Shown here: piece after piece, positions 1 through 64,000 of the stretch
Layout: every line of letters begins with the position of its first letter
Position numbering within the stretch: the stretch's first letter is position 1
DNA from: Bacteroidota bacterium
Lineage (GTDB): Bacteria > Bacteroidota > Bacteroidia > UKL13-3
Assembly: GCA_030680835.1 (NCBI GenBank)
Contig: JAUXUD010000062.1
Location: forward strand, 156,057 to 220,056
Length of the DNA stretch: 64,000 bases
Direction: 5' to 3'
Made by a program: the position numbers and the translations under genes
The notes under the pieces: model-generated
Databases searched by the model: none
What the model was told of the DNA's origin: nothing
Seen by the model: the letters and a program-made list of their open reading frames with translations, nothing else

Positions 1-1208
1 AAAAAGCCGGTAATAATGGTGGCAAACCAGGGTGTTTTAAATTTTGGGTGAATGCTGCTGAAAGCCTTAGGTAATAAACCATCCCTGCTCATGCTCATCC
101 AGATGCGGGGCTGGCCGTTTTGAAATACCAACAGCACACTTGCCATGGCAATAACAGCGCTAACCGCCACAATGCCATGCATCCATTTTAGGTTTATCTT
201 TTCAAAAACAAAAGCCAGAGGGTCGCCAACGCCTAATTCGGTGTATGAAACCATTCCGGTTAATACCAGTGCAATAAGTATATATAAAACGGTACAAATG
301 ATAAGCGAGGCAATCATGCTTTTGGGAAGATCCTTGCGTGGATTTTTACACTCTTCGGCAGTGGTTGCCAATGCATCAAAACCAATATAGGCAAAAAACA
401 CCGATGAAACCCCCATCAATACGCCTTTCATTCCGTTGGGCGCAAACGGACTCCAATTACCCGAATCTACATAAAATGAACCTACAATGATTACCAGAAT
501 CACTACAGTAAGCTTTATAGCAACCATGGTATTGCTGGCTATCCGCGTTTCTCTTACACCCCGGTATATTAATGCGGTAATGGCAATGATGATGCCCAGG
601 GCGGGCAAGTCGAAGATCATTTTAAATCCCATTATTTCGGGAGCCAAACTCCAGGCCGACATGGATTCTTTCAAGGTTGTGCTGATGGTAAGTCCGTTGC
701 TTAGTGCCCTTGTGCCCTCTTCAAAACCCCGCTTTGCCGTTAAGTAATCCATGGAAAAATAATCCGGAATTTGCCAACCCAACCCAGCCATTAAACCGCT
801 GAAATAGTCGCTCCAGCTAATGGCTACCACAATGTTTCCAATCGCGTATTCAACAATTAATGCCCAGCCAATTATCCATGCAATAATTTCGCCAAAGGCC
901 GCATAGGCGTACGTATAAGCGCTGCCGCTAATGGGTATAACCGATGCAAATTCGGCATAGCACAAAGCTGAAAAACCACATGCAATTGCTGTAAAAACAA
1001 ATAGCAATACCACTGCCGGCCCGCCGTTAAAACTGGCATTGCCAATGGTGCTAAAAACTCCGGCGCCAATAATAGCAGCAATACCCATTGCGGTAAGGTC
1101 TCTAAAACCTAAGGTTTTGTGTAATTGATTGCCACTGGCTTCGGCCAATTTGTGATCAGCTAAAATATTGTGGATGGTTTTTTTACGAAACAGCTCTGTT
1201 ATGCTCAA
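1..1208 (-). CDS. APC-family amino acid permease, truncated at the left window edge; probable TTG start
   Basis: Reverse-strand reading from TTG at 1208 gives LSITELFRKKTIHNILADHKLAEASGNQLHKTLGFRDLTAMGIAAIIGAGVFSTIGNASFNGGPAVVLLFVFTAIACGFSALCYAEFASVIPISGSAYTYAYAAFGE..., typical of cationic APC permeases. It is missing from the ORF track because it runs off the window. Confidence 0.9.
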   Translation of the reverse strand, partial: MSITELFRKKTIHNILADHKLAEASGNQLHKTLGFRDLTAMGIAAIIGAGVFSTIGNASFNGGPAVVLLFVFTAIACGFSALCYAEFASVIPISGSAYTYAYAAFGEIIAWIIGWALIVEYAIGNIVVAISWSDYFSGLMAGLGWQIPDYFSMDYLTAKRGFEEGTRALSNGLTISTTLKESMSAWSLAPEIMGFKMIFDLPALGIIIAITALIYRGVRETRIASNTMVAIKLTVVILVIIVGSFYVDSGNWSPFAPNGMKGVLMGVSSVFFAYIGFDALATTAEECKNPRKDLPKSMIASLIICTVLYILIALVLTGMVSYTELGVGDPLAFVFEKINLKWMHGIVAVSAVIAMASVLLVFQNGQPRIWMSMSRDGLLPKAFSSIHPKFKTPWFATIITGF

Positions 1209-1265
1209 GGGGATTTTGTATTTAAGTCAAACATATTCATTTGACACGGGATAAACAACTCCTTC

Positions 1266-1325
1266 GTTCCTTTGTTTCTTTGTAGCAACTGGAATCATTC
1301 ATGGGCTACAAAGAAACAAAGGAAC
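1266..1325. repeat. Perfect 21-bp inverted repeat next to the kmo stop
   Basis: GTTCCTTTGTTTCTTTGTAGC (1266-1286) / GCTACAAAGAAACAAAGGAAC (1305-1325). Confidence 0.9.
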
Positions 1326-1332
1326 AAAGTTT

Positions 1333-2658
1333 TTAATCGAGCAAACCCCAAAGGGTTTCCATATAGGCGGGGTCTTTTATTTTTTCTTCGGCACCTTCGG
1401 CGATGATGCGTTCCAGTAATATATTGTTTTTTATGCCCTGATCCAAAGCATATTTATAGGGCGTGGTGCTAAAGGTGGTTAACTCGTATTGCGATTTAAA
1501 TTTATCAGGATACAAATCACACAATTCATGTTCGATATGTTTTTTATGCAGAAAATGTTTGTCGCCCACTTTATCGGCCATTTCGTAATAGTTTTGTATA
1601 GCCAGATCGGCAATGGCATCGGCATTGGGTTTGCGTAAGCTCTGGTATTCTTCAAAAGTTTTTATCCAGTTTAAACCGTTTTTTTCAATGCAATCATCCA
1701 TTACAATTACATCTTCAAAACTGCAATTCATGCCTTGTCCGTAGAACGGAACTACAGCATGGGCAGCATCACCCATTAACGCAATTTTATCGGTTTTTAT
1801 CCAGGGGAAACAACGCACAGTAACCAAACTGGAAGTCGGGTTTTTAAAGAAATCATGTGTCAATGTGGGCATCATAGAAACGGCATCCGGGTATTCCTGT
1901 TTAAAGAAAGCCTCAACATCTTCATTTGTTTTGAGCCGGTCAAATATATCGAAGGGCATAAAAAGGGTACAGGTAAAATCGCCGCTTGGGTTGGGTAGAG
2001 CTATCATCATAAACGCACCCCGGGGCCAAATGTGCAGCGCATTTTTCTCCATTAAAAAACTACCTGCTTCACCGGCGGGTATCTCCAGTTCTTTGTATCC
2101 TACATGCAAATAACTCTGCGAATAATTAAAGCGATCGCTGATTTGTAATTTACCACGGGTGGCTGCAAAGGCCCCATCGGTTCCCAAAATCCGGTCCGAT
2201 TGAACCGTTTTATGCGAGCCATCTTCGAGCTCAAATGTAGAGATGCTTTTTTCAACATCTACATCAATGCATCGGGTATTAAAATGCAGGGTAATATTTT
2301 CAAATTCATCAGCCAGTTCGAGCAGGCGTGTATTCAATCTTCCGCGTGATACCGAATTAATTGCCTGTCCTTCTTTTCCATAAGGCTGATAGCTCAGCTC
2401 ACTTATTTTGCTATGGATCATGCGGCCGTACATGGGAATGGCATCGGCCAGAATTTCTTTGTCCAAACCCACCTTTTCCAAAGCCCTTAAACCCCGGGTT
2501 GAAAGTGCCAGGTTAATGGACTTACCTGCCGAAATTTTATTCTTGCGCATATCGGGCCTGCGTTCAAACAGGTTAATGTCAAAACCACGCTTTGCCAGGT
2601 AAATGGACATTAATGTGCCACATAATCCACCGCCTATAATTGTTATTTTATCTGCCAT
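1333..2658 (-). CDS. kmo: Kynurenine 3-monooxygenase (FAD-dependent)
   Basis: GGGLCGTLMSIYLAKRGFDINLFERRPDMRK Rossmann motif; ALMGDAAHAVVPFYGQGMNCSFEDV; adjacent to kynU. Confidence 0.93.
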   Translation of the reverse strand: MADKITIIGGGLCGTLMSIYLAKRGFDINLFERRPDMRKNKISAGKSINLALSTRGLRALEKVGLDKEILADAIPMYGRMIHSKISELSYQPYGKEGQAINSVSRGRLNTRLLELADEFENITLHFNTRCIDVDVEKSISTFELEDGSHKTVQSDRILGTDGAFAATRGKLQISDRFNYSQSYLHVGYKELEIPAGEAGSFLMEKNALHIWPRGAFMMIALPNPSGDFTCTLFMPFDIFDRLKTNEDVEAFFKQEYPDAVSMMPTLTHDFFKNPTSSLVTVRCFPWIKTDKIALMGDAAHAVVPFYGQGMNCSFEDVIVMDDCIEKNGLNWIKTFEEYQSLRKPNADAIADLAIQNYYEMADKVGDKHFLHKKHIEHELCDLYPDKFKSQYELTTFSTTPYKYALDQGIKNNILLERIIAEGAEEKIKDPAYMETLWGLLD

Positions 2659-2712
2659 TGTTTTATAATTTTTATTTGTTGGGGTATCATTGGTTTATAT
2701 GGGTTCATCCCT

Positions 2713-2737
2713 GAGACGCGATGAATCGCGTCTCTAC
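2713..2737. repeat. GACGCG-type palindromic repeat, copy 1
   Basis: GAGACGCGATGAATCGCGTCTCTAC. Confidence 0.88.
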
Positions 2738-2778
2738 GTGCGTTTCATTGTGGCATTGTGTTTCATTGGTTCATTTCT

Positions 2779-2803
2779 GAAACGCGATGAATCGCGTCTC
2801 TAC
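2779..2803. repeat. GACGCG-type palindromic repeat, copy 2, overlapping the kynU stop codon
   Basis: GAAACGCGATGAATCGCGTCTCTAC; kynU TAG stop is within it. Confidence 0.88.
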
Positions 2804-4194
2804 ATGTTGTCAATTGAAAAATATTGTTTCATGGATTCACCAATTTTATAAACATCTTCAAAACTATTATACATAGGTACGGGGCTCATTCTTATTACAT
2901 CGGGTTCTCGCCAATCGGGTAAAATTCCTTGTGATTGTAAATAATCAAACAATTTGCGGCCATCTTTTTTAACGATGATGGATAACTGGCAACCCCGTTC
3001 TGCTGGGTTTGATGGGGTGATGATGGTGAATGGAAGGTCCATTTTCACCAATTTATTTGTTGCATCCCTGGAGATGCGATGAATCGCGTCTCTACCAGTG
3101 GAAGGGTCTGGAATTGTGGATTCGCCATGAATAACATCCATTAACAAATATTCCAGATAACCGGTTAACAATTCGCTTTTTTTTCGCAGGTTGGCCATGC
3201 CGGCTTCTTCAAATAAATCGAGGGATGCTTTGTGAATGGCCATTGGGAAAATCTGTGCATTGCTTAGCTGCCAGCCGGCTGCGCCCTGCATGGGTTTAAA
3301 TCCCTTTTTCATTTTGAAGCGTTCTTTTTCGTCATGACCCCACCAGCCTGCAAAACGGGGCAGATCTTGGTTATTGCCATGGCGTTCGTTTACAAATACC
3401 CCACTGGTTCCACCCGGGCCCGAGTTTAAATATTTATAGCTGCACCAAACGGCAAAATCCACATCCCAGTTATGCAGTTGCAAATGCAAATTTCCGGCGG
3501 CATGGGCCAGGTCGAAACCGGCGATGGCACCAACGGCATGTGCTGCTTCGGTGATAGTTTTCATATCAAATGCCTGGCCGGTATAATAATTAACCCCGCC
3601 CATCATAACAAGGGCCAGGTCGTTTTTGTGCGCGTTTATTTTGGCCAGAATATCTTCTGTACGTAAGGTGTATTCACCTTCCCGCGGTATTAATTCAATA
3701 ATAGCATCATCGGGGTTGAACCCATGAAAGCGGGCCTGTGTTTCCATGGCATATTGGTCGGAGGGAAAGGCCGATGCTTCCATTAATATTTTGTAACGGG
3801 CAGGAGTGGGCCGGTAAAAGCTCACCATCATCAGGTGTAAATTGGTGGTAAGATTATTCATGATCACAACTTCCGATGGATTTGCTCCCACCACATGCGC
3901 AGCTTTTTCGTTCAAAAAGTGGTGGTAATACATCCAGGGATTCTTGCCATCAAAATGACCATCAACGCCCAATCTGGCCCAGTCGTTAAGCTCCTGCTCA
4001 ATGGCGGCACGCGCATTTTTGGGTTGCAAACCCAGAGAGTTTCCACACAGGTAAACAAGTGTTTTGCCATCCTTTTGCGGCAAATAATATTGGTTTCTAA
4101 AAGAGGCCAAAGGGTCTTCCTTGTCTAATTGTTGGGCAAATGCAAGCGTATTCTGGTACTCCATGCTATGGGTTAAGCGGGCAATATAAAACAA
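2800..4194 (-). CDS. kynU: Kynureninase
   Basis: PLP-fold protein with CGNSLGLQPK, WCSYKYLNSGPGGTSGVFV, GWWGHDEKERFKM and PSNPAERGCQLSI motifs. Confidence 0.93.
   Translation of the reverse strand: MFYIARLTHSMEYQNTLAFAQQLDKEDPLASFRNQYYLPQKDGKTLVYLCGNSLGLQPKNARAAIEQELNDWARLGVDGHFDGKNPWMYYHHFLNEKAAHVVGANPSEVVIMNNLTTNLHLMMVSFYRPTPARYKILMEASAFPSDQYAMETQARFHGFNPDDAIIELIPREGEYTLRTEDILAKINAHKNDLALVMMGGVNYYTGQAFDMKTITEAAHAVGAIAGFDLAHAAGNLHLQLHNWDVDFAVWCSYKYLNSGPGGTSGVFVNERHGNNQDLPRFAGWWGHDEKERFKMKKGFKPMQGAAGWQLSNAQIFPMAIHKASLDLFEEAGMANLRKKSELLTGYLEYLLMDVIHGESTIPDPSTGRDAIHRISRDATNKLVKMDLPFTIITPSNPAERGCQLSIIVKKDGRKLFDYLQSQGILPDWREPDVIRMSPVPMYNSFEDVYKIGESMKQYFSIDNM
3071..3095. repeat. GACGCG-type palindromic repeat, copy 3, in frame inside kynU
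   Basis: GAGATGCGATGAATCGCGTCTCTAC, translated as part of TGRDAIHRISRDA. Confidence 0.88.
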
Positions 4195-4239
4195 TTCTTA
4201 ATTTGTTTCAATCCAAAATTTGATGCAAATTTGTTGTTG

Positions 4240-4761
4240 ATGAACGCAACTACCGTAAAAATTATTCCTGCTGCATGGAAACATTATGCGTTACTGGCCG
4301 AACTGGGCAGCACTACTTTTTATGAAACCTTTGCAGAGGATAACAGCGAAGCGGATATGAGGTACTATATATCCAAAACCTACAGCAAGGAAAAAATGCT
4401 TGAGAACATAAGAAATCCTGCAATTAAATACTTTGTGGCTTATGGTGAAAACAACGATTTGGGGTATATCAAATTAATTCATGATGCAAATATTGACGGC
4501 CTCAGCGGAAGAGTAATGGAGCTTGAAAAAATATATGTACGCAAAGATGCGATTGGAACAAAAATAGGTTCAGCATTAATGGAACAAGCGATTAATTACG
4601 CAAAAGAAAACGGCTACAATTATTTGTTCCTGGGTGTATGGCAGGATAACGAAAGAGCCATTTCGTTTTATCAAAAATATGGGTTCAAAACATTTGCAAC
4701 CCGAAAATTTACCCTGGGTAAAAGGGTTTGTGATGATTATTTGATGGCGTTGGAATTATAG
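4240..4761 (+). CDS. GNAT-family N-acetyltransferase
   Basis: ELEKIYVRKDAIGTKIGSALMEQAINYAKENGYNYLFLGVWQDNERAISFYQKYGF; ATG at 4240 preferred over the upstream TTG run. Confidence 0.88.
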   Translation: MNATTVKIIPAAWKHYALLAELGSTTFYETFAEDNSEADMRYYISKTYSKEKMLENIRNPAIKYFVAYGENNDLGYIKLIHDANIDGLSGRVMELEKIYVRKDAIGTKIGSALMEQAINYAKENGYNYLFLGVWQDNERAISFYQKYGFKTFATRKFTLGKRVCDDYLMALEL

Positions 4762-4925
4762 GTTTGGCTGTTATTTTATATAACAACAATACTAAATACG
4801 AAGCAAACACAAATCTCTTAAAATTCTCTTAATAAGTGTTTTGGAGTTCAGGTTACTAACAAATTACTTTCATAAACGAGCATTTAATACTTGCTTTGTA
4901 TTTAATAAAATGAAAGGAAATTACT

Positions 4926-7900
4926 ATGGTAAAAATTTACAAAACAATTTTTCTAAAAAAGGTATTATTATCATTGGCTTTTACAATTGCCATTTATACG
5001 GGCATGGCTCAAACGGTAATACCCTTACCTGCTCATGCATCTTCCTATTCGGGCAATACAAGAGGCATGTGGTTTACAGCACCGGTTAGTTTTACAATAA
5101 CCGGTTTACGCGTTCCTACAGATGTAGGAACGGGGGCGCAATCCCTTCACCTGGTAAGATTCCCAACAGTACCCCCTACCTACAGTGCAACCACCACCAC
5201 TTTCACAACTTTGTACTATGGGGCCAACATTGCCACTACTACATTTATTCCGGTAAACATTACCGTAAATGCGGGCGATGTAATTGGTGTGCTGGGAGCA
5301 AGAAACAATGGGAGTGGAACCGGATTAACATCTTATGGAGCAGCAGCCTCCGCAACAACCATTGCAGGAGCCTCTGCAACATTGTACCGCTTAGGATGGC
5401 AGGGAAGTATTTTATCAGGCCCTGCTGCCAATTTTTGGTATGAAGCCTCTTCTATAGGCAGAGTTGAAATTCAGTATGTAACCACAAGTGGAACCAATAA
5501 TGCAGGCATATCCGGTCTTATATCGCCGATTTCATTTTGTGCCGGAACCCATCAAATCAAAATAAAAATTGCCGATAAAGGCACCAATCGCCTGGATAGT
5601 GTTCGGGTAAACTGGCAGATGGATGGAGTTCCCCAACCCACTATATATTGGACATCGCCTCTTGATACTTTGGGGAGTCCCTCTTTCCCCAATGATACAA
5701 TTATTACTCTGGGGAGTATGACGTTTGTTTCGGGTATTGCCCGAACATTAAAGGCATGGACATCTATGCCGAATGGGGTGGCGGATACATCAAATAATGA
5801 CGACACCTTAAATGTAGTTTTAAAGTCTTCTTTGAACGGAATCTATACCATTGGCGGCTCAAGTCCGGATTACCCAACACTTGCGGCAGCAGCAGCAGAT
5901 TTAAACAGCTATGGCATTTGTAGTCCGGTTGTGCTTAACATACGATCGGGAACATACAGCGGACAAGCAAATTTTGGAAACATTTCAGGTGTTTCTGCTA
6001 CAAATACAATACTTATTCAATCACAGACCAATCATCGGGATTCAGTGACTTTAACGTATTCAGCTACCGCAACAACAGATAATTATACTTTAAAAATTAC
6101 GAATTCAAATTATATCAAAATTAAAGATATTACGATTGTAGCAACGGGCACAACATATGCCAGAGCCCTTGAAATTGCAGGTACTTCTTCGTTTGATACC
6201 ATTCAGAATTGTTCCCTAATAACCATTGCGAGCACTGCATCTTCTGCAAATATTGCTGCACTGTTTGCAGATCCGCTTACAGGGGGTAATAATGTGATTA
6301 AAAACAATGGCATAAGCGGGGGTTCATATGGTTTGTTTTATTCGGGAACTTCTACCTCGGTTCAAACTTCAAATAATGTTATTGAAGGCAATACCATTAC
6401 AGGGGCAGGCTATTATTCTGCATATATTTATTATACCCTCAATACCATATTCCGTAATAATACGGTTAGTGTAACTGCACCTTCTTACACCACCCATTAT
6501 GCGGTTACAATTGGTTATTCTGATGGCCCCATTGAAGTTACAGGTAACAAGGTTACCGCAACAGGTCTTTCTGCAACCCTTCATGGCTTGAGAATTTATT
6601 ATTGTGATGCATCGGCCACACAAAAGGGATTAGTAGCCAATAATGTAATCACTGTGCAATCATCAGGAACTACGTATGGATTTTATTGTTATAATTCAAG
6701 TTATCAGAATTATTACCATAACAGCGTAAATTCTATTAGCACAGGTGCAACCAACTATGCAGCATACCTGTATAATTCATCAGCATCTTATGATTTCAAT
6801 ACATTTAGAAATAATATATATGCCAATACCGGTACAACAGGCTATGCCATGTATGTTTATAATCCCCTATACATAAGTGGCGATTACAATCTGTTATATT
6901 CTACCGGTGTGGGTATGGTTTACAAAGGAGTAGCTACCGCAACGGCATATACTACATTGAATGCGTACAGGGCTGCGTTTCCAACCCAGGAAACAAACTC
7001 CATCGTTTATTTTCCAGCCTTTACAAGTTCCTCAAACCATCAACCCAATACAGCTGATACAGCTTCATGGGCCATGAACGGAAGAGGTATTCAAAACACT
7101 TTGGTAACAACCGACATTAATGGAACTCCACGGCCAACAACCCTGGCAACGGGAGTACCCGATTTGGGTGCTTATGAGTTTACACCCAATTCAATTCCAC
7201 CGTTGGCTACCATGGTTGCCGGACCTGCCATAACAGGTTATGTAAACCAAATATACCTGTTTGGTGGAGATACCATTGCTCGGCTTGCTTTTGACAGTGT
7301 TTACGGTGCACCGGCATTCGTACATGTGCGTAGAAGTACCGGAACAGTACCACCCAATATGGGCGCATCACCGAGTAATTATATGTTTTTTTACGACAGC
7401 ATTTATGCGCCATCGGGAACCTATAGTTATGATATGGAAATGTTTTACAAAAATGCCTGGTTGGGAACCATGAGCAATGAAGGCAATATGACAATCATAA
7501 AAAGTATTAACCCGCCTTCGGCTCCATGGGTATTAACAGGATTTACGCCAACAGTAGATTCAACAAACAATAAAATTACAGCCACGTCACTTACAAGTTT
7601 TGGCGTATATGCCGGAACCGATGTAAGTTCTCCTTTACCGGTTAAACTACTCAGCTTAAATGCAAATGCAACAGCAAAAAGCATTCATGTTAGTTGGATT
7701 ACTGCAAGTGAAATAAACAGCAATTATTTTAGTTTAGAGCGCTCATCAGATGGTAAACTTTTTGAATCCATTACAAGCATTAAAGCATCAGGCAACAGCA
7801 AATCATACCGCAAATATTCATTTGATGATGTACAGGGCAAATCACTACTCAGCAAAGGAATGCTGTATTATCGATTGGCCATTTTTGATAGGGATGGAAA

Positions 7901-8189
7901 AATGGAATATTCAAAAACAGTGGCGGTAAAAGAAAACAATAAGCTTTGTTTAAATACAGAAATTTTCCCGAATCCTTTTAGTGATCAGCTCGTATTAAAT
8001 GTCGATAATTTTGATGAAGCTGAGATCAAAGTAGAAATTATGGACATCTATGGCAAATTGCGATACAGCGGCAGTTTTACAGGCAACAGCCATATCATCA
8101 ACAATATGGATGTATTGCCGGCAGGAATATATTTTGCGAAATTGAGCAGCAATTTAGAAATTAAAGTAGTAGCTTTGATTAAGCGGTAA
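4926..8189 (+). CDS. Secreted beta-helix/choice-of-anchor protein with T9SS C-terminal sorting domain
   Basis: Signal peptide; repetitive N-rich beta-helix region; C-terminal EIFPNPFSDQLVLNV...LPAGIYFAKLSSNLEIKVVALIKR. Confidence 0.88.
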   Translation: MVKIYKTIFLKKVLLSLAFTIAIYTGMAQTVIPLPAHASSYSGNTRGMWFTAPVSFTITGLRVPTDVGTGAQSLHLVRFPTVPPTYSATTTTFTTLYYGANIATTTFIPVNITVNAGDVIGVLGARNNGSGTGLTSYGAAASATTIAGASATLYRLGWQGSILSGPAANFWYEASSIGRVEIQYVTTSGTNNAGISGLISPISFCAGTHQIKIKIADKGTNRLDSVRVNWQMDGVPQPTIYWTSPLDTLGSPSFPNDTIITLGSMTFVSGIARTLKAWTSMPNGVADTSNNDDTLNVVLKSSLNGIYTIGGSSPDYPTLAAAAADLNSYGICSPVVLNIRSGTYSGQANFGNISGVSATNTILIQSQTNHRDSVTLTYSATATTDNYTLKITNSNYIKIKDITIVATGTTYARALEIAGTSSFDTIQNCSLITIASTASSANIAALFADPLTGGNNVIKNNGISGGSYGLFYSGTSTSVQTSNNVIEGNTITGAGYYSAYIYYTLNTIFRNNTVSVTAPSYTTHYAVTIGYSDGPIEVTGNKVTATGLSATLHGLRIYYCDASATQKGLVANNVITVQSSGTTYGFYCYNSSYQNYYHNSVNSISTGATNYAAYLYNSSASYDFNTFRNNIYANTGTTGYAMYVYNPLYISGDYNLLYSTGVGMVYKGVATATAYTTLNAYRAAFPTQETNSIVYFPAFTSSSNHQPNTADTASWAMNGRGIQNTLVTTDINGTPRPTTLATGVPDLGAYEFTPNSIPPLATMVAGPAITGYVNQIYLFGGDTIARLAFDSVYGAPAFVHVRRSTGTVPPNMGASPSNYMFFYDSIYAPSGTYSYDMEMFYKNAWLGTMSNEGNMTIIKSINPPSAPWVLTGFTPTVDSTNNKITATSLTSFGVYAGTDVSSPLPVKLLSLNANATAKSIHVSWITASEINSNYFSLERSSDGKLFESITSIKASGNSKSYRKYSFDDVQGKSLLSKGMLYYRLAIFDRDGKMEYSKTVAVKENNKLCLNTEIFPNPFSDQLVLNVDNFDEAEIKVEIMDIYGKLRYSGSFTGNSHIINNMDVLPAGIYFAKLSSNLEIKVVALIKR

Positions 8190-8222
8190 GATTTCTAAAT
8201 AAGCAATTATATCGCTGCTACA

Positions 8223-8296
8223 TTCGACCCCGATGGGGTCGTAGGTTTATAGATACATGCACCCTGCTATAAACCTGCGACCCCATCGGGGTCGAA
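8223..8296. repeat. 74-bp nested palindrome, copy 1
   Basis: TTCGACCCCGATGGGGTCGTAGGTTTATAG - 14 nt - CTATAAACCTGCGACCCCATCGGGGTCGAA. Confidence 0.92.
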
Positions 8297-8354
8297 CAAA
8301 ACATTAATGTCGACATTGATTCATTAACTATTTTAAACGTACATAATAAACAAA

Positions 8355-11300
8355 ATGATAAGACACTTTTTAAACATAAATTTAAAAAAATGTCATTCAA
8401 TAATTATTATATTATTCCTATCGGGGTTCATACATACCCGTGCCCAAACTGTAATCCCAATACTACCGGATGCTTATTCTTATGTAGGCAATACCCAGGG
8501 CTTTTGGTTTACCTCTCCAACAAGCATTATCATAACCGGGCTGCGGGTTCCGGATGATGGGATAATTGGAGACCAATCCCTTCAATTGATTAAACTCAAT
8601 GCGCCGCCTCCGGTTTACACTTCATATACATCCACATTTACAACCTTACACTATTCTCAAAACATTTCTGGGTTCAATTTCATTCCAGTAAATATTCCGG
8701 TAAATGCTGGTGAACGAATTGGAATTCTTGGATGCAGAAGCAGTGGTACCGGCCAAAGCATTAGCTCATTGTCTGAAGACTCAATATATGTTTCCAATAT
8801 TGCAGGTATTCCGGTTACATTAACAAGAGCCGGTTGTCAGAGCAACATCATAAACGGAGCGGCTACCAGTTTTTGGCAGGCACCTTCAAGCCATCAGATT
8901 GGCCGGGTAGAAATTATGTATATTGTACCCAGAGGAAAAAATAATGCGGGCATTACCGGACTTGTTTCGCCGGGTTTATTTTGCGGAGGTCCGCAAACCA
9001 TTAAAATAAGGTTGGCCGATAAAGGGGCAAACCGTTTGGATAGTGTGCGGATTAACTGGAAGCTTGATGGAATTTCACAATCCACCATATACTGGACTTC
9101 GCCCCTTGATACCCTGGGAAGTTCTGCCCATGCAAATGATACCGTTATCACTTTAGGGAATGCTCCTTTTACATTTGGTGTGGGACGAACGCTCAAAGCC
9201 TGGACATCGATGCCCAATGGCGTTGCAGATACTATGAATGCGGATGATACCCTGAACATTGTATTAAAAACAGGCTTAAGCGGGAATTATACCGTTGGAG
9301 GCAACAGCCCCGATTATCCAAATATTCTTTATGCCGTTGCCGAATTAAACAGCTTTGGTGTTTGCGGTCCGGTTGATTTTACCATACGGTCGGGAGCCTA
9401 TAATGGCCGGCTCTCTATCGGAAACGTTGGGGGAACATCTGCAGGTAATCCGGTTGTATTCAGGTCATCGGCCAATCACCCCGACTCTGTAATGATTAAT
9501 TATGCTTCCCCAAATGTTACAACCGGGGTTTTAAATTTAAATGGCAGCTCCTGTTTGAAATTTAAATCCTTAACATTTAATCAAACCTATTATGGTGCCA
9601 GCAGTTGTATTTATATTAACGGATCTGCTTCCAACGACACTTTTGAAAACTGTAATATTAACTCAATAACTACGCCAACCGCCATCAGCTATGCCGTTTA
9701 TGATCCCTCATCAGGGTACACAAATGGACTGGTTCTAAAAAACAACCGGATTAGCGGCGGATACCACAATATTTACCTGGAAGGAACCAGCAATTGTGTA
9801 ATTGATGGCAATATTTTACAAGGCTCTTTTTCGGGCTCATACTCCCTTTATAATAATAACCGGATTAAGTTTAAAAACAATACCTTAAATCCGCTTATCA
9901 CCAATGCCATTCAGGATTTTGATTTCTGGTATGCAGATTCCTCAGCAGACTTTACCGGGAATAAAATCAATCTGCAAAACCCGGCATGCAATATGTATTT
10001 TTACTATTGGAGAAATGGCAATAATGACCGCAGTTTAATTGCGAATAATGTTTTTACAGGTAGTGTTGCCGCAACAACAATAAATATTTATATGGGTTAT
10101 AGTTCAACCCATTTGGGCATCTATCACAACTCATTTAACTTAAATTATATCAGCGGAGTGGGTCCAACCATTTTTAATGACGGCGCGAACGGAATTGACG
10201 TAAAAAACAATGTGTTTGCAAACAATGCAAGCGGCTGTGCGGCGAGTTTTTATTATCCACCCTCTGTTTATGCGGTAACGAGTGATTATAATAACTTTTA
10301 TACCAATGGTCCGGTTTTAATACGTGTTGTAAATCCGCCTGCCAATTCTGCCAATCTTCCGCTCTGGAGAGCAGCAAATCCGGGTGTGGAGAATAATTCC
10401 ATGAATTACCGTCCGGGTTTTACCTCTGGCATAAACCTGATGCCGAATGCATTTGACTCCGCTTCCTGGTGTCTTAATGGAAGAGGGGATCATATAGTTG
10501 CCGTTACGGATGATATCAATGGAATATCCCGCCCGGTAAATAAAACATCAGGGGTGCCCGATATTGGTGCCTATGAATTTACCCCACAGGTGCTTCCTCC
10601 TGTTGCTACTATGGTTTCGGGACCTGCCATAAGCGGTTATACAGGTCAGGTATATTCATTTGGCAGCGAAATAATTGCTAGAATTTCCTGGAATAACACA
10701 TATGAAATTCCGCCTTTTGTGCATATTCGTCGGCGAACCGGAATTCCACCGGCTCATATCATACCCGCTTCAACTCCAAACTATATGTTTTTTTATGATA
10801 GTATTTATGTGCCACCGGGCAATTACTCATATTTACTCGACCTTGAATATAAAGATCCCTGGCTGGGAAAGATAAACAACGAAGCAAATTTAGCGGTCAT
10901 AAAAAACACAAACCCACCTCTTACTCAATGGGCACTCACTTCGTCCACACCCACGGTAGATGTAACTTTTAACAAAATAAGTACCCCGGTACTCACCAGT
11001 TTTGGTTTATTTACAGGTACCGATGTGAGCAATCCCTTACCCGTTCATCTGCTGAATTTATATGCCGCTTCAACAGCAAAAAACATACATGTAAGCTGGA
11101 TTACTGCATCTGAAATCAACAGCAGTTATTTTAACCTGGAGCGCTCAACAGATGGAAAACAATTTGAGGTTATTACACAGCTAAAAGCATCCGGCAACAG
11201 CAAAACATACCGCGAATATGCCTACGATGATATCGCCGGAAAATCATTACTTTCAAAGGGAATGGTTTACTACCGCCTGGCGATAATAGATATCGATGGT

Positions 11301-11591
11301 GCTTCGGATTATTCAAAAATTGTGGCTGTTAAGGAAAATCATATAACAGAATTAATTGTGGAAGTTTTTCCGAATCCGTTTAGCGATCAGCTCTTATTAA
11401 AAGCAGATAATTTTGAAGATACCGAAATGCAAATTGAAATACTTGATTTGAACGGAAAGCAGGTTTATACAAATAGTTTTACAGGCAGTAGTCATATTGT
11501 TAATAATTTGGAATCTTTACCGGCCGGAATCTATTTTGCGAAATTAAGCAGTAATGCAGAAACCAAAGTTGTGAAGCTGGTGAAGAGGTAA
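8355..11591 (+). CDS. Tandem paralogue of the preceding T9SS beta-helix protein
   Basis: Co-linear similarity along the whole length with 4926..8189 (e.g. TVIP..., LKAWTSMPNGVADT, SWITASEINS, T9SS CTD). Confidence 0.88.
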   Translation: MIRHFLNINLKKCHSIIIILFLSGFIHTRAQTVIPILPDAYSYVGNTQGFWFTSPTSIIITGLRVPDDGIIGDQSLQLIKLNAPPPVYTSYTSTFTTLHYSQNISGFNFIPVNIPVNAGERIGILGCRSSGTGQSISSLSEDSIYVSNIAGIPVTLTRAGCQSNIINGAATSFWQAPSSHQIGRVEIMYIVPRGKNNAGITGLVSPGLFCGGPQTIKIRLADKGANRLDSVRINWKLDGISQSTIYWTSPLDTLGSSAHANDTVITLGNAPFTFGVGRTLKAWTSMPNGVADTMNADDTLNIVLKTGLSGNYTVGGNSPDYPNILYAVAELNSFGVCGPVDFTIRSGAYNGRLSIGNVGGTSAGNPVVFRSSANHPDSVMINYASPNVTTGVLNLNGSSCLKFKSLTFNQTYYGASSCIYINGSASNDTFENCNINSITTPTAISYAVYDPSSGYTNGLVLKNNRISGGYHNIYLEGTSNCVIDGNILQGSFSGSYSLYNNNRIKFKNNTLNPLITNAIQDFDFWYADSSADFTGNKINLQNPACNMYFYYWRNGNNDRSLIANNVFTGSVAATTINIYMGYSSTHLGIYHNSFNLNYISGVGPTIFNDGANGIDVKNNVFANNASGCAASFYYPPSVYAVTSDYNNFYTNGPVLIRVVNPPANSANLPLWRAANPGVENNSMNYRPGFTSGINLMPNAFDSASWCLNGRGDHIVAVTDDINGISRPVNKTSGVPDIGAYEFTPQVLPPVATMVSGPAISGYTGQVYSFGSEIIARISWNNTYEIPPFVHIRRRTGIPPAHIIPASTPNYMFFYDSIYVPPGNYSYLLDLEYKDPWLGKINNEANLAVIKNTNPPLTQWALTSSTPTVDVTFNKISTPVLTSFGLFTGTDVSNPLPVHLLNLYAASTAKNIHVSWITASEINSSYFNLERSTDGKQFEVITQLKASGNSKTYREYAYDDIAGKSLLSKGMVYYRLAIIDIDGASDYSKIVAVKENHITELIVEVFPNPFSDQLLLKADNFEDTEMQIEILDLNGKQVYTNSFTGSSHIVNNLESLPAGIYFAKLSSNAETKVVKLVKR

Positions 11592-11646
11592 TTTATAACA
11601 CCAATTTACAACAATGAACCTACAATAAAATTAATCGAGCGATTTC

Positions 11647-11874
11647 TTAAATTGCACTTAAGAATTCGTCTGTTTCAATTTTTGCTTGTTTTAAAATACC
11701 CCTTAATGTTCCTTCGGCTATTACTTTATGTAATGGTACTACAGTTCCAATTTCACCATCTTTGGTTTTCTTTTTTAAAATCACATGACTTCCTTTTTGT
11801 CGGATGGCCCCAAATCCAAATTGTGCTAATATTTTTATTAATTCTTTACCGGAAAGTTGGGGCATTTTAGGCAT
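11647..11874 (-). CDS. hicA: HicA/YcfA-like mRNA interferase toxin
   Basis: SGKELIKILAQFGFGAIRQKGSHVILKK...VVPLHKVIAEGTLRGILKQAKI: dsRBD-like HicA signature with conserved GSH. Confidence 0.88.
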   Translation of the reverse strand: MPKMPQLSGKELIKILAQFGFGAIRQKGSHVILKKKTKDGEIGTVVPLHKVIAEGTLRGILKQAKIETDEFLSAI

Positions 11875-12112
11875 ACAATTCTGTTGAAAAAGTAGTAATG
11901 AAAGTTGGAGAAAAATCGCCCTGTGGAAATTCTTCCAAATAAAGCTCGGTTGCCTCCTTAAGATTCAGCAGTGCTTCTTCAATACTATAACCCTGACTTA
12001 TAGTTCCAACTTCAACGCATGTTGCAACATATATTTCGCCCTCTTTGTGTATACTGGCTGTGTATGTTTTCTGTTTGGTCATTGTATAACAAAAGTAAGA
12101 AATTAATTTCAC
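11867..12112 (-). CDS. hicB: HicB-family antitoxin
   Basis: YTASIHKEGEIYVATCVEVGTISQGYSIEEALLNLKEATELYLEE; overlaps hicA by 8 bp. Confidence 0.88.
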   Translation of the reverse strand: MKLISYFCYTMTKQKTYTASIHKEGEIYVATCVEVGTISQGYSIEEALLNLKEATELYLEEFPQGDFSPTFITTFSTELYA

Positions 12113-12120
12113 AAACCAAT

Positions 12121-12801
12121 TTACATTTTAATAATTTTCCCGTCTTCAATTTCAATGATACGGCTTGAACGCGAAGCAAATTCGGTATCGTGGGTTACAA
12201 TTAAAAGCGATTGATTATAAACTTCTGCGAGCTCCTGAAAAATATGAAACACGTTTTCGCTGTTCATTTTATCAAGGTTTCCTGTAGGTTCATCTCCCAT
12301 AATAATAAGCGGATCATTGATTAAAGAACGGGCTATGGCAACCCGCTGTTTTTCTCCGCCCGAAAGTTGGTTGGGCTTTTTTAAAGCTTCGTTTTCTATA
12401 CCCAGAATTTTCAGTTTATCGTAGGCTCTTTGTTCCACTTCATGCTCGGGATATTTGCCTAATTTTAAACCGGGCAACATCACATTTTTTAAAACCGAAA
12501 ATTCATTCAGCAAATAATGAAACTGAAATACAAATCCAATTTTTTCATTCCGGACCCGGGCCAGTTCCCCTTCCTTTTTGCCTCGGGTAGAAATGCCATC
12601 AATCCATACATCTCCTTCATAATCGGTATCCATGGTAGAGAGGATATAAAGCAAGGTTGATTTGCCACAACCCGATTTGCCAATCACGGCAACCAGTTCA
12701 CCTTTATTTACCGAAAAATTCATCTCTTTCAATACCTGAAACTTTACAGGATCATAAAAATATTTAGAAAGGTTTTTGGCTTCCAGAATTACTTTACTCA
12801 T
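12121..12801 (-). CDS. ABC transporter ATP-binding protein, LolD/MacB-like
   Basis: Walker [12 protein letters not shown], signature [15 protein letters not shown], Walker [14 protein letters not shown]. Confidence 0.93.
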
Positions 12802-12802
12802 A

Positions 12803-14062
12803 TTACTTTCCCCTGATTATAACCACCGGATCAACCTTACTTGCCTTGCGGGCTGGAAAATAACCTGCGAAATACGTGGTAAGCAACGAAAAAATACTGC
12901 CAATCAAATAAAACTTTATATTGTAATTGATCGGATAAGTTTTAATGGTTGGCAATGCCGTTGTATTAAACGGAACCTGATCTATTAATGCCGACAAACC
13001 AAACCCAAACACCAGACCCAGCAAACCTCCAAAAATTCCAATGCTTAGTGCAATAAAAATAAAAATCCGGTTCACATCCCTTCCCGAAAAACCGGTGGCT
13101 TTTAGTATTGCAATGGAATCCAGTTTTTGATAAATCATCATGTTTAAAATATTATAGATTCCAAAACCGGCAACAATCAATAAAGTAATTCCCACTGCAT
13201 ACGAAATTAAAGTCCGGATAAAAGTACCGGTTTCAAATTGTGAATTGGCGGTCTTGATGTCAATGGCTTCCACCTCAAATAATTCCTTATATTCTTTGGC
13301 CATCTGAGGTGCCAGTAAAATGTTTTTTAGTTTTATCTGCAGGTCGGTAATATAGTTATTCGATTCGCCCAATAATTTTTGGGTAGTATTTAAGGAGGCA
13401 TAACTTTGTACCTTGTCGATATCCGAAATCCCCGATTGAAAATAACCCACCACCTTTAAAGGCATGCGTTCCCCTTTGCTGGTTATAACCTGAATAACAT
13501 CGCCAATTTTGGCCATCATTTTTTCGGCAGCACCTTTGCCCAAAATGATGCTGTTGGGCGTGTTTTTCAAGGCAATATAATTGCCGGATGTTACGTAATC
13601 TTTAAAGTAATAATATCTGTTTTCAGCCTCTACATCAATTCCATTTATTACCCCGGTTAAATCAACAGCACCTACAGTATAAAAAACCTGGGTGGTAATT
13701 TTGGGTGCAATACCCAATACCCGATCATCTTTTTTCAGGGCATTTATAATGGCACCAATATTGTGAATCTGAAGGAGCTCATTTTTGGGTTTAATAGAGC
13801 TTATAAAATTATAGTGATCCTTGTATTGAACCGAGCCCTCAATAGGTTGCCGGGTAGAAGGCAGAATCTCATTATACAAACGGATATGGGGCGTACGGTT
13901 TAATATCAGGTTATCGAGCATATCATTTAAGCCCGACATAAAACTCAGCAACGCAATAAACATGGTAATGCTAAAGGTTACTCCTATGGCTGCCACCAGG
14001 GTTTGTTTCCAGTTTGCCAACAGCAATGAACGGGCGATATTTGCAATCAGTTTATACTTCAT
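12803..14062 (-). CDS. ABC transporter permease, FtsX/LolE-like
   Basis: MacB-PCD-like and FtsX domain (ILKATGFSGRDVNRIFIFIALSIGIFGGLLG); operonic with the ATPase. Confidence 0.9.
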   Translation of the reverse strand: MKYKLIANIARSLLLANWKQTLVAAIGVTFSITMFIALLSFMSGLNDMLDNLILNRTPHIRLYNEILPSTRQPIEGSVQYKDHYNFISSIKPKNELLQIHNIGAIINALKKDDRVLGIAPKITTQVFYTVGAVDLTGVINGIDVEAENRYYYFKDYVTSGNYIALKNTPNSIILGKGAAEKMMAKIGDVIQVITSKGERMPLKVVGYFQSGISDIDKVQSYASLNTTQKLLGESNNYITDLQIKLKNILLAPQMAKEYKELFEVEAIDIKTANSQFETGTFIRTLISYAVGITLLIVAGFGIYNILNMMIYQKLDSIAILKATGFSGRDVNRIFIFIALSIGIFGGLLGLVFGFGLSALIDQVPFNTTALPTIKTYPINYNIKFYLIGSIFSLLTTYFAGYFPARKASKVDPVVIIRGK

Positions 14063-15144
14063 TCTACCGGCAATATCAGTTCATCTGCTGCAGTAATTCC
14101 CGAAACGATTTCAATTTTCTGATAATCTTTCAAGCCGGTTTTTACAACAACCTTTTCTCCATTACTTTTCATTACCATCGAATCGTTTATCAGGTATATT
14201 CTGGGTATTAACAAGGCATTATTTTTTGTTTGCAAAACAATATTGGCTTCTATGGTTGTATTCGGATAAAGCACGGCAGGAGGCCTTGTAAACGCTGCTT
14301 CTACCAGAAAGGTTTTGCTTCGTTCATTCATGTATGGTGTAATGCGGGTAATTGTTGCTTCAAATACTTTTCCTTTATAACTGTCGAGCGTAACCAAAAC
14401 GTTTAAGCCGGATTTGATCCGTGTAATATCATACTCATCAACCTGCATTTCCAAAATAAAATTGGAGCCATCACCAATCACAGCCAGCGGGGTTTGTATA
14501 CCCACCAAATCTCCTTTTGATTTGTGAATGCGGTAAACAATTCCGTCAATTTCACTCTTTAAGGTATAATCCCTTTCCAGTTTGCCCGATATCAGCAGGT
14601 TTTTTCTGGATTGTGATGCGGTAAAATCCAACTGGCGTTTTAAATCATTGAATTTTATTATTGCAGAATAATAATTGGTTTTGGAGTTTTGGTAAGCGAG
14701 TTCACGTTGATCCAACTCCACTTCGGTACCCACCTGTTGTTGCCATAAAGCCTTTTGTTTAAAGTATAAAGCCGAATCATTTTTCATTTTATTAAGGGCA
14801 AGCTCAATTATAAGCCGGGCTTCATTGAGCTTGCCCTGATTGGCATTAATATCTGAAAAATCAGCAGCAAGTTCTGCATTCTCCTTGTTTAAACGCTGCA
14901 ACTCGTTCGCAATCGATAAAATAGGTGTACCCTTTTTAACAGAATCGCCTTCCCTTAAAAAAACAGTTTCAATAATTCCGTTAACCGTTGCGAAAGCCTG
15001 GTATTGATTTTTGCTCTTTACAATCCCCGAGGCATAAATGGATTCGGTAATGGGTTGAACCGAAGGTTTTATTTTTTCGACATTACTTTTGCAGGAAACA
15101 AAAAACAAAACGAAAACGAAAATGATAATTGGTTTGATGGTCAT
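14059..15144 (-). CDS. HlyD/RND-type periplasmic adaptor lipoprotein
   Basis: Lipobox VSCKSN; VNGIIETVFLREGDSVKKGTPIL biotinyl-lipoyl motif; overlaps the permease start. Confidence 0.88.
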   Translation of the reverse strand: MTIKPIIIFVFVLFFVSCKSNVEKIKPSVQPITESIYASGIVKSKNQYQAFATVNGIIETVFLREGDSVKKGTPILSIANELQRLNKENAELAADFSDINANQGKLNEARLIIELALNKMKNDSALYFKQKALWQQQVGTEVELDQRELAYQNSKTNYYSAIIKFNDLKRQLDFTASQSRKNLLISGKLERDYTLKSEIDGIVYRIHKSKGDLVGIQTPLAVIGDGSNFILEMQVDEYDITRIKSGLNVLVTLDSYKGKVFEATITRITPYMNERSKTFLVEAAFTRPPAVLYPNTTIEANIVLQTKNNALLIPRIYLINDSMVMKSNGEKVVVKTGLKDYQKIEIVSGITAADELILPVE

Positions 15145-15243
15145 AACCCGGCAAATCTATTCATAAAAATGAACCTACACAATGAGCCCGTTATTTGTTA
15201 TTAAAACAAACTTGCCTAACTTCGTATTTACCAAAAGTATAGA

Positions 15244-16461
15244 ATGAACAAGAAGATTTTACTATTAACCATCACTGTTTTAATGAGCATGTGTGCTTTT
15301 GCCCAACGCTACTACTCAAAAGTGTTCGACAGTGTGATGGTTGATTCATGGATTCAATACGGTTTTAATTTCGATTGTAATGGCGACAGTACGAATTTGT
15401 TTCTGGATATTTACAAACCCTGGGGAGATACCGCTATCAATGTACCTCTGGTAGTTTTGGCGCATGGTGGCTCTTTTATTCAGGGTAACCGGTCGAGTAC
15501 GGATATGATTGCACTTTGCAAAGAGTTAGCCAAAAGAGGGTATACAGTATGTACCATTGACTATCGTCTTAAAATTAATTTAACAAGCGGCAATACCTTA
15601 AGCAAAGAGTTTTCGCAGGCCGTATGGAGAGCTACCCAAGACCTGAGAGCAGCGATCAGATATTTCAGAAAAAGTATCGCTACAGGAAATGTTTATCACC
15701 TCGATTCAAATAATATTTTTACCGGCGGAGTTTCATCGGGAGGAATTATGGGCCTGCATTTGGCATTTTTAGACACTTACAGCGAGTTTAACACCATTGG
15801 ACTGGATACTGCAGTGATTGGCGACATTGAAGGCAAAAGCGGCAATCCCGGGTATAGCTGGCGGGTTAAAGGTGTGATTAGTTTATCAGGTGCTTTGGGC
15901 AATACTTCATGGATCAATAATAATAAAAATATGAGCCTGTGTTTTATGCATGGTGATAATGATCAAACGGTTCCATATAAGTCGGCATACTATAAATTGT
16001 TCGGACAAAATGTTGCATTCCTGCAAGGCGGATTTAGCATGGACAGTGCAGCCACCAAACAAAATATGAATACCCGCCTATACACCTTTAATGGAGCCGA
16101 TCATGTGCCTTTTGTGGGCAACGCAGCATATATGGACACCACGGTAAAATACATTGCTGGTTATTTGTATAAACAGGTAACAGGTTTAACGCCCGATGCA
16201 ATAGCGGAAGTGGCAGCTGATAAAGAGCGATTCCAATTGTTTCCCAATCCCGCAACAAACAGCGTAACGATAAATTTCGGAACGGTTAATTACCGAGATT
16301 TAAAGGTTGAATTCATGGATATGACCGGTAAAGTTTTGTTTGGTAAATTAGCAGATGAAAATGCAATGCAGATAAGTATCGAAAATTTAAATCCGGGAAT
16401 TTATTTGGTTCGTGTGAGCAATCAAACGCAATCCACTTTTCAACGCTTAGTGATTCACTAA
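15244..16461 (+). CDS. Alpha/beta hydrolase (esterase) with T9SS sorting domain
   Basis: VLAHGGSF, GGVSSGG nucleophile elbow, HGDNDQTVPY; C-term FQLFPNPATNSV...GIYLVRVSNQTQSTFQRLVIH. Confidence 0.87.
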   Translation: MNKKILLLTITVLMSMCAFAQRYYSKVFDSVMVDSWIQYGFNFDCNGDSTNLFLDIYKPWGDTAINVPLVVLAHGGSFIQGNRSSTDMIALCKELAKRGYTVCTIDYRLKINLTSGNTLSKEFSQAVWRATQDLRAAIRYFRKSIATGNVYHLDSNNIFTGGVSSGGIMGLHLAFLDTYSEFNTIGLDTAVIGDIEGKSGNPGYSWRVKGVISLSGALGNTSWINNNKNMSLCFMHGDNDQTVPYKSAYYKLFGQNVAFLQGGFSMDSAATKQNMNTRLYTFNGADHVPFVGNAAYMDTTVKYIAGYLYKQVTGLTPDAIAEVAADKERFQLFPNPATNSVTINFGTVNYRDLKVEFMDMTGKVLFGKLADENAMQISIENLNPGIYLVRVSNQTQSTFQRLVIH

Positions 16462-16829
16462 TGCCCTTAAAATTTCACAAGGTTTACGACTTCAAAAAAG
16501 ATGGAGCCGAGCCTCAGGCAATCAATACCATTCGTACGCTAAACATTGAAGGAACTTATATCACATTCATACATATTTCGGAGGGTTATTTTGCCATGGC
16601 CGATAAATGTCCACATGCCGGAGGCCGCCTGGGCCAGGGCAAGTGCACACCCGAAGGCCGCGTTATGTGTCCGGTTCACCGATACCAATACGATATAAAA
16701 ACGGGCAAAGGCCTACCCCAGCAAGGCGATTATGTAGATACGTTTCCAACCGAAACCAGAAGCGACGGAATTTATGTGGGATTGAAGACCAAGTGGTGGA
16801 AAGTATTCGACCCCGATGGGGTCGCATGA
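16461..16829 (+). CDS. Rieske [2Fe-2S] domain protein
   Basis: DKCPHAGGRLGQG...VMCPVHRYQYDIKTGKG: CxH...CxxH motif; the 3' end lies in a palindromic repeat. Confidence 0.87.
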   Translation: MPLKFHKVYDFKKDGAEPQAINTIRTLNIEGTYITFIHISEGYFAMADKCPHAGGRLGQGKCTPEGRVMCPVHRYQYDIKTGKGLPQQGDYVDTFPTETRSDGIYVGLKTKWWKVFDPDGVA

Positions 16830-16880
16830 TTATAGCGTGCGGCATATGTCTATAATCATGCGACCCCATCGGGGTCGAAC
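16807..16880. repeat. 74-bp nested palindrome, copy 2
   Basis: TTCGACCCCGATGGGGTCGCATGATTATAG - 14 nt - CTATAATCATGCGACCCCATCGGGGTCGAA. Confidence 0.92.
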
Positions 16881-17148
16881 CTTGTTTCAGAATAAGCTAT
16901 GCGAATATGTGTTTCAGAACGAGAATATTTGTTTTTAATTGAGATATATCTGCAAGTTGAAATAGTCTTTTACCACAGAGGAACAGGAGTTAAAACACAC
17001 GGAGGAAGATGAGTTTGTGTTGTACGAATGTTTTCGTTTTATAGGATGTTTTTCAGCATTTATTTGCGGGGTATTTTACCCAATCATTTTTAAAAACCAA
17101 TTTTATTCTTAACATTGAACAAAGCTTCTACCTTTAAAATGTAAGAAT

Positions 17149-19911
17149 ATGAAAAAAACAATACTATTATTTGCTGCAATTTTATTTTACACTTTTTCAT
17201 ACGCCGGAAGTATCTCCAAACCAAAATCTGCGCAATATGGTTTCATCGAAAACAAGGGACAAATTATTGACCAAAACAATCAACCCAACAAAGAGGTTTT
17301 GTATTTATACAGTTCAAACGGTTTGCAAGTGCAGTTAAGAAAAGGCGGCTTCAGCTATGAGATGATAAAAGCTGCTTCTGGCTCCTGGCCTCTGGGTTCT
17401 GGCATTACACAACAAAATCCAAAAGATAAATTCCAAGAACCCAAAACAGATACTATTTACACTCACAGAATAGATATTTCATTTTTGAACGCAAACACAA
17501 ATTCAAACATCACAGCCTTCGATCCCGCTAAAGATTATCTAAATTATTATACCACCGGTACCCATGTTTCCGATGTGCCTGTTGAGCAAGCGGGTGTAAC
17601 CCATGTACAGCATTATAAAAAAGTACTATACCAAAACATTTACCCAAATATAGATATAGAGTTTGTATTAAATGATGGAAAGCAAAAGGGTGCGTTTAAA
17701 TATAATTTCATCATTCATCCGGGCGGCAATATCAATGATATTAAACTAAAGTTTGATGGGGCAAACAATACTTCATTAACTGATGATGGAAACATATTAA
17801 TTGAAACTGTTAATGGCAATATTGAGGAAAGTATTCCGTCGAGTTATCAAATAAATGAAATAAGTAAACAACAAAGTGTATTAGTAGCTTATACCAGGTT
17901 AAGTGAAAATACTTATGGCTTCAATGCAAAGAATATCAACCCAAATTTAATTTTAGTGGTTGATCCAATGGGATGGGCTACCTATTGTGGAAGTAATGGA
18001 GGCAGTGATGCAGGGAATAGTGTTGCAACAGATTGGCTTGGAAATGTATATATAACGGGGAATACCTATTCTACCTCAAATATTGCAACAACCGGAACAC
18101 ATCAAACAAGTTTGAATAGTAGTGTTGACGCTTTTGTTGTTAAGTTTAATTCAGATGGTGTGCTACAATGGGGCACCTATTATGGGGGTTCATGGCAGGA
18201 GGATGGTTTAGGAATCAACATTGACACAAACTTAAACATTTTAATATGCGGTACCACATACTCTAGTACCGGAATTGCAACAAGCGGTGCTCATCAAACC
18301 ACTTTTGGTGGCGGCACGGGGGATGCTTTCATTGCAAAATTTGGGCCTTTTGGAACCTTGTATTGGGCAACTTACTATGGAGGAAGTTTGTCTGATTATG
18401 CATGGAGTATAACAAGTGATAAGCCCTATGGTTATGTTATGGTAGCTGGAAATACTTATTCAACCAGTGGTATTTCTACTTCAGGGGCTTTTCAAACTAT
18501 CAAGAGTGGTTCAGAGGATGCCTTTATCGTAAAATTTGATCCTTATGGAGTAATTGTTTGGGGAACATATTTTGGAGGGAGTAGCCCTGATCGTGGATAT
18601 AGCATAGCGACCGATTCATACGGGAATGTTATCGCTGCAGGTTATACGGGATCTGCAACAGGAATAGCAAGCACAGGAGCTTACCAAACCACTATTGGAA
18701 GTAATCCTGATGGATTTATTGTAAAGTTTAACTCGTCTGGTTTCAGACTATGGTCAACCTATGTTGGAGGTAATGGAGGTGATTATTTGTATGGTTTGAC
18801 TTCAAATACTAGTGGAGATATTTTCATAACAGGATATACTGGATCAACTTCAGGTATCTCTACTTCAGGGGCGTTTCAGACAACACTAACTGGAACTGGA
18901 TCTGACGCATTCATTGTTAAATTCAACGCCTCCGGGGCCCGTCTGTGGGGTACTTATTATGGGGGAAATCTGGGAGACTATGCAAATGGAATTGCTATAG
19001 ATGTATTAGGAAATGTATATATAACAGGTTACACTTTTTCTACATCCGGTATTGTTACATCCGGGGCATACAAGACTATATATGGTGGAGGTACAAATGA
19101 TGCATTTGTCGCAAAATTTAATTCAACCGGAACATCTCGCCTTTGGGGCACCTATTTTGGCGGAAGTGGTGATGATATTGCTTATGGAATAGCGAGAGGC
19201 GTGCTTGGAAATGTTTTTATCGTCGGTAAAACTGCTTCAACTTCTAATATTGCAACAACAGGATCATATCAAACCACCTATGGAGGTGGGGCGTATGATA
19301 TTTTTCTTGCATCATTTACCCCAAGCGGCGCCTTACCCGTAAAATTAATTTCATTTGATGCCAAAGCCATCAAAGAAAACGAAGCTATAAAAGTTAAATG
19401 CAACTGGAGCACAGCATCCGAAATAAACAATAATAATTTTACCATTGAACGCAGCAATGATTTGGAAAACTTTGAAGATATTGGCATTGTTAAAGGTGCC
19501 GGAAATAGTGTGAATACCCATTATTATGAGTTTACAGATCAAACTCCTTTTGGTTCGGCAACAATACCTGTTAAACCCAAAACCCTGTTCTACCGCCTGC
19601 GCCAAACCGATTTTGATGGAACAAATACTTTGAGTGAAATAAAAGCAGTTGAATTTGGAGACCTGGCTAATGACCAAATAAAATTGGTTTACGACAAAGA
19701 GCAATCTGTTTTACAAATCAATTCAGCATCGGCTCAAAAAATCGCCATCCAATTATATAGTTTAAGTGGCTCATTGCTGGCCTCATTCACCGAAAATATC
19801 AAAGAAGGAAGCCATATGATACCCATTCAGGCAAATGTTGCAGCCGGGTTTTATTTGTTAAAAACCCAGGTTGGAGATGAGGTTCAGTATTTTAAGGTTT
19901 GGATGAAATAA
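17149..19911 (+). CDS. SBBP-repeat beta-propeller secreted protein, T9SS substrate
   Basis: Repeated W.TYYGGS..D.....D..GNVYITGYT.S..I.TSGA.QT..GG..DAF..KF; T9SS-like C-terminus. Confidence 0.9.
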   Translation: MKKTILLFAAILFYTFSYAGSISKPKSAQYGFIENKGQIIDQNNQPNKEVLYLYSSNGLQVQLRKGGFSYEMIKAASGSWPLGSGITQQNPKDKFQEPKTDTIYTHRIDISFLNANTNSNITAFDPAKDYLNYYTTGTHVSDVPVEQAGVTHVQHYKKVLYQNIYPNIDIEFVLNDGKQKGAFKYNFIIHPGGNINDIKLKFDGANNTSLTDDGNILIETVNGNIEESIPSSYQINEISKQQSVLVAYTRLSENTYGFNAKNINPNLILVVDPMGWATYCGSNGGSDAGNSVATDWLGNVYITGNTYSTSNIATTGTHQTSLNSSVDAFVVKFNSDGVLQWGTYYGGSWQEDGLGINIDTNLNILICGTTYSSTGIATSGAHQTTFGGGTGDAFIAKFGPFGTLYWATYYGGSLSDYAWSITSDKPYGYVMVAGNTYSTSGISTSGAFQTIKSGSEDAFIVKFDPYGVIVWGTYFGGSSPDRGYSIATDSYGNVIAAGYTGSATGIASTGAYQTTIGSNPDGFIVKFNSSGFRLWSTYVGGNGGDYLYGLTSNTSGDIFITGYTGSTSGISTSGAFQTTLTGTGSDAFIVKFNASGARLWGTYYGGNLGDYANGIAIDVLGNVYITGYTFSTSGIVTSGAYKTIYGGGTNDAFVAKFNSTGTSRLWGTYFGGSGDDIAYGIARGVLGNVFIVGKTASTSNIATTGSYQTTYGGGAYDIFLASFTPSGALPVKLISFDAKAIKENEAIKVKCNWSTASEINNNNFTIERSNDLENFEDIGIVKGAGNSVNTHYYEFTDQTPFGSATIPVKPKTLFYRLRQTDFDGTNTLSEIKAVEFGDLANDQIKLVYDKEQSVLQINSASAQKIAIQLYSLSGSLLASFTENIKEGSHMIPIQANVAAGFYLLKTQVGDEVQYFKVWMK

Positions 19912-19966
19912 AGAAACAGAGCGGAGAAACAGAGCGTTAAGACAACAATTAATTCATACCTTTTCA

Positions 19967-20182
19967 TCAAGTGAAAACTACTTCCTGAATTTCATAATCT
20001 TTACCGGCAAAGTTTTTTAAGGTTTCCTCTCTTTGAACCTCCAGATAAAGTGTTAAAGCATCAAGAACGTTTTCGCGAAGTTCATCTATTGTTTTACCCT
20101 GCGATATCACAGACGGAATTTCTTCCAGTTGTCCTACCAACCAATTATTTTCGCCTTTTTCAACAATCATATTGAATTTCAT
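19967..20182 (-). CDS. Solitary HicB-like antitoxin-fold protein
   Basis: FNMIVEKGENNWLVGQLEEIPSVISQGKTIDELRENVLDALTLYLEVQREE; no adjacent HicA ORF. Confidence 0.75.
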   Translation of the reverse strand: MKFNMIVEKGENNWLVGQLEEIPSVISQGKTIDELRENVLDALTLYLEVQREETLKNFAGKDYEIQEVVFT

Positions 20183-20371
20183 TTCATTTAAAATTATTAT
20201 AAACGAATTTAACGATTTTTTGTATAATTATTATTATTTTTTCAATATCCACCTGCAAACAAAGGTCAATGCACCCCTATATAGAAAACAGGAGGTTTGG
20301 ATGAGCGTAGTAATTTTTATCCAAATTCACATAGTGTATGCCCTGAAAGGGCGATAATCATCAGCACGTTT

Positions 20372-20644
20372 ATTCTAAAAAATAAATGAACCTATACAAC
20401 GATGGGTATGGTCATTCTAAAAAATAAATGAACCTATACAACGATGGGTACGGTCATTCTAAAAAATAAATGAACCTATACAACGTTGGGTACGGTCATT
20501 CTAAAAAATAAATGGACCTATACAACGATGGGTACGGTCATTCTAAAAAATAAATGAACCTATACAACGATGGGTACGGTCATTCTAAAAAATAAATGAA
20601 CCTATACAACGTTGGGTACGGTCATTCTAAAAAATAAATGAACC
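20372..20644 (+). repeat. 42-bp tandem array, six full units plus a partial
   Basis: ATTCTAAAAAATAAATGAACCTATACAACGATGGGTACGGTC repeated every 42 bp (20372, 20414, 20456, 20498, 20540, 20582, 20624). Confidence 0.97.
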
Positions 20645-20681
20645 TTGTGTACTCCCGGGGAGGATTGATTTTATTGAAAAT

Positions 20682-20751
20682 GAGCGTAGAAACAGAGCGT
20701 AGAAACAGGATTTTTAGCACTGTTTCAGCGCACTGTTTCTGTTTCTATGCT
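20682..20751. repeat. Imperfect inverted repeat GCGTAGAAACAG / CTGTTTCTGTTTCTATGC
   Basis: GAGCGTAGAAACAGAGCGTAGAAACAG ... CTGTTTCTGTTTCTATGC. Confidence 0.7.
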
Positions 20752-20778
20752 TCTTTCCCCTATCTCATAGTCAACCAT

Positions 20779-21414
20779 TTAACCCACAATCTTCACCAGC
20801 ATCTTCAAACATTCCGCATTCACTTCATGCTTGCCTTCAAAGCTGTAAAAGGGAGTACTTGAGCCAAACAAGAGTTTCATGGCTTCAACCTTTTCAATCG
20901 CAATAATGCTGTCGTTATCTCCAATTAAATAGGCTTTGGGCAAGACTTTTATTTTATCAGGCAAATGCACGTGCATCTCATTGGCAATATCGCCTGCAAT
21001 CATCAGATAAAAATCTATTTTATGTTGTGTGTACTGCGCCCAGCGACTCGATGTGGCAACACCCTGCGAAAACCCAAGGAGCACAATTTTTGCCTTTGGA
21101 TATTTTTGCAATTGCAGGTGTTCATACAAACCATCGAGGTAATTGACATAATCTTTTATCTCCGATTCGCGCTCCAAACTGGTCATCCAGTTTGCCACAG
21201 GTGTTCCCCCAAAACCTCTACTGTAAAACCGGTTTAATCCTTCGGGTGCAATTACAAAATAATTTTCGGGCAAACTGCTAAATGTTTCTATAAAATGTTC
21301 AGCGGTTTGGGCATAACCATGTATCGCTATAATAATGGTTTCGGTTTGATCCGACAACATATTATGGGTAAAATACCTGGCTGTTTTTTTGGTTTCAAAA
21401 TAATGTTTATCCAT
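20779..21414 (-). CDS. Alpha/beta hydrolase, phospholipase/carboxylesterase family
   Basis: IIIAIHGYAQTAEHF, LLGFSQGVATSSRW (GxSxG). Confidence 0.85.
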   Translation of the reverse strand: MDKHYFETKKTARYFTHNMLSDQTETIIIAIHGYAQTAEHFIETFSSLPENYFVIAPEGLNRFYSRGFGGTPVANWMTSLERESEIKDYVNYLDGLYEHLQLQKYPKAKIVLLGFSQGVATSSRWAQYTQHKIDFYLMIAGDIANEMHVHLPDKIKVLPKAYLIGDNDSIIAIEKVEAMKLLFGSSTPFYSFEGKHEVNAECLKMLVKIVG

Positions 21415-21575
21415 TGTAGTTTCCCAAATTGAACCGAATTTGTTTCATGATGTGAAAATGTCGCACTCGCATCAATCTATAATCATACCACCCCTTCGGG
21501 GTTTAAATAAAAGCCTGCAATTTAATACGATGCTTTTGGGTTGTATGTTTTTATTGATAATATTCTTCTTCTGTA

Positions 21576-22853
21576 CTATTGCAAATCCGTGTTCAGGCGA
21601 TACCGGCAAATTCGGTTATTTCCTTTGTCACATACCAATACGGTTCGGTTATAATAACATACCCCGCTTGGGTCAATAAAATTAAACGGACCACTGCCTT
21701 TTCCATCAGCACCGCTGCCGCCAAATGAAACAATAATCTGTTTTTTAAAATTGCTGTTTGCCGGCGGATTTACGCCTTCAAAACCCACATTGGTAAATAT
21801 GTATAATGAATCGCTTTCACTGTCGGTAACAAAAATATATGCATTTACATCAGGCGCAACAAATATGTCTTCAGGCTTTTTAAAACGAAAACTTTCATAC
21901 ATAAAACGACTGGCTTTGCTTTGATCAAAATTCAGGAAGCTGGTGTTCTCTCCATATACCATGCCCTGGTCGGGGTCATTAATAGCCACTATACCCAAGG
22001 CCCGGTATTCAAGGTTTTTTGTTTGATCGTCCAATGTGATATAAAAATTGGGAGAGGTGCTGATGCCCGACAAACGCTGTGGGGGTGCAGCTAAGGTGGC
22101 AAGACCGCTTATCCCTACCGAAGATTTTAAGCTCGATTCGTTGGGGTTTAATCCACTTGTATAACCAATATTGATTCCTTTATCATCATATACCAATACC
22201 CCGTTATCGGGACGTGCAATTCCTGTTTGGTCGTTGCGGGGTCCCGTACGGGCAATATACAAAGTGTTATCAAATAGGCAGGCCAGTCCGGTAAACTTTA
22301 CGGCAATATCATCTGCGCCTCTAAAGGAAGTATTTCTCCGGCTTTCATCACAATCAAAATGTTTAAGCGTATCCATATAAACCGGATTGCCGGTTCCAAT
22401 ATTGGCAATCTGATACACTGCCGCAAGATGAACGGTTTTGTTTGCATCGGTATAATACCTGCCTGCAATAAAAGTATGCAATCTGCGGTCCTGCGTAACA
22501 TCTGTGGCGCCCGGAATATTCAAACTATAGCTTAATTGTGCCTTTTGATCATAAACCAAAACCTGGTTATCATCAATGGTATTTTCGTCGTTTTCAACTA
22601 CCACATATAACAACTCATCATAGCCCATATACAAATCCAGGGGCTTTCTTATATTATTAATAAACGGGTAAACCGGCACATAGCTAACATTATTGGGCAC
22701 CAGATTCGGGTCAATATTACCCTGTTTGAACACATCATCAACCGTATTGTTTTTTTTGTTTCCCAATAAAGAGCATGAACCGATTGCTGTTGAGAGCAAG
22801 GCAAGAATCAAACCTAATTTTACAATATATTTTGCGTGTTTCATTTTATGCAA
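21576..22853 (-). CDS. Lipoprotein with NHL-like beta-propeller repeats
   Basis: Lipobox IGSCSLLG; C-terminal FNFIDPSGVCYYNRTVLVCDKGNNRICRYRL. Confidence 0.72.
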   Translation of the reverse strand: MHKMKHAKYIVKLGLILALLSTAIGSCSLLGNKKNNTVDDVFKQGNIDPNLVPNNVSYVPVYPFINNIRKPLDLYMGYDELLYVVVENDENTIDDNQVLVYDQKAQLSYSLNIPGATDVTQDRRLHTFIAGRYYTDANKTVHLAAVYQIANIGTGNPVYMDTLKHFDCDESRRNTSFRGADDIAVKFTGLACLFDNTLYIARTGPRNDQTGIARPDNGVLVYDDKGINIGYTSGLNPNESSLKSSVGISGLATLAAPPQRLSGISTSPNFYITLDDQTKNLEYRALGIVAINDPDQGMVYGENTSFLNFDQSKASRFMYESFRFKKPEDIFVAPDVNAYIFVTDSESDSLYIFTNVGFEGVNPPANSNFKKQIIVSFGGSGADGKGSGPFNFIDPSGVCYYNRTVLVCDKGNNRICRYRLNTDLQ

Positions 22854-23842
22854 AGGGCCAGGGTTAATCGATGCAAGTTACCCAATCGGGCTTTATTCGA
22901 CAAGCTGTAATCAAACTTTAAATTTCCAAAATTTCGGGGCAGGCGCAAACCAAATCCCATGGTTGGAAAACTGAAAGGTTCATCACTCCCAAATTCATAA
23001 CCGCTTCTGGCAAACAACAAACTCCGGTATCCGTATTCAGCCCCAAAGGCAAAGGTTTCGTTGTTGTCGGTAGGGTGGTTTAATTGTCCGGCTAAAGTTA
23101 AAACATGACCCCTGTTATGCACAGGATCAAACGCGCCCCCTATTCTAAAAACACTGGGTACCGATACTTCCGAAAAATTACTCACGGTTTTTTCTCCATT
23201 CAGTTTTAAAATTTTTACCTCACCACTTGGTGAAACATTTAAACCAAAATTGCTGAATGTAACCCCAAAGCGGCTGTACTTTAAACCAATATTATACGTG
23301 AGGCCCAGGTCGAACAAAAAATTATTTACATACACATCGGCAATTCCCTCATGCGCCCATTTTCCGGTAAGGCCAAAGCTGAAATTATCGGTTAATATTT
23401 TTGCGTAAGTTAAGCCCACCAGCACATTGCTTAAATTTACATTTCTACCGGTACCATAAGGTTGAAACTCGGTGGTTTCTTCCATGTCGCCATAGTTTAA
23501 TGCAATTACCTGCAAGCCCACATAACTCAGGTGGCTTGCCTTAAGAACCACCCCCATATAATTTGCCTGTGTATTTGCATAATAACGGGTATGTGATAAC
23601 ATCAGGTTAAATTTTCCGGTATCGGTTTTGGTAATGCCTGCAGGATTCCAGAAAAGAGCAGAAACATCTGTTGCAATTCCAACGGCAGCTCCTCCCATTG
23701 CGGTTGAACGGGCATCGTGCTGAATTTTTAAAAACTGCATCCCACTGCCACCCGTACGCGAATTGCCAAAAGTAGGCAGCAATTGCGCCTGAACCGATTG
23801 GTTCAGCAAATAACAAATAACAAGCAGTAAGCGTCTTCGCAT
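22841..23842 (-). CDS. PorV/PorQ-family outer membrane protein
   Basis: GGSGMQFLKIQHDARSTAMGGAAVGIATDVSALFWNPAGI; overlaps the downstream lipoprotein by 13 bp. Confidence 0.87.
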   Translation of the reverse strand: MRRRLLLVICYLLNQSVQAQLLPTFGNSRTGGSGMQFLKIQHDARSTAMGGAAVGIATDVSALFWNPAGITKTDTGKFNLMLSHTRYYANTQANYMGVVLKASHLSYVGLQVIALNYGDMEETTEFQPYGTGRNVNLSNVLVGLTYAKILTDNFSFGLTGKWAHEGIADVYVNNFLFDLGLTYNIGLKYSRFGVTFSNFGLNVSPSGEVKILKLNGEKTVSNFSEVSVPSVFRIGGAFDPVHNRGHVLTLAGQLNHPTDNNETFAFGAEYGYRSLLFARSGYEFGSDEPFSFPTMGFGLRLPRNFGNLKFDYSLSNKARLGNLHRLTLALCIK

Positions 23843-23900
23843 GATGCCGCAAAATAATAATTTAGGTTCAACTTAAAGTTTATTTTTAATAAAACGATTT

Positions 23901-24014
23901 AGGAGGTATTAGGTATGAGGTATTAGGTATGAGGTATTAGGTATGAGGTATTAGGTATGAGTTAAAGGCAGCTTTACTCATACCTCATACCTCATACCTC
24001 ATAACTCATACCTC
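23901..24014. repeat. Tandem GAGGTATTAGGTAT units followed by inverted CTCATAC units
   Basis: About four 14-bp GAGGTATTAGGTAT units then reverse-oriented CTCATACCTCATACC words reaching the thiL stop. Confidence 0.88.
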
Positions 24015-25047
24015 AAAACGCTTTCCACCCTTGGGCTTTCAGGGCATGTTTGTTTCCGCCTTTACTCATTAAATTCATGCCTTCGGCTTTTTCGGTTACA
24101 AAACCTATGATGGTAAAATCGGGATGGTTGTTGATTTTTTCATAATCCGACTGTTTGATGGTAAACAACAATTCATAATCTTCACCACCGCTGAGTGCAC
24201 ATAAGGTCGGGTCCAGGTCGAGTTCGCGGGCAAAACTGTATGTGGTTGGGTCAATCGGAATTTTATCCTCATACAAAGTAATTCCCACATCCGAATGTTT
24301 GGCCAGATGAAAACATTCCGAGGCCAATCCATCGCTGATATCAATCATGGATGTTGGTTTTATATCAAGGGTTTTAAACAGTTCAATAATATCCTTGCGT
24401 GCTTCCGGTTTTAACTGGCGTTCAATAATATAATCATGTCCGGCCAGGTCGGGCTGAACCGAAGGATTATCGATATAAACTCTTTTTTCGCGTTCAAGTA
24501 TTTGAAAGCCGCAATACGCTCCGCCTAAATCGCCGGTAACTACTATCAAATCATTTACCTGAGCGCCTTTCCGGTAAACTATATCTTTTTCGGCAGCCTC
24601 ACCTAAGGCAGCTACACTAATTACCAAACCCTGTTTTGAAGTGGAGGTATCTCCTCCCACCAAATCAACATGATAATGCGTGCATGCCAAATGAATTCCT
24701 TCATAAATTTCCTCAATGGCCTCAAGTGAAAACCGGCTCGAAACCGCAATGGAAACCGTTACCTGTTTAGGCGTTGCGTTCATCGCACAGATATCGCTCA
24801 GGTTTACGGTAATGGCTTTATATCCGAGATGTTTTAATGGAAAATAACTCAGGTCGAAGTGTACGCCCTCCAGCAACATATCTGTTGATACAAGTGTACA
24901 GGTTCCTGCTGTTGATTTGATAACTGCCGCATCATCACCAACTCCGGCAAGGGTATTGTTTGCAATGCTAAAGTTTTTGGTGATATGGTCAATAAGTCCA
25001 AACTCCCCAAGGGTGCTCAGTTCCGTGCGTTGTTCGTTTTCAAACAT
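24013..25047 (-). CDS. thiL: Thiamine-phosphate kinase
   Basis: GVGDDAAVI, STDMLLEGVHFDLSYFPLKHLGYKAITVNLSDICAMNATP, MIDISDGLASE, ALSGGEDYELLFT. Confidence 0.95.
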   Translation of the reverse strand: MFENEQRTELSTLGEFGLIDHITKNFSIANNTLAGVGDDAAVIKSTAGTCTLVSTDMLLEGVHFDLSYFPLKHLGYKAITVNLSDICAMNATPKQVTVSIAVSSRFSLEAIEEIYEGIHLACTHYHVDLVGGDTSTSKQGLVISVAALGEAAEKDIVYRKGAQVNDLIVVTGDLGGAYCGFQILEREKRVYIDNPSVQPDLAGHDYIIERQLKPEARKDIIELFKTLDIKPTSMIDISDGLASECFHLAKHSDVGITLYEDKIPIDPTTYSFARELDLDPTLCALSGGEDYELLFTIKQSDYEKINNHPDFTIIGFVTEKAEGMNLMSKGGNKHALKAQGWKAF

Positions 25048-25119
25048 GGCGGCGAAGTTAGGGATTTTTGTCTGAACTTTGATTTTTGTGGTAATTATAA
25101 ATGGGGGTGATTTTTAATA

Positions 25120-25965
25120 TTACTCTTTACTGTCTTCATTATCTTTTTTTGGAGGCAATGCCGATTTGGCATTCAATGCGGTAACTACTTTTTTACCTGT
25201 TCTCGATTCTAATTCTTTCCGTGCTACTTTGGCTACCATACCCCCTTGCCGTGCAACTTTTTTGCTGTCATTAAATGTTTCTGGTTTTACTGCTTGCGAA
25301 ATATCTTTAGTAGAAGCCTCAGCAAGCATATTCAAAATCAATTCAGTATTGGTCATATTATCTCTTAGGTTTTCCTTTTTTAAACCTTTCAATATTTTAT
25401 ATTCTTTAGTTGTCTTGTCAGACCATGTTTGGGAAATAATATCGGTTAGGGTTGCAAACTGAACGCCCTCTTTTAATCCCCTTTTTTTCCATTCATCTGT
25501 AAGTTCCTTTCTAATTTCAATGCTCTTCAGGCGCTGGTTAATCCAGTTTTCCGAATAACCCAATTGCAAATATTGTTCTAGTGCCCTGTCAATGGTAAGT
25601 TCAGGGTCTTGCATTTCATCCAAACGTTCGGCCGCAATTTGAGCCAGCCAAAGCTTAAATGGCTCAGCCTTTGGTGATGGAATAGATTGTATAAGCCTGA
25701 AAATTTGTTTGATATCTGCAATATCTGTTAAACGCATTTTACCGTCTTCGGCGGCCAGTTTCAACTGTCCGATTTTTTCGGACAGTTCACTTCCTTCTTT
25801 TTTGAGTTTGGTTTTCAAGTCGCTCCAATACTTTCTTGGTCTATCACTATTGGTTAAAATTTCAATTATATCAATCACAGAAAAATACCATTTTTCCTTC
25901 TCATCATCCCATACAGTTCTTACCTTTTTATCTTCAAATAATTTTATAGCTTCATGTTTTTTCAT
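25120..25965 (-). CDS. Bro-N domain, DinD-like protein
   Basis: VRTVWDDEKEKWYFSVIDIIEILTNSDRPRKYWSDLK (BRO N-terminus); IDRALEQYLQLGYSENWINQRLKSIEIRKELTDEWKKRG; stand-alone gene. Confidence 0.82.
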   Translation of the reverse strand: MKKHEAIKLFEDKKVRTVWDDEKEKWYFSVIDIIEILTNSDRPRKYWSDLKTKLKKEGSELSEKIGQLKLAAEDGKMRLTDIADIKQIFRLIQSIPSPKAEPFKLWLAQIAAERLDEMQDPELTIDRALEQYLQLGYSENWINQRLKSIEIRKELTDEWKKRGLKEGVQFATLTDIISQTWSDKTTKEYKILKGLKKENLRDNMTNTELILNMLAEASTKDISQAVKPETFNDSKKVARQGGMVAKVARKELESRTGKKVVTALNAKSALPPKKDNEDSKE

Positions 25966-26187
25966 CCTTATGTTTATTATTCGTTATGTTCATTCCCAAA
26001 ATGTTTTACAATATAGAAAAAGTATGAGACATGCTATATGAAACTAATAAAGTTTTACTGAATAAGCTATTTATATAACAATGAGGTTGAGTAAAATAAC
26101 ATTTCCAGCTTCTGACATTGTCGTATAAAAAATTTAAAATATAAATTAATTAAAACAATTTCTCATTTTTGAATCTTTAACAGAAAT

Positions 26188-27318
26188 ATGAAAATTGGAA
26201 TAGTATGTTATCCAACATTCGGAGGGAGCGGGGTTGTAGCTACCGAATTGGGTAAAGCATTGGCATTACGCGGACATAAAGTACATTTTATAACCTATAA
26301 ACAACCTGAACGTTTGGATTTTTTTTCGGGAAATACTTTTTACCATGAGGTATATGTTTCCAATTACCCTTTGTTTGATTTTCCACCTTACGAAACGGCA
26401 CTCACCGGGCATCTGGTAAATGTTATAAAATTCGAAAAACTCGATTTATTACATGTGCACTATGCCATTCCACATGCCTCTGCCGCTGTTATGGCTAAGC
26501 AAATACTTGCCAGTGAAGGCATTCACATTCCCATCATTACCACGCTCCATGGCACCGATATAACATTGGTTGGCAAGGATGCCAGTTTTGAGCCGGTAGT
26601 GCGTTTTAGTATCGATCAATCGGATGGAGTTACCTCGGTGTCTGAATCTTTAAAACAGGATACCTATACGCATATTCAAACCAAGAGGGAAATTGAAGTA
26701 ATTCCGAATTTTATAGATATTCAAAGATTCAGTAAACAAAACCGGGAGCATTTTAAAAAGGCCATCGCACCCAATAACGAAAGACTGATAGTGCATACTT
26801 CCAATTTCAGGAAAGTAAAACGGATTGATGATGTAGTAAAAGTATTTGCTGAAATTCTCAAACAAATGCCTGCAAAATTGTTATTGGTAGGAGATGGTCC
26901 GGAGCGCATTCATATTGAAATGCTATGCCGTGAATTGCACTTAAACGAAGCCGTTACCTTTTTAGGAAAACAAAGTCCGGTTGAAGAACTTTTATCGGTA
27001 TGTGATTTGTTTTTAATGCCCAGCGAAACAGAAAGTTTTGGTTTGGCCGCTTTGGAAGCAATGGCTTGTGAGTTGCCTATTATTTCAAGTAATGCCGGAG
27101 GTATTCCCGAATTAAATGTGGATGGCGTTACGGGTTATTTATGCAATGTAGGAGATGTTGCCACCATGGCACAAAAAGCCATTTATATTTTAAGCGATCA
27201 GGAACGTTTAATGAAATTTAAACATGCTGCCAAAGCCAGGGCACACGAATTTGATATCAATAATATTGTGCCCCTTTACGAACGCTTTTACGAAAAAATA
27301 TTAAACAAAAACAAATAA
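26188..27318 (+). CDS. bshA: N-acetyl-alpha-D-glucosaminyl L-malate synthase (bacillithiol pathway)
   Basis: MKIGIVCYPTFGGSGVVATELGKALALRGHKVHFITYKQPERL; GT4 E-x7-E motif region PSETESFGLAALEAMA. Confidence 0.92.
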   Translation: MKIGIVCYPTFGGSGVVATELGKALALRGHKVHFITYKQPERLDFFSGNTFYHEVYVSNYPLFDFPPYETALTGHLVNVIKFEKLDLLHVHYAIPHASAAVMAKQILASEGIHIPIITTLHGTDITLVGKDASFEPVVRFSIDQSDGVTSVSESLKQDTYTHIQTKREIEVIPNFIDIQRFSKQNREHFKKAIAPNNERLIVHTSNFRKVKRIDDVVKVFAEILKQMPAKLLLVGDGPERIHIEMLCRELHLNEAVTFLGKQSPVEELLSVCDLFLMPSETESFGLAALEAMACELPIISSNAGGIPELNVDGVTGYLCNVGDVATMAQKAIYILSDQERLMKFKHAAKARAHEFDINNIVPLYERFYEKILNKNK

Positions 27319-27398
27319 ATGGGTGTTCATCAAGTAAAGACGCGATTTATCGTGTCTCTATACGATAACTGATTACTAATAACCGATCACCGTCCTCC

Positions 27399-27620
27399 CT
27401 AAGGAACAATAGATTCCATATACGCAACCAAATCATTCACAGTACTTAAATTTTCAATATCGGCCGGACTAACAGTGGTTCCAAATTCAGCATTTAATGC
27501 ATCTGCCAGGGGCTGATAATTTCCTATAGAAAATCCAAGCGTTTGCTGCATGGATAAGCTGTCTCCCGATGGGGCTTTGTCGATAAGAATTATTTTAACT
27601 CTTCCTTTTGTTGTTGTCAT
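27399..27620 (-). CDS. Small acyl-carrier-protein-like protein, canonical DSL Ser not aligned
   Basis: C-terminal half YQPLADALNAEFGTTVSPADIENLSTVNDLVAYMESIVP resembles ACP helices II-IV. Confidence 0.6.
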   Translation of the reverse strand: MTTTKGRVKIILIDKAPSGDSLSMQQTLGFSIGNYQPLADALNAEFGTTVSPADIENLSTVNDLVAYMESIVP

Positions 27621-27705
27621 AATATTTTTGTTTTAGAGTAAAGTCAAATGTAATGAACAATTAGTTTTTCAGGAAAATTTATATTTTAAATTTAAGGGGG
27701 AATTA

Positions 27706-27787
27706 AACACATAGGACGATAGGAAAACCATAGGCACATAGAATTTATCTATGTGCCTATGGTTTTATCTATGTATCTATGTGTTTC
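27706..27787. repeat. Long inverted repeat downstream of the MBOAT gene
   Basis: ACCATAGGCACATAGA-attta-TCTATGTGCCTATGGT flanked by AAACACATAGG / CTATGTGTTT. Confidence 0.88.
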
Positions 27788-27816
27788 AAACTGAAATCTC
27801 CAATGCATAACCAATC

Positions 27817-29292
27817 CTAAAATTGCAGATAAATCGGCATCATAACCTCTGCTGTTTTTATCTGTATCAGCAGCCAGATAAAAGCACTTAGCAAAAGGGC
27901 ATAATATACCGGACTTAATTTTGATAGATAAGGATTTACCCTGCTTTCTATGGTATCGGGAACAAAGTGAAGCACATAGCCCAAAGCCATCATCCAAAGC
28001 ACATATTTATAGTTTTGATAAATCAATCCGATGGATCCAAAATCGAAATTGGTTGCGATTTGTGTAATCATTTTAAAGGCATCATCAAAAGTATTTGCCT
28101 TGAAAAATATCCAGCCAAAACAAACAAAATGAAAGGTTAATAAAGTATTGAACCATTTGGAATGAATCCATTTGACATTCGGGAAATTCCAAGTATTACG
28201 AATATGATCTTTCTTGAATTTATGAAATGCCAAAGCAAGCCCGTGCAAGCCACCCCAAACAATAAAAGTCCAGTTGGCGCCATGCCACAAACCCCCAATC
28301 AGCATCGTAATCATCAGATTTGCGTATTGATGCGCTTTACCCTTGCGGTTGCCCCCTAAAGGAATGTATAAATAATCGCGCAACCAACTCGATAAAGAGA
28401 TATGCCACCTGCGCCAAAACTCTGTTATGGATGCACTTTGGTATGGAGACAGGAAATTGATGTTAATCTCAAACCCCATCCATTTTGCAAGTCCGATGGC
28501 CATTTCACTATAGCCCGAAAAATCGCAATAAATAACCATGGCATAGCCATATACCGCCAATAAACATTCCAGTCCGGTATGCCTGCCCGGATCATCAAAA
28601 ATATACTGGACAAAATTTACATAAATAAAATCGGAGATAACTACTTTTTTAAACAGCCCTCCCACAATTAAAAAAAATCCTTTGGCAAAATCGCTGGCTG
28701 TAATTTTATAAGTTTTACTTATCTGAGGTATGAAATCGGAAGCCCGCACAATGGGACCCATCACCAGTTTTGGGAAAAACGAAAGGAAAAACAAATAATC
28801 CCAAAAGCTTTTTACGGGTTTAAACTGACCCCGGTAAACATCAATGGTATAGCTTAAATTTTCGAAGGTGTAAAAGGATATACCAATCGGGAGTAATAGG
28901 TTTAAAGGTTCTATTTCACCATCGTTTATATTATTAATAATTTCAATAAAAAAATCGGTGTACTTAAAATAAAAAAGTAAGCCCAGATTAATACAAATAC
29001 TTAAAATAAGAAGCAACTTTTTTTTAGCTGCGTTGCGTTCAAGATAAATTTTATTGGAGATGGTAAAATCAACGATTGCTGAAATAATTACCAGGAAAAC
29101 ATAAACTCCGCAGGCCTTATAAAAAAAGAAGAGTGAAAAAAAGGTAAATAGTAAAACCCGGTGTAATTTGTTCTTATAAACCAACTGATAACACAAAACA
29201 AATACGCCCAAAAAGTACAGAAAAAAAGCACTGTTAAAAAGTATTGGGTCCTTTGGATTGTATTTTAATATCTCAAATAAATTCTCAAACAT
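27817..29292 (-). CDS. MBOAT-family O-acyltransferase (AlgI/DltB-like)
   Basis: LLLPIGISFYTFENLSYTIDVYRGQFKPVKSFWDYLFFLSFFPKLVMGPIVR; EFWRRWHISLSSWLRDYLYIPLGGNRKG; GGLWHGANWTFIVWGGLHG. Confidence 0.95.
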   Translation of the reverse strand: MFENLFEILKYNPKDPILFNSAFFLYFLGVFVLCYQLVYKNKLHRVLLFTFFSLFFFYKACGVYVFLVIISAIVDFTISNKIYLERNAAKKKLLLILSICINLGLLFYFKYTDFFIEIINNINDGEIEPLNLLLPIGISFYTFENLSYTIDVYRGQFKPVKSFWDYLFFLSFFPKLVMGPIVRASDFIPQISKTYKITASDFAKGFFLIVGGLFKKVVISDFIYVNFVQYIFDDPGRHTGLECLLAVYGYAMVIYCDFSGYSEMAIGLAKWMGFEININFLSPYQSASITEFWRRWHISLSSWLRDYLYIPLGGNRKGKAHQYANLMITMLIGGLWHGANWTFIVWGGLHGLALAFHKFKKDHIRNTWNFPNVKWIHSKWFNTLLTFHFVCFGWIFFKANTFDDAFKMITQIATNFDFGSIGLIYQNYKYVLWMMALGYVLHFVPDTIESRVNPYLSKLSPVYYALLLSAFIWLLIQIKTAEVMMPIYLQF

Positions 29293-29296
29293 ATTT

Positions 29297-30550
29297 TTAT
29301 TTGCTAATATGTTTTAAATAAGCCGCACTCAAAGCATCATAGAATAATTTCCCCTGTACAACATAGCCCCCCTTGCTAAAATGCAAGTAATCTTTTGCCC
29401 CTTTTCCGGCATCAACCCAGGCTTTCATTGAATAATCACCACCCATCACCTCGTATAAATCCCAGCAGGCAATTTGTCTTGAATCGCAATAGGCCAGAAT
29501 ATTATCCTTAATTAATTTTACGATTTCGTTGTGCTCATAAACCTTTAGGGTTACTCTTCTTTTTTTGCCTTTTCTTTTTATATATTTATAGGTTTTGTGG
29601 GGCAAAAAATTATTGGCCGGGGTGGTAATTAATACGTTTGAACCCAATGATTGAATATATTGAACCAAACTGTCGATGGTTTGTATAAATAATAGTGAAT
29701 CATAATCTCCTGCACTTTCATTCGTACCCAAAGAAATTACAACCAGATCAGGGCGCAGCATATCGAGCTCTTCAAAAAATTTAGGAGCCTGATTATACTG
29801 ACAAAACTTAGCACCGTTTACACCTACCGCGTGATATATCACACCTTTTTCGCCATTGGAAAGGATGATCCCATCAAGCATTACAGGCTCCTGATCTACC
29901 CGGTGAATATTAATGTCAATTTGTTTAATGGGTTCACTAAAAACAAAAGAATCTTTAATTAAGCCATTTACTTTTTTACGGTTTAGCAATTTGGCATAGC
30001 TCAGACTTACGGCATCATACGCGCTTATTTCAGGCTCCTCTCCGGCAGCTTCATATAAAAACTGTATTGTTTTTGTATGATTATTAATAAAATTCGAATC
30101 CTCTTTAAAGGTAAAATCAAGAAACCAGTTTCTTTTGTTCGGATCCAGCAAAAAAGAATAACCGGCCAGTCCGCAAGAAGCGGTACTGTTCGATTTAATG
30201 AGTTTTTTTGTATCCCAGCTTTGCTTCGATTTAAACGCATAATCTTTAGGTCCATTGGTTGATATTAACTGATAGGGAAAAACCAAACCACGCCCGGCAT
30301 TGCCAAACTGTAACTGCATTTGCTTTCGTATTTCTCCTGTAAAAAAATCGGCCTGTATATGTGAATCTCCAAAATGAAAAATGGAAACAATCGAATCTTG
30401 GCTCTTGCTTAAGCGCTCAAAAAAAGGGTTTAAAGATGCAGCATTTTTGATAATATTGGCTTCAGCATTTATGGGTAACAATTCCTCCTGAGCAAAGGAA
30501 ATTATTGGAATCATGAGCATAAAAAACAAGGTATTAATTTTCTTTCTCAT
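29297..30550 (-). CDS. Secreted SGNH/GDSL-type hydrolase
   Basis: IFHFGDSHIQAD, LVVISLGTNESAG, DYLHFSKGGY; start placed at MRKKINTLFFMLMIPIISFAQ. Confidence 0.85.
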   Translation of the reverse strand: MRKKINTLFFMLMIPIISFAQEELLPINAEANIIKNAASLNPFFERLSKSQDSIVSIFHFGDSHIQADFFTGEIRKQMQLQFGNAGRGLVFPYQLISTNGPKDYAFKSKQSWDTKKLIKSNSTASCGLAGYSFLLDPNKRNWFLDFTFKEDSNFINNHTKTIQFLYEAAGEEPEISAYDAVSLSYAKLLNRKKVNGLIKDSFVFSEPIKQIDINIHRVDQEPVMLDGIILSNGEKGVIYHAVGVNGAKFCQYNQAPKFFEELDMLRPDLVVISLGTNESAGDYDSLLFIQTIDSLVQYIQSLGSNVLITTPANNFLPHKTYKYIKRKGKKRRVTLKVYEHNEIVKLIKDNILAYCDSRQIACWDLYEVMGGDYSMKAWVDAGKGAKDYLHFSKGGYVVQGKLFYDALSAAYLKHISK

Positions 30551-31883
30551 ATTCATTAAAATTTTGCAGAATCGATTCAAACAAATAGTTTCCAACTTTT
30601 TGGGCACCTTTATAATTAAAATGGGTATAATCTTTGTTTGCCAGAACCGGTTTTTTATCGGCCCATTCCACCATCGAATTTTTACCTCCCATCATTTCAT
30701 ATAAATTCCAAAAAGCACAATGATATTTTTTAGCAATGCGTTGCTGCGAGTGAATGAGAGGAACCACTCCCAGTGCGGTTTGCCAGTTCCCTAAAACGCG
30801 AGAAGCCTTATCTGCTGAACCAATAATCAGGATGCTGCTTTTGGGAAGGTTCTTTTTCAAATGTGCCATGGTCTTTTCCATTTTCCGTTCAAACCAGCTA
30901 AAATCAACCAGTTCGGGTTTAAACAAAAGATTCGGACCATAATGCAGGATTATCAAATCGTAAGGATATTTTTCGTTAATGGATTTAAAATAAGCACCTG
31001 GAATCTCTGAAAGTTCAATGCCAGAAATACCTCTAAACGAATAGTTATCCAGGGTAATGCCCAGTTCACTTTCTATGCTTGCACCATATACAGGTAAATC
31101 AAGACTTGAACCCATATTAAAAATTACTTTGTTTTGGGGGATATTAAATTTTATGGTTTCAATATTATATGATTGGGTATAATCTAATACCACCGGAGTA
31201 TCATTTACCAAAATAGTTTGACCCGAATCGGCTTTCCCATAAAAAAATTTCACGGCTAAAAAATCTTTTAAACGTTCTTCTTTTACGCCTTTTAATTTAA
31301 ACCAGCAGTTTTGCGCTTTGGGATAAAAAACATGACCAGAAAATCCAAAAGGGTAGGCACCCCATTTGCTGTTTTGAAAACTTGCATCTTTCCAGTTGGG
31401 TGAATAGGTATGTTGAACCGAACCCCTGTTGGATGCGGAGATTGAGGTTACCGGCACAAAACCCACACCCTTTCCACCAAATTGTTTCTGCAGTTTTTTT
31501 CTCAAATCCTGTGAAATCAGATCGCCTTCAATCATTGAATCTCCAAAATAGGCAATCCTTAATTTTTTGCGCTTTCCCCTTTTTAAATCATACAGTGCTT
31601 TCATAAAAATTTTCAGACCACTGTTTTCATTGCTATCCGAATATTGAACAATGGCTCCCGGATCTTTGGAACCTGCTGAAGAGGTAATTGATTTGTCCGT
31701 ACTTTCAAATGAATCTATTTCTGCTACAATGAAAGGTTTTGATTTCAACTCAGAAAACATATCCACTTTTCGCAAAGACCAGTCGCCCAGTTTAAAATCT
31801 GTTTTAATAAGTGAAAGCATTGACAACAGGATTATTGTGTATACCAATACAGAGACAGGATACTTAATTTTATTTGGGTCCAT
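30534..31883 (-). CDS. SGNH/GDSL-type hydrolase, membrane anchored
   Basis: RIAYFGDSMIEGDLIS, LIILHYGPNLLF, DYTHFNYKGAQ; overlaps the downstream SGNH gene. Confidence 0.85.
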   Translation of the reverse strand: MDPNKIKYPVSVLVYTIILLSMLSLIKTDFKLGDWSLRKVDMFSELKSKPFIVAEIDSFESTDKSITSSAGSKDPGAIVQYSDSNENSGLKIFMKALYDLKRGKRKKLRIAYFGDSMIEGDLISQDLRKKLQKQFGGKGVGFVPVTSISASNRGSVQHTYSPNWKDASFQNSKWGAYPFGFSGHVFYPKAQNCWFKLKGVKEERLKDFLAVKFFYGKADSGQTILVNDTPVVLDYTQSYNIETIKFNIPQNKVIFNMGSSLDLPVYGASIESELGITLDNYSFRGISGIELSEIPGAYFKSINEKYPYDLIILHYGPNLLFKPELVDFSWFERKMEKTMAHLKKNLPKSSILIIGSADKASRVLGNWQTALGVVPLIHSQQRIAKKYHCAFWNLYEMMGGKNSMVEWADKKPVLANKDYTHFNYKGAQKVGNYLFESILQNFNEYEKEN

Positions 31884-31891
31884 TTAAATGG

Positions 31892-32431
31892 CTAAGCTGA
31901 TTTATCAAGGTCCTTTTTCATAATCACCATGCCCCGGTATTCAACTTTCATGTGTTCAAACGGAAGGGTAAGTGTGCCACATATTTCGTATCCCAGTTTA
32001 TTATAAAAGGCTATGGGGTCGGTACTACTGTCCATTGCTTTCAAAAAAACAATATCTTTCTTTAAATCCAAAGCCAAATCATCGGCAATTTGCATCAGCA
32101 TTTTACCCAAACCAACGCCTTTGAATGCATTTAAAATATAAATGCGTTCCACTTCCAGGCAATTTTTAGACTCAAAATTAATGAGGCTTTCATTAAGCCT
32201 GATTTTTAAATAGGCAACAGGTTGTTCGTTATCATAAGCAATATAATGAAGGTTATTGGGGTCGATGAGCTCTTCCGCCACCACCTCAGGTGCATACGAT
32301 TTTTTCATATACCATTCAGCGCCGCCATCATACCAAAGATGCAAAAAGTTTTCCTTATATATTTTGATGGCAAGTTCTGATAATTCATGCGCACGCGTTG
32401 AATCGATTTTAACAGTTTTGATTTTCACCAT
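31892..32431 (-). CDS. GNAT-family N-acetyltransferase
   Basis: CLEVERIYILNAFKGVGLGKMLMQIADDLA...DPIAFYNKLGYEICG. Confidence 0.87.
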   Translation of the reverse strand: MVKIKTVKIDSTRAHELSELAIKIYKENFLHLWYDGGAEWYMKKSYAPEVVAEELIDPNNLHYIAYDNEQPVAYLKIRLNESLINFESKNCLEVERIYILNAFKGVGLGKMLMQIADDLALDLKKDIVFLKAMDSSTDPIAFYNKLGYEICGTLTLPFEHMKVEYRGMVIMKKDLDKSA

Positions 32432-32501
32432 TCAAAGGTACGCATGTTTTGTTTTTTATTTTTGAGAAAGGGTTCTGTGTAATTCACATTTCTATAAACA
32501 C

Positions 32502-32534
32502 CAAAAGAGCTACCCTGAATGAGTAGCTCTTTTT
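32502..32534. terminator. Bidirectional intrinsic terminator
   Basis: AAAAGAGCTAC-CCTGAATGA-GTAGCTCTTTTT just downstream of the 32559..33632 gene. Confidence 0.8.
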
Positions 32535-32558
32535 AAAATGAATAAATACCGTATCGGA

Positions 32559-33632
32559 TTAATGTGCTACCATCAGCTTTTGCTGATGTAATTTTAATCC
32601 GTTATTTTCAACACATAAAACATACATTCCGTTACTTAATCCGGAAGTATTCAGTGTTGATTGGTTTTCAGAAATGTTTGTGTGAAGCACCTCTTTTCCA
32701 TCAAGTGAATATAATTTAACAACAGCATTGTTAAGGGTTGCGTTGTTTATTTGAATTGTTAAAGCATCGCTGGCCGGAATTGGATAAACTGAAATCATTT
32801 CATTTCCTGTAAGCTCATTGTTTCCGGTAGTTCCGCTGGTAAAAGAGATATTGAGACTATTTTCCCAGATACTTGCGCTTTCTTTCCATTTCAATTGCTG
32901 AAATGATGCTGTTTTATTATTGGCATCTGAAGTAATAATAAAACGATATTTTAAACTGGTTATGCCGGTACTTTGATCTTTACTCCATTCCTGCATACTA
33001 TCCATCTTATTGCCGGTATAATAATATTGTATATAGCCGTTATCTTTCCAGGTTAATGCAACATTATCCCAGTTGAAGTTGTTTATTCTGTCTTTTTTAC
33101 CACTAATATAGGTAACATCATTTTTACTAAGGTTCACCCAAGCCGAAGTAGACGAGCTCCATGAATATCCAATCATCGTTGTTATTAAACCAGAACTGTA
33201 AGTTAATGTTTGCTTTGAGTTGCTTTTCCAGGTACTTGAAACGGTATCATAATCTTCCCACATAATCAGGGTATCATTGGTGCCGTCACTTTGCCAGGTG
33301 TCTCTTCGCCAGTTGCTAAAGGCACCTCCATTTTGGTTTTTTTGGGAAGTAGCCGTATACACATTACCGGTTTTACTGCCTGTACATTTAAATTGGCTTG
33401 CACTTAAAGGGGGTGGTGTTGATGAGGTCATATTTGTGATATAGTTATTCCCATCCCTTGTAATATCGATACTATAATAGGTATAAACGCCTATTGACCA
33501 CACTTCTTTGGTATGATTGGCAGGAGCGTTGTAAAATTGGGTCATGGACCAAACAGAAGCCGGATGAATTTGTGCCTCTGCGCATAATCCAATGCTTAAT
33601 GAGGCTGCAAAAAGTAAGTGTTTAAGTTTCAT
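32559..33632 (-). CDS. Secreted T9SS type A sorting-domain protein
   Basis: Signal peptide; C-term MISVYPIPASDALTIQINNATLNNAVVKLYSLDGKEVLHTN...NGMYVLCVENNGLKLHQQKLMVAH. Confidence 0.82.
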   Translation of the reverse strand: MKLKHLLFAASLSIGLCAEAQIHPASVWSMTQFYNAPANHTKEVWSIGVYTYYSIDITRDGNNYITNMTSSTPPPLSASQFKCTGSKTGNVYTATSQKNQNGGAFSNWRRDTWQSDGTNDTLIMWEDYDTVSSTWKSNSKQTLTYSSGLITTMIGYSWSSSTSAWVNLSKNDVTYISGKKDRINNFNWDNVALTWKDNGYIQYYYTGNKMDSMQEWSKDQSTGITSLKYRFIITSDANNKTASFQQLKWKESASIWENSLNISFTSGTTGNNELTGNEMISVYPIPASDALTIQINNATLNNAVVKLYSLDGKEVLHTNISENQSTLNTSGLSNGMYVLCVENNGLKLHQQKLMVAH

Positions 33633-33751
33633 TTTATTTTAGATTAATAAAACGAATATAACCTTTCAAAAATAAAATACAAGCACCAAAATCTACATAG
33701 GATGTTGCTGCTTACCGGCTTACATTAATTAAAAGCCACAAACCGGAGTCA

Positions 33752-35137
33752 TTACTTGTGCACTTTTTTAATAAAATCTTCAACCTCGGGAACGCCTCCC
33801 TGTAAAACCAGATATCCGTTATAGGGCTCTCTTTCGGTAATATCGGAACAGATCGGTGTGAGCATCATTTTTTTTATTTCTACCGGATCTTCGGTTTGTC
33901 CAAGTACCCAGCCCAATTTAATATATGCGGTCTCCGGTAACATATTGGCTAAAGGTACCACTCCCTTTGCCATCATATCCCTGCCCGTATCATAAACAAA
34001 CATGTGCACATAACCCCAAATGGTTTGAACCACCATAAAAACACAAACGCCTTCTTCTTTGGCTTTCACAATAGCAGGATACAATTCTTTGTTTACATGA
34101 CCCAAACCGGTTCCCACAATAATAATTCCTTTATATCCGGCATCAATCATGGCAAACATTACATCAGGTTTCATACCCGGATAATAATAGAGCATGGTAG
34201 CCTTTTCACTGAAAAAAGGATAGATTTCAACCTTATTGTCTTTTCTGCGGTGGTTGTATTCCTCTTTTAAGGGAGTAATACTTTTTCTTGTTACCATAGC
34301 AACCGGAGTATCGCCAATGGTTCTGAATGTTGAACGATAAGAAGAATGCATTTTTCGAACCCGGGTTCCTCTATGCAGCAAACCATATTCATCAGATGTG
34401 GGTCCAAACATGCACACCAAAACCTCTGCAATATCCGATGTGCCGGCAGTAAACATGGCATGCATCAGGTTGAGTGCAGCATCCGAACTCGGCCGGTCGG
34501 ATGAACGTTGAGAACCTACAAGTATGATAGGAACGGGTGAATTTCGAACCATATACGTTAATACGGCAGCCGTATGTTGTAAGGTATCGGTACCGTGACC
34601 TACAACAATTCCATCAACCCCTTTTCTTATTTCATTTACAATCGCGTGCGCAAGTGCGATGTATTGTTTAGGTCCCATATTTTCACTGAAAACGGCAAAA
34701 ATCTTTTCAGTATCCAGGTTACAGATATCAGCCAGTTCGGGGACGGCTCCATAAAGCTCTCCGGGTGAAAAAGCAGGAATTACGGCTCCCGTGCGGTAAT
34801 CAAGCCGTGAAGCAATCGTTCCTCCGGTTCCAAACAATTTAACATAAGGCAATCCTTTTGTTATGGGAAATTGCTTTTCCGGAATCTGATAATTGGCCTT
34901 TTTATAACCAGTCTCACGAATTTCTGATATGGTATTCACATCCACTCCAATATTATACCCGGTAATTATTTTTAATACGATATGTTCTTCATCGGTATTT
35001 TCTGCCCGTGGTAAAATGGTCCCCTGAAAAAGTCCGCGCGTGGTATCAATATCCACTGCAGCCCAAACCCTTGCCGTATATTTTTTTAATACACTTAGTG
35101 CTTGTCCTTTATAACCCTGAAAAGTATTTTCGTCCAT
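33752..35137 (-). CDS. gatD: Archaeal-type Glu-tRNA(Gln) amidotransferase subunit D
   Basis: N-terminal GatD-like domain plus asparaginase-I domain: VKLFGTGGTIASRLDYRTGAVIPAF, GIVVGHGTDTLQHTAA, VGSQRSSDRPSSDAALNL; 8 bp downstream of gatE. Confidence 0.9.
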   Translation of the reverse strand: MDENTFQGYKGQALSVLKKYTARVWAAVDIDTTRGLFQGTILPRAENTDEEHIVLKIITGYNIGVDVNTISEIRETGYKKANYQIPEKQFPITKGLPYVKLFGTGGTIASRLDYRTGAVIPAFSPGELYGAVPELADICNLDTEKIFAVFSENMGPKQYIALAHAIVNEIRKGVDGIVVGHGTDTLQHTAAVLTYMVRNSPVPIILVGSQRSSDRPSSDAALNLMHAMFTAGTSDIAEVLVCMFGPTSDEYGLLHRGTRVRKMHSSYRSTFRTIGDTPVAMVTRKSITPLKEEYNHRRKDNKVEIYPFFSEKATMLYYYPGMKPDVMFAMIDAGYKGIIIVGTGLGHVNKELYPAIVKAKEEGVCVFMVVQTIWGYVHMFVYDTGRDMMAKGVVPLANMLPETAYIKLGWVLGQTEDPVEIKKMMLTPICSDITEREPYNGYLVLQGGVPEVEDFIKKVHK

Positions 35138-35145
35138 GTAATTTT

Positions 35146-37134
35146 TTATTCAACCGGTGAAGAAGCAGTGGCAACTACTTCTGTACTTAATTCTGCCAGA
35201 CTCATATTCCCCAATGCCAGGTTCCGCACCTGTCCCATAATCCATTTGCCATCGGCTTCCTTTGTTTTCGAAAACTTTATTTGTGCAAACTGTTCCTGAT
35301 AAATGGGTATGATATCGGTGATTTCTTTTTTAGATGCAGGCCTGAAATTGATCATTGTCAGAATCGTTTCAAAATCTGATTTTGGATTTTTAAAGCATTC
35401 AATCAGCATCTTTTCAGCGATGTTTACATTCAGATTTTTATCTGTCAAAAATTTAAAAAGATCAAATATTTTGGCATAACTAAAATTGTCTGAACCTTTG
35501 TAATTGTTTTCTATAAACTTTAAAGTATGTCCAAAAAAGGTTCCTAAAAATCGGGGAGAAATATTGAACGCAAGGCTTATCTTTTCAAGAAGGGATACCA
35601 GGTTCTTTTTCAAAATATAGGTATAGGTATCCTCTGGAATATTCCATGATTTTAATTGTTGAATCCGGTCAAAAACATCAATGGGAATTCCTTTACGGAT
35701 TTCTTCTATATGTTCGTCTTTTAAAGGAATGGGCGCCGAGTCGGTATCCGGATACATGCGGTCGGCACCGGGCAATACCCGCTCGAAAATTGTTGTACCA
35801 TCAGCAAACGATTTGCGGGTTTCATTGGGTATACAAACAAAGGCCATTCTGCATCTTTCTTCTACTGTTTCCAGGGCTGTAGGAATATCTTCTTCCAGTC
35901 CCCATAAAACAATCCATGCATCATCTTCAGAACAGGAAATTGTTTTGCGAATCTTTTCTGCTTCTGTTTCTGTAACTAAAGCTTGCAGATTTTCCGAATG
36001 AATCATATTGGGCTTTTCAATACAGGCAATTACTTTCAGTCGGCCCGAAATTTCATCCGCAAACATTTGATCGGGTTGGGTAAAATGCGATAAAATTCCC
36101 CTGAATCCGGGCAAGTGTATGGCCACAATTTTCAGCCCGTTATTTTTAGCATTTTGTAAGGGCTCATAACCGAAATCAAAATCATCGGCATTTAATGGAA
36201 TGGCATTTAATTTCCATTGTTTAACATCCCCAACTTTTTCTTCGAGCAACGCAATAATATGAACCAATGCCCATTGTCTGAAACACTCGTTATGGGTAAG
36301 CTCTGGCATCCATTTGGTATGTGCAACTCCTTTTATTTCTACCCGCGTACCTCCACGGCAGCTCACATTTACATCGGCACGGGTTGAACCCATTCCGGTT
36401 CTTACTTTGGCCGTGCTTCTGTTGAGGAAACGGATATAATCGGCACCTTCTTTAACTTCTTCCGGGTTTTTAAATTCGGGATGTGTAACTGTTTCAATTA
36501 GCGGCATTCCCAGCCGGTCGGTTTTATAAATCCGCAAATGACCCACATCCGAAATTTCGCGGCACGAATCTTCTTCAATACTTAATTGGATCAGATTAAT
36601 AATTTTATTTTTTAGCTGAATCTTACCACCAACCCCAATAATCGCAGTTCGTTGAAATCCGCCCGGAATGCTTCCGTCGAGATATTGTTTGCGGGTTATA
36701 TGTACTTCACCCACAATATTCATTTTGTTCAGTATCGAAACCTCCAGAGCAATATCAAGTGCCACGGGATCTATCGGAAATGGCGGCGTATCATCAATTT
36801 CATAGGTACAGGCCGTTTCGTTTTTGATCCGGTATATAATATTTTTACGGGTTTTAAATTCCATTAATGCCGTGCCATCATATTCGCCGAGCTCACTTAA
36901 GGTGGGGCGCATATGCCTCACAATTTCTGCATCAAAATCGGTATGGGAATTAAATTTACCTGCCGGACATCGGCAAAAGAGTTTGCGGCGCGTTAACAAT
37001 TGCTGGTGCACTTCCAATCCCGACATAAAACCGATACGGTCGTAATCAGCTTGTGTAGCTTCTTTTCTGCTTTTATATCCGATGGCAATTTTACTCAGCT
37101 CGTAATTCTGCTCCGGATCAAACAACTGGCTCAT
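35146..37134 (-). CDS. gatE: Archaeal-type Glu-tRNA(Gln) amidotransferase subunit E
   Basis: GLEVHQQLLTRRKLFCRCP...RHMRPTLSELGEYDGTALMEFK; RKQYLDGSIPGGFQRTAIIG; RTGMGSTRADVNVSCRGGTRVEIKGV; 662 aa, room for the AspRS-like insertion. Confidence 0.92.
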   Translation of the reverse strand: MSQLFDPEQNYELSKIAIGYKSRKEATQADYDRIGFMSGLEVHQQLLTRRKLFCRCPAGKFNSHTDFDAEIVRHMRPTLSELGEYDGTALMEFKTRKNIIYRIKNETACTYEIDDTPPFPIDPVALDIALEVSILNKMNIVGEVHITRKQYLDGSIPGGFQRTAIIGVGGKIQLKNKIINLIQLSIEEDSCREISDVGHLRIYKTDRLGMPLIETVTHPEFKNPEEVKEGADYIRFLNRSTAKVRTGMGSTRADVNVSCRGGTRVEIKGVAHTKWMPELTHNECFRQWALVHIIALLEEKVGDVKQWKLNAIPLNADDFDFGYEPLQNAKNNGLKIVAIHLPGFRGILSHFTQPDQMFADEISGRLKVIACIEKPNMIHSENLQALVTETEAEKIRKTISCSEDDAWIVLWGLEEDIPTALETVEERCRMAFVCIPNETRKSFADGTTIFERVLPGADRMYPDTDSAPIPLKDEHIEEIRKGIPIDVFDRIQQLKSWNIPEDTYTYILKKNLVSLLEKISLAFNISPRFLGTFFGHTLKFIENNYKGSDNFSYAKIFDLFKFLTDKNLNVNIAEKMLIECFKNPKSDFETILTMINFRPASKKEITDIIPIYQEQFAQIKFSKTKEADGKWIMGQVRNLALGNMSLAELSTEVVATASSPVE

Positions 37135-37294
37135 TTATTATTATAGTTTGATATGAAAAAATTGATTTTTTACCAGATCAAACATAATAAATTTTGACGT
37201 TTTCCTCAGTAAAATATATTGAGGATAAAATTACCTGATCAGGACAAACAATACTATGATATTAGTCACCCAATTACAGCTTAAATTCCTTTGC

Positions 37295-37882
37295 TTACCT
37301 AATCTCCATATATCCCACTATTTCAAACACTCTGCCTTCTCTTCTTTCAAGCGGACGATATAAAATTCCGTTTACTTCAAATAATATTTCTCCGTTTCGC
37401 ATCACCTCATTATAGTCGTCATTTAAAAAAGGTACGGTTGAACCGATTGGCGGTCTGACTACTTCATACTCTATGGAATGCGGGATTTGCCTGTAGTAAG
37501 TACCCCCGTAATAATAGTACATTACCGGTCCTACCGACCAACTAAAGTAACCCATTGGTAAAACACGAATGCGAATGCCAAGCGGAGGTCCGATAATCCT
37601 GTAAGAGTTCCCCCAGGGCCTGTAATAATAGCCGTTGTGGTAATGATAATTGTAATTGCGATGTCTGATAACTACAGCCTCCCGCGGAACCACTACGGTT
37701 CGAATATGGGGCGCCCCGTGCCGGTATACAATTTTGGGAGGTGCGGGTTTTCGAACCACTACTACTTTATCGTGTTTGTGGCTATGACCTTTTTTTTGTG
37801 CATGCACGTTCAGACCTGTAAATAATAAAAGGCCTAAAATAAAAATTGAAGTTTTCATTTTTGCTTTATTTAATAGTAACAA
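37295..37882 (-). CDS. Secreted His/Tyr-rich hypothetical protein (DUF6515-like)
   Basis: Signal peptide; VVIRHRNYNYHYHNGYYYRPWG; C-terminal domain IGSTVPFLNDDYNEVMRNGEILFEVNGILYRPL. Confidence 0.65.
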   Translation of the reverse strand: MLLLNKAKMKTSIFILGLLLFTGLNVHAQKKGHSHKHDKVVVVRKPAPPKIVYRHGAPHIRTVVVPREAVVIRHRNYNYHYHNGYYYRPWGNSYRIIGPPLGIRIRVLPMGYFSWSVGPVMYYYYGGTYYRQIPHSIEYEVVRPPIGSTVPFLNDDYNEVMRNGEILFEVNGILYRPLERREGRVFEIVGYMEIR

Positions 37883-37971
37883 AAATTACGTTGCAAATAT
37901 GATGCCTTTCATAACAAAAGGTTTAAATATTTAGTTCTGGTTCGGACTAAATCAGTAGTATGCCTGAATCC

Positions 37972-38724
37972 TTACTTTTTTTGTGCTTCAATCAAAGGGC
38001 CATTTATAATTTCCTTAACCTGGCTTTGAAGTTGCTCTATATGTTCTTTGCCCATTCCGCGTGTAATAACAGGTTTATGTATGATTACATCGGCGATACC
38101 AGGCCCGGCACTTCCTTTCCAGGGACTGCCGCCCTGCAGAATTTTCCAGTTGTTCACAAAAGTTATGGGAATGATGGGCACTTGTTTTTGAATGGCAATG
38201 GCAAATGCACCCGATTTAAAGGGCGCCATAAGAGGAACTTGTTTAGAGATGGTACCTTCGGGAAAAATAACCAGCGGATTGCCTTTATCCAATTCCTGCG
38301 ACATCCTTTTAATTGCCTTAAATGACCCGATTGCATTATCCCGGTCAACCAGAATATTCATGCCTGAAGTGTAATAAATATGAAATAATGGCCACTTTTC
38401 AATTTCCTTTTTACCGGTAAATACAAAGTATTGTTTGAAAATAGTATAAATGCAAAAAATATCAAGAAAAGAGGTATGATTCGGACAAATGATATAGGCC
38501 CCTTTTTCTGGAATATTTTCAGCACCTTTTACCCTTAAATGTGCACCTGCAAACACCAGCAGCAAAAATCCATGCAGCCTGATCATTTTAAATGCCATGG
38601 GAAAGCGCCTGGGATCAGCAAGCAGATAATACATAATGGGATACGCCAGAATAACAGACAGCGAAAAAACGATAAGGTAATAGATTTTATATAAGAACCG
38701 GAACGGTAACAGCAGATATTGCAT
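37972..38724 (-). CDS. 1-acyl-sn-glycerol-3-phosphate acyltransferase (PlsC-like)
   Basis: CPNHTSFLD (HX4D), VIFPEGTISK motifs. Confidence 0.9.
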   Translation of the reverse strand: MQYLLLPFRFLYKIYYLIVFSLSVILAYPIMYYLLADPRRFPMAFKMIRLHGFLLLVFAGAHLRVKGAENIPEKGAYIICPNHTSFLDIFCIYTIFKQYFVFTGKKEIEKWPLFHIYYTSGMNILVDRDNAIGSFKAIKRMSQELDKGNPLVIFPEGTISKQVPLMAPFKSGAFAIAIQKQVPIIPITFVNNWKILQGGSPWKGSAGPGIADVIIHKPVITRGMGKEHIEQLQSQVKEIINGPLIEAQKK

Positions 38725-38985
38725 AATTCAAAGGGGACGAAGAAAGCTTATTTTTTAACATTAAAATGTGATGTGTATCAGGTTTTGAATACCAGATATT
38801 TTATAACAAATATTTGAACCCAATAAAGTCAGGTTCGCGAAGCTTTCAGGCAACTGTAAAAGCTAAGGTTTTAACACGATTATTCATATTCTGGATTTAT
38901 ATGTTTCGTAAAAAGTTGATTTTGAATAAAAACAAAAACTTGATTTGCTCTCGGGGATATTGTTATTTTGATTTAAATTATCTGA

Positions 38986-39531
38986 TTGAAACCAAAAGGC
39001 ACATATAAAACCGATGATGAACTGGTTTTGGCATTAAAAGCCAAAGACCGCAATGCATTTGGTTACCTGTACGATCATTATTGCAAAGCCTTGTTTGGTG
39101 TTATTGACCGGATTGTACAATCGGAAGAAATTGCCAACGATGTATTACAGGAATCTTTTGTTAAAATCTGGAAGAATATAGATTCTTATTCAAATGAAAA
39201 GGGCTCAATTTATACCTGGATGCTGAATGTGTGCCGCAATATGGCCATTGATGCCATACGTTCAAAGAATTATAAAAACGAATCTCAAAACCAGAGCATT
39301 GATGATTACGTAAATACAATTAACAAAACAGAACAGGTTCAAACCAAAGTGGATCATATAGGCTTAAAAGAAGTAATCGCTAAACTTAAACCCGAATACA
39401 AAGTGTTAATTGATAAAATATATTTTGAAGGCTATACGCATGAAGAAACTTCGGAAGAACTGAATATACCCCTGGGAACGGTTAAAACACGCATACGTGC
39501 AGCCATCAAACAATTGAGAGAAATCGTATAA
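38986..39531 (+). CDS. ECF-type RNA polymerase sigma factor (TTG start)
   Basis: DVLQESFVKIWKNIDSYSNEKGSIYTWMLNVCRNMAIDAIRSK (sigma2); EGYTHEETSEELNIPLGTVKTRIRAAIKQLR (sigma4). Confidence 0.93.
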   Translation: MKPKGTYKTDDELVLALKAKDRNAFGYLYDHYCKALFGVIDRIVQSEEIANDVLQESFVKIWKNIDSYSNEKGSIYTWMLNVCRNMAIDAIRSKNYKNESQNQSIDDYVNTINKTEQVQTKVDHIGLKEVIAKLKPEYKVLIDKIYFEGYTHEETSEELNIPLGTVKTRIRAAIKQLREIV

Positions 39532-40329
39532 ATGGATATCAAGTCATATATAGAATCCGGAATTTTAGAAAGCTATGTGCTTGGGCTTTGCAATGAAAAG
39601 GAGAGAAGCGAAGTAGAATTGCTATGTGCGAAGCATGCTGAATTGAAGGCTGAACTTGATCATATTCAGGAATCGATAAATAATTATGCTACAATGCATG
39701 GCAAAACACCTAAGCCAATAGTAAAGCAGCAAATATTTGATGAAATAGATAAACTGGAGCAAAAAACAGATGCCAAAACCATTCCTTTGCCAGTTCAGAA
39801 TTACCGCATTGCAATAGCGGCTACGATTACTTTGTTTGCATTAAGTTTTGTTGCAAACATTATCATTTACAGTAAATATAAATTGGCCAGTGAACAATTA
39901 CTTACCTTAAATGAAGAGAAAAGGCAGTTGGCAGAAAATGTAAATACCACCCGCTTGAAGATGGAAAGCCTCTATAATGATAAGGCAGTGATTGCAGATC
40001 CGATGGTGCAAAAAATTATGATGAAAGGGGTCGCTAAATCTCCGGAAAGTTTAACCATGGCTTATTGGAACAAAGTTTCCAAAGAGGTTTTTATAGAGAT
40101 AAAAAATTTACCAACACCCGAGGCCGGCAAACAATACCAGCTTTGGGCAATTGTAGATGGAAAGCCGGTAGATGCTGGGATGATTACATTAACTGCAGGT
40201 GATTCTTCATTGCATAAAATGAAACCCTTTGAGGCTCCTCAGGCCTTTGCCATAACGCTTGAAAAACAAGGTGGCAGTGCAAATCCTACACTTACCGAAA
40301 TGTACGTGATGGGAGCGGTGGGTTTATAA
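39532..40329 (+). CDS. Anti-sigma factor, RskA-like C-terminal domain
   Basis: Single TM segment; YQLWAIVDGKPVDAGMITL...FAITLEKQGGSANPTLTEMYVMGAV; directly follows the sigma gene. Confidence 0.87.
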   Translation: MDIKSYIESGILESYVLGLCNEKERSEVELLCAKHAELKAELDHIQESINNYATMHGKTPKPIVKQQIFDEIDKLEQKTDAKTIPLPVQNYRIAIAATITLFALSFVANIIIYSKYKLASEQLLTLNEEKRQLAENVNTTRLKMESLYNDKAVIADPMVQKIMMKGVAKSPESLTMAYWNKVSKEVFIEIKNLPTPEAGKQYQLWAIVDGKPVDAGMITLTAGDSSLHKMKPFEAPQAFAITLEKQGGSANPTLTEMYVMGAVGL

Positions 40330-40337
40330 GAGCGCAT

Positions 40338-40748
40338 CTGAAAAAAACTTTAATCGCACTTGCAGCAGTCTTAATGATGCTGGGAGTAAACACCTCCAAA
40401 CCCCTTTGCCATTCTTCTAAGGTAACCATCGCCAGCGCAAAGGGAGACTTTATGAAATCAAAAGAGGGAACCTGGGCCGGTATGAAAGAGGGAAAAATGT
40501 ACTGCTACAAAATCGACAAAAGTGCAAAATTATGGTGGAGCGCTGATGGGAAAAACTGGGCAGCCGTAAGTGATGGAATGTGGGCCGACAAAGAGGGAAG
40601 ATGGCTCAAAAATGGAAAAAACAAACTCTGGTGGAGCGCAGATATGGGCAAAAACTGGAGCGAAGTTCCCGAGAGGAAATGGGAAGGCCCTAATGGAGAA
40701 TGGTACAAATTTGATAAAGACTGGTCCTTGTGGGTTCATAAGAAATAG
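40338..40748 (+). CDS. Small secreted Trp/Lys-rich repeat protein; possible CTG start at 40338
   Basis: ORF track starts at ATG 40374. In-frame upstream codons from CTG give (M)KKTLIALAAVLMMLGVNTSKP, a signal-peptide-like leader; then repeats LWWSADGKNW...MWADKEGRWLKNGKNKLWWSADMGKNW...RKWEGPNGEWYKF. Confidence 0.6.
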   Translation: MKKTLIALAAVLMMLGVNTSKPLCHSSKVTIASAKGDFMKSKEGTWAGMKEGKMYCYKIDKSAKLWWSADGKNWAAVSDGMWADKEGRWLKNGKNKLWWSADMGKNWSEVPERKWEGPNGEWYKFDKDWSLWVHKK

Positions 40749-40773
40749 TTTTTATATTTCGTATCCTTTATTT

Positions 40774-40813
40774 CAACAAAACAGCCCGAAGCAATCAGGG
40801 CTGTTTTGTTTTG
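40774..40813. terminator. Intrinsic terminator
   Basis: CAAAACAGCCC-gaagcaatca-GGGCTGTTTTGTTTTG. Confidence 0.82.
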
Positions 40814-40863
40814 AGAAGCATCACCAGCAATTTAATAAAAATATACTTTATGAATGGGTAAGG

Positions 40864-40930
40864 GTTTATATTGTGAAAATACAAAAGTTTATATTGTGAA
40901 TATATAAAAGTTTATACTGTGAATGTAAAC
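40864..40930. repeat. Three tandem copies of a 23-bp repeat
   Basis: GTTTATATTGTGAAAATACAAAA / GTTTATATTGTGAATATATAAAA / GTTTATACTGTGAATGTAAAC at 40864, 40887, 40910. Confidence 0.88.
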
Positions 40931-41042
40931 TATTGCTATCAAAGTATATTGGTGGCTTTTATTTTGAATATAGTTTAAAACAAAAAAACGATACTCATTC
41001 CAATATTCATCACTAACCAATTATCCAGAAAGCCTAATTTTC

Positions 41043-43688
41043 TTACCCTGTAGCCGGTTCCACCCCAAATTCCATTTCGCCGGCATCATCCATTTCCTTC
41101 AGTCTCATAATCTGATCCAGGGCATCCGGAACCACATCGGAACAGATGGTGATGAAGCTGTGTTTGGTGGCATTTTTGATGGCGAAATCGATGGCTTCGG
41201 TTTCCTTTTTAAATACGGTGACTTTTTTATTGGGATCAACCTGCAGAATACCCTGCATAATTAAATCAATGATTTGCTGTTCGGTTTTGCCTCGTAAATT
41301 CCGATCCTGGCGAATGATAATCTCATCAAATATTTTAGCGGCGATGGCCCCCAATGCAATGGTATCTTCATTCCTTCTGTCGCCTACTCCGGCTATTACG
41401 CCAACATGCCGGGTTTCAATTTTTGCAAGCAGTTCGGCAATGGCTTCAAATCCTGCGGTATTGTGCGCATAGTCAACCATCACTTCAAAGTTTCTGAAAC
41501 GAAATATATTCATACGTCCCGGGGTTTGTGCCGGTCCGGGAATAAAGGTTGCCAAGGCAGTACGCATGTCCTCAATTTTAAAATTGCGGATAAAACCTGC
41601 CAATACCGTAGGTAAAATATTTTCAATATTATAAGCAGCCCTTCCCCCAAAAGTTAAGGGAATATTGATGGACTTTTCAACCCGTATTTTCCAGGTTCCC
41701 TTGCATATGGTAACATATCCGTTTTCGTGAATGGCTGCCAAACCACCGGCTTTCATGTGCTCAACAATCAGTGGATTATCCTCATGCATGCTAAAATAGG
41801 CTACCTTACAGCTCAGGCCCTGTGCCATGCCAACCGTCCATTTATTATCTGCATTTAAAATAGCATAACCACCGGGCAAAACACTTTCGGGAACCACCCC
41901 TTTTACACGGGCAAGTTGCTCCATGGTGTCTATATCCTGTATGCCCAGATGATCTTCGGCCACGTTGGTAACAATGGCCATATCGCAATTGTGAAAACCC
42001 AAACCCGAACGTAAAATACCCCCGCGTGCACACTCCAGAACGGCAAAATCAACAGTCGGGTCTTTCAACACATATTCGGCACTTACGGGTCCTGTGCAGT
42101 CACCACGCATCATGAGCTGATTTTGGATATAAATACCATCGGTGGTAGTAAATCCCACCTTATAACCCATGGTTTTTACCATATGCGCCATTAAGCGGGT
42201 TGTGGTAGTTTTGCCGTTTGTGCCTGCAACAGCTATAATCGGAATCCGTGCGCTGGTTCCCGGAGGATACAGCATATCAATTACCGGTTCGGCTACATTG
42301 CGGGGCAAGCCTTCGGCAGGATCAATATGCATGCGAAACCCCGGAGCTGCATTTACTTCGAGCACAGCACCTCCGTTTTTATTTACTGGTTCACTTAAAC
42401 TTTCAGCCATAATATCAATGCCGCAAATATCCAAACCGATAATCCGTGCGATGCGCTCACACATAAAAATATTATCGGGATGAACACGGTCTGTGATATC
42501 TGTGGCCGTGCCTCCGGTGCTTAAATTCGCCGTAGGCTTTAACCACAACTCTTCACCTGCAGGTAAAATGCTGCCGAGGGTTAAATTATTTTTTACCAGT
42601 ATGTCTTCGGTAAATACATCAATTTTTATGCTTGTTAACGTTTTCTCATGTCCAAAACCACGCCTTGGGTCTTTATTGGTAATGTCTATAAGCTCCTGAA
42701 TGGTATGTATTCCATCGCCGGTTACCGAAGCTGGCTTGCGGATTGCCGCGGCCACAAATTTGTAATTGATGACTAAAATTCGGTGATCCAATCCGGTTAT
42801 AAAGCGTTCAACAATAATTGCACGGCCATATTTTTTTGCGGCTTCAAAACCTTTTAAAGCTTCTTCCCAATTGGTAATATTTGTGGTTGCTCCTTTGCCA
42901 TGGTTGCCATCAACCGGCTTGGTAACAAGCGGATATTTTACTGCATCAATCGCATCCTTTAGCCCCTCTTCGGTATATACAATTCTACCTTTAGGCACAG
43001 GGATTTCTGCGGCTTCCAGTAAATTTTTGGTTTCTTCTTTATTGCAGGCAATATCAACCGCAATACAGCTTGTTGTACTTGCAATGGTTGCCCGTATGCG
43101 GTGTTGGTTCATGCCGTAGCCCAATTGAACCAATGAACTCCGGTTTAAACGGATATACGGGATGCCTCTCGAAACGGCCTCTTCAACAATGCTTCCGGTG
43201 CTGGGTCCAAGGCGCTCATCTTCCCTTATTTCACGAAGGGTTTGAATATCATCCGTTAAATCATACGGAGTTCCTGCAATCAATGCTTCAGCAATTTTAA
43301 CCGAGGCTTTAGCAGTGTACACACCTGCTTTTTCTTCCATATAGCTGAACACTACATTGTAAATACCTGTTTTCCCGGTTGTACGCGTTCTCCCAAAACC
43401 ACATTCCATACCCGCTAAAGTTTGTAGTTCCAATGCTATATGTTCAATTACATGTCCCATCCAGGTTCCTTCTTCAACCCTCGAAAAAAAGCCTCCCGGT
43501 GTGCCCACCGAGCAACGGTGACTATACATACTTGGAAACAAGGCTTCGAGTCGTTTGCCAAAGCCGGGTATTTTATTGGTTGGGTTGGCTTCCATTTCTT
43601 CGAGATCCAGCCGCATATGGATGAGTTTATGACGACGAACCGACCAGTAATTGGGTCCGCGCATCACTTTGATATCAAGTATTTTCAT
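41043..43688 (-). CDS. cphA: Cyanophycin synthetase
   Basis: CphA N-terminus MKILDIKVMRGPNYWSVRRHKLIHMRLDLEE; ATP-grasp DGNHGKGATTNI; Mur ligase AVAGTNGKTTTTRLMAHM; ICSDVVPDALDQI; 881 aa. Confidence 0.94.
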   Translation of the reverse strand: MKILDIKVMRGPNYWSVRRHKLIHMRLDLEEMEANPTNKIPGFGKRLEALFPSMYSHRCSVGTPGGFFSRVEEGTWMGHVIEHIALELQTLAGMECGFGRTRTTGKTGIYNVVFSYMEEKAGVYTAKASVKIAEALIAGTPYDLTDDIQTLREIREDERLGPSTGSIVEEAVSRGIPYIRLNRSSLVQLGYGMNQHRIRATIASTTSCIAVDIACNKEETKNLLEAAEIPVPKGRIVYTEEGLKDAIDAVKYPLVTKPVDGNHGKGATTNITNWEEALKGFEAAKKYGRAIIVERFITGLDHRILVINYKFVAAAIRKPASVTGDGIHTIQELIDITNKDPRRGFGHEKTLTSIKIDVFTEDILVKNNLTLGSILPAGEELWLKPTANLSTGGTATDITDRVHPDNIFMCERIARIIGLDICGIDIMAESLSEPVNKNGGAVLEVNAAPGFRMHIDPAEGLPRNVAEPVIDMLYPPGTSARIPIIAVAGTNGKTTTTRLMAHMVKTMGYKVGFTTTDGIYIQNQLMMRGDCTGPVSAEYVLKDPTVDFAVLECARGGILRSGLGFHNCDMAIVTNVAEDHLGIQDIDTMEQLARVKGVVPESVLPGGYAILNADNKWTVGMAQGLSCKVAYFSMHEDNPLIVEHMKAGGLAAIHENGYVTICKGTWKIRVEKSINIPLTFGGRAAYNIENILPTVLAGFIRNFKIEDMRTALATFIPGPAQTPGRMNIFRFRNFEVMVDYAHNTAGFEAIAELLAKIETRHVGVIAGVGDRRNEDTIALGAIAAKIFDEIIIRQDRNLRGKTEQQIIDLIMQGILQVDPNKKVTVFKKETEAIDFAIKNATKHSFITICSDVVPDALDQIMRLKEMDDAGEMEFGVEPATG

Positions 43689-43772
43689 GTTTTATCTCCT
43701 TTAATTACTGCTGTTATGGGTTGATTACTATTCAATTGAGTACACCGGGATTTATTTCGTGTAAATCTTTTC

Positions 43773-43802
43773 TTGGTTCAAAATGTGCTAATTTTATATT
43801 TG
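43773..43802 (+). promoter_or_regulatory. Candidate Bacteroidota promoter for cphB
   Basis: TTG at 43773-43775, 19-nt spacer, TATATTTG at 43795-43802 (TAnnTTTG consensus), about 30 bp upstream of the TTG start at 43834. Confidence 0.45.
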
Positions 43803-43833
43803 TCCCTTCAAGAACAATAATAACTAAACAAAA

Positions 43834-44709
43834 TTGGAAAAACCAAAAGGAAAACTCATCTCCATTGGTGGAGCTGAGGATAAGGGTACAGATTTGGAGC
43901 AGGGCTTTGTTCAGCGCAATCGTTTGAATTTTTTTGAACTAGGTATTTTACGACGAATCATTAATGAGGTAGGAGGGCTTGCAAAACGAATTGAAGTGAT
44001 TACCACCGCATCATCAATACCTGAGGAAGTAGGTATAAATTACATGAATGCATTTGGTAAAATTGGCTGTAATAATGTTGGCATTTTACCCATTCGCAAC
44101 CGACAGGATGTGGCCGACCCGGAATATATAGAACGCATTAAAAATTGTGACGGGGTTTTATTTAGCGGGGGGGATCAGTTGCGTTTAACGAGCATCTTTG
44201 GCGGAACCGAAATTTACCAGATATTACACGAACGATTAATACTTGAAGAAGGTTTTGTTGTAGCAGGAACCAGTGCCGGTGCAATGGCCATGAGCAATAC
44301 CATGATTTACCATGGAAAAAGCGATCTGGCCCATTTAAAAGGCGAGGTAAAAATAACCACGGGTTTGGCCTTTGTTGCCAATGTAATTATCGATTCACAT
44401 TTCGATAAACGCGGCCGTTTTAACCGTTTGGCTCAGGCTGTAGCCAGCAACCCGCAGTGCACAGGCATTGGATTGGGCGAAGACACCGGCGTGATTATTA
44501 CCGAAGGAAACATCATGGAAGTGATTGGCAGCGGGGCAGTAGTTATTGTGGATGGAAAAGACATCAGACATTCAAACATTTCAGATATATCCGAAGGCTC
44601 ACCCATTTCCATTGAAGACTTACGCGTAAATATTCTGGTTCAGGGCAATGGTTATTTGCTCAGAGAAAGAAAATTTTTACAAATGGTTCTCAGCAAAATT
44701 CCATTATAA
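43834..44709 (+). CDS. cphB: Cyanophycinase (serine peptidase S51); TTG start
   Basis: GKLISIGGAEDKG, VLFSGGDQLRL, VAGTSAGAMAMSNTMI, DSHFDKRGRFNRLAQAV. Confidence 0.93.
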   Translation: MEKPKGKLISIGGAEDKGTDLEQGFVQRNRLNFFELGILRRIINEVGGLAKRIEVITTASSIPEEVGINYMNAFGKIGCNNVGILPIRNRQDVADPEYIERIKNCDGVLFSGGDQLRLTSIFGGTEIYQILHERLILEEGFVVAGTSAGAMAMSNTMIYHGKSDLAHLKGEVKITTGLAFVANVIIDSHFDKRGRFNRLAQAVASNPQCTGIGLGEDTGVIITEGNIMEVIGSGAVVIVDGKDIRHSNISDISEGSPISIEDLRVNILVQGNGYLLRERKFLQMVLSKIPL

Positions 44710-44720
44710 TTTCCTTTCAT

Positions 44721-44792
44721 CCACCGTAGCTTTAGCGAAGGTGGAACGCCCCCTGACTTCGCTAACCACGTGCGCTAAAGCTATAGCGGTGG
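44721..44792. repeat. Inverted repeat between convergent cphB and iaaA
   Basis: CCACCGTAGCTTTAGCG (44721-44737) / CGCTAAAGCTATAGCGGTGG (right arm to 44792). Confidence 0.8.
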
Positions 44793-44823
44793 AGCAAGCT
44801 ATGGCAGGCAAGCATGCCATCTG

Positions 44824-45762
44824 CTACTCATAAATACGCAACTTCGTTTCTTCCCCACTGTTTTTCCAGGCACGATACATTCCCGGTGTATTAAAAGGGA
44901 GCTCAATATTTCCATAGGCATCAATGGCAATTAAGCCACCTTCTGCACCCATTTTTACCAGTTTATCTTTTACCACAAAATCGCAGGCTTCTTTTAAACT
45001 GAGTCCTTTGTATTCAATTAAACAACTGATATCATAGGCAACAACGGCACGGATAAAAAACTCTCCATGTCCGGTACAACTGATGGCACAGGTTTTATTG
45101 TTGGCATAAGTTCCGGCACCAATCATGGGGCTGTCTCCCACACGTCCGAAACGTTTGTTGGTCATGCCTCCGGTTGAGGTGGCGGCAGCCAGGTTTCCGT
45201 GTTGATCCAATGCCACACAGCCCACAGTACCAAATTTTTTTTCGCCGGTTTCTTTTTTATCGCTATGATCCAATTGGTACGTATCACTGTCTTTAACTTC
45301 CTGCCATTGATCGAAGCGTTCCTGCGTATAAAAATATTCATCACCTGCCAGCTCAATACCCATTTGATAAGCAAAATCTTCAGCATCAAGTCCGCTTAAA
45401 AAAACATGACCGGATTTCTCTTTGATAATGCGGGCCAGATGTATAGGATTTTTAACATGACTCACACAACTTACCGCACCGGCTTCAAGTGTTAAACCAT
45501 CCATAATAGAGGCATCCATTTCATGCATCCCTTTGTGCGTAAAAACCGAACCTTTACCGGCATTAAACAATGAGAAATTTTCAAGACTTATTACCGCAGC
45601 TTCAACGGCATCGAGACTGCTTCCACCCTTGTTTAAAATCAATTCTCCTGCTGTAATTGCATCCAACAAACCCTGATGGTACTGCATTTCTTTCTCCGCT
45701 GTCATCAAATGTCGCAGTATAGTTCCGGCCCCGCCATGTATAGCAATTGCGTATTTTTTCAT
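44824..45762 (-). CDS. iaaA: Isoaspartyl peptidase / type III L-asparaginase
   Basis: AIAIHGGAGTI, GKGSVFTHKGMHEMDASIMDG, catalytic GTVGCVALDQHGNLAAATSTGGMTNKRFGRVGDSPMIGAGTYA. Confidence 0.93.
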   Translation of the reverse strand: MKKYAIAIHGGAGTILRHLMTAEKEMQYHQGLLDAITAGELILNKGGSSLDAVEAAVISLENFSLFNAGKGSVFTHKGMHEMDASIMDGLTLEAGAVSCVSHVKNPIHLARIIKEKSGHVFLSGLDAEDFAYQMGIELAGDEYFYTQERFDQWQEVKDSDTYQLDHSDKKETGEKKFGTVGCVALDQHGNLAAATSTGGMTNKRFGRVGDSPMIGAGTYANNKTCAISCTGHGEFFIRAVVAYDISCLIEYKGLSLKEACDFVVKDKLVKMGAEGGLIAIDAYGNIELPFNTPGMYRAWKNSGEETKLRIYE

Positions 45763-46006
45763 TTTGTGTTTATTGATTTTTGGTTCAATTTATTTCCCAA
45801 AACAGGAAAATTATTTGATTGAATACTTTTAAGAAAATTAAAGTTATCCGGACTAAATAGAATTCGTACATTGTATATTTTGTATGTAAAGGGATAAATT
45901 AACATGACCGCCCAAAAAGCATTAAAATTTCCATTATACCGGAAAAATTAATACTAAATTTTCTATTAGGAGAATAAAAACGTTCAACCGATTTCAGTCA
46001 TTGTCA

Positions 46007-46057
46007 ACTCATACCTCATACCTCATACCTCATACCTCATACCTCATACCTCATATC
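46007..46057. repeat. CTCATAC tandem repeat next to the paaC stop
   Basis: CTCATACCTCATACCTCATACCTCATACCTCATACCTCATATC. Confidence 0.92.
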
Positions 46058-46063
46058 TTTACT

Positions 46064-46828
46064 TTACCAATTTGCAGTAGGATCATACCGGAACACCTCA
46101 CTCATTTCTTCAACCAATGGTGCCAGATGCGCGGTATGTTCACATTTTCTGCCACCCAAAACGGGCTTCCAGGTTTTGGGTTCAGGGATGCTTAAACCTG
46201 CTTTTAGTAAGATAGGTGTAATATTGGCAAGCCATTTTTCCTGTAAAGATTTTTCACCCTCAAAAATAGCTTCCGACTTTAACAGCTCTTCAAAAGGTCC
46301 TTCTTCAAACATACCCAACGCGTAGTTCCATGCCAGGTTCAGGGCAGCTTGCATTTTGTTATGACTCATTTCGTTGGCTGAGCCCAATTTTACCACCCAG
46401 ATATTTCCATGAAACACATGGTATTTCAATTCGCCTTTTACTTTGCGGGCAACTTTGGCCAAGGGCTCATAACGGCAATGGGCAAGCATCTCAAAACGCA
46501 ACTGATCGGCATGGTCGTATAAAAAGTGACGCATCAAACTAAAGTCATAATCATTGTTTGGTAACTCAACAAATTGTGCGTTATGAAACAAATTGGCATT
46601 TCGCATAAAAGCAATGGTATCCGGTTCCTGTTCTCCTAGTTCATGCAATAAATTATACAAGGTTTGTGCCTGCCCGATCTTATCCTGAGCCATACTCGAA
46701 AAAGAAATATCTTCTTCCAGTATCGGACCCAAACCTGTCCACTCACTATTGCGGTGACCAATAATCAAAAGGTCATCAGCCATTTTATAAAGCAACTCTT
46801 TAATGGCTGCTATTGTATTTTCATTCAT
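46064..46828 (-). CDS. paaC: 1,2-phenylacetyl-CoA epoxidase subunit PaaC
   Basis: LADDLLIIGHRNSEWTGLGPILEEDISFSSMAQDKIGQAQTLYNLL; KVKGELKYHVFHGNIWVVKLGSA. Confidence 0.93.
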   Translation of the reverse strand: MNENTIAAIKELLYKMADDLLIIGHRNSEWTGLGPILEEDISFSSMAQDKIGQAQTLYNLLHELGEQEPDTIAFMRNANLFHNAQFVELPNNDYDFSLMRHFLYDHADQLRFEMLAHCRYEPLAKVARKVKGELKYHVFHGNIWVVKLGSANEMSHNKMQAALNLAWNYALGMFEEGPFEELLKSEAIFEGEKSLQEKWLANITPILLKAGLSIPEPKTWKPVLGGRKCEHTAHLAPLVEEMSEVFRYDPTANW

Positions 46829-46851
46829 TTATTTTCAATTAATTTTTTAAA

Positions 46852-46980
46852 CTCATACCTCCTACCTTGAAATTCATCATTCAAACATTGAAAGGGCAAA
46901 TGCAATTTGCCCCTACACGGTGCCTGACCAATTTTTTACTCATACCTCATACCTCATACCTCATATCTCATCATTCATAT
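46852..46980. repeat. Composite repeat island between paaB and paaC
   Basis: CTCATACCTCC word, GGGCAAATGCAATTTGCCC hairpin (46894-46912) and CTCATACCTCATACCTCATACC array in about 130 bp. Confidence 0.85.
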
Positions 46981-46981
46981 C

Positions 46982-47347
46982 TTAATTCCCTTTTTTATAT
47001 TTATTTATTTTCTCCATCACTTTATATCCACCAGCTTCGCGGTATTGCTTTTCGGGAACGGTATCAAAAATATCGGAATCGTCGTAATCGGAGGTAAATA
47101 CATCGCGGGTTTTCACTACCCAGATGTTTACACTCATTCCCCGTCGGCCAAACTGTTCTTTTCCAAAAATAAAGGCCATTTCGGCGTTGGGAGCGTGCAC
47201 AATTCCTACATGCATGTGTTGGTCGCCGCGTTTCTTTTGGTGAAACACTTCATAGGTTTCCCACTGATCCAAATCTTTCAAAGGATCAATTGGGTTTTCG
47301 AGTTCTATTTCGGCTCGCGTTATTCTTGGGTCTAATGATTTGATCAT
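46982..47347 (-). CDS. paaB: 1,2-phenylacetyl-CoA epoxidase subunit PaaB
   Basis: [50 protein letters not shown]. Confidence 0.93.
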
Positions 47348-48330
47348 GCCAATGGGATTATATATTTTGATTCTGCGGTATTCAGGGCTTCACGTACCCA
47401 GCGGCCGCGTTCTTCTGCCATTCTTCTTACAGCCAAACGTTCGGCATTGCACGGTCCTCCACCATTAATTACACGTTTAAATTCTTCCCAGTCGGGTTCT
47501 GTGTATTCCCAGGTTCCTGCTGCATTTTTCTTTAAATTTTTATCGGGTAGGGTCAGACCCAAATCCCATATTTTAGGCACATACATATTTAAAAACTGTT
47601 GGCGCATATCATCATTTGTTGCCATCTTCACTTTCCAGCGCATGAGTATTTCGGTATGATTTGAAATTTTATCAGAGGGGCCAAAAAAGTGCATAATCGG
47701 CGGCCACCAGCGGGTTAATGCGGCCTGAACCATTTCGCGTTGTTTAAGAGTTCCTGTTGCAAGGGTTACCACATTATCATGACCGTATTTTAAATGAAAC
47801 GATTCCTCAGTGCAAATTCTGTCCAATGCCCTGCCGTAAGGGCCGTAACTGCCTTTTGCATTGGCAACCTGATTGATGATTGCCCCGGCATCAATGAGCC
47901 ACGCAATAATGCAGGCATCGGCCCAGGTATACGCAGGGTAATTAAACACATTCGAATACTTCGATTTACCCGTAATTAAATCGTTAATCATGGCCTCTCG
48001 ACTTTTACCCAACGTTTCGGCGGCACTGTATAACAACTGCGCGTGGCCCACCTCATCCTGAACTTTTGCCATTAAAGCCAGTTTACGCCTAAAACCGGGT
48101 GCTCTTGTAATCCACGTTCCTTCGGGCAAAGCTCCGATTATTTCACTATGGGCATGTTGTTCAATCATCCGGATTAGCTGCTTACGATATTCTGCAGGCA
48201 TCCAATCTTTGGGTTCAACTTTTTCACCCCGCGAAATGCGGTCTTCAAATTCAGCCAATTTCTGCGGATCTTCTCCGGCAATAATTGCATGTGATTTGTC
48301 ATTTGGGTCGATGTAAGCGTTTCCGTACAT
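47344..48330 (-). CDS. paaA: 1,2-phenylacetyl-CoA epoxidase subunit PaaA
   Basis: [65 protein letters not shown]; overlaps paaB start. Confidence 0.95.
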
Positions 48331-48512
48331 ATTATAAGATTTGTGGTTAGTTAATTAATGGGCGGGAAAGCGTGGGGTATGGGGTATAGGGCATAGGAAG
48401 GCATAGGGCATGGGGAAATATAAGTGTTTCTGTACATTATGTAATACCTGTTGTTTTGTTATTATTGTCATTTATCTCTTATTCTCTCTGCCCCTTCGCG
48501 CTGCCACATGCT

Positions 48513-49124
48513 TCAGGGTTTGTAATTGGGGTCTGTTACAAACTTTTTGCGCAGCCCTCCTAAAATGAAATCGCCGATTTTGAGAGATATTTCTTCCGAA
48601 TTCATTTTGCCGGCCGGATTATACCATTGGTTAATCCAGTTTAAACTGCCCAAAATACTGAGTGCAGCAAACTTATGATCTACTGCTTCAAAAACATTTT
48701 CATTGATTCCACTTTTGATAATATGGGTAAATTCATTTTCATAATGGTTCCGTAATTCTTTAAAATCGGTAAGAGCAGGTTCAGCCAAATAACGCCATTC
48801 ATTTAAAAAAACAGCACTTTGCTCCTGGTTGCTGGTAATGTTATAAACGTGGTTTTTGATGGCCATTCTCAGCTTTTCTTCAGCATTAAAATAAATGTCA
48901 TTTACTTCGGCAATTGGATTTAAAAATTTCTGAGCCATACCAAAGCAAATAATTTCCAGAATTTCTTCCTTTGATTTAATATGGTGGTACAAACTGGCTG
49001 CCTCCATATTAAGCCCGGCAGCAATATCACGCATAGATGTTGAAGCATAACCCCTTTCTTTGAAAAGTATCGAAGCGGTATTTAAAATCTGCTCTTTTCG
49101 TTTGATATTCAGTGTTTCCGACAT
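48513..49124 (-). CDS. TetR/AcrR-family regulator upstream of paaA
   Basis: KEQILNTASILFKERGYASTSMRDIAAGLNMEAASLYHHIKSKEEIL. Confidence 0.9.
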   Translation of the reverse strand: MSETLNIKRKEQILNTASILFKERGYASTSMRDIAAGLNMEAASLYHHIKSKEEILEIICFGMAQKFLNPIAEVNDIYFNAEEKLRMAIKNHVYNITSNQEQSAVFLNEWRYLAEPALTDFKELRNHYENEFTHIIKSGINENVFEAVDHKFAALSILGSLNWINQWYNPAGKMNSEEISLKIGDFILGGLRKKFVTDPNYKP

Positions 49125-49350
49125 AAATCTAACAATTGTTAGACAAATTTATTAAATGCTGATAATTATACAAGAAATATTTTTAAATCTCAACTTTATT
49201 GCATTTTGCCAGCCTTGTTGCCCGGGTATAAATCTATTTTTTCCCAAACATAAAATGGCTAAAACTTTTTACAGTTTAAATATACATTTTCACAAGTTAG
49301 GATTTAGTTCTTTTATATCCGACATTTGGAAAACAAAAGCAGAATTCGAA

Positions 49351-50931
49351 ATGAATATTTTGCTCGTATACCCGAAAATGCCGGACACCTTTTATGCCAT
49401 GAAACATTTTATTCATGTTATTGGTAAAAAAGCATCCTATCCGCCTTTGGGTTTATTAACCGTTGCCTCTTTATTACCTACCGATTGGAATAAAAGATTG
49501 CTGGACATAAATGTGGTTGATTTAAGTGAAAAGGATTTAAAGTGGGCAGATTATGTATTTCTTTCAGCAATGAATGTTCAGGATGAATCGGTAAAGGAAA
49601 TAATAAAAATGTGTAATCGGGCAGGAACTCCCATTGTGGCAGGAGGGCCATTGTTTACCCATGAGTACGAACGCTTCCCTGGGATCAGTTATTTTGTACT
49701 TAACGAAGCCGAAATCACACTTCCCGTGTTTCTGAATGATTTAAAAAAAGGAAATCCCAAACCTGTATACAAAAGCAACGATTTTGCAGATGTTACCCAT
49801 ACGCCCCTGCCGGCTTTTGAACTGGCAGATATGAAGAATTACATTTATTCCATCATTCAATATTCAAGGGGTTGCCCCTATATGTGCGACTTTTGCGATG
49901 TGACCGCGCTTTATGGCAGACGTCCGCGTACGAAAAGCAGTAGTCAGATAATTCGTGAATTGGAAGCGATTGCAACCAATAAGGAAGTGAAACTTATTTT
50001 ATTTGCGGATGACAATTTAATCGGGAATAAAAAAACACTGAAGAGCGATCTTTTACCAGCACTGATAGAATGGAGGATAAAAAACAATCCGGGTTTCTTT
50101 TTTGCCACACAATTAACCATCAATCTGGCCGATGATGATGAGTTGATGAATCTGTTGCTTAAGGCGGGTTTCAGACATATTTTTATTGGCGTGGAAACCC
50201 CCGATGAAGAAGGACTGAAAGCCTCATCCAAAAATCAAAATTTAAAACGTGATCAATTCACAAATATCCGTAAACTGCATGGTGCAGGTTTTATGATTGC
50301 CGGTGGTTTTATTGTTGGATTTGATACCGATACCCAAACTATTTTTAACAAGCAGGTTGATTTCATTCAGGAGAGTGGTATTCCGCTACCCATCGTAAAT
50401 ATTTTGAAAGCCCCTCCCGGTACTGAATTATATGAAAGAATAAAAAAAGAAGGGCGCCTGAGCAAACCATTTGCATTTACAGAAGGAGAAACCAATATTG
50501 TTCCGGTAATGGATGAGAAAATTCTTTACGATGGATTTCTTGAGTTAATTGCAAACATATACAGTCCTGAAAAATCATACGAACGGATTATTACTTTTTT
50601 TAATACCTATAAGTTTCCGAAAACAGGGATTAAAATTCCAGAAAAATATAGCCTCAATGAAATGCTCATGGTTTTACGCGCATTATATCTGGTTGGGATT
50701 CGTTACCCTTCCCGCAAATACTTCTGGAAATTAATTTATTGGACAATCAAACACAATAGAAAATATATCGATAAGGCATTATTTTATGGCGTGATGATAT
50801 ATCAAATGCATCAGACCTATTTGCACATCAAACAATCTGTATTGCTGCAAAACAGGCACCTGTACAAAGATCCCGATGCAGGTAATAAAACTCCACCAAT
50901 ATCGGTTCCTGACCTTATTGCCCAATTATAA
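49351..50931 (+). CDS. B12-binding domain radical SAM protein, DUF4070-type C-terminus
   Basis: MNILLVYPKMPDTFYAMKHF; SRGCPYMCDFCDVTALYGRRPRTKS (CxxxCxxC); start moved in from the track's 49156. Confidence 0.88.
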   Translation: MNILLVYPKMPDTFYAMKHFIHVIGKKASYPPLGLLTVASLLPTDWNKRLLDINVVDLSEKDLKWADYVFLSAMNVQDESVKEIIKMCNRAGTPIVAGGPLFTHEYERFPGISYFVLNEAEITLPVFLNDLKKGNPKPVYKSNDFADVTHTPLPAFELADMKNYIYSIIQYSRGCPYMCDFCDVTALYGRRPRTKSSSQIIRELEAIATNKEVKLILFADDNLIGNKKTLKSDLLPALIEWRIKNNPGFFFATQLTINLADDDELMNLLLKAGFRHIFIGVETPDEEGLKASSKNQNLKRDQFTNIRKLHGAGFMIAGGFIVGFDTDTQTIFNKQVDFIQESGIPLPIVNILKAPPGTELYERIKKEGRLSKPFAFTEGETNIVPVMDEKILYDGFLELIANIYSPEKSYERIITFFNTYKFPKTGIKIPEKYSLNEMLMVLRALYLVGIRYPSRKYFWKLIYWTIKHNRKYIDKALFYGVMIYQMHQTYLHIKQSVLLQNRHLYKDPDAGNKTPPISVPDLIAQL

Positions 50932-51622
50932 AAATGCAGGGTTTTTTGTGAATATCGGGTTTTTCATTTTTCCAGGCTGCCATTGTTTTTGTTTTGACCC
51001 AACCGCTCGGACTACTTACTGAACAGGCAATACAAAGTTTGGTTTGTGCGGTACAGCTTTGAAGGATGTCTTCAAACACATGCATATTACGGTAAGGTGT
51101 TTCCATAAAAAGCTGCGTACTGCCCCGGTACATCTGGGCTTCCAGCTCTTTAATTCTTCTGATGCGTAACGGTTTTTCGACCGGTAAATACCCGCTAAAA
51201 CAAAACTGCTGACCGTTAAAGCCACTTCCCATAAGTGCCATCATCATGCTGGATGCTCCCGGCAGGGGAATTATTTCAATATTTTTCATCTGAGCCAATG
51301 AAACCAGTTCCGACCCCGGGTCAGCAACACAGGGTAAGCCGGCATCACTTATTATGCCCGCATCTTCATTTTCGAGCGCTTTAAGCAAATCCGGAATTTC
51401 TGATTTTGGCGTATGTTCGTTTAAAAGCCAGATGTGCAATTCCTGTTGTGAATGTTTTAAATGCAACCTTTTTATTAATGCGCGGGCTTGCTTTTCGTTT
51501 TCAACTACAAAATTTTTCAAAGAATATACCATTTTTCTAACCATTTCTGCGATAAATTCATCGGGATTATCATCACTTAAAAAGTTGGGAATCAGGTAAA
51601 GCTTGCCGTATGAGTTTGACAT
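50915..51622 (-). CDS. RsmI-like tetrapyrrole-methylase-fold SAM-dependent methyltransferase
   Basis: NEDAGIISDAGLPCVADPGSELVSLAQ...IIPLPGASSMMMALMGSGFNGQQFCFSGYLP. Confidence 0.87.
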   Translation of the reverse strand: MSNSYGKLYLIPNFLSDDNPDEFIAEMVRKMVYSLKNFVVENEKQARALIKRLHLKHSQQELHIWLLNEHTPKSEIPDLLKALENEDAGIISDAGLPCVADPGSELVSLAQMKNIEIIPLPGASSMMMALMGSGFNGQQFCFSGYLPVEKPLRIRRIKELEAQMYRGSTQLFMETPYRNMHVFEDILQSCTAQTKLCIACSVSSPSGWVKTKTMAAWKNEKPDIHKKPCIFIIGQ

Positions 51623-51722
51623 AATTTTATATATTATTGATTATTAAATATTTGGGTCAGGAAAAATAATTTGAATATTTGTAAAATACCCCCTTATTTT
51701 TGCGCTTCGTAAAATTTTATAG

Positions 51723-53843
51723 ATGGCAATATTAACAAAAATTAGAAACAGGTCGGGATTAGCTATTGGAGCAGTCGGTTTAGCCTTAGGTTTATTTGTG
51801 GTTTCTGATGCACTGAATTCAAATTCTGCATTGTTTGGTTCAGGTAACAGATCCAATGATGTGGGTGAAATAGATGGAGAAAGTATTGGAATAAAGCAGT
51901 TTGAAGAAAAGCTGGAAATTAATACTGCTAATTTCAAAAAAAGAACCCAACAGGAAAATTTGGATGAAGCAACCCGCGGACAAGTGCGTGAAACGACCTG
52001 GAATCAGTTTTTAAACGACTATATGTTGTTGAAAGAATACAAAGATCTGGGCATTGAAATGAGTGAGGAAGAGCTGGCGGATATCATATACGGCAGCAAT
52101 ATTCATCCACAAATTAAGCAGTCTTTTACGGATCCGGCCACCAATACTTTTGATGTAAATAATGTAAAACGTTATTTAAAACAAATGTCGGAAGGTACCG
52201 ATGAAACCACTAAAGCCCAGTGGAAAGAGTTTGAAGATTATCTGGTAACAGAAACTTTGCAGAAAAAGTATTCAACACTCCTGAAGAAAGGAGTTTATGC
52301 CACAACGTTTGAAGCCAAATCGGCTCATCATGCGCGAGAAAAAAGCGCAGAATTAAATTTCGTAGCCCTGGCTTATACTACTATTGCCGACTCAACCATT
52401 GCAGCTGACGAAGGAGAATTAAAGTCCTATTTCAAAAAGAATATGGACAGGTACAAAGAGCGTGAAAACAGCCGTAAACTTGAATTTGTAGTTTGGGATT
52501 TTGCACCTACATCGGAGGACAGCGCTGCCATACAAAAATGGGCTTACGATCAGGTTGAACAATTTAGGGCATCTGACAATGATACTGCTTATGTAGATTT
52601 AAACGGAGATTCCAAGTTTGATCCCACTCCAAAGCCACGCAGTTTATATCCTCCCGAAATTCAGGATCGTTTATTTAACGATTCGGTAGGTTCGGTTATA
52701 GGCCCCATTTTTAAAGACGGGAAATACCAGATTTACAAGGTGTCGGGAATTAAAATGGATACAGCGTATTCTATGCGTGCAAGCCATATTTTAATAAAGG
52801 TTGAAGGCCCTACCATGGCAGATACATTAATTGCCAAAAAGAAAGCGAATGATATCTTAAACCGGGTTAAAGGCGGAGAAAGTTTTGAAGTATTAGCCAG
52901 TCAGTTTGGTACCGACGGAACGAAAGACAAAGGAGGAGATTTGGGTTGGTTTCCGGAAGGCCAAATGGTGAAAGAATTTAATGACGCAGTTAAAAGGGGC
53001 AAAAAAGGCGACCAGTTTGTGTTAAAAACACAATTTGGGTTTCATGTAATTAAAATAACTGAAGACAAAACCAAAAAGCAGGTTTGTGCAGGTGTTTTGG
53101 AGCGCGTTATTGAACCCAGCGAAAAAACAAGTTCCATTGCCTATAATGAAGCCAGCCAGTTTGCCGCTACCAGTCAGAATGCCGAAGATTTTAACAAAAA
53201 CTGTGATGAAAAGAAAATGACCAAAAGAATTGCAGAGTTTGTGCGTGAAACAGATAACTTTTTACCCGGATACAGTGAAGCACGCGAGGCAGTTAAATGG
53301 GCGTTCAATGCCAAAGTTGGAGATGTAAGTGAGGTGATGACAATAGGAAACGATAAATATGTAATTGCAACCTTAACCCTGATTCGTGAAAAAGGGAAAG
53401 CAAATTTTGAATCATCAAAAGAGCGGGTTACCAATGATTACAGGAAAGATAAAAAGGCAGAGCAATTGCAGGAAAAGTTAAAAGTTGCCATGGAAGGTGC
53501 TCCCAATCTGGATGCAGTAAGCCGCAAGATGAACCAATCGGTAACGCCTGTTGCTTCGCAAACATTTGAAAATGCAAGCGTACCTTATGTGGGATATGAT
53601 GTAAGTTTTGCAGGTATTGTTGCAGGCACTTCTTCACTCAATAAATTAATCGGACCTGTAAAAGGAGATGCTGCAGTTTACGCATTTCAGATTTCCAAAA
53701 TTACGCCACCTGCTGAAATCAAAGATTTCTCGGCTCAAAAAAATGAGTTGATGAATGCATTACAGCAAAAGCTGGAATATGGATATTTTGAAGTAGTGAA
53801 GGAGTTAAGAAACGTTAAAGATAAACGTTATATGTTTTACTAA
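51723..53843 (+). CDS. SurA_N/PpiD-like peptidylprolyl isomerase
   Basis: N-terminal TM; parvulin domain ASHILIKVEGPTMADTL...FGTDGTKDKGGDLGWFPEGQMVKEF...TQFGFHVIKI. Confidence 0.9.
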   Translation: MAILTKIRNRSGLAIGAVGLALGLFVVSDALNSNSALFGSGNRSNDVGEIDGESIGIKQFEEKLEINTANFKKRTQQENLDEATRGQVRETTWNQFLNDYMLLKEYKDLGIEMSEEELADIIYGSNIHPQIKQSFTDPATNTFDVNNVKRYLKQMSEGTDETTKAQWKEFEDYLVTETLQKKYSTLLKKGVYATTFEAKSAHHAREKSAELNFVALAYTTIADSTIAADEGELKSYFKKNMDRYKERENSRKLEFVVWDFAPTSEDSAAIQKWAYDQVEQFRASDNDTAYVDLNGDSKFDPTPKPRSLYPPEIQDRLFNDSVGSVIGPIFKDGKYQIYKVSGIKMDTAYSMRASHILIKVEGPTMADTLIAKKKANDILNRVKGGESFEVLASQFGTDGTKDKGGDLGWFPEGQMVKEFNDAVKRGKKGDQFVLKTQFGFHVIKITEDKTKKQVCAGVLERVIEPSEKTSSIAYNEASQFAATSQNAEDFNKNCDEKKMTKRIAEFVRETDNFLPGYSEAREAVKWAFNAKVGDVSEVMTIGNDKYVIATLTLIREKGKANFESSKERVTNDYRKDKKAEQLQEKLKVAMEGAPNLDAVSRKMNQSVTPVASQTFENASVPYVGYDVSFAGIVAGTSSLNKLIGPVKGDAAVYAFQISKITPPAEIKDFSAQKNELMNALQQKLEYGYFEVVKELRNVKDKRYMFY

Positions 53844-53853
53844 TTTAAATAGG

Positions 53854-54618
53854 ATGTTAAAATATTTTTGTCAGGGATCTGGCGGGCAAACGCTTGTATT
53901 GATTCATGGCTATTGCGAAAACAATACCTGCTTCAACAAGCAGGTATTGTTTTTTAAAGACAGCCACAAGGTGATTACGCTTGATTTGCCGGGCTTTGGA
54001 TCAAGTGAAGTAATTACTGATGTAAGCATGGATCAGATGGCAACGGAGGTGAAAGCCGTATTGGATCATCTTGATATCAGGCAATGCATAATGATGGGGC
54101 ATAGCATGGGCGGCTATGTGGTGATGGCTTTTGCTGAATTGTATCCACAGATGCTTACTAGTTTTGGTTTGATACATTCGGTTGCCACAGCTGATAATGA
54201 AGAGCGGAAAGAAAAGCGCAAACAGGTAATTGCCCTGCTTGAAAAGACCGGCAAGGAACCTTATATCAAAAGTTTTATTCCCACCCTGTTTGCAACCCCA
54301 AACCAAAGTGAACCTTATGTAAATGATTTTATACTTCAGGGCTTATCGGGTCCAAAGGAAGGAATTATTGAAGCGGCTAAAGCCATGATGAACCGGCCCG
54401 ACAGATTGCATGTGTTGGAACAGACACAGGTTCCGGTGTTTTTTGCAATTGGGAAACAGGATCCATTAATCCCCGAAGAAGCCATGTTTAAGCAAGCTGC
54501 ATTATGTAAGGTATCGCAGATTTGCTACTTGCAAAATGCCGGACATGTTGGAATGGTGGAAGAACCTGACATGCTCAATAAAGGGATGATGGAATTTATT
54601 AATTCCCGCAGTTTCTGA
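53854..54618 (+). CDS. Alpha/beta hydrolase
   Basis: LVLIHGYCENN, LDLPGFGSS, MMGHSMGGYVVMAFAELYP, NAGHVGMVEEP. Confidence 0.9.
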   Translation: MLKYFCQGSGGQTLVLIHGYCENNTCFNKQVLFFKDSHKVITLDLPGFGSSEVITDVSMDQMATEVKAVLDHLDIRQCIMMGHSMGGYVVMAFAELYPQMLTSFGLIHSVATADNEERKEKRKQVIALLEKTGKEPYIKSFIPTLFATPNQSEPYVNDFILQGLSGPKEGIIEAAKAMMNRPDRLHVLEQTQVPVFFAIGKQDPLIPEEAMFKQAALCKVSQICYLQNAGHVGMVEEPDMLNKGMMEFINSRSF

Positions 54619-56554
54619 TGGAACGCATGACAATAAGCAGGTCCTTTTCTACCGAGTAATCTTTGGCATACAGAAAGTTTAATTTTTGTATGGTTACCGG
54701 GTTATAGATTCTGCCACGGGAAGCATCCAGCGGACTTACAACACCACTTTTAATAGAAGGCAATAGTTTAATATTATCGGCCATGGCATAACTTACCCAT
54801 GTTTTTTGTCCGCTCATTACCTGAAAAATATTGTTAAAGAAATTTATTTTATTTTTTACAAACAAAATGAGTATCGGGGAAATCAACAGCATTAAAAAAC
54901 TGGCCGCAATATCAAAAACTCTTTTCTTTTGCTGCTCGAAAGCCTTTGCAAGTTTCAGGTTGATTTCGATGGTATAAAAATCTCCGGGTGTGTTTTTGTT
55001 ATTGCTTCCGATAATAAATAGACTCTCTTCAGGAACAATTTTGTACATGATATCTTTTTGGGTTATGGTACCCATCCACTCAATGATTCGGCTGGCTGCC
55101 AAATCTTTGCTGCAAAATATTATTTCTTCAACCCCAAACAGCGAAACAATTTCTGTTAACTGGTTTACCTGACCCAAATAATGACTGTCTTCGCTGTTGG
55201 GTTCAACAGAAACATAACCCAGATAATCGCTTTTTGATTTTGATTTCACTAATAAATCCTGCACCCGTTCCACCTCTGATTTATTGCCTACGATAATTGT
55301 TTTTAGATGGCTTCCCATATTTAAACTCAATCGGCCATACTTGAACCAATATAGGATCACCCGTATAAAATAGGCATCGATAATAGCTGCTACGGCACCT
55401 AAAAGAATGATGGCACGCGAAAAGCGATATTGTTCATCGATAAATGCATAAAAAACCGCAATGGCCAGTGTACCAAATGCAATGCCTTTGGCTACACTTA
55501 AAAATGTTTTGCGTTTGTTGTATGATCCGGCCAAATATAAACCCAGTAGCCAAAGCACGGTATATATCAAACTGTTTGAATAAACCACCTGCGAAGGATA
55601 AGCAAGCGGAGTGGCATACTTTAAATTCGACCAAAAACTTACCAATAAAGTTAAGCTGGTAAAAATAACTGTGAAATCGAGCAGAGGTATAAAAATACGT
55701 GAAGTAATGCGGGTTAATAAGGCTGCAAATGCTCTTAAATAAATTGCGATATGAATAACCGCACTAAAATTACGGGCAAGCTTTTGTGAATAATGCTTTT
55801 TGGCAAAAATTACCATGGCATTATAAAAAGTAAAGACAAAGTTTACACTTGTTTTTTTAGTGCTTTCGCCTTTATAATGAATAATGGTGGTTTCGGGGAA
55901 ATAATAATTTTTATAACCGGCTTTATTGATGCAAAAACTCAGGTCGATATCCTCGCCATACATAAAGTAATCTTCATCCAGCAGGCCCACTTGTTTTAAT
56001 ACATCATGCCGAATCATCATAAAGGCTCCGGCAAGTACATCAACCGGATTTATTTCATCCTGTTTTAAATAACCCAGATGGTATTTTCCAAAGCGGCGCG
56101 ATTTGGGGAAAATTGCAGCCAGACCGCTAATTTTAAAAAAGGCAACTTCAGGGGTGGGTAGTCCGCGCTTCGACTCCGGTAAAAACTTCCCTGAACCGTC
56201 TATCATTTTTACCCCCACTGCACCTGCATCCGGAGTGCTTTCCATAAAGGCAATTACTTTGGTAAAACAGTCCTCTTCAATAACCGTATCGGGGTTCAGC
56301 AATAAAATATATTTGCCCTTTGCAATTTTTATGGCCTGATTATTTGCCTTTGCAAAGCCATAATTTATCTTGTTCTCAATTAAAATTACTTCGGGAAAGA
56401 GGTTCTTAACCATTTCGCAACTGCCATCTACCGAATGGTTATCAACCACAAAAACTTCGGCGCTTATGTCCCTGCACGCTTTACGCACTGCGTGCAGCGC
56501 CTGCTCCAGGAAATACTTAACATTATAATTTACAATTACTACTGAGAGCTGCAT
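54599..56554 (-). CDS. GT2 glycosyltransferase fused to a polyprenyl glycosylphosphotransferase-like membrane region
   Basis: MQLSVVIVNYNVKYFLEQAL...LLNPDTVIEEDCF...GAFMMIRHDVLKQVGLLDEDYFMYGEDIDL; C-terminal KRVFDIAASFLMLLISPILILFV; convergent 20-bp overlap with the hydrolase. Confidence 0.85.
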   Translation of the reverse strand: MQLSVVIVNYNVKYFLEQALHAVRKACRDISAEVFVVDNHSVDGSCEMVKNLFPEVILIENKINYGFAKANNQAIKIAKGKYILLLNPDTVIEEDCFTKVIAFMESTPDAGAVGVKMIDGSGKFLPESKRGLPTPEVAFFKISGLAAIFPKSRRFGKYHLGYLKQDEINPVDVLAGAFMMIRHDVLKQVGLLDEDYFMYGEDIDLSFCINKAGYKNYYFPETTIIHYKGESTKKTSVNFVFTFYNAMVIFAKKHYSQKLARNFSAVIHIAIYLRAFAALLTRITSRIFIPLLDFTVIFTSLTLLVSFWSNLKYATPLAYPSQVVYSNSLIYTVLWLLGLYLAGSYNKRKTFLSVAKGIAFGTLAIAVFYAFIDEQYRFSRAIILLGAVAAIIDAYFIRVILYWFKYGRLSLNMGSHLKTIIVGNKSEVERVQDLLVKSKSKSDYLGYVSVEPNSEDSHYLGQVNQLTEIVSLFGVEEIIFCSKDLAASRIIEWMGTITQKDIMYKIVPEESLFIIGSNNKNTPGDFYTIEINLKLAKAFEQQKKRVFDIAASFLMLLISPILILFVKNKINFFNNIFQVMSGQKTWVSYAMADNIKLLPSIKSGVVSPLDASRGRIYNPVTIQKLNFLYAKDYSVEKDLLIVMRSIRNCGN

Positions 56555-56800
56555 AGACAGATTAAGCAACGAAAATACGCATTTATGTATTGTGTTAAAA
56601 CCCAAACTTTATTTTAGCAGGGATTTTACTTTATTAAAACAAACCTACATAATATAAATATTTTCTTAATCAACCTTTTATCAATTCAATTATTCATTTC
56701 ATCCCTTAAAATATTCATTTCATCTAAAAAATATTTTGGGTGCCTGTAACTAATACAATCTTTGTATCGTCTTATCACTGAAAACATATAAAACACAATC

Positions 56801-57157
56801 ATGAAATTATTAAACATCGCAGCATTAAACATTTTGTTATTAGGAGGTTTGATCCTTTCAACATGTAACAAAACCACAGCAACCGAACGTCCGGAAGCTA
56901 AAAAAATGAAAGCCATCAGTACTGAAATAAGAGGAAAAGTTGCGTTTCCTGAAGAACTGATTGACCAAAACGTTAACGAGAAAGTAACGGTAGAATTCAA
57001 AATTAAAGAGGACAAAACAATTGAAGTTATTTCGGTTGAAACCTTTAATGAATATTTGAAAACTTACGTTAAAAAGCAAATCGAAGCCATTTCACTGAGC
57101 AACTACGAAGGCTTTGAAGGAAAGGTGCTTCAGTTAACGCTTCTGTTTATGAACTAA
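56801..57157 (+). CDS. Small secreted/lipoprotein-like hypothetical protein, possibly TonB-C-like
   Basis: Signal-like MKLLNIAALNILLLGGLILSTCNK; KVAFPEELIDQNVNEKVTVEFKIKEDKTIEVISVE. Confidence 0.65.
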   Translation: MKLLNIAALNILLLGGLILSTCNKTTATERPEAKKMKAISTEIRGKVAFPEELIDQNVNEKVTVEFKIKEDKTIEVISVETFNEYLKTYVKKQIEAISLSNYEGFEGKVLQLTLLFMN

Positions 57158-57187
57158 AACTTAAGGGGTTTTAGGCTTGTTTAGTGT

Positions 57188-57225
57188 GTTGATCCAATCT
57201 TGCTTAGGTTGGATCAACCTTTTTG
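57188..57225 (+). terminator. Intrinsic terminator
   Basis: GTTGATCCAA-tcttgcttagg-TTGGATCAAC-ctttttg after the 56801..57157 ORF. Confidence 0.82.
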
Positions 57226-57357
57226 AATTTTGTATTGACTCATAAATAATAAAAATACTAGAGTGCCAGGGTACATTCTATTTCTCATAAGCATTTTACA
57301 TTTACAACCTACCTTAGAAAGCCTTTCCCAACGGAGAGGCTTTCGCTTTTGAAGGGG

Positions 57358-57401
57358 CAGAGATGGGAGATGAGAAGTAAAAATCTCATTTCTCATCTCT
57401 G
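57358..57401. repeat. Inverted repeat abutting the recR stop
   Basis: AGAGATGGGAGATGAGA...TCTCATTTCTCATCTCT. Confidence 0.8.
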
Positions 57402-57405
57402 ATCC

Positions 57406-58011
57406 CTAATGCCGGTAAGGTATCCGTCCAATAATAGACCTACCGAGCGTAATCTCATCTGCGTATTCCAATTCGCCACCTATGGCAATTCCTCTTGATA
57501 TGGTACTGATGTTGATGGCCAGCGGAGTCAGTTTTTTTGAGAGGTAAAAAACAGTGGTATCGCCTTCCATAGTTGCACTTAAAGCCATGATAATTTCTTT
57601 GGCTTCCATTTCTTTGGCGCGTTTGATCAGGCTGTTTATCTGCAATTGATCGGGTCCGATTCCGTTAATCGGGTTAATCAATCCCCCCAGTATATGATAG
57701 GTACCCTTATACTGATTGGTATTTTCAATGGCCATTACATCCCTTAAATCTTCAACCACACAAATTAATTGCTGATCGCGTTTTGGGTTTCCACAAATAT
57801 TACACAGTTCCAGGTCGCTTACATTATGACAGCGTTTACAAAATTTTATTTCTTTACGCAGTTTAATTATGGATTCACCCATTTTACCTGCCACCGATTC
57901 GTCTTGTTTAAGCAAGTATAATACCATTCGCAAGGCCGATTTTTTGCCTATGCCCGGGAATTTGGACAATTCGTTTACAGCATCTTCAATTAATGCGGAA
58001 GGATAATTCAT
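57406..58011 (-). CDS. recR: Recombination mediator RecR
   Basis: FPGIGKKSALRMVLYLL, zinc finger FCKRCHNVSDLELCNICGNPKRD, Toprim ICVVEDLRDVMAIENT. Confidence 0.96.
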   Translation of the reverse strand: MNYPSALIEDAVNELSKFPGIGKKSALRMVLYLLKQDESVAGKMGESIIKLRKEIKFCKRCHNVSDLELCNICGNPKRDQQLICVVEDLRDVMAIENTNQYKGTYHILGGLINPINGIGPDQLQINSLIKRAKEMEAKEIIMALSATMEGDTTVFYLSKKLTPLAINISTISRGIAIGGELEYADEITLGRSIIGRIPYRH

Positions 58012-58186
58012 GTTTGCAAATTAAGGCGAAATTTGCTTTTGATTGAAATAGTTTTTTTTTGCTACGAAGGAACAAAGAAACAAAGAGTACCTTAAGATAA
58101 TTCAAATGTTATTGCAATTATAAAAATCAAATTTTGTTTCTTAGTTTCTTAGTAGCCAAACCCAATAAATACATTAATTTCGCTAC

Positions 58187-58981
58187 ATGAATTTAGAACA
58201 AATTTGCATTGAAGCTTGTGCCTGCGCCAAAGAGGCGGGAGATTTTATTAGAAAAGAAAGAATAAACTTTAACCGGGATACCGTTGAGGTTAAAAGTTTT
58301 AACCAGTTGGTAAGTTATGTAGATAAAAATGCCGAAGAATTATTGGTAAAACGACTCCATACTATTTTTCCGGAAGCAGGATTTATTACCGAAGAAGATA
58401 CCATTGCCAAAGAAGTGAAAGAATGGATGTGGGTAATAGATCCTTTGGATGGTACAACCAATTTTATTCACGATTTGCCGGTTTATAGTGTAAGTATTGG
58501 GTTGATTCAAAACAACAAACCGATGTTGGGTGTGGTATATGAAATTAACCGTGATGAATTATTTTATGCCTGGAAAAATGGCGGGGCTTATTTAAATGGC
58601 AGCCGGATACATGTTAAAGAAAACAATGATCTTGGAAAGGCATTATTGGCAACCGGTTTCCCTTATTACGATTTTAAAATAATGGATCAATACTTAAGTG
58701 CTTTGAAGCATTTAATGACGCATACACAAGGCATGCGCCGCATGGGAAGTGCGGCGGTTGATCTGGCCTATACCGCCTGCGGCCGATTTGATGGTTTTTT
58801 TGAATATGGATTAAGTCCCTGGGATGTGGCAGGTGGCATTTGCCTGATTGAAGAAGCCGGTGGAATTGTGAAGGATTTTAATGGGGGAGATGATGTTATT
58901 TTTGGGAGAGCTATATTGGGCTCATCCAAAGCCCTGTATCCGGGTTTTGCAAAAGTAATCAGCGAACATTTTAGAAGTTGA
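58187..58981 (+). CDS. Inositol monophosphatase family protein
   Basis: FITEEDT, WVIDPLDGTTNFIHDLPVYSVSIGL, SPWDVAGGICLIEEAGG. Confidence 0.93.
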   Translation: MNLEQICIEACACAKEAGDFIRKERINFNRDTVEVKSFNQLVSYVDKNAEELLVKRLHTIFPEAGFITEEDTIAKEVKEWMWVIDPLDGTTNFIHDLPVYSVSIGLIQNNKPMLGVVYEINRDELFYAWKNGGAYLNGSRIHVKENNDLGKALLATGFPYYDFKIMDQYLSALKHLMTHTQGMRRMGSAAVDLAYTACGRFDGFFEYGLSPWDVAGGICLIEEAGGIVKDFNGGDDVIFGRAILGSSKALYPGFAKVISEHFRS

Positions 58982-59057
58982 AGTGCTTATTAATTAAAAT
59001 CTGTACCTAAAGCAAGAGTCCGTTTATAACACCACCAGAGTACATTATAGACCTACT

Positions 59058-59561
59058 CTAATTACAAAATAACATTTTTGTTTGCTTGGCTTCTTTAACC
59101 TTAAATTTAACTGCCATGTTCATGTCGTTACAACCGCTATCTTTTAGTCCGGCATTAAATTTAGCAATGCCCCGGTTATAATAGGCTTCACCATAATCCG
59201 TCTTCAATTCAATGGCTGATGTATAATCGGATATTGCACCCAAATTGTCCTTTAACTGTGCTTTTACCACGCCTCTAAAATAATAAGCCTCTGCAAATTT
59301 TGGATCGAGTTCTATTGCTTGTGTATAATCAGCTATTGCCCCCTTGTTATCTTTAATTTTCTGCTTCGCCCATGCCCTGTAATAATATGCTTGCGTATCA
59401 CGGGGATTCAAATCAATGGACTCAGTAAACTCGGTAATTGCCTTTTGATAATTCCTTGCATGATAGCTTGCCAGACCGCTTTTAAAATAGGTTTCGGCAT
59501 TTTGGGCTTTTAAGTTTGATAAGAGTCCTATCGAAAGTAAAATAATAAATAATTTTTTCAT
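59058..59561 (-). CDS. Secreted TPR-repeat protein
   Basis: Tandem TPRs AITEFTESIDLNPRDTQAYYYRAWAKQKIKDNKGAIADYTQAIELDPKFAEAYYFRGV. Confidence 0.9.
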   Translation of the reverse strand: MKKLFIILLSIGLLSNLKAQNAETYFKSGLASYHARNYQKAITEFTESIDLNPRDTQAYYYRAWAKQKIKDNKGAIADYTQAIELDPKFAEAYYFRGVVKAQLKDNLGAISDYTSAIELKTDYGEAYYNRGIAKFNAGLKDSGCNDMNMAVKFKVKEAKQTKMLFCN

Positions 59562-59646
59562 AATGGTTGTGATTTATGAACTAGTTCTCCAGAAAGTGTC
59601 GAATTGCCACAAAACATTCCCCTAAAGTTCGTCTCGTTTTCATTCG

Positions 59647-60396
59647 TCAATTTCTTTGACCTAAACGTAAAAGACGAATTGAAAATAAAATCATCCATGC
59701 CATTGCCATAAGTCCACCCGGCATAGCAAGAGCGGTTGCCATATTTTTTGTTGATGGTGCAAATGTTACCAGAACAAGATAAACCAATATTAAGGAACTT
59801 CCTGCAATCCCTAAATAAGAATTTACCTTACTGAATATTTTTCCGCTTAACATCACTAAAGATATTAATATACCCGCAATGTTTGGCAATATAAAACCAA
59901 TAAAAACTCCCAGACTTCCATGAGCACCTCTTGCAAGCATTGCCTCTCCTGCCGCTGCAAGAAATGATTTTTGTGTTTCCGAAGTAGCAGCAAAATACTT
60001 ATTGCTAAGTTCAAGCATTGGCAAAGCTGTATTGGTTGCAACAAATATTATTGTGCCCACAAGAAAAATAATCAGAGCAAATGCAGCATAAGCGTTGTTT
60101 ACTTTTCGGTGTGCTGCATAAAGTGCAAAATATGCGGGTATGAAAATAATTTGATTAACGATGTTCAATAAGTCAAGATTGTAAAGGCCCAGTAAGGAGT
60201 TGTCATGAAGCTGAGCGAACCTATCAATTGCGGTTTGTGGTAATGCAGATAAATTACCTCCTTTCACATTGCCCATTACTACATCAAGCAAAATTCCAAC
60301 TAAGCCAATGATAGTCATAACTCCGCCCAAAATGTAAATGCTTCTCCATTGCTTTTCGGTGGTCTCAATTTCACTTGTTAATATTGGGTTTGTCAT
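59647..60396 (-). CDS. DUF4386-like membrane protein
   Basis: Six-TM-like, paralogous to the upstream neighbour. Confidence 0.75.
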   Translation of the reverse strand: MTNPILTSEIETTEKQWRSIYILGGVMTIIGLVGILLDVVMGNVKGGNLSALPQTAIDRFAQLHDNSLLGLYNLDLLNIVNQIIFIPAYFALYAAHRKVNNAYAAFALIIFLVGTIIFVATNTALPMLELSNKYFAATSETQKSFLAAAGEAMLARGAHGSLGVFIGFILPNIAGILISLVMLSGKIFSKVNSYLGIAGSSLILVYLVLVTFAPSTKNMATALAMPGGLMAMAWMILFSIRLLRLGQRN

Positions 60397-60405
60397 TTTT
60401 ATGTT

Positions 60406-61146
60406 TTATTTACGTGATAGTTTAAATAGTCTGGCTCCAATTAATGGAAACCATAATAGATAGATAGGACCTGCAACAGCCATGAGAATTACTCCAACTG
60501 ACGGGAGAACAAATCCAATTACTATGTGTGCCAAATCCAGTCCATGAGTTACAATTCCGGTGTAAGAAGTAAGGCGATTAAATGTATTGTCTTTTAACAT
60601 GACAAATGAAATCAGCAATGCTCCTGTTTGCATCAGCAATCCACCGATTAAAGCACCTGTTCCGTGCCACATATCTGAAGCCAGTATTGCATTTCCGGCT
60701 GCCAGCAACTGATTTCTCTGAATATCTGTTGTTGCCACTGCATATTTATTACTAAGATGGAGATAGGAGAATACCGAAGGTGTTGCAAGAAAAAGTGTTA
60801 CCCCTGCAAATACCAAAATGATTGAAACGGTCATCAACCCCTTATTTTTCTTTCGCAGAGCTAAATAAATACTATAGAAAAGTAAATAATAAAGAGGTAT
60901 AATGAATACAGTCAATATATCAAGCCGTAACAGTCCGTGCAATTTATTTTCATTGAGCATATAAAAACACTCTTCAATTGTCACAGGTGGACCGCCAATG
61001 AATGAAACAATCAGTATTGTAATTAAAGAATAAATAATCAATATCAGGCTGGTTAAACCGCCAAGCCGGTAAACTTTCTTATAAGAAGGATCAATGTTAA
61101 TTGAACGATCCTCATTTTGCTGGTATGTCATAATCATAATTGACAA
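60406..61146 (-). CDS. DUF4386-like membrane protein (paralogue)
   Basis: Shared pattern YK.VY.LGG...; LSNKYAVATTDIQRNQLLAAGNAILA versus LSNKYFAATSETQKSFLAAAGEAMLA. Confidence 0.75.
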   Translation of the reverse strand: MSIMIMTYQQNEDRSINIDPSYKKVYRLGGLTSLILIIYSLITILIVSFIGGPPVTIEECFYMLNENKLHGLLRLDILTVFIIPLYYLLFYSIYLALRKKNKGLMTVSIILVFAGVTLFLATPSVFSYLHLSNKYAVATTDIQRNQLLAAGNAILASDMWHGTGALIGGLLMQTGALLISFVMLKDNTFNRLTSYTGIVTHGLDLAHIVIGFVLPSVGVILMAVAGPIYLLWFPLIGARLFKLSRK

Positions 61147-61643
61147 ATGTCTTAAAACAATAATTCAGGAAAAATGATTTTCGGCATAATTAATATTAAT
61201 AAATCTTAGTTATTTCTTGCTCCGGGTTTCAGGTTAGTTCTGCGGCTAAGAGTTAGGTGTATCATTTCTTTATACCAGTCACAAACTTCGCTCCAATCCT
61301 GCACGCTATAAGTTGGGTTGGAGTTATATCCCGACTGTTATTTCTAATTCAAACCTAAGCATTTTTAATTAATTCCTGTTGGGTTCATTAATTCCTATTC
61401 ATCCCTACATTCAAACAAAAAAAGCTGCACTGCTCTTGCTGTTAAAGGGATGAGAATTAAAAAAAAGTTGTGGAGCTGAGGCAAGGCCCAAATGGCACTG
61501 ATCAATTTGATATCGGCAACTGATGATAATAGCCAAAGATGTCCCGTTGGAAAAACTGAAAAGATTTACTACAACTTGGTCGGGATGCAAGAAGTTTAAT
61601 TTTAGTTGTTACAAAATGCAGTCAGTTTATTTGTTACAAAAAT

Positions 61644-61847
61644 TTAAGAGGTAGTTGTATTCTTGAATTCTTGAATCTCCCTTTTTAACAAATTTACCTT
61701 CCAGGATTGTCCGATTGTAGAAACAATGAATCCTATAATTACAATGGCATTTCCCTTCAGTATTGGTAGAGTGTGAAACATTATCAAAATAGCACCAATT
61801 ATTACAAGTATAGTTCCTGTCACATGAATTAAGGTTGCATTTTTCAT
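61644..61847 (-). CDS. Small two-TM membrane protein, putative cassette-borne ORF
   Basis: MKNATLIHVTGTILVIIGAILIMFHTLPILKGNAIVIIGFIVSTIGQSWKVNLLKREIQ. Confidence 0.6.
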   Translation of the reverse strand: MKNATLIHVTGTILVIIGAILIMFHTLPILKGNAIVIIGFIVSTIGQSWKVNLLKREIQEFKNTTTS

Positions 61848-61884
61848 AAATAGATTATTTAAGTTAATATAAATTTCTTATTCA

Positions 61885-62026
61885 GCACTTAACGGTAACG
61901 GTTTCTTGCTAAAAGCAGTTGGGAATTCGAAGCCACAAAACTTTCATGCGAAACGAATTACAAATAGAAAGAAAAAATTTCACTTTTCCACGTCAACCCC
62001 AATTGATTTTAGCAAGTGTTATAACC
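61885..62026 (-). mobile_element. attC-like element C
   Basis: Imperfect palindrome; internal arms TTGCTAAAAGCAGTTGGG / CCCCAATTGATTTTAGCAA; bottom-strand core GTTAAGT matches GTTRRRY. Confidence 0.6.
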
Positions 62027-62195
62027 TGATAGGTTGTGCAAACCTTAAGCAGACTTCAAAACTTGGAATTCGCGAAATGGTCCTCAAGAAAAGTCAAGTT
62101 TGGAGTAATGATTGTCAGTTTCAGATTGACATTTCTGCAGTTAAACTTACTCAAATGTTGGTCAAGGTTGACTTACAATTTGGCCAAACCCTTGC

Positions 62196-62777
62196 TTAAT
62201 ATTCACAATACAATTGAGTAAAACATTTGATGACTGAATTTCGAAAAAACACATCGTTGCTCATGGTCAGATTACCAGAATTATTTTTGACCTTTAATGA
62301 ATAAAAGCATCGCTCACAGAAGACTTTGTAATACCTTTCCGATTGAGTTCTTTTATTATAAATTTCTACACTGGTTAATACAAACACATGGCCATTCCAA
62401 ACCTTTGTAGGTTTGTTAATTTCTGTCAACTTTACTAACTCATCATTTGATGTAAAAAATAAGGAAGAATCAACTTGGTATTGGTAAACGCCTACCTTTA
62501 ATAAATATTTAGCGTTAAGTAAACCGCTTTCAATCAAAGTTGCAATTGAGTCATCATTTTCATAGAGAATTCTGAACGACTCCTCCCCAATACAGTTTAT
62601 GGTGTCAGTTGGTTGGTCACCTACTTGTATTAATATTTTACCAACTTTACCTTTTATTTTAATTTCTGTGGGGTTGCAGTCAACAACCTTGGTAGTGTCG
62701 TTACCCTGGAATGCAACTTGTCCGTATGAGGTGAAGCTGATAATTAATAATAAAGATAGGATTTTTGATTTCGGCAT
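62196..62777 (-). CDS. Secreted hypothetical protein, cassette-borne
   Basis: Signal peptide MPKSKILSLLLIISFTSYGQ; lies between attC-like elements C and A with the element at its 3' side. Confidence 0.65.
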   Translation of the reverse strand: MPKSKILSLLLIISFTSYGQVAFQGNDTTKVVDCNPTEIKIKGKVGKILIQVGDQPTDTINCIGEESFRILYENDDSIATLIESGLLNAKYLLKVGVYQYQVDSSLFFTSNDELVKLTEINKPTKVWNGHVFVLTSVEIYNKRTQSERYYKVFCERCFYSLKVKNNSGNLTMSNDVFFRNSVIKCFTQLYCEY

Positions 62778-62943
62778 TTTAATTTATATTATCGTTAAAC
62801 TGAGTCGGTGCCATAGAGATCTATCTAAAACGGATTTTGCATTGTGTGTTATGTGAAATTTATATTTTCCTTCGTTCAAGATTTTTCATTGCATTTGTTT
62901 GTAGTTAAACGAAATTGTCCTACTTATATTCTTAAACCTACTT

Positions 62944-63079
62944 GGTTATAACGATTTGGGGGTTTGCGATGGCAGGGAGTTTTAGCAATATACTTCATTC
63001 GGAGAACTGAAGTTCCACCTTGCACAAATGTGTCTGCGAAGCACATCACCCCCGCTAACGCAAACCCCTTGTTATGCGG
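62944..63079 (-). mobile_element. attC-like element A
   Basis: Arms GGGGGTTTGCG / CGCAAACCCC; ends GGTTATAAC and GTTATGCGG; similar over its length to element B. Confidence 0.65.
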
Positions 63080-63101
63080 TCGTGCATTCATTGTCAAGCT
63101 A

Positions 63102-63800
63102 CTATTTAGCAAAATATCTGTCCCCATTCGAAAACTCAAAGCCAACGACCCCTTTCGGTATTATATAGTAAACGCCATAAGGGTGTGTTTCAGGTCTAAG
63201 ATAAGAAAGACCAGTTGTGTCATAGTAAGTATAAATCACATTGGCGTAAAATTTGTTTCCTAACGTCACAGTATCAAAATACTTATATCTTGCGGTTACC
63301 CATCTGTCTTTAGGATAAATGGAAAAATTATAATTATTTAGATTTACTTCCAACCCATCTTGTGTTTTATCTTTATTTTGTGGGCTATTAACCAGAGCAT
63401 TTAAATCCCAATAGTATTTAGTCCTTCGGATCGTGATTGTTATAAGATTGCCTTTAAAAATTTTGTCTTGAATTGGATAGCTATAATAGTCTTGGTTACT
63501 ATGGCTCTCACATTCACCATCGGCAACTGAATAGCCAAATCCAATATTCTGTTTTTCAATGGAATTTATAAGGCCATTTGAAGTAAATGTAATAATATTG
63601 TTTATTTGGTTTGAAAAAACTAAGGCTTGGTCTATAGAATCAACCCAATATTGAGTAGAGTCATTCAAAAGCAAATCACCCTTTTTAATATTTTGAGTCG
63701 GCCCTGGCATTCCCGAACCGCTACCACATTTACTGCAGCTATTAGTGGATAGGATAACTATTCCAGAGAGAAATACCCCAAAAATGTTAGAAATATTCAT
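63102..63800 (-). CDS. Lipoprotein-like hypothetical protein, cassette-borne
   Basis: Lipobox-like ILSTNSCSKCGSG; flanked by attC-like elements A (3') and B (5'). Confidence 0.65.
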   Translation of the reverse strand: MNISNIFGVFLSGIVILSTNSCSKCGSGSGMPGPTQNIKKGDLLLNDSTQYWVDSIDQALVFSNQINNIITFTSNGLINSIEKQNIGFGYSVADGECESHSNQDYYSYPIQDKIFKGNLITITIRRTKYYWDLNALVNSPQNKDKTQDGLEVNLNNYNFSIYPKDRWVTARYKYFDTVTLGNKFYANVIYTYYDTTGLSYLRPETHPYGVYYIIPKGVVGFEFSNGDRYFAK

Positions 63801-63857
63801 AGTATCTATTCATTAGTCATAATGGTTTTCGTTGTCGAAGGTTTGTCGTTCTGCATG

Positions 63858-63994
63858 CCGCATAACGATTTGCAGATTTGCGATGGGCGGGCTTTCCACC
63901 ACAAATGTTGATGCGGAGCACTGAACTTTCTGTAACCACAAATCTGTCTGCGGAGCATAAAACCCCGCCTATTGCAAATGTGCTGTTAGCGGTT
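63858..63994 (-). mobile_element. attC-like element B
   Basis: CCGCATAACGATTTGCAGATTTGCGATGGGCGGG ... CCCCGCCTATTGCAAATGTGCTGTTAGCGG. Confidence 0.65.
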
Positions 63995-64000
63995 CGTTGT

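Follow-up and report, generated by a model that had tools for sequence, protein, structure and literature searches.

A gene-cassette array in a Bacteroidota genome and an associated family of integron-like tyrosine recombinases without the I2 insert

Three attC-type sites at the end of a contig

The window, by which we mean the whole 64-kb stretch of DNA analysed here, corresponds to positions 156057-220056 of contig C39 in a 4.30-Mb genome (G000) assembled into 104 contigs. Towards its end lie three imperfect palindromes, all on the minus strand, whose limits as defined by a covariance model are 61891-62026 (site A), 62944-63079 (site B) and 63858-63993 (site C). An initial annotation had seen them at nearly the same places, and the limits needed only small corrections. 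The model (R1) was built within this analysis and its E-values are rough; it recognizes all three sites as significant, at 82-100 bits: site A at 100 bits (E 3.3e-23) and site B at 82.2 bits (E 9.4e-19), both part of the training set, and site C, which was held out of training, at 92.6 bits (E 2.4e-21).

Site C stands at the 3' end of a cassette, the body of which extends past the contig end. As the contig stops at 220056, exactly at window position 64000, the array has been cut by the assembly, and the final 7 bases (63994-64000) belong to the truncated upstream cassette. Next on the minus strand comes cassette 1 (62952-63865, 914 bp), which runs from the TT of the core of C to the G of the core of B and is closed at its 3' end by site B. 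Cassette 2 (61899-62951, 1053 bp) runs likewise from the TT of the B core to the G of the A core, and site A ends both this cassette and the array. Each cassette carries one minus-strand ORF with the palindrome on its 3' side, as first noted. The ORF of cassette 1 (63102-63800) encodes 232 residues with a lipoprotein-like N-terminus and has no match in Pfam, NCBIfam or PADLOC; that of cassette 2 (62196-62777) encodes 193 residues with a signal peptide-like N-terminus and has no match in Pfam or NCBIfam.

The cassette-specific complementarity of the cores was also borne out, in the form of two exact 9-nt pairs. In cassette 1, GTTATGCGG (63866-63858) pairs with CCGCATAAC (63079-63071), and in cassette 2, GTTATAACC (62952-62944) pairs with GGTTATAAC (62026-62018). 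One core had been misplaced. GTTAAGT, previously taken for the outgoing core and ascribed to 'element C', lies 6 nt beyond the real outgoing core of site A, GTTACCGTT (61899-61891, minus strand), which moves the start of A from 61885 to 61891. This core marks the junction between the array and non-cassette DNA.

A detector that demands both exact core pairing and hairpin arms recovers the two cassettes of the window. In the remainder of the 64 kb, the best covariance-model match reaches 10 bits (E=1), and an Rfam scan of the window gave no match at gathering score. A plain hairpin scan that did not impose the AACA...CGTT rule was discarded, as it picked up several unrelated palindromes. The bodies of both cassettes were not found in 64 genomes of the family, in which similarity is found at the level of the attCs only. 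The palindromes of the window are attC-type recombination sites of mobile gene cassettes, and the early proposal of an integron cassette array was right in kind. Clusters of attC sites without an integrase are known as CALINs (PMC9024848, PMC9668308). Contig C39, on which no integrase was found, resembles them in this respect and carries three attCs. It differs in that its array is cut by the contig end and that the genome has, elsewhere, a complete integron of this type.

Cassettes, hairpins and cores in the genome and beyond

A search of the genome with the covariance model yielded about 28 attC sites (E<0.01), several of them scattered singletons. They include one complete integron on contig C71, where the integrase with an adjoining array that had been looked for is indeed found. 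There, a 364-aa tyrosine recombinase, identified by an IntI family search, is followed about 95 bp past its stop codon by an attI site, G|TTATGCAC (L024:10655), and then by two core-paired cassettes, again with exact 9-nt pairing. The first attC begins with GTGCATAAC and ends with GTTACCACC, and the following one, a close relative of element A of the window, begins with GGTGGTAAC. A cluster on contig C98 opens with a 137-bp copy, 78% identical, of the integrase C-terminus and attI (L200:4379-4515), which stops at GTTA and gives way to cassettes. No intact integrase was found upstream of this cluster, a second integron of the genome in a decayed state.

Solo cassettes were also seen at attI-like TATAAAGAA|GTT positions (L021:9688-10305, i.e. 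C39:93688-94305, and L201:4735-5843). No neighbouring integrase was found for either, and these positions are possible candidates for secondary (attG-like) sites. On contig C6, L022:8986-10309 contains three attC matches, one seemingly nested in or truncating another. A long near-perfect palindrome on contig C56 (L023:3003-3098), between TGCAATAAC and GTTATTGCA, is not an attC of this family.

The hairpins conserve structure and little sequence, as canonical attCs do. Among 63 diverse attCs, compensatory changes occur in all 18 stem pairs, and 87% of the stem cells are paired, versus 54% when shuffled and 33-44% when slid (0/500 shuffles). The near-invariant bases are AACA and CGTT. In 78 of 111 sites the stem holds a conserved A opposite C, which is T-G on the bottom strand, and it shows no clear bulge. 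The arms are predicted to be more stable on the bottom strand in 86/111 cases, a modest bias; for element B of the window, folded whole, the top strand is slightly better.

The pairing of cores extends well beyond the window. When consecutive attCs in 80 loci were detected without use of their cores, all six variable bases paired in 47 of 64 cases, versus a shuffled-partner expectation of 2.4%, and within a single attC the two ends matched in only 3/101. Insertion of cassettes at G|TT gives rise to such a pattern, and none of the other explanations considered does. The deviation from GTTRRRY that had been remarked upon in the window is real but not local to it, as cores deviate throughout the family: the canonical motifs (RYYYAAC for R'' and GTTRRRY for R') describe just 7 of 111 distinct cores, and GTTR describes 109. 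GTTA is near-universal, and the position of the cut inside GTT therefore cannot be placed from the sequence alone.

We identified 158 cassettes in 59 loci, arranged in tandem and in the same orientation, each with one ORF and a 3' attC. The main ORF is on the attC strand in 149/155, and its stop codon precedes the attC by a median of 12 nt. Single cassettes have been exchanged between genomes with breakpoints at GTT. One of 1443 bp is shared at 94.3% identity by two distant genomes, Flavobacterium denitrificans, where it stands first at attI, and a Bacteroidia bacterium MAG, where it lies deep in the array; the homology begins at the G of GTT and stops a few bases beyond the next GTT. A second cassette, of 808 bp, is 96% identical in two species of the genus of the window and is likewise bounded by GTT. 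The expectation of breakpoints at the cores thus holds for homologous cassettes of other genomes, which run from GTT to GTT, but not for the two cassettes of the window, which were found nowhere else. As for cargo, the products of the cassette ORFs collected in alignment A3 (window and L021-L219) include MerT/HMA, GNAT and cNMP-binding (Crp/Fnr-type) proteins, as well as GmrSD-type proteins, Schlafen-type helicases and restriction-like proteins.

A recombinase family outside the canonical integron integrases

The genome thus contains a tyrosine recombinase, but not a canonical IntI with its I2 insert. Residues R219, K244, H309, R312, H335 and Y344, which we take to be catalytic from knowledge of the family, are conserved among 13 members. 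The distance between the GKG hairpin and HxxRH is 65-66 residues where measurable, as against 107 in canonical IntIs, and is 68-73 in two Xers of the same genome. The missing segment of about 41 residues is the I2 insert (LPxALxRKYPxA...WxWxxVFP). IntI from the PDB aligns to the C71 integrase in two pieces around this gap, and XerA aligns through. An AlphaFold model of the integrase (pLDDT 81, pTM 0.51) predicts no helix at the I2 position; structurally it comes closest to 2A3V, 4A8E and 5HXY, with TM-scores so low that the model adds little to the sequence evidence. Against TIGR02249 the whole protein scores 209 bits, the best value in the genome and below the curated cut-off of 265, a family model that is not discriminating by itself under its cut-off since Xer-like enzymes score equally in all 14 controls. 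In phylogenies, canonical IntIs form one clade that excludes the C71-type family (support 100/99). Judged by these sequence comparisons, the C71-type integrase is not a canonical IntI. The trees, in which IntI is monophyletic without this family, do not support the idea that the family lost I2 secondarily from within IntI; a grouping of IntI with the C71-type family is not rejected (p-AU 0.14), and the sister-group order and the root are unsure.

Canonical integrons, such as those of IntI1, of Vibrio cholerae IntI4/IntIA (2A3V) and of the IntIs in other Bacteroidota classes, share with the present system an integrase, an attI, an array of single-ORF cassettes with hairpin attCs, a G|TT-type junction, cassette-borne cores and array contents that vary between genomes. 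They differ in having the I2 insert of about 41 residues, the C71-type integrase being without it and outside the IntI clade, and in their cores, which are GTTRRRY rather than GTTR. Unlike them too, the C71-type integrase carries about 60-80 additional residues as an N-terminal domain, and its gene points towards its own attI. In Spirochaetota reverse-orientation integrons (PMC9668308), compared by description, the integrase is also read in the direction of the cassettes; unlike the C71-type enzyme, it is an IntI. The N-terminal domain (residues 1-80, L024:9466-9705, alignment A1) has mixed strands and helices, occurs in most members, has no Pfam match passing the cut-off and is a candidate replacement for I2.

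The closest domain architecture without the insert is that of XerA/XerC-like recombinases (NF040815, 4A8E, 5HXY), which are chromosome-maintenance enzymes not known to have cassette arrays. Tyrosine recombinases beside IS91-type transposases are I2-less and IntI-related as well; no cassette array was seen with them, and they are placed next to IntI and not with the C71-type family (95/83). On rhizobial plasmids, L238 and L239 encode such I2-less, IntI-related tyrosine recombinases, one of which directly adjoins an IS91 family transposase.

Homologues of the C71-type integrase are present in 36 of 60 relatives, mostly as one copy per genome, and arrays were detected in most genomes of the family to which the window belongs. 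The contigs of relatives often stop 0.1-0.6 kb downstream of the integrase gene, as expected where short-read assembly meets a repeat array. All 36 relatives with the integrase have attCs, and all five without attCs also are without the integrase (p=0.008, a value that takes the genomes as independent; they are related and mostly drafts). In the other 19 of the 60, attCs are present with no integrase match at E<=1e-60; they could be relics or reflect missed divergent enzymes or assembly gaps.

A named scan returned 80 loci, nearly all from Bacteroidota, with many records of Flavobacterium (including isolates), Pedobacter, Algoriphagus, Cyclobacterium and Chryseobacterium. Two, both from MAGs, are titled outside the phylum (L073, Ignavibacteria; L106, Azoarcus). 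Paired cassettes follow the integrase, in places up to eight in tandem, and the upstream control gave one match in all upstream regions combined. Under strict criteria, 25 of the 80 loci have a paired cassette that begins at attI. The attI consensus is TATAnAnnA|GTT; where the assembly continues, the site commonly lies some 100 bp past the gene, and all 25 strict loci have A at -1 and ATA at positions -8 to -6. On a plasmid of Chryseobacterium sp. SNU WT5 (NZ_CP041688.1, L198:16001-30953), the integrase is followed by six strong attC matches, and a group II intron reverse transcriptase and an IS110 transposase lie inside the array. Another genome carries the integrase twice on a single contig, with some 60 kb between the copies (G034:C1:172505-173539 and 232326-233360, L061 and L062), with paired cassettes in both stretches.

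Cassette mobility and the place of the I2 insert

We consider it very probable that the window ends in part of a Bacteroidota integron cassette array, whose cassettes a C71-family recombinase most likely moves via folded attC. This reading draws on cassette anatomy, core inheritance, covarying structure, a conserved attI, the linkage of recombinase and arrays, and GTT-to-GTT exchange. The tyrosine recombinase would most likely bind the folded attC strand, presumably the bottom one, cut between the G and TT of the core, and link the cassette with an attI (TATAnAnnA|GTT) or a further attC. The bases 3' of the cut (TTRnnnnn) would then move along with the cassette, which explains the pairing between its opening bases and the beginning of its own attC. 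We infer that the family does the cutting, and the C71 enzyme may act in trans on the array of the window.

Long imperfect palindromes that lie 3' of genes, with several singletons scattered in the genome, might suggest dispersed REP- or MITE-like repeats or terminators unrelated to site-specific recombination. Cassette-specific paired cores, an attI beside a recombinase and GTT-to-GTT exchange are unexpected for such elements and already contradict this explanation, to which we give hardly any credence. The attCs might instead be those of a CALIN of canonical type, moved by an I2-containing IntI of another replicon or of the past. The cassette logic would be identical, and canonical IntIs do occur in the phylum, with 84/296 genomes above the TIGR02249 cut-off; the genome of the window has none, and among the genomes listed only one of the same class does. 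Twelve canonical-IntI genomes of other classes bear on this point. Of the eight without a C71-type enzyme, seven have no such attCs by the covariance model; the exception, G244, has them with a canonical IntI and otherwise Xer-like enzymes only, as this explanation would have it, although a relic, a missed divergent enzyme or an assembly gap could also lie behind this case. Three of the four that do have the enzyme (G350, G064, G292 and G121) also have these attCs, the related enzyme of G121 being present in a genome without covariance-model matches. As arrays moreover lie directly behind C71-type recombinase genes, a canonical origin appears very improbable.

Somewhat less remote, yet still unlikely in our view, is a related cassette system with a different mechanism, in which the recombinase would act on double-stranded sites in an Xer-like manner and the hairpin would have another role. 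An Xer/XerA-like enzyme without I2 and an only moderate folding preference for the bottom strand fit this idea. The stem, in which 18 pairs covary and little of the sequence is conserved, instead indicates that a folded strand is recognized, and the bases at each junction are inherited from one side only, as a single-strand cut at G|TT would have it. Against mobilization by a C71-type recombinase stands the missing I2 insert, which IntI1 is held to need for capturing cassettes (PMC7790495). The system is integron-like in its working, yet it fails two defining features of IntI and attC.

Integrons are defined in practice by an IntI with the I2 helix. According to one account, cassette capture depends on this insert, which was also the innovation from which integron integrases arose (PMC7790495). 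In Bacteroidetes, only In0s had earlier been known, and IntegronFinder 2.0 reports one complete integron, in Salinibacter ruber (PMC9024848); the 11 taxa for which a survey of attCs built models do not include Bacteroidetes (PMC8352920). One tyrosine recombinase classification notes incomplete conservation of the insert within its integron-like subgroup (PMC8138268), and I2-less relatives are thus known as sequences and not, as far as we found, as integrons. Our search of the open-access literature, with preprints and subscription journals outside its scope, yielded no description of an I2-less integron family. A widespread kind of integron with an I2-less integrase has apparently not been described, and we regard this novelty as provisional.

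With an integron family that follows the same cassette logic but has no I2, the proposed requirement for this insert becomes directly testable, and a major phylum has here a route of gene exchange that earlier counts seem to have missed. On balance, we lean towards the view that this is a widespread Bacteroidota integron lineage whose integrase never had I2, with a large cassette pool largely missed by current integron tools. If so, cassette recombination would either be older than I2 or have evolved twice.
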